Source of the DNA: an uncultured Oscillospiraceae bacterium
GTDB taxonomy: Bacteria; Bacillota; Clostridia; Oscillospirales; Oscillospiraceae
Reading direction: 5' to 3'
NCBI GenBank assembly: GCA_934572355.1
Contig: CAKTKV010000035.1
Span: 1-11,675 of the forward strand
Length of the DNA: 11,675 nucleotides
This document shows, in pieces, positions 1-11,675 of the stretch; position 1 is the first letter of the stretch, and each line of letters starts with the position of its first letter. The notes beneath the pieces are model-generated. The model was not told the origin of the DNA, ran no database searches, and saw only the letters and a list, made by a program, of their open reading frames with translations. Both the position numbers and the translations under genes were made by a program.

Positions 1-46
1 GCGGCGGCTTTAATGAAACCGTATTTCACTATATATTCACCTGATT

Positions 47-1483
47 TCAGAATTTGATACGCTCGGAGATATACGCCTTGACCTCACTGATGGGGATGCG
101 CACCTGCTCCATGCTGTCGCGCTCGCGGACGGTGACGCAGTGGTCGGCCTCGTCGGTCTCGGTGCCGACGGTGTTGAAGTCAAAGGTGATGCAGAACGGA
201 GTACCAATCTCATCCTCGCGGCGGTAGCGCTTGCCGATGGAGCCGGTCTCGTCATAGTCGCACATGAAGTCCTTACTCAGCTCGTTGTAAAGCTCCATTG
301 CGGGGCCGGTGAGGATCTCCTTCTTGCTCAGCGGCAGGATCGCGCACTTGAACGGAGCGAGAGCGGGATGCAGATGCAGCACGGTGCGGATATCGTCATT
401 GCCCTTCTTGTCCTGACCGACGACCTGCTCATCATAAGCGTCGCACAGGACGGAGAGCACGGTACGCTCGACGCCGAGGGACGGCTCGATAACGTAGGGG
501 ATATAGTGCTCGTTCTTCTCCTGATCGTAATAGGTGAGGTCCTGACCGGAGACGGTCTGGTGCTGGGTCAGGTCATAGTCGGTACGGTCGGCAACGCCCC
601 AGAGTTCGCCCCAGCCGAAGGGGAAGAGGAACTCAAAGTCGGTAGTGGCCTTGGAGTAGAAGCAGAGCTCCTCGGGGTCATGGTCACGCAGGCGGAGATT
701 CTCGTCCTTCAGGCCGATGGAGAGCAGGAAGTTGTGGCAGAAGCTGCGCCAATAGTCGAACCACTCAAGGTCGGTGCCCGGCTGACAGAAGAACTCAAGC
801 TCCATCTGCTCAAATTCGCGCACACGGAAAATGAAGTTGCCCGGGGTGATCTCGTTGCGGAAGCTCTTGCCGATCTGACCGATGCCGAAGGGCAGCTTGC
901 GGCGGGTGGTGCGCTGGACGTTCACGAAGTTTGTGAAGATGCCCTGCGCGGTCTCGGGACGGAGGTAGACGGTGTTCTTCGCGTCCTCGGTGACGCCCTG
1001 GAAGGTTTTGAACATCAGGTTGAACTGACGGATATCGGTGAAGTTATGCTTGCCGCAGGTCGGGCAGGGGATGTTGTGCTCCTCGACGAAGTCCTTCATC
1101 TCGCTCTGGGAGAAGGCGTCGATGGGCTTGGGCAGCTCGAAGGAGGTCTCGCTGCACCAGTCCTCAATGAGCTTGTCCGCGCGGAAGCGCTCGTGGCACT
1201 CGCGGCAGTCCATCAGCGGATCGGAGAAGCCGCTCAGGTGGCCGGAGGCGACCCAGGTCTGCGGGTTCATGAGGATGGCGGCGTCAAGGCCGACGTTGTA
1301 CGGGTTCTCCTGCACGAACTTCTTCCACCAGGCGCGCTTGATGTTGTTCTTCAGCTCGACGCCGAGCGGACCGTAGTCCCAGGTGTTGGCAAGGCCGCCG
1401 TAGATCTCGGAGCCGGCGAAAATGAAGCCTCTGTTCTTGCACAGAGCCACGATCCTGTCCATGGTTTTTTCGGTATTTTTCAT
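47..1483 (-). CDS. glyQS: Glycyl-tRNA synthetase, single-chain (alpha2) type
   Basis: This class II aminoacyl-tRNA synthetase charges tRNA-Gly with glycine in the cytoplasm. The 478-residue product has the usual length for the eukaryote-like/Bacillota single-chain GlyRS, as opposed to the two-subunit GlyQ/GlyS form. Visible landmarks are an N-terminal catalytic start (residues 8-45, with GSEIYGG), motif 2 around residues 208-228 (FRNEITPG...REFEQME), motif 3 at 333-341 (PSLGVERT), and the C-terminal anticodon-binding domain from about 375 ([10 protein letters not shown]). Two Cys pairs, C93/C96 and C140/C143, look like a metal-binding insertion. The open frame extends upstream to 1540, but I chose the ATG at 1483 because AGGAAAGGAAG lies just upstream and the first conserved residues follow it; the upstream residues overlap the promoter. 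Its leader is too short for a T-box. No clear terminator is visible in the 46 bases after the stop. Identity is very secure. Confidence 0.97.
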
Positions 1484-1496
1484 GTTTCTTCCTTTC

Positions 1497-1541
1497 CTGC
1501 GGCTGGCTGCCGCAGAGATAAAATTTTTGTCTCCCGACAAA
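1497..1541 (-). other. Two stem-loops in the glyQS 5' leader
   Basis: On the minus strand the predicted mRNA opens with a 6-bp stem TTTGTC/GACAAA closed by a GGGA tetraloop (1526-1541). Next come an A/T stretch and a 7-bp GC-rich stem CTGCGGC/GCCGCAG with a 5-nt loop (1497-1515). The second stem ends directly before the purine-rich ribosome binding site. The first could be a 5'-end stabilising hairpin. Neither is followed by a U-run, so they are not intrinsic terminators. Confidence 0.5.
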
Positions 1542-1546
1542 CCTAT

Positions 1547-1575
1547 AATATACCAGAATTATTGGCATATATCAA
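1547..1575 (-). promoter_or_regulatory. Sigma-A-type extended -10 promoter of glyQS
   Basis: Read on the minus strand, a -35 TTGATA (1570-1575, five of six matches to TTGACA) is followed by a 17-base spacer and a -10 TATATT (1547-1552, five of six). The three bases before the -10 are TGG, giving an extended -10. Predicted transcription start is near 1540, leaving a leader of about 57 nt. This is the best-formed promoter in the window. The upstream start codon of the longer open frame (1540) would lie at the transcription start, which supports the shorter glyQS start. Confidence 0.75.
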
Positions 1576-1651
1576 CAAAAACTAAGCCGGGAAGAGTGTT
1601 AATTCTTAAATAAAGTTTAGAATTCAGGCGGAGAGAATTTATCGCGGTCGG

Positions 1652-1680
1652 TTCCATTGTCGGGAAAAAGGGTGTATAAT
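1652..1680 (+). promoter_or_regulatory. Probable promoter of the polysaccharide deacetylase gene
   Basis: A perfect -10 hexamer TATAAT lies at 1675-1680. The region 17-18 bases upstream (around 1651-1657, GTTCCAT) is a poor -35 match, so the promoter may be weak or activator-dependent. The start site would be near 1687, giving a leader of roughly 30 nt before the ATG at 1716. Confidence 0.5.
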
Positions 1681-1715
1681 ACGCTTCAGATATAAATCAG
1701 ACAGGACACGGAAAG

Positions 1716-3179
1716 ATGAAAGAAATGGATACGCGGCAGGGGAAAGACAGGACCCGCCGGAGACTGAAAGTAATACTGCTGGTGCTGCTGGCCTATATTG
1801 TCGCAATCGCGGCGCTGGCCGTGATAATAGACGCGCGCCACGTGCGCTTTTACGTGACGGGATCGGAGAGCATGACGCAGGAGTACGGCGAGGTGTACGA
1901 GGAACCGGGTGTATACGCTGTGACCTATGGCAAGCTTTTCGGCGAGGGGACGCAGCGCCTGCACGTCGCGACCGAGGGCAGCGTCGATACCACGAAGCTC
2001 GGCAGCTATACGCTTAAATACTGGACGCGCTGGATGTTCACGGACTATGTGACGGAGCGGCACGTCACCGTTATAGACACGACGCCGCCTGTTATAGAGC
2101 TCAGGCACATAGAGGGCTACGAGGCGAGCTGGATGGACGGCTACGAGGAGGAGGGCTACACCGCCTTTGACAGCTGCGACGGCGACCTTACCGCAAAGGT
2201 CGTGCGCACCGAGGATAAGGACAAGGTGACATATACCGTCACGGATTCATCCGGGAACACCGCGACCGCCGTGCGCGAGATAAAGTACGCGAAGACCGAA
2301 CCGCGCATCATCTTAAACGGCGACGAGAACATGATATTCACCGCGCGCACGGATTTCACCGATCCCGGATATACGGCGACGGACGGACTGGGGGATGACT
2401 TGACTTCCCTTGTGCAGGTGGAGAGCGACGTTGTGCCATATATCGCGGGGGACTATCAGATAGTTTACAGTCTCACGAGCGAGACGGGCGAGTCCGTCAG
2501 CGTGACGCGCAGCGTCACGGTCATTCCCGCGAACAGACCGGACGTTGTGAATCCCGATGGCAAGACGATCTACCTCACCTTTGACGACGGGCCGGGGCCG
2601 TATACCTCAAAGCTTCTGGACGTGCTGGCGGAGTATAACGTGAAAGCGACGTTCTTTGTCACGGCGGCAAACTCCAAGTACTATGACCTGATCGCCCGCG
2701 AGGTGAACGAGGGGCACTCCGTCGGCGTGCACAGCTACTCGCATAACTATAAGACCATCTACTCCAGTGAGGAGGCCTTCTTCAATGACTTCAACGCCAT
2801 GGAGGAGATCATATACGAGCAGACCGGCAGCTACACGCAGCTGTGCCGCTTCCCCGGCGGAAGCTCCAACACGGTCAGCAATTTCAATCCGGGCATAATG
2901 TCCCGCCTGACGGAAGCGCTCACAGACATGGGCTATAAGTATTTTGACTGGAACGTATCCTCGGGCGACGCGGGGGAGACGACAAAGACGGATGTCGTTA
3001 TCTCCAACATCGAGTCCGGCTGCCGCGGCATGAAAGCGGCAGTTGTATTGCAGCACGATATAAAGGACTTCAGCGTGAACGCGGTGGAGTCGGTCATAAT
3101 CTGGGGCTTGCAGAACGGCTACACATTCCGCGCCCTCGACATGAGCAGCCCCGACGCGCACCATGGGGTGAATAATTAA
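1716..3179 (+). CDS. Membrane-anchored polysaccharide deacetylase (NodB/CE4) with Ig-like repeats
   Basis: The 487-residue protein is predicted to remove N- or O-acetyl groups from a cell-wall or surface glycan (peptidoglycan or chitin-like polymer) outside the membrane. A basic N-terminus (RTRRRLK) is followed by one hydrophobic segment at about 17-39, a signal anchor with no obvious cleavage or lipobox. Residues about 48-270 form three Ig-like/DUF5011-style beta repeats, with the phrases DTTPPVI, DGDLT and TYTVTDSSGN. Residues 283-475 are the NodB domain: TFDDGP (288-293, metal-binding and catalytic Asp), HSYSH (339-343, metal His), RFPGG (378-382), DWN (411-413) and LQHD (445-448, catalytic His). 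All CE4 motifs are intact, so it should be an active metal-dependent deacetylase. The ATG at 1725 is an alternative start; GGAAAG at 1710-1715 sits better for that one. It is monocistronic, divergent from glyQS. The exact glycan cannot be told. Confidence 0.93.
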   Translation: MKEMDTRQGKDRTRRRLKVILLVLLAYIVAIAALAVIIDARHVRFYVTGSESMTQEYGEVYEEPGVYAVTYGKLFGEGTQRLHVATEGSVDTTKLGSYTLKYWTRWMFTDYVTERHVTVIDTTPPVIELRHIEGYEASWMDGYEEEGYTAFDSCDGDLTAKVVRTEDKDKVTYTVTDSSGNTATAVREIKYAKTEPRIILNGDENMIFTARTDFTDPGYTATDGLGDDLTSLVQVESDVVPYIAGDYQIVYSLTSETGESVSVTRSVTVIPANRPDVVNPDGKTIYLTFDDGPGPYTSKLLDVLAEYNVKATFFVTAANSKYYDLIAREVNEGHSVGVHSYSHNYKTIYSSEEAFFNDFNAMEEIIYEQTGSYTQLCRFPGGSSNTVSNFNPGIMSRLTEALTDMGYKYFDWNVSSGDAGETTKTDVVISNIESGCRGMKAAVVLQHDIKDFSVNAVESVIIWGLQNGYTFRALDMSSPDAHHGVNN

Positions 3180-3192
3180 AGCTAAATGAAAC

Positions 3193-3236
3193 AATTCCCC
3201 GGAGGCTCCGCATTGATGCGGAGCTTCCGGGGAATT
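3193..3236. terminator. Long bidirectional hairpin between convergent genes
   Basis: A 20-bp stem with a TTGA loop (3213-3216) has a left arm at 3193-3212 and a right arm at 3217-3236; the only imperfection is one G-T pair. It lies 13 bases after the deacetylase stop and 11 bases after the end of the reductase gene on the other strand. T-runs on either side are short (ATTTGCT on plus, ATTGTTTCATTT on minus), so termination efficiency is uncertain, but position and stem strength fit a shared terminator or 3'-end stabiliser. Confidence 0.75.
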
Positions 3237-3247
3237 TGCTATGTCTG

Positions 3248-5176
3248 TTATATCGCGAGGGCTGCGTTGAGAGCGTCGCCGGTCGCGAGCATGGAGTTGC
3301 CGGGAGCCTGGCGCGCTTCGCCGATGACTATTACCTGGGGCACGAGCTTTTCAAGCTCTGCCGAGAGAGTGTTATTGGAGCGGTAGCCCATCGCGAGCAC
3401 GATGCTGTCATAGCCGCGCAGCTCGTGTGTGCTGCCGTCAAGGGTACTCGTATAGGCGACGCCGTCAGTGAAGAACTGGCTGACACGGGCGTTCGTGAAC
3501 TGGCCGACCTTATGGTGCTCAAGGCTTGCCATGATGTACTTGCGTGGCTCGGGCATAATGTCCTCGCCGACAACGGGCTTCATTTCGACTATATCGCAGG
3601 CGTGGCCGCGCTCGGCAAGATGCTCGGCAGCTTCCGCGCCGACCATGCCGCCGCCGACGATGAGCACCTTCTTGCCGACATTATACTTACCGGTGAGCAT
3701 GTCCTCGGCGTTTACATACCCGCAGTCCGCAAGACCGGGAATGGGCAGGATAAGCGGCGTGGAACCGGTGGCGACAATGACGGCGTCGGGCTTGAGCTCA
3801 GTCACGAGCTCTGGCGTGACGGTGACACCGAGGCGAATATCGACGCCCGCTTCACGGCATCTGACTATGAGGCTGCGGATCGCCGGAGCGATCTCGCCCT
3901 TTGCGGGGGGATAGGAGGCAACAAGGAAGTGTCCGCCAAGCTCGGTGTTTTTCTCAAGGAGGATGACGTCATGGCCGCGCTTTGCGCACATCATCGCGGC
4001 GTACATACCGCTGGGGCCGCCGCCGATGACGAGCACCTTCTTCTGCACCTCGGCGGGGACGAGCTCCGCCTCACGGCCGACGCAGGGGTTCATCGCGCAG
4101 GTGATGGGGCGGCCGGCGAGCATGTTCGGCACGCATCCGAGCAGACACGCGATGCAGGGGGTGAGGGCCTCAAGATGGCCGGTGCGTGCCTTGACAGGCA
4201 GCTCGGGGTCAGCAATGGACTGACGGCCGAAGGCGACGAGGTCGGCTCTGCCCTGACGCACGAGAAGCTCGGCATACTGCGGCTCGGTATAGCGCCCGAC
4301 GGTGATGACGGGGATGGAGACAGCCTTCTTGATCTCGGTTACAAGATCGGCATTGAAGCCGCCGTGGGTGTTGTTCGGCGCCCACATGAACTCATCGTGC
4401 AGGTGGATGGAGCGGGAGACGTTGAGCGCGTCGACGCCGCACTCCTGCTCAAGATAGGCCGCGACTGCCGCCGCGTCCTGAACGGTCAGGCCGCCCTCGC
4501 CCTCATCACGCGCGTTTATGCGGCAGAGGATGGGCATGTTGCCGGTCTTGCGGCGGATGTTTTCGATGATGAGCCGGGGCAGACGCATGCGGTTTTCAAA
4601 GCAGCCGCCGAACTCGTCGGTGCGCTTATTCGTGCGCGCGGAGATGAAGGTGCTGACAAGGTAGCCGTGTGCGCAGTGTACCTCGACCATGTCTATCCCG
4701 GCTCTCTGGGCGCGGGCCGCAGCGTCGCCGTAGGCCTCGATGAGACGGTAGACCTCATCAGTCGGCATGGCGACGGGTATCTCGCCGCCGCAGTGGGAAG
4801 CCATAGCGCTTGCGGCCTTGAGCGGGTAGCCGGTGAGCTTGGAGTTGCCCTCGGGACCTGCGTGCTGGAGCTGGATGTTCACCTTTGCGCCGTAGCGGTG
4901 GCAGCGCTCGGCGACCTCGCGGAAGCTGTCAACAGTGTCGTCAGTGAAGAGACAGGGCTTTCTCGGACCGCCCTTGGCCTCAGAGTAGACGACGGTGGAC
5001 TCAATGGTGATGAGACCGAAGCCGCCCTTGGCGCGCGCCTCGTAATATGCCGCGGAGCGCTCGGAGATGGAGCCGTCGGTATTGGCAAAGTTGTTGCCCA
5101 TTGGCGGGACGACGAAGCGATTCGGAACGGTGACGGTACCGATCTGAATAGGGCTGAACATGGTGGGGAATTTCAT
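3248..5176 (-). CDS. NADH:flavin oxidoreductase, OYE family, 2,4-dienoyl-CoA/enoate reductase-like, 4Fe-4S
   Basis: The 642-residue enzyme is predicted to reduce a C=C bond next to a carbonyl or carboxylate with NAD(P)H through FMN, a 4Fe-4S cluster and FAD, in the cytoplasm. Residues 1-335 form the OYE (beta/alpha)8 barrel, with LQHAG (103-107), HCAHGYL (167-173; Tyr172 is in the position of the catalytic Tyr of E. coli FadH) and TNKRTDEFGG (182-191). The Fe-S motif is C341-x2-C344-x3-C348-x11-C360, the same spacing as FadH. An FAD loop GGGPSG is at 385-390 and a second dinucleotide loop GGGMVG at 508-513. Length matches the FadH, BaiCD/BaiH and enoate reductase class. It is the last gene of the LysR-linked cluster, 41 nt after the dehydrogenase, with AGAGGTG before the ATG. 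The context suggests an alicyclic or cinnamate-like enoate substrate. Substrate is inference; the family is secure. Confidence 0.93.
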   Translation of the reverse strand: MKFPTMFSPIQIGTVTVPNRFVVPPMGNNFANTDGSISERSAAYYEARAKGGFGLITIESTVVYSEAKGGPRKPCLFTDDTVDSFREVAERCHRYGAKVNIQLQHAGPEGNSKLTGYPLKAASAMASHCGGEIPVAMPTDEVYRLIEAYGDAAARAQRAGIDMVEVHCAHGYLVSTFISARTNKRTDEFGGCFENRMRLPRLIIENIRRKTGNMPILCRINARDEGEGGLTVQDAAAVAAYLEQECGVDALNVSRSIHLHDEFMWAPNNTHGGFNADLVTEIKKAVSIPVITVGRYTEPQYAELLVRQGRADLVAFGRQSIADPELPVKARTGHLEALTPCIACLLGCVPNMLAGRPITCAMNPCVGREAELVPAEVQKKVLVIGGGPSGMYAAMMCAKRGHDVILLEKNTELGGHFLVASYPPAKGEIAPAIRSLIVRCREAGVDIRLGVTVTPELVTELKPDAVIVATGSTPLILPIPGLADCGYVNAEDMLTGKYNVGKKVLIVGGGMVGAEAAEHLAERGHACDIVEMKPVVGEDIMPEPRKYIMASLEHHKVGQFTNARVSQFFTDGVAYTSTLDGSTHELRGYDSIVLAMGYRSNNTLSAELEKLVPQVIVIGEARQAPGNSMLATGDALNAALAI

Positions 5177-5217
5177 CTTATTTGCACCTCTTTTTATTTA
5201 ATCAATATCAGCCAGTT

Positions 5218-6090
5218 TCAGCTGAAGAACTTTGCGGCGACCTCGTCCTCCGGCATTTCCTTGCCGGTGAAGAGACGGAAGGCCTCAACGCCCTGCTGGA
5301 GCAGCATGCCGATTCCGCCGACGACGGTGCAGCCGGCAGCCGAGGCTTCCTTTATCATGCGCGTCTCACGGGGATTATAGACAGTGTCGGCAACGACGAG
5401 TCCCGGACGGTAGAGGGAGGGATCGACGAGCGTCTCGCCGTCCAGCGGAGCCATGCCGACCTTGGTGGCGTTCACAAGAATATCGCAGGACTTGACAGCC
5501 GCGGCGAAGGCTTCAGCATCGCAGAGGTCGTTTGCGGAAGCGTCGCAGCCGGGGACGTTCGCACGGATCTTGGCTACGGTGCGCTCGGCGTTCGCGTAGC
5601 CCTTGGAGGTCTTGCGGTTAAAGATGGCGAGCTTTGCAGCGCCGTCAAGCGCGGCCTGGATGGTGAGCGCGGTGGCAGCGCCGCCGGCGCCCATGACGAC
5701 GATGCTCTTGCCCTTGACGGAAACGCCGTGCTTTTCAAGGTTGCGCACGAAGCCTACGCCGTCGGTATTGTGACCGGTGAGCCTGCCGTCCTCACTGACG
5801 GTGACGGTGTTGCAGGCACCGATCATTTCGGCCGCGGGGGAGAGCTCATCGAGGTATTCGCACACGGCGGTCTTATCGGGCATGGTGATATTGAAGCCGC
5901 CGACATTCATGAGCTTCAGCGCCTTGACTGCGTCCTCGAGCTTTTCAAGAGGGACGTCAAAGGCGAGGTATGCGTTATTGAGACCAAGCTTGTCAAAGCT
6001 GTAATTGTACATTGCCGGGGAGCCGGAGTGCCCCACGGGAGAGCCGATCAGACAGAAAAGTCTGGTGTGTCCATCGATCCTGTTTTCCAT
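5218..6090 (-). CDS. aroE: Shikimate/quinate dehydrogenase, YdiB type
   Basis: The 290-residue enzyme interconverts shikimate and 3-dehydroshikimate (and probably quinate and 3-dehydroquinate) with NAD(P)(H). Substrate-binding SPVGHSGSP (17-25; Ser22 and Ser24 for the carboxylate), NITMPDK (68-74, catalytic Lys73 here), Asn94, NTD (108-110, catalytic Asp110) and Gln266 are all present. The Rossmann loop GAGGAA is at 134-139. NATKVGM (207-213) and the stretch CEYLDELSPAA resemble E. coli YdiB more than biosynthetic AroE. However, the cofactor loop reads NRKTSK (158-163), with a Lys where AroE has the Arg that grips the NADP phosphate and where YdiB has no positive charge, so NADP(H) is likely (from remembered alignments). 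Start ATG at 6090 has TGGAGGA upstream. It sits between the TIM-barrel gene and the reductase. A catabolic or peripheral role is more likely than aromatic biosynthesis, given the neighbours. If strict, the symbol ydiB could be used. Confidence 0.93.
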   Translation of the reverse strand: MENRIDGHTRLFCLIGSPVGHSGSPAMYNYSFDKLGLNNAYLAFDVPLEKLEDAVKALKLMNVGGFNITMPDKTAVCEYLDELSPAAEMIGACNTVTVSEDGRLTGHNTDGVGFVRNLEKHGVSVKGKSIVVMGAGGAATALTIQAALDGAAKLAIFNRKTSKGYANAERTVAKIRANVPGCDASANDLCDAEAFAAAVKSCDILVNATKVGMAPLDGETLVDPSLYRPGLVVADTVYNPRETRMIKEASAAGCTVVGGIGMLLQQGVEAFRLFTGKEMPEDEVAAKFFS

Positions 6091-6154
6091 GTTGTTTCCT
6101 CCATAACATCAGTTGTTTATTTGAGGCGAAGTTATGCCGTAACCTAAATATATA

Positions 6155-6238
6155 TCAAATCAAAGCCCAACGAAGTGGGTTTGATTTGAAAAGGAAGAAG
6201 GAGATTGCATAGTGCAGCTTTTGCCGCAAGGCAAAAGC
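6155..6238. repeat. Composite palindromic element inside the cluster (REP-like)
   Basis: The 165-bp gap between two otherwise closely packed genes contains two hairpins. The first (6155-6189) pairs CAAATCAAA with TTTGATTTG and CCCA with TGGG around a 6-nt loop, with one bulged G. The second (6217-6238) is a perfect 9-bp stem GCTTTTGCC/GGCAAAAGC closed by GCAA (plus strand). Neither is followed by a T-run in either direction, so they do not look like standard terminators. The shape fits a dispersed intergenic palindrome of the REP/MITE kind, possibly affecting mRNA stability between the upstream and downstream halves of the operon. A weak -10 like TATATT (6147-6152, minus) follows it, but no good -35 is visible. 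That it is repeated elsewhere in the genome is inference. Confidence 0.5.
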
Positions 6239-6255
6239 GGAACGGTGCAAGCTTC

Positions 6256-7098
6256 TTATGACGCGATCTCTGGCCAAGTCTTGGCGAGCAGCTCGGATAC
6301 CGCGTCAAAGTTTGCTTTTGCGGCGTTGGGGACGCCAGCGGCAAGGATAGCGTCATTGATGACCTCAACGCCAACGACGGCGGGGGAGACGCCCTTGGCC
6401 TTTATCATCTCGACAAAGCCAGCGGTGTGGCCGTAGCCCTTGCCGGGGAGCGCACGGTCGTGCATGGATTCATCGCGGAGTATCGCCGCGGCGTAGGCGC
6501 GCGCCTGCACGTCGTTGAGCTGGATGGAGACGATCTTCTCGGCGGGGATATCCGCCATGAGAGCGGGATCGTAGCTCTGCCCGGCTCGTATCCAGTGCCA
6601 TGAGTCGAGGATGAGCTTTGCGTTATCGCAGCCGGAGCCCTTCACGACCTCCCACGCCTTGCGTATTCCGGGAAGTCCGCTGTAGGGCATGGGCTCGACG
6701 CCGATGGTGTATTTTCCGGCGCGCTGGCACAGCTCCTTGAGTTTCTGTGCCGTCCACTCGACGGAGTAGTTCTCCATCAGGCCGCAGTTGATGTGGTTCA
6801 CGCCGAAGAGCTCGCACATGTGGAAGCACATCTGTTCCTTGTACTTCTCCTCGTAGGAGCGCTTTGCTTCCGCCCACTGGACAATGTACTCGACCTCGGT
6901 GACGCGCATGGAGTACTTGTCGAGAATGGCGAGGATGTCGCTGTCAAAAAGACCTTCGTTCAGTGCGTCCACATAGGTTTCGGCGCGCAGGCCGATACCC
7001 TCAAAGCCCGCGGCCTTCGCCGCGCTGACGCGCTCTTCAAAGCTGCACTGATCGCCGAGGGTCCATGAACTGACGGTAATGGGATGCTGTTTACTCAT
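6256..7098 (-). CDS. Sugar phosphate isomerase/epimerase-like TIM barrel (AP endonuclease family 2)
   Basis: The 280-residue protein belongs to the xylose-isomerase-like TIM barrel superfamily, which includes hydroxypyruvate isomerase, inosose dehydratase (IolE) and 3-dehydroshikimate dehydratase (AsbF/QuiC types). Candidate metal ligands are Glu135 (GVEP), Asp165 and His168 (LDSWHWIR), Gln193 (IQLND) and Glu245 (GVEV). The IQLND and LPGKG (217-221) phrases resemble the subgroup with Gln in place of the fourth His. No signal peptide or membrane segment is seen. Its start has TGGAGGA upstream, and it follows the MFS gene by 18 nt, so the two are surely cotranscribed. Next to a quinate/shikimate dehydrogenase, dehydration or isomerisation of a dehydroshikimate-like intermediate is a reasonable guess, but the family is too broad to name the reaction. 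It occupies the place where related loci in other bacteria carry aroD. Confidence 0.87.
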   Translation of the reverse strand: MSKQHPITVSSWTLGDQCSFEERVSAAKAAGFEGIGLRAETYVDALNEGLFDSDILAILDKYSMRVTEVEYIVQWAEAKRSYEEKYKEQMCFHMCELFGVNHINCGLMENYSVEWTAQKLKELCQRAGKYTIGVEPMPYSGLPGIRKAWEVVKGSGCDNAKLILDSWHWIRAGQSYDPALMADIPAEKIVSIQLNDVQARAYAAAILRDESMHDRALPGKGYGHTAGFVEMIKAKGVSPAVVGVEVINDAILAAGVPNAAKANFDAVSELLAKTWPEIAS

Positions 7099-7116
7099 TT
7101 CTTTATTCCTCCATTT

Positions 7117-8340
7117 TTATTCTGCACTGACCGGCTGCGTCTGCACTGCCGTGTCAATGTCTATGCGTTTGTTGAGAATGACTGCGAGGATGACGCCGAT
7201 AAGCGTAACCGACATATTGAAAAGCAGAACATATCGCGGGCCGTTCACACCGGAGACGCGGGTTATAAGGCTCGCGGCGTTCAGAACGGCGTAGTTTGCG
7301 ACGCTCGAAGCGATCATGACTATCGAGGTGATGACGCCGCGGTTCTTGGGGAACATCTCGTTTGCGACCGAGGTGACGAGCTGGAGCACGCCGCCCGCCG
7401 CGAAGAAGCCGATGAAGAAGCCGCCGACCAGACAGACTGCCGGAACCTGAACAAGGAAGACGACGGCAAGAGTAACGAGTGCGCAGGACGGATATATGAT
7501 AAGGATCTTGGCGGGCTTCAGACCCTTATTGAGAAGCGCGGCGTTTATGAAGATGGCCGCGACGATGCCGAGAGAGTACCAGGTCTGGATCATGCTGGGG
7601 TTAGAAAGCCCGTACAGCGCGCCAAGCTCCTGATTGCAGTTCATCCAGAGCATGAAGGTCGTGGAGCTTGTGAAGCCGAGGGCGACGAGGATCGCCGCCG
7701 AGGGAGTGAAGCGCAGCTTTTCCCTCTCGCCGGTTTCATGCTTTGCCGCGAGCTCCCGCTGAGGGAAGGGGAGGAACACGATGGCGATGCCGTCAAGGAT
7801 GATGATAAGCGCCGCGGCGAGGAACACGGTGTTAAACGGCAGACCGTGCCGGTCGACGGCGAGCATCGCAAAGGGCAGGAGAAACTGAGAGAGAGATATG
7901 GCAAGCTTCGTGAAGATGTTTGCGATGGTGCCCTTCTCCTTGAATATCTCCATGCAGGATGGGGTGATGCTGGTATCGAGGAAGGAGTTGCCCATGCCGC
8001 TCACGACGGCGAGGGCGTAGCCCCAATACATGCTTTTTGTGAACGTGATGCCGGCGAAGAACACGGCGAACAGCGCGCAGCCGACGAGGGCGGATATCCT
8101 TCTGCCGAGCTTATCCGAGAGCGGCCCCGCAGCGGGGAAGGCTATCAGCTGCCCGAGGCCGATGGCGGCGATGACCGCGACGACGGAGGAGATATCGTAC
8201 ATTCCGTCCGCGCCGGGAAGGGCACCCCAGAGTGCTGCGAACTCCTGCTTGTAGTGTCCCATGACCGATGAGGATATGCCAAGCGCAAAGTAAGTGATGT
8301 ACAGCGCGAGGGCTGTTGGGTAGTAGCGTTTTTGGCTCAT
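7117..8340 (-). CDS. MFS transporter, YdiN/YdiM-like, probable organic acid uptake
   Basis: The 407-residue protein is a polytopic membrane carrier of the major facilitator superfamily with about 12 hydrophobic helices. The loop-2/3 motif A is GPLSDKLGRR (72-81). A hydrophilic central loop lies at about 192-212 (QRELAAKHETGEREK). Phrases such as GMGNSFLDT (115-123), GFFAAGGVLQL (311-321) and NEMFPKNRG (327-335) resemble E. coli YdiN/YdiM as I remember them; ydiN is encoded next to ydiB in E. coli. It is the promoter-proximal gene of the four-gene cluster, with AGGAGA before the ATG and lysR divergent. This placement suggests that it imports the substrate of the downstream enzymes, probably with protons. 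Family certain, substrate inferred. Confidence 0.92.
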   Translation of the reverse strand: MSQKRYYPTALALYITYFALGISSSVMGHYKQEFAALWGALPGADGMYDISSVVAVIAAIGLGQLIAFPAAGPLSDKLGRRISALVGCALFAVFFAGITFTKSMYWGYALAVVSGMGNSFLDTSITPSCMEIFKEKGTIANIFTKLAISLSQFLLPFAMLAVDRHGLPFNTVFLAAALIIILDGIAIVFLPFPQRELAAKHETGEREKLRFTPSAAILVALGFTSSTTFMLWMNCNQELGALYGLSNPSMIQTWYSLGIVAAIFINAALLNKGLKPAKILIIYPSCALVTLAVVFLVQVPAVCLVGGFFIGFFAAGGVLQLVTSVANEMFPKNRGVITSIVMIASSVANYAVLNAASLITRVSGVNGPRYVLLFNMSVTLIGVILAVILNKRIDIDTAVQTQPVSAE

Positions 8341-8387
8341 CTCTTTTCTCCTGTTCTATGAATTTGTTTCCGGGTGTCGTTGTCTAA

Positions 8388-8416
8388 AACGTAGCACGTT
8401 GTGCTTTATTTAACAA
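8388..8416 (-). promoter_or_regulatory. Candidate promoter of the MFS-led operon
   Basis: On the minus strand TTGTTA (8411-8416, four of six to the -35) is followed after 17 bases by TACGTT (8388-8393, three of six to the -10). The start would fall near 8381, about 40 nt before the MFS ATG. The weak -10 fits an activator-dependent promoter, and the LysR-type box centred at 8445 would sit near -64, the usual place for a LysR recognition site. Several other AT-rich hexamers in the region could serve instead. Confidence 0.4.
8393..8405. promoter_or_regulatory. 13-bp inverted repeat AGCAC-GTT-GTGCT
   Basis: A perfect 5-bp inverted repeat with a 3-bp spacer lies in the lysR/MFS intergenic region, between the LysR box and the MFS gene and overlapping the spacer of the candidate MFS promoter. 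It could be a second operator site, either an activation half-site for the LysR protein or a site for another regulator. Confidence 0.4.
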
Positions 8417-8437
8417 ATTGATTTAATGAATAAAACG

Positions 8438-8452
8438 ATAGATTTTTTCTAT
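8438..8452. promoter_or_regulatory. LysR-type box ATAG-N7-CTAT (T-N11-A)
   Basis: ATAGATTTTTTCTAT is a perfect inverted repeat that fits the LysR-family T-N11-A consensus, placed between lysR and its divergent target operon. It overlaps the expected -35 region of lysR (its -10 would be TATACT at 8467-8472), which fits negative autoregulation. It lies near -64 of the candidate MFS promoter, which fits inducer-dependent activation. Confidence 0.7.
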
Positions 8453-8466
8453 TGTTTGTGTAATAA

Positions 8467-8472
8467 TATACT
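8467..8472 (+). promoter_or_regulatory. Candidate -10 of the lysR gene
   Basis: TATACT (five of six to TATAAT) stands 24 bases before the lysR ATG, with AGGAGG at 8482-8487 between. The matching -35 region is the T-tract inside the LysR box, a poor hexamer. The start would be near 8479, giving a short leader. Confidence 0.45.
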
Positions 8473-8496
8473 CATCGGAAGAGGAGGCGCATAAAG

Positions 8497-9381
8497 ATGA
8501 ATCTATCGCACCTGAGGTACTTTGTCCGCCTTGCGGAGACACGGCACTACACCAAGGCCGCCGAGCAGATGTACATATCGCAGCCGAGCCTGAGCCATGC
8601 CATAGCGCAGCTTGAGCAGGAGCTGGGCGTGCCGCTGTTTGAAAAGAGCGGGCGCAATGTTGAGCTTACGCAGTTTGGCGAGGTGTTTCTCAAGCAGGTG
8701 CGCCAGCCGCTGGAGATCCTCGACGGGAGCGTTGACTATCTGCACCGCATCGCCGCGGGAAACGGCGTGGTGCGCCTCGGCCTGCTGCGCACGCTGGGAG
8801 TGGAATATGTCCCGGCGCTCGCGGCAAGCTTCAAGCGGCAGAACGCAGATAAGAATGTGGACTTCACCTTTTTCACGGGCGTGACTTCGGACATTATGCA
8901 CAAGCTGCAAAGGCACGAGTTGGACATTGTGTTCAGTTCCAAGGCTCCGGAGGAGTATAAATTCGAGTCTATCCCCATTAAGAAGCAGGACCTTGTGCTC
9001 ATCGTTCCGCCGGATCACCGGCTTGCGGCGCGGCACACGGCGGAGCTTTCCGAGGTGCTGGACGATCCGTTCATCCAGTACGCGCACGGTTCGGGGCTGC
9101 GCCACGTCGTGAACGATATGTTCGCGCAGATCGATGCGGCACCCAAGGTCGCGTATGAGATACAGGAGGATCAGGTCATCGCGGGGCTCGTCGCGCAGGG
9201 CTTCGGCGTATCGGTAGTCCCGTATATGGAAATGCTGCTGCGGCTGAACGTGAAGATATTGCAGATATCGCGCCCGATACCGAACCGGATGTTCTACCTT
9301 GTGACCGACCCGGCGATGACGCTTTCTCCGGCAGCGGCGGACTTCAAGCGCTTTGTCCTGTCGCAGAGCGAAGGACGATAA
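8497..9381 (+). CDS. LysR-family transcriptional regulator of the divergent cluster
   Basis: The 294-residue protein has the standard LTTR length and layout. An N-terminal winged helix-turn-helix spans about 1-60, with the recognition region AAEQMYISQPSLSHAIAQLE (21-40) and the conserved PLFEKSGR (46-53) and LTQFGE (57-62). A linker helix is followed by a periplasmic-binding-protein-like effector domain from about residue 92 (VRLGLL...), containing ELDIVF (141-146) and VAQGFGVSVVPY towards the end. It should bind the ATAG-N7-CTAT box and sense a small organic acid, most simply the substrate or product of the divergent MFS/dehydrogenase/reductase cluster. The start is fixed by GAGGAGG nine bases upstream. 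It is single-gene and ends before a strong terminator. Confidence 0.95.
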   Translation: MNLSHLRYFVRLAETRHYTKAAEQMYISQPSLSHAIAQLEQELGVPLFEKSGRNVELTQFGEVFLKQVRQPLEILDGSVDYLHRIAAGNGVVRLGLLRTLGVEYVPALAASFKRQNADKNVDFTFFTGVTSDIMHKLQRHELDIVFSSKAPEEYKFESIPIKKQDLVLIVPPDHRLAARHTAELSEVLDDPFIQYAHGSGLRHVVNDMFAQIDAAPKVAYEIQEDQVIAGLVAQGFGVSVVPYMEMLLRLNVKILQISRPIPNRMFYLVTDPAMTLSPAAADFKRFVLSQSEGR

Positions 9382-9438
9382 TAGATAACGATAGCTGAAT
9401 ATGATGTTTTAATAGATTTTCTGCATGAATATATAAAC

Positions 9439-9485
9439 AAAAAATCGCCCAGGAAGTTGTGCAAAACTTCCTGAGCGATTTTTTT
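9439..9485. terminator. Bidirectional intrinsic terminator between lysR and folD
   Basis: A 20-bp stem with one C/A mismatch and a GTGCAA loop (9459-9464) has an A-tract at its left end and a seven-T tract at its right end (9479-9485). Both strands therefore read as hairpin plus T-run. It lies 57 bases after the lysR stop and 5 bases after the folD stop on the opposite strand, so it serves both convergent transcripts. Confidence 0.93.
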
Positions 9486-9490
9486 AATTC

Positions 9491-10333
9491 CTATTTCCCG
9501 TATATATGCTGCTTTGCCGCGGCGAGGATGTTGCGCATCAGCATCGCGCGCGTCATCGGGCCGACGCCGCCGGGCACAGGGGTGATGTACGCCGCGCGCC
9601 GGGCGGCCTCGTCAAACACAACGTCCCCGGTGAATTTTCCGGTCTCGGCATCGCGGTTCATCGCAACGTCTATGACCGCCGCGCCGGGCTTTATCATTTC
9701 CCCGGTAATGAGCCCCTTGTGTCCCGCCGCGACGACGAGGATATCCGCCTGACGCGTGAACTCCGCGAGCTTCGGAGTGCGGCTGTGGCAGGAGATCACC
9801 GTGCCGTTTGCGCGCAGGAGCATCATGGCCATGGGCTTTCCGACTATGTTGCTGCGCCCGACCACCGTGCAGACCCTGCCCTCGACCGGTATCTCATAGG
9901 CGCGCAGCATCTCCATTATCCCCGCCGGGGTGCAGGGCAGCAGCACGGGCTTCCCCGCGGAGAGACGCCCGACGTTTACCGGATGGAACGCGTCCACGTC
10001 CTTCTCGGGGGAGATCGCCTCAATTATCGCGTCCTCGTCAATGTGCTCCGGCAGCGGCAGCTGAACGAGTATGCCGTCTATCTCCGCATCGCGGTTCAGC
10101 GCGGAGATAAGCTCAAGCAGTGTTTCCTGCGTGACGGTATCGTCAAATTTATATTCGCGGCTCATAAAGCCGCACTGCTCACAGTCGCGCTCCTTACCGG
10201 AGACGTATATGCGCGAAGCGGGATCGTCCCCGACGAGCACGACCGCAAGCCCGGCTTTGCGCGGGAGCGCTGCCGCCTCGCGCGCAGTTTCCTCGCGCAC
10301 CCTCTGCGCAAGCGCCTTGCCGTCTATCAGCAT
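9491..10333 (-). CDS. folD: Bifunctional methylene-THF dehydrogenase / methenyl-THF cyclohydrolase
   Basis: The 280-residue cytoplasmic enzyme oxidises 5,10-methylene-tetrahydrofolate with NADP and hydrolyses the methenyl product to 10-formyl-THF, for purine and formyl-Met synthesis (in acetogens, the reverse direction). Landmarks are YVSGK (43-47, catalytic Tyr and Lys47), DGILVQLPLP (86-95), KDVDAFHP (111-118), GRSNIVGKP (159-167, Rossmann loop) and PGGVGPMT (254-261). The frame opens at 10369, but the ATG at 10333 is chosen because GGAGG lies seven bases before it and MLIDGKALA is the usual FolD start. It overlaps the stop of the upstream GH13 gene in the sequence ATGCTGA, so translation is likely coupled. 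It ends just before the shared terminator. No odd residues seen. Confidence 0.97.
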   Translation of the reverse strand: MLIDGKALAQRVREETAREAAALPRKAGLAVVLVGDDPASRIYVSGKERDCEQCGFMSREYKFDDTVTQETLLELISALNRDAEIDGILVQLPLPEHIDEDAIIEAISPEKDVDAFHPVNVGRLSAGKPVLLPCTPAGIMEMLRAYEIPVEGRVCTVVGRSNIVGKPMAMMLLRANGTVISCHSRTPKLAEFTRQADILVVAAGHKGLITGEMIKPGAAVIDVAMNRDAETGKFTGDVVFDEAARRAAYITPVPGGVGPMTRAMLMRNILAAAKQHIYGK

Positions 10334-11619
10334 TGCCGCGCCTCCAAAATCATGGGACGCCCTGCGCACAGAAGCTTGCCTTCCCTGACCTCAACGGAAG
10401 CGCCGGAGATAAGCTCGGGATAAGAGCCGTCCGGGAGCTCTACGCTCACCTCGGCGCTCAAAGAGCGGAGACTGAACACGCCGATGAAGCGCTTATCGCA
10501 GCTGCCGCGCTCAAGCACGGCGATGTTGTTTTTATCGTCCCCGGCGGCAAGGAAGTAATCCTCGCAGCCGAAGCGCTCGCGCTTTATTTCATACAGCCGG
10601 TGCATGAGCTTACTCAGATCGCGGCCGGTGCCGCGGCTGACAGTGTCCTTTTCAAACAGGCTCGGCAGGTGGATGTTCTCAAACTCCTGCCCGGCGTAGA
10701 TAAGCGTTGTGCCCTTGAGGAAATAGAGAAAGGCGGTGTAATTGATAAGGTCGCACTCGCGCGGGACGAAGGAGCGGATGCGCGGCTGGTCGTGGTTCTC
10801 AAGGCAGCGCAGCTTGTTGTAGTTCGCGGGGTAGATGGCCTCCTGGAAGTTCAGCATATCGAGATAGTGCGTGAGGGCGATCTCGCCGCGCAGGTACTTG
10901 TCGAAGCACTCGCGCGTGTCATAGTCGTACTCGATATCAAAGGCGGAATACTCATCATAATCGAGCGCGGAGTATATGCCCAATCTGCGGGCGCGGCAGC
11001 CGTAGCTCTGGTGTACCGTCTCGGCGAGCCACACGCAGTTGGGGTTCACGCGGCTGACCTCCTCGCGCGCCTTCTGCCAGAACTCCACCGGCACGAAGGA
11101 CGCGACATCGCAGCGGAAGCCGTCGACAAGGCTTGCCCACATTTTGAGCGAGGCTATCTGATAATCCCACAGCGCGCGGTTATTATAGTCAAGGTCGATA
11201 ACATCAGACCAGTCGCCGATCTTGTTGCCGGGCTTACCGTCCGGACCGTGGTAGAAGAACTCCGGGTGCTCGGAATACAGGACGGAGTCGGGCGAGGTGT
11301 GGTTATAGACGACGTCGATCATGCACTTCATGCCGCGCGCGTGTATCGCGGAGACGAGCTCCATGAAGTCCGCCATGCTGCCGTACTCCGGGTTCACATC
11401 GCGGTAATCGCGGTTTGCGTAGGGGCAGCCGAGGCTGCCTTTCCTGCCCTTGAGGCCGATGGGGTGGATCGGCATGAACCATATAATGTCCGTGCCGAGG
11501 GACTTGATACGGTCAAGGTCGGGTATCACGGCGCGGAACGTGCCCTCCGGGGTGTGGTTTCTGACGTATACGGAATAGATCACCTGATTCTGGAGCTTGC
11601 GGTCGGTATTGACGGCCAT
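10327..11619 (-). CDS. GH13 alpha-amylase family glycosidase, cytoplasmic
   Basis: The 430-residue enzyme should hydrolyse or transfer alpha-1,4-glucosidic bonds in maltodextrin or storage glucan. All four GH13 regions are intact: DVVYNH (102-107), GFRCDVAS (167-174, nucleophile Asp171), LAETVH (198-203, acid/base Glu200) and LENHDQPR (273-280, His276 and Asp277). There is no signal peptide or anchor, so it acts inside the cell. It is short for the family: the barrel starts near residue 12 (QVIYSVYVRN), domain B is small, no N-terminal starch-binding domain is present, and the C-terminal beta domain (about 355-430) is compact. AAGGAGG precedes the ATG. It is followed in an overlapping arrangement by folD. 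The exact specificity (amylase, alpha-glucosidase, maltogenic) cannot be read from sequence alone. Confidence 0.93.
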   Translation of the reverse strand: MAVNTDRKLQNQVIYSVYVRNHTPEGTFRAVIPDLDRIKSLGTDIIWFMPIHPIGLKGRKGSLGCPYANRDYRDVNPEYGSMADFMELVSAIHARGMKCMIDVVYNHTSPDSVLYSEHPEFFYHGPDGKPGNKIGDWSDVIDLDYNNRALWDYQIASLKMWASLVDGFRCDVASFVPVEFWQKAREEVSRVNPNCVWLAETVHQSYGCRARRLGIYSALDYDEYSAFDIEYDYDTRECFDKYLRGEIALTHYLDMLNFQEAIYPANYNKLRCLENHDQPRIRSFVPRECDLINYTAFLYFLKGTTLIYAGQEFENIHLPSLFEKDTVSRGTGRDLSKLMHRLYEIKRERFGCEDYFLAAGDDKNNIAVLERGSCDKRFIGVFSLRSLSAEVSVELPDGSYPELISGASVEVREGKLLCAGRPMILEARQC

Positions 11620-11675
11620 GGTTCTGCCTCCTTTTACGGCTTTGCTGAGCTGATATATGTATCTGCTCTCGGGTC
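11620..11675 (-). other. Upstream leader of the GH13-folD pair (window edge)
   Basis: These 56 bases carry a strong ribosome binding site (AAAAGGAGG, eight bases before the ATG). No convincing promoter is seen before the window ends, so the GH13 gene may be transcribed from beyond the edge or from a gene further upstream. Confidence 0.4.

Follow-up and report, generated by a model that had tools for sequence, protein, structure and literature searches.

A putative shikimate/quinate operon of the Listeria type in a clostridial genome, with a flavoenzyme subfamily dedicated to the cluster

The window analysed here (the whole stretch of 11,675 nucleotides) contains four genes that run head to tail away from a divergent gene for a LysR-type regulator, an arrangement that raises the question of which compound the cluster handles and whether that compound is aromatised, reduced, or both. 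A sequence-only reading had proposed a shikimate/quinate-type acid as the substrate, and this class is probably right: the dehydrogenase is nearest to the solved shikimate dehydrogenase 3tnl, the LysR protein is nearest to Lmo0488, and the TIM-barrel protein resembles dehydroshikimate dehydratases.

Alongside the gene content, dedicated linkage, active-site conservation and candidate regulatory box that we observe, we infer a scheme of substrates and reaction directions. The MFS carrier would import the acid, shikimate or quinate, and the dehydrogenase (SDH) would oxidise shikimate to 3-dehydroshikimate or, alternatively, quinate to 3-dehydroquinate, the latter with an AroD dehydroquinase encoded elsewhere, in either case yielding NAD(P)H. 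The TIM barrel would dehydrate 3-dehydroshikimate to protocatechuate, while the Fe-S flavin oxidoreductase (OYE) may re-oxidise the cofactor by reducing a hydroaromatic enone, of which 3-dehydroshikimate is the simplest candidate, such that part of the acid would be aromatised and the other part reduced. The route from shikimate or quinate to protocatechuate seems to us quite likely, and on balance we favour the fuller reading of a LysR-controlled operon for catabolism, similar in type to that of Listeria QuiC2, with the OYE step as its more tentative part.

Gene content and context of the cluster

Upstream in the four-gene run, all of it on the minus strand, lies the gene for a 407-aa MFS carrier (7117–8340; PF07690 MFS_1), probably for acid uptake. 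It is followed by genes for a 280-aa xylose-isomerase-like TIM barrel (6256–7098; Pfam AP_endonuc_2), probably a 3-dehydroshikimate dehydratase of the QuiC2 class, a 290-aa YdiB-like shikimate/quinate dehydrogenase (5218–6090; PF08501 Shikimate_dh_N and PF18317 SDH_C) and a 642-aa FadH/OYE-type Fe-S flavin oxidoreductase (3248–5176; PF00724 Oxidored_FMN and PF07992 Pyr_redox_2). The 294-aa LysR-type regulator (8497–9381; PF00126 HTH_1 and PF03466 LysR_substrate) is encoded on the plus strand. Gaps within the run measure 41, 165 and 18 bp from the OYE gene upwards, and the divergent gap 156 bp; open reading frame coordinates and Pfam domains thus bear out the five-gene arrangement first read from the letters.

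The flanking genes are ordinary by Pfam, encoding a class II tRNA synthetase (glycyl-type in our reading), an Ig-like/polysaccharide deacetylase protein, FolD and an alpha-amylase-family protein, and their GC content (0.58–0.64) is close to that of the cluster genes (0.58–0.63). ARAGORN found no tRNAs in the window, comparison of the window with Rfam gave nothing above gathering scores, and no terminator-like site was found between the convergent OYE and deacetylase genes. A strong stem-loop without the T tail of a terminator (caaatcaaa-ccca...tggg-ctttgatttg; 6156–6188, minus strand) occupies the 165-bp gap between the TIM-barrel and SDH genes, and a long stem-loop with T runs on both strands (9439–9484, between the LysR gene and folD) is likely a two-way terminator.

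A gene set shared with Listeria

Judged by gene content and sequence, the cluster is a clostridial member of what appears to be a Listeria-type shikimate/quinate cluster. The title of one published work names a Listeria dehydroshikimate dehydratase class QuiC2, and it is on this title that we equate Lmo2234 with QuiC2. Like the window, the Lmo2234 locus brings together a LysR gene, a dehydratase-type TIM barrel, an OYE, an SDH and MFS carriage. Two loci (L116, L142), each with a TIM barrel that matches Lmo2234 at 100% identity, have the gene order LysR | TIM barrel-OYE-SDH-MFS-MFS; other Listeria-like loci hold the same five families. Identities between L116 and the window are 52% for the TIM barrel, 59% for the OYE, 55% for the SDH, 52% for the MFS carrier and 48% for the LysR protein. 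The two types differ in that the window has one MFS gene rather than two, and the order MFS-TIM barrel-SDH-OYE.

The earlier statement that no named system has exactly this gene set therefore does not hold, as both genomes with the 100% Lmo2234 match carry it. For the same reason we rejected the idea that the set is altogether without a name: genomes of the Lmo2234 type share it, and a QuiC2 class is in print.

The regulator and its candidate box

The divergent gap contains a perfect ATAG-N7-CTAT palindrome (8438–8452), a form that we take to be that of a LysR box, and the matching operator noticed in the sequence-only reading is borne out as this candidate box. Of 68 divergent LysR regions, 13 have a palindrome of the pattern ATAS-N7-STAT with complementary arms, whereas 200 shuffles gave 0.95 on average and never more than 5; the regions were taken with 40 bp of flanking coding sequence at either end, and near-identical loci were retained. 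This box class is absent from the other 55 regions, including those of every Listeria-like locus, in which respect these differ from the window. Sigma-70-like sites were no guide: three were found in 3150–9500 against 2.5 expected, and none in the divergent gap.

The best PDB match of the LysR protein is 5ted (Lmo0488), at E 3e-36 over residues 89–289. We take Lmo0488 to be QuiR, with shikimate as its ligand; Listeria qui operons are reportedly under QuiR control. The LysR protein encoded beside Lmo2234-like genes differs from Lmo0488 and is 45–50% identical to that of the window.

Linkage of the gene set across genomes

The sequence-only reading had proposed a check on the co-occurrence of the five families. 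A first homologue scan gave six loci, and matches at 1e-20 were found in 4/391, 3/398, 12/397, 22/301 and 38/395 genomes of overlapping samples, each of which includes its seed genome. Across 75 mapped neighbourhoods (L001–L006, L053–L068, L072–L091, L114–L146), 34 combine LysR, OYE and SDH, one has OYE and SDH but showed no divergent LysR, 29 combine LysR, SDR and SDH, two LysR and SDR, two LysR and SDH only, and seven have another context. A divergent LysR gene together with SDH, SDR or OYE thus accompanies the TIM barrel in 67 of the 75, and this linkage exceeds chance. Of 68 linked loci, 58 also have an MFS gene that is part of the co-directional run.

OYE (35/75) and SDR (31/75) never occur together (0/75) when the former is defined by a score above 450 bits to the window's OYE and the latter by more than 50% identity to the SDR of L006; more distant OYEs do lie close to some SDR loci (e.g. 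L078, L122, L132). In the Lactobacillaceae the SDR holds the position held by the OYE in Clostridia and Listeria-like genomes. On a tree of 67 TIM barrels (leaving out the partial rows L055, L137 and L138 and the near-identical Listeria-like rows L140, L141 and L143–L146), the SDR label requires three changes and the OYE label two, so that few independent swaps need be assumed and the exclusivity is largely a clade effect. The closest companions of the window on this tree, which represents this gene alone, are Enterocloster alcoholdehydrogenati (L004, 99/89) and one MAG from the Clostridia (L001, 99/92), which makes a clostridial host probable.

Several neighbourhoods have features of their own. 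The Clostridium drakei region (L002) is a large shikimate/quinate locus, with LysR genes, two OYEs, AroD, several SDHs, a TIM barrel, carriers and a BD-FAE hydrolase in 20 kb. A shikimate kinase gene lies inside the L001 cluster, and one 416-aa protein (P0086) joins a TIM barrel of the same family to a shikimate kinase domain (PF01261 and PF01202). Seven clostridial clusters are adjoined by a gene for a 478-aa protein family (458–502 aa; L057:14734–16170, with kin in L056, L058, L061, L062, L065 and L066) that had no NCBIfam match and, in the one member scanned, no Pfam match. In the Listeria-like L138 (G1636) the TIM-barrel gene is in two pieces.

A flavoenzyme subfamily dedicated to the cluster

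The OYE has the build of FadH, BaiCD, bilirubin reductase and the mycofactocin OYEs, namely an FMN barrel, 4Fe-4S cysteines and a FAD/NAD domain. Its cysteines (C341-x2-C344-x3-C348-x11-C360) are invariant in 36 of 36 aligned OYEs, as are H167, H170 and Y172; HxxH plus tyrosine is the carbonyl-binding set of YqjM-like OYEs. FadH and NCR, in contrast, lack both histidines at the aligned positions, and the window's OYE thereby departs from the histidine-free active-site stretch of FadH. It also scores below the equivalog cut-offs for BaiCD (490/825 bits), bilirubin reductase (459/750) and the mycofactocin OYE (494/793), and no NCBIfam equivalog takes it in.

A profile search covered 54 clostridial genomes, 14 bearing the cluster and 40 cluster-free ones of the family of G004. 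In all 14 the best OYE match lies directly beside the TIM barrel, at 1113–1193 bits in 13 genomes and at 763 bits in G166, where the match is partial (profile positions 1–388). Among the cluster-free genomes, 12 of 40 had any match at 1e-100, with a top score of 565 bits. Some gap in score is expected because the profile was built from cluster OYEs, but the observed gap is nevertheless wide, and the OYE is a subfamily dedicated to the cluster.

By its structure (C1=C2-C3=O) 3-dehydroshikimate is an enone, and enones are what OYEs usually act on. Reduction of a cyclohexene acid by the window's enzyme is plausible, 3-dehydroshikimate being the simplest choice, and we tentatively suggest, at somewhat short of even confidence, that it spends NADH on this compound and so balances the redox of the pathway. 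A different role would be in the use of chlorogenate-type compounds, in which the quinate part would go to protocatechuate and the OYE would be a 2-enoate reductase acting on the hydroxycinnamate (caffeate, cinnamate) that the same plant ester releases. Enoate reductases are among the Fe-S OYEs of this build, and in Clostridium drakei the gene for the alpha/beta hydrolase (BD-FAE, L002:18397–19353) adjoins a further SDH gene. Pfam, however, identifies no esterase in the window cluster, and the OYE accompanies the TIM barrel and SDH in Listeria-like and tested clostridial genomes; we regard this use as unlikely and retain reduction of a hydroaromatic enone as the preferred role.

For two Listeria OYEs, lmo2471 and lmo0489, passages of one study describe reactions and substrates as still to be elucidated (PMC10269891). 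The OYE encoded next to Lmo2234 is distinct from both and goes unnamed in those passages. In the open-licence PubMed Central literature that our searches surfaced, no substrate for the subfamily was named.

The TIM barrel as a probable dehydratase

The nearest solved relative of the TIM barrel is Lmo2234, with full-length kinship at 51–52% identity (51.8% over 278 columns), and we infer from this likeness that the protein belongs to the Listeria QuiC2 class. It differs from the two-domain dehydratases QuiC1 and QsuB, which exceed 600 aa and carry a C-terminal dioxygenase-like domain that the 280-aa window protein lacks; its identity to these dehydratases by fold alignment is 20%. Its match to the NCBIfam QuiC family NF042435 is partial and below the curated cut-off (45.5 of 1200 bits). 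Seven of the eight active-site residues of QuiC1 that could be mapped are matched, by E135, D165, H168, Q193, S211, R215 and E245, with L136 replaced by M137 and with R64 and L97 outside the alignment mapping.

Residues R38, Y71 and S211 are invariant in all 68 full-length rows from linked loci, a number that counts in the window and Lmo2234, in an alignment that left out the partial rows L055, L137 and L138. Seven homologues occur off context (L125–L128, L133, L136, L137), in neighbourhoods with no LysR, SDH, OYE or SDR; that of L127 has an amino-acid permease, an aldo-keto reductase and a zinc ABC transporter. The six full-length ones have T or S, C and A at positions 38, 71 and 211. Active-site and nearby residues therefore change where the SDH partner has been lost, and the function of the off-context proteins is probably different. 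Our guess is that R38 binds the carboxylate of dehydroshikimate.

These residues also bear on whether the protein might be an IolI-like isomerase that shifts a keto group on a hydroxylated ring, in which case the products would be reduced alicyclic acids, closer to the first idea of the cluster, with no protocatechuate. IolI outscores QuiC1 by family profile and ties with it in a fold comparison that re-inspected Foldseek's own matches, and the metal ligands and D-x-x-H motif are present in IolI too. Against this stand the 51–52% identity to Lmo2234, from a genus in which the QuiC2 class is published, and the retention of QuiC1 S206 and R210 as the identical S211 and R215, the former being gone where SDH is gone; an isomerase seems to us improbable. 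Protocatechuate made for a siderophore, as by AsbF in petrobactin synthesis, is highly improbable and was rejected, as the carrier, SDH and LysR suit uptake and catabolism and no siderophore gene was found by Pfam among the nine scanned window proteins.

The TIM barrel is thus best read, from its sequence, as a dehydratase giving protocatechuate. This aromatising route, which the sequence-only reading had left out of account, runs counter to the mainly reductive path proposed at first; the reductive idea may survive, with rather less than even probability, as the role of one enzyme, the OYE.

The dehydrogenase and the entry of substrate

At 222 bits the SDH passes the TIGR00507 aroE cut-off of 200, and at 420 bits it falls just short of the 432 set for PRK12548. 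It is closest to 3tnl (E 1e-82) and resembles YdiB over most of the protein (1npd, E 3e-73), but it differs from YdiB in falling under the PRK12749 equivalog cut-off of NCBIfam (258 of 349 bits) and in sharing an operon with a dehydratase. K73 and D110, presumably the catalytic residues, are invariant in 11 of 11 aligned rows. Nine of the ten other aligned rows place an aspartate after NxK/NxM, a stretch that reads NRKTSKGY in the window protein. This aspartate is said to favour NAD in YdiB, and the cofactor of the window's SDH may therefore differ.

A type I dehydroquinase was found in five of the first six genomes, and AroD showed no enrichment with the cluster (11/14 cluster genomes versus 23/40 without it, p 0.21). 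Since AroD is present in most hosts with no such enrichment, entry of quinate is possible yet untied to the cluster, and shikimate is the safer first substrate.

Implications for quinic acid in the gut

Quinic acid is freed in the gut from chlorogenic acid (coffee, fruit). Knowledge of the gut enzymes that degrade it 'is mostly lacking', and two routes have been proposed, one oxidative, giving protocatechuic acid, and one reductive, giving hexahydrobenzoic acid (PMC11602726). The window and its kin offer a compact candidate gene set by which Clostridia could follow the protocatechuic-acid route, and to this set a flavoenzyme subfamily is tied.

More speculatively, and with some doubt, anaerobic shikimate/quinate use in Firmicutes might be a self-balancing redox split in which one molecule is oxidised and aromatised to give protocatechuate and another is reduced by a dedicated ene-reductase acting on 3-dehydroshikimate. 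As part of this same doubtful reading, the reductase would be the OYE subfamily in Clostridia and Listeria, and a fumarate-reductase-like flavoprotein plus the SDR in lactobacilli. If true, this would supply genes for a reductive branch in the metabolism of quinic acid in the gut. Dihydro products arise from quinate and shikimate through reduction by lactobacilli, and we found no paper on their hydroaromatic enzymes in the open-licence PubMed Central literature.

Among 22 AroD open reading frames in the regions surveyed, three of them from regions picked around AroD itself, nine have the flavoprotein and five a more distant OYE within three genes, none has both and eight have neither. These neighbours fit the idea, though they are no proof of it, that an ene-reductase in such modules spends SDH-made NADH. 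The flavoprotein (572–585 aa) has FMN_bind and FAD_binding_2 domains, a layout known from C=C reductases, and its gene lies near lactobacillar clusters (L074, L075, L076, L077, L080, L082, L088, L091, L135), often beside SDH-AroD.
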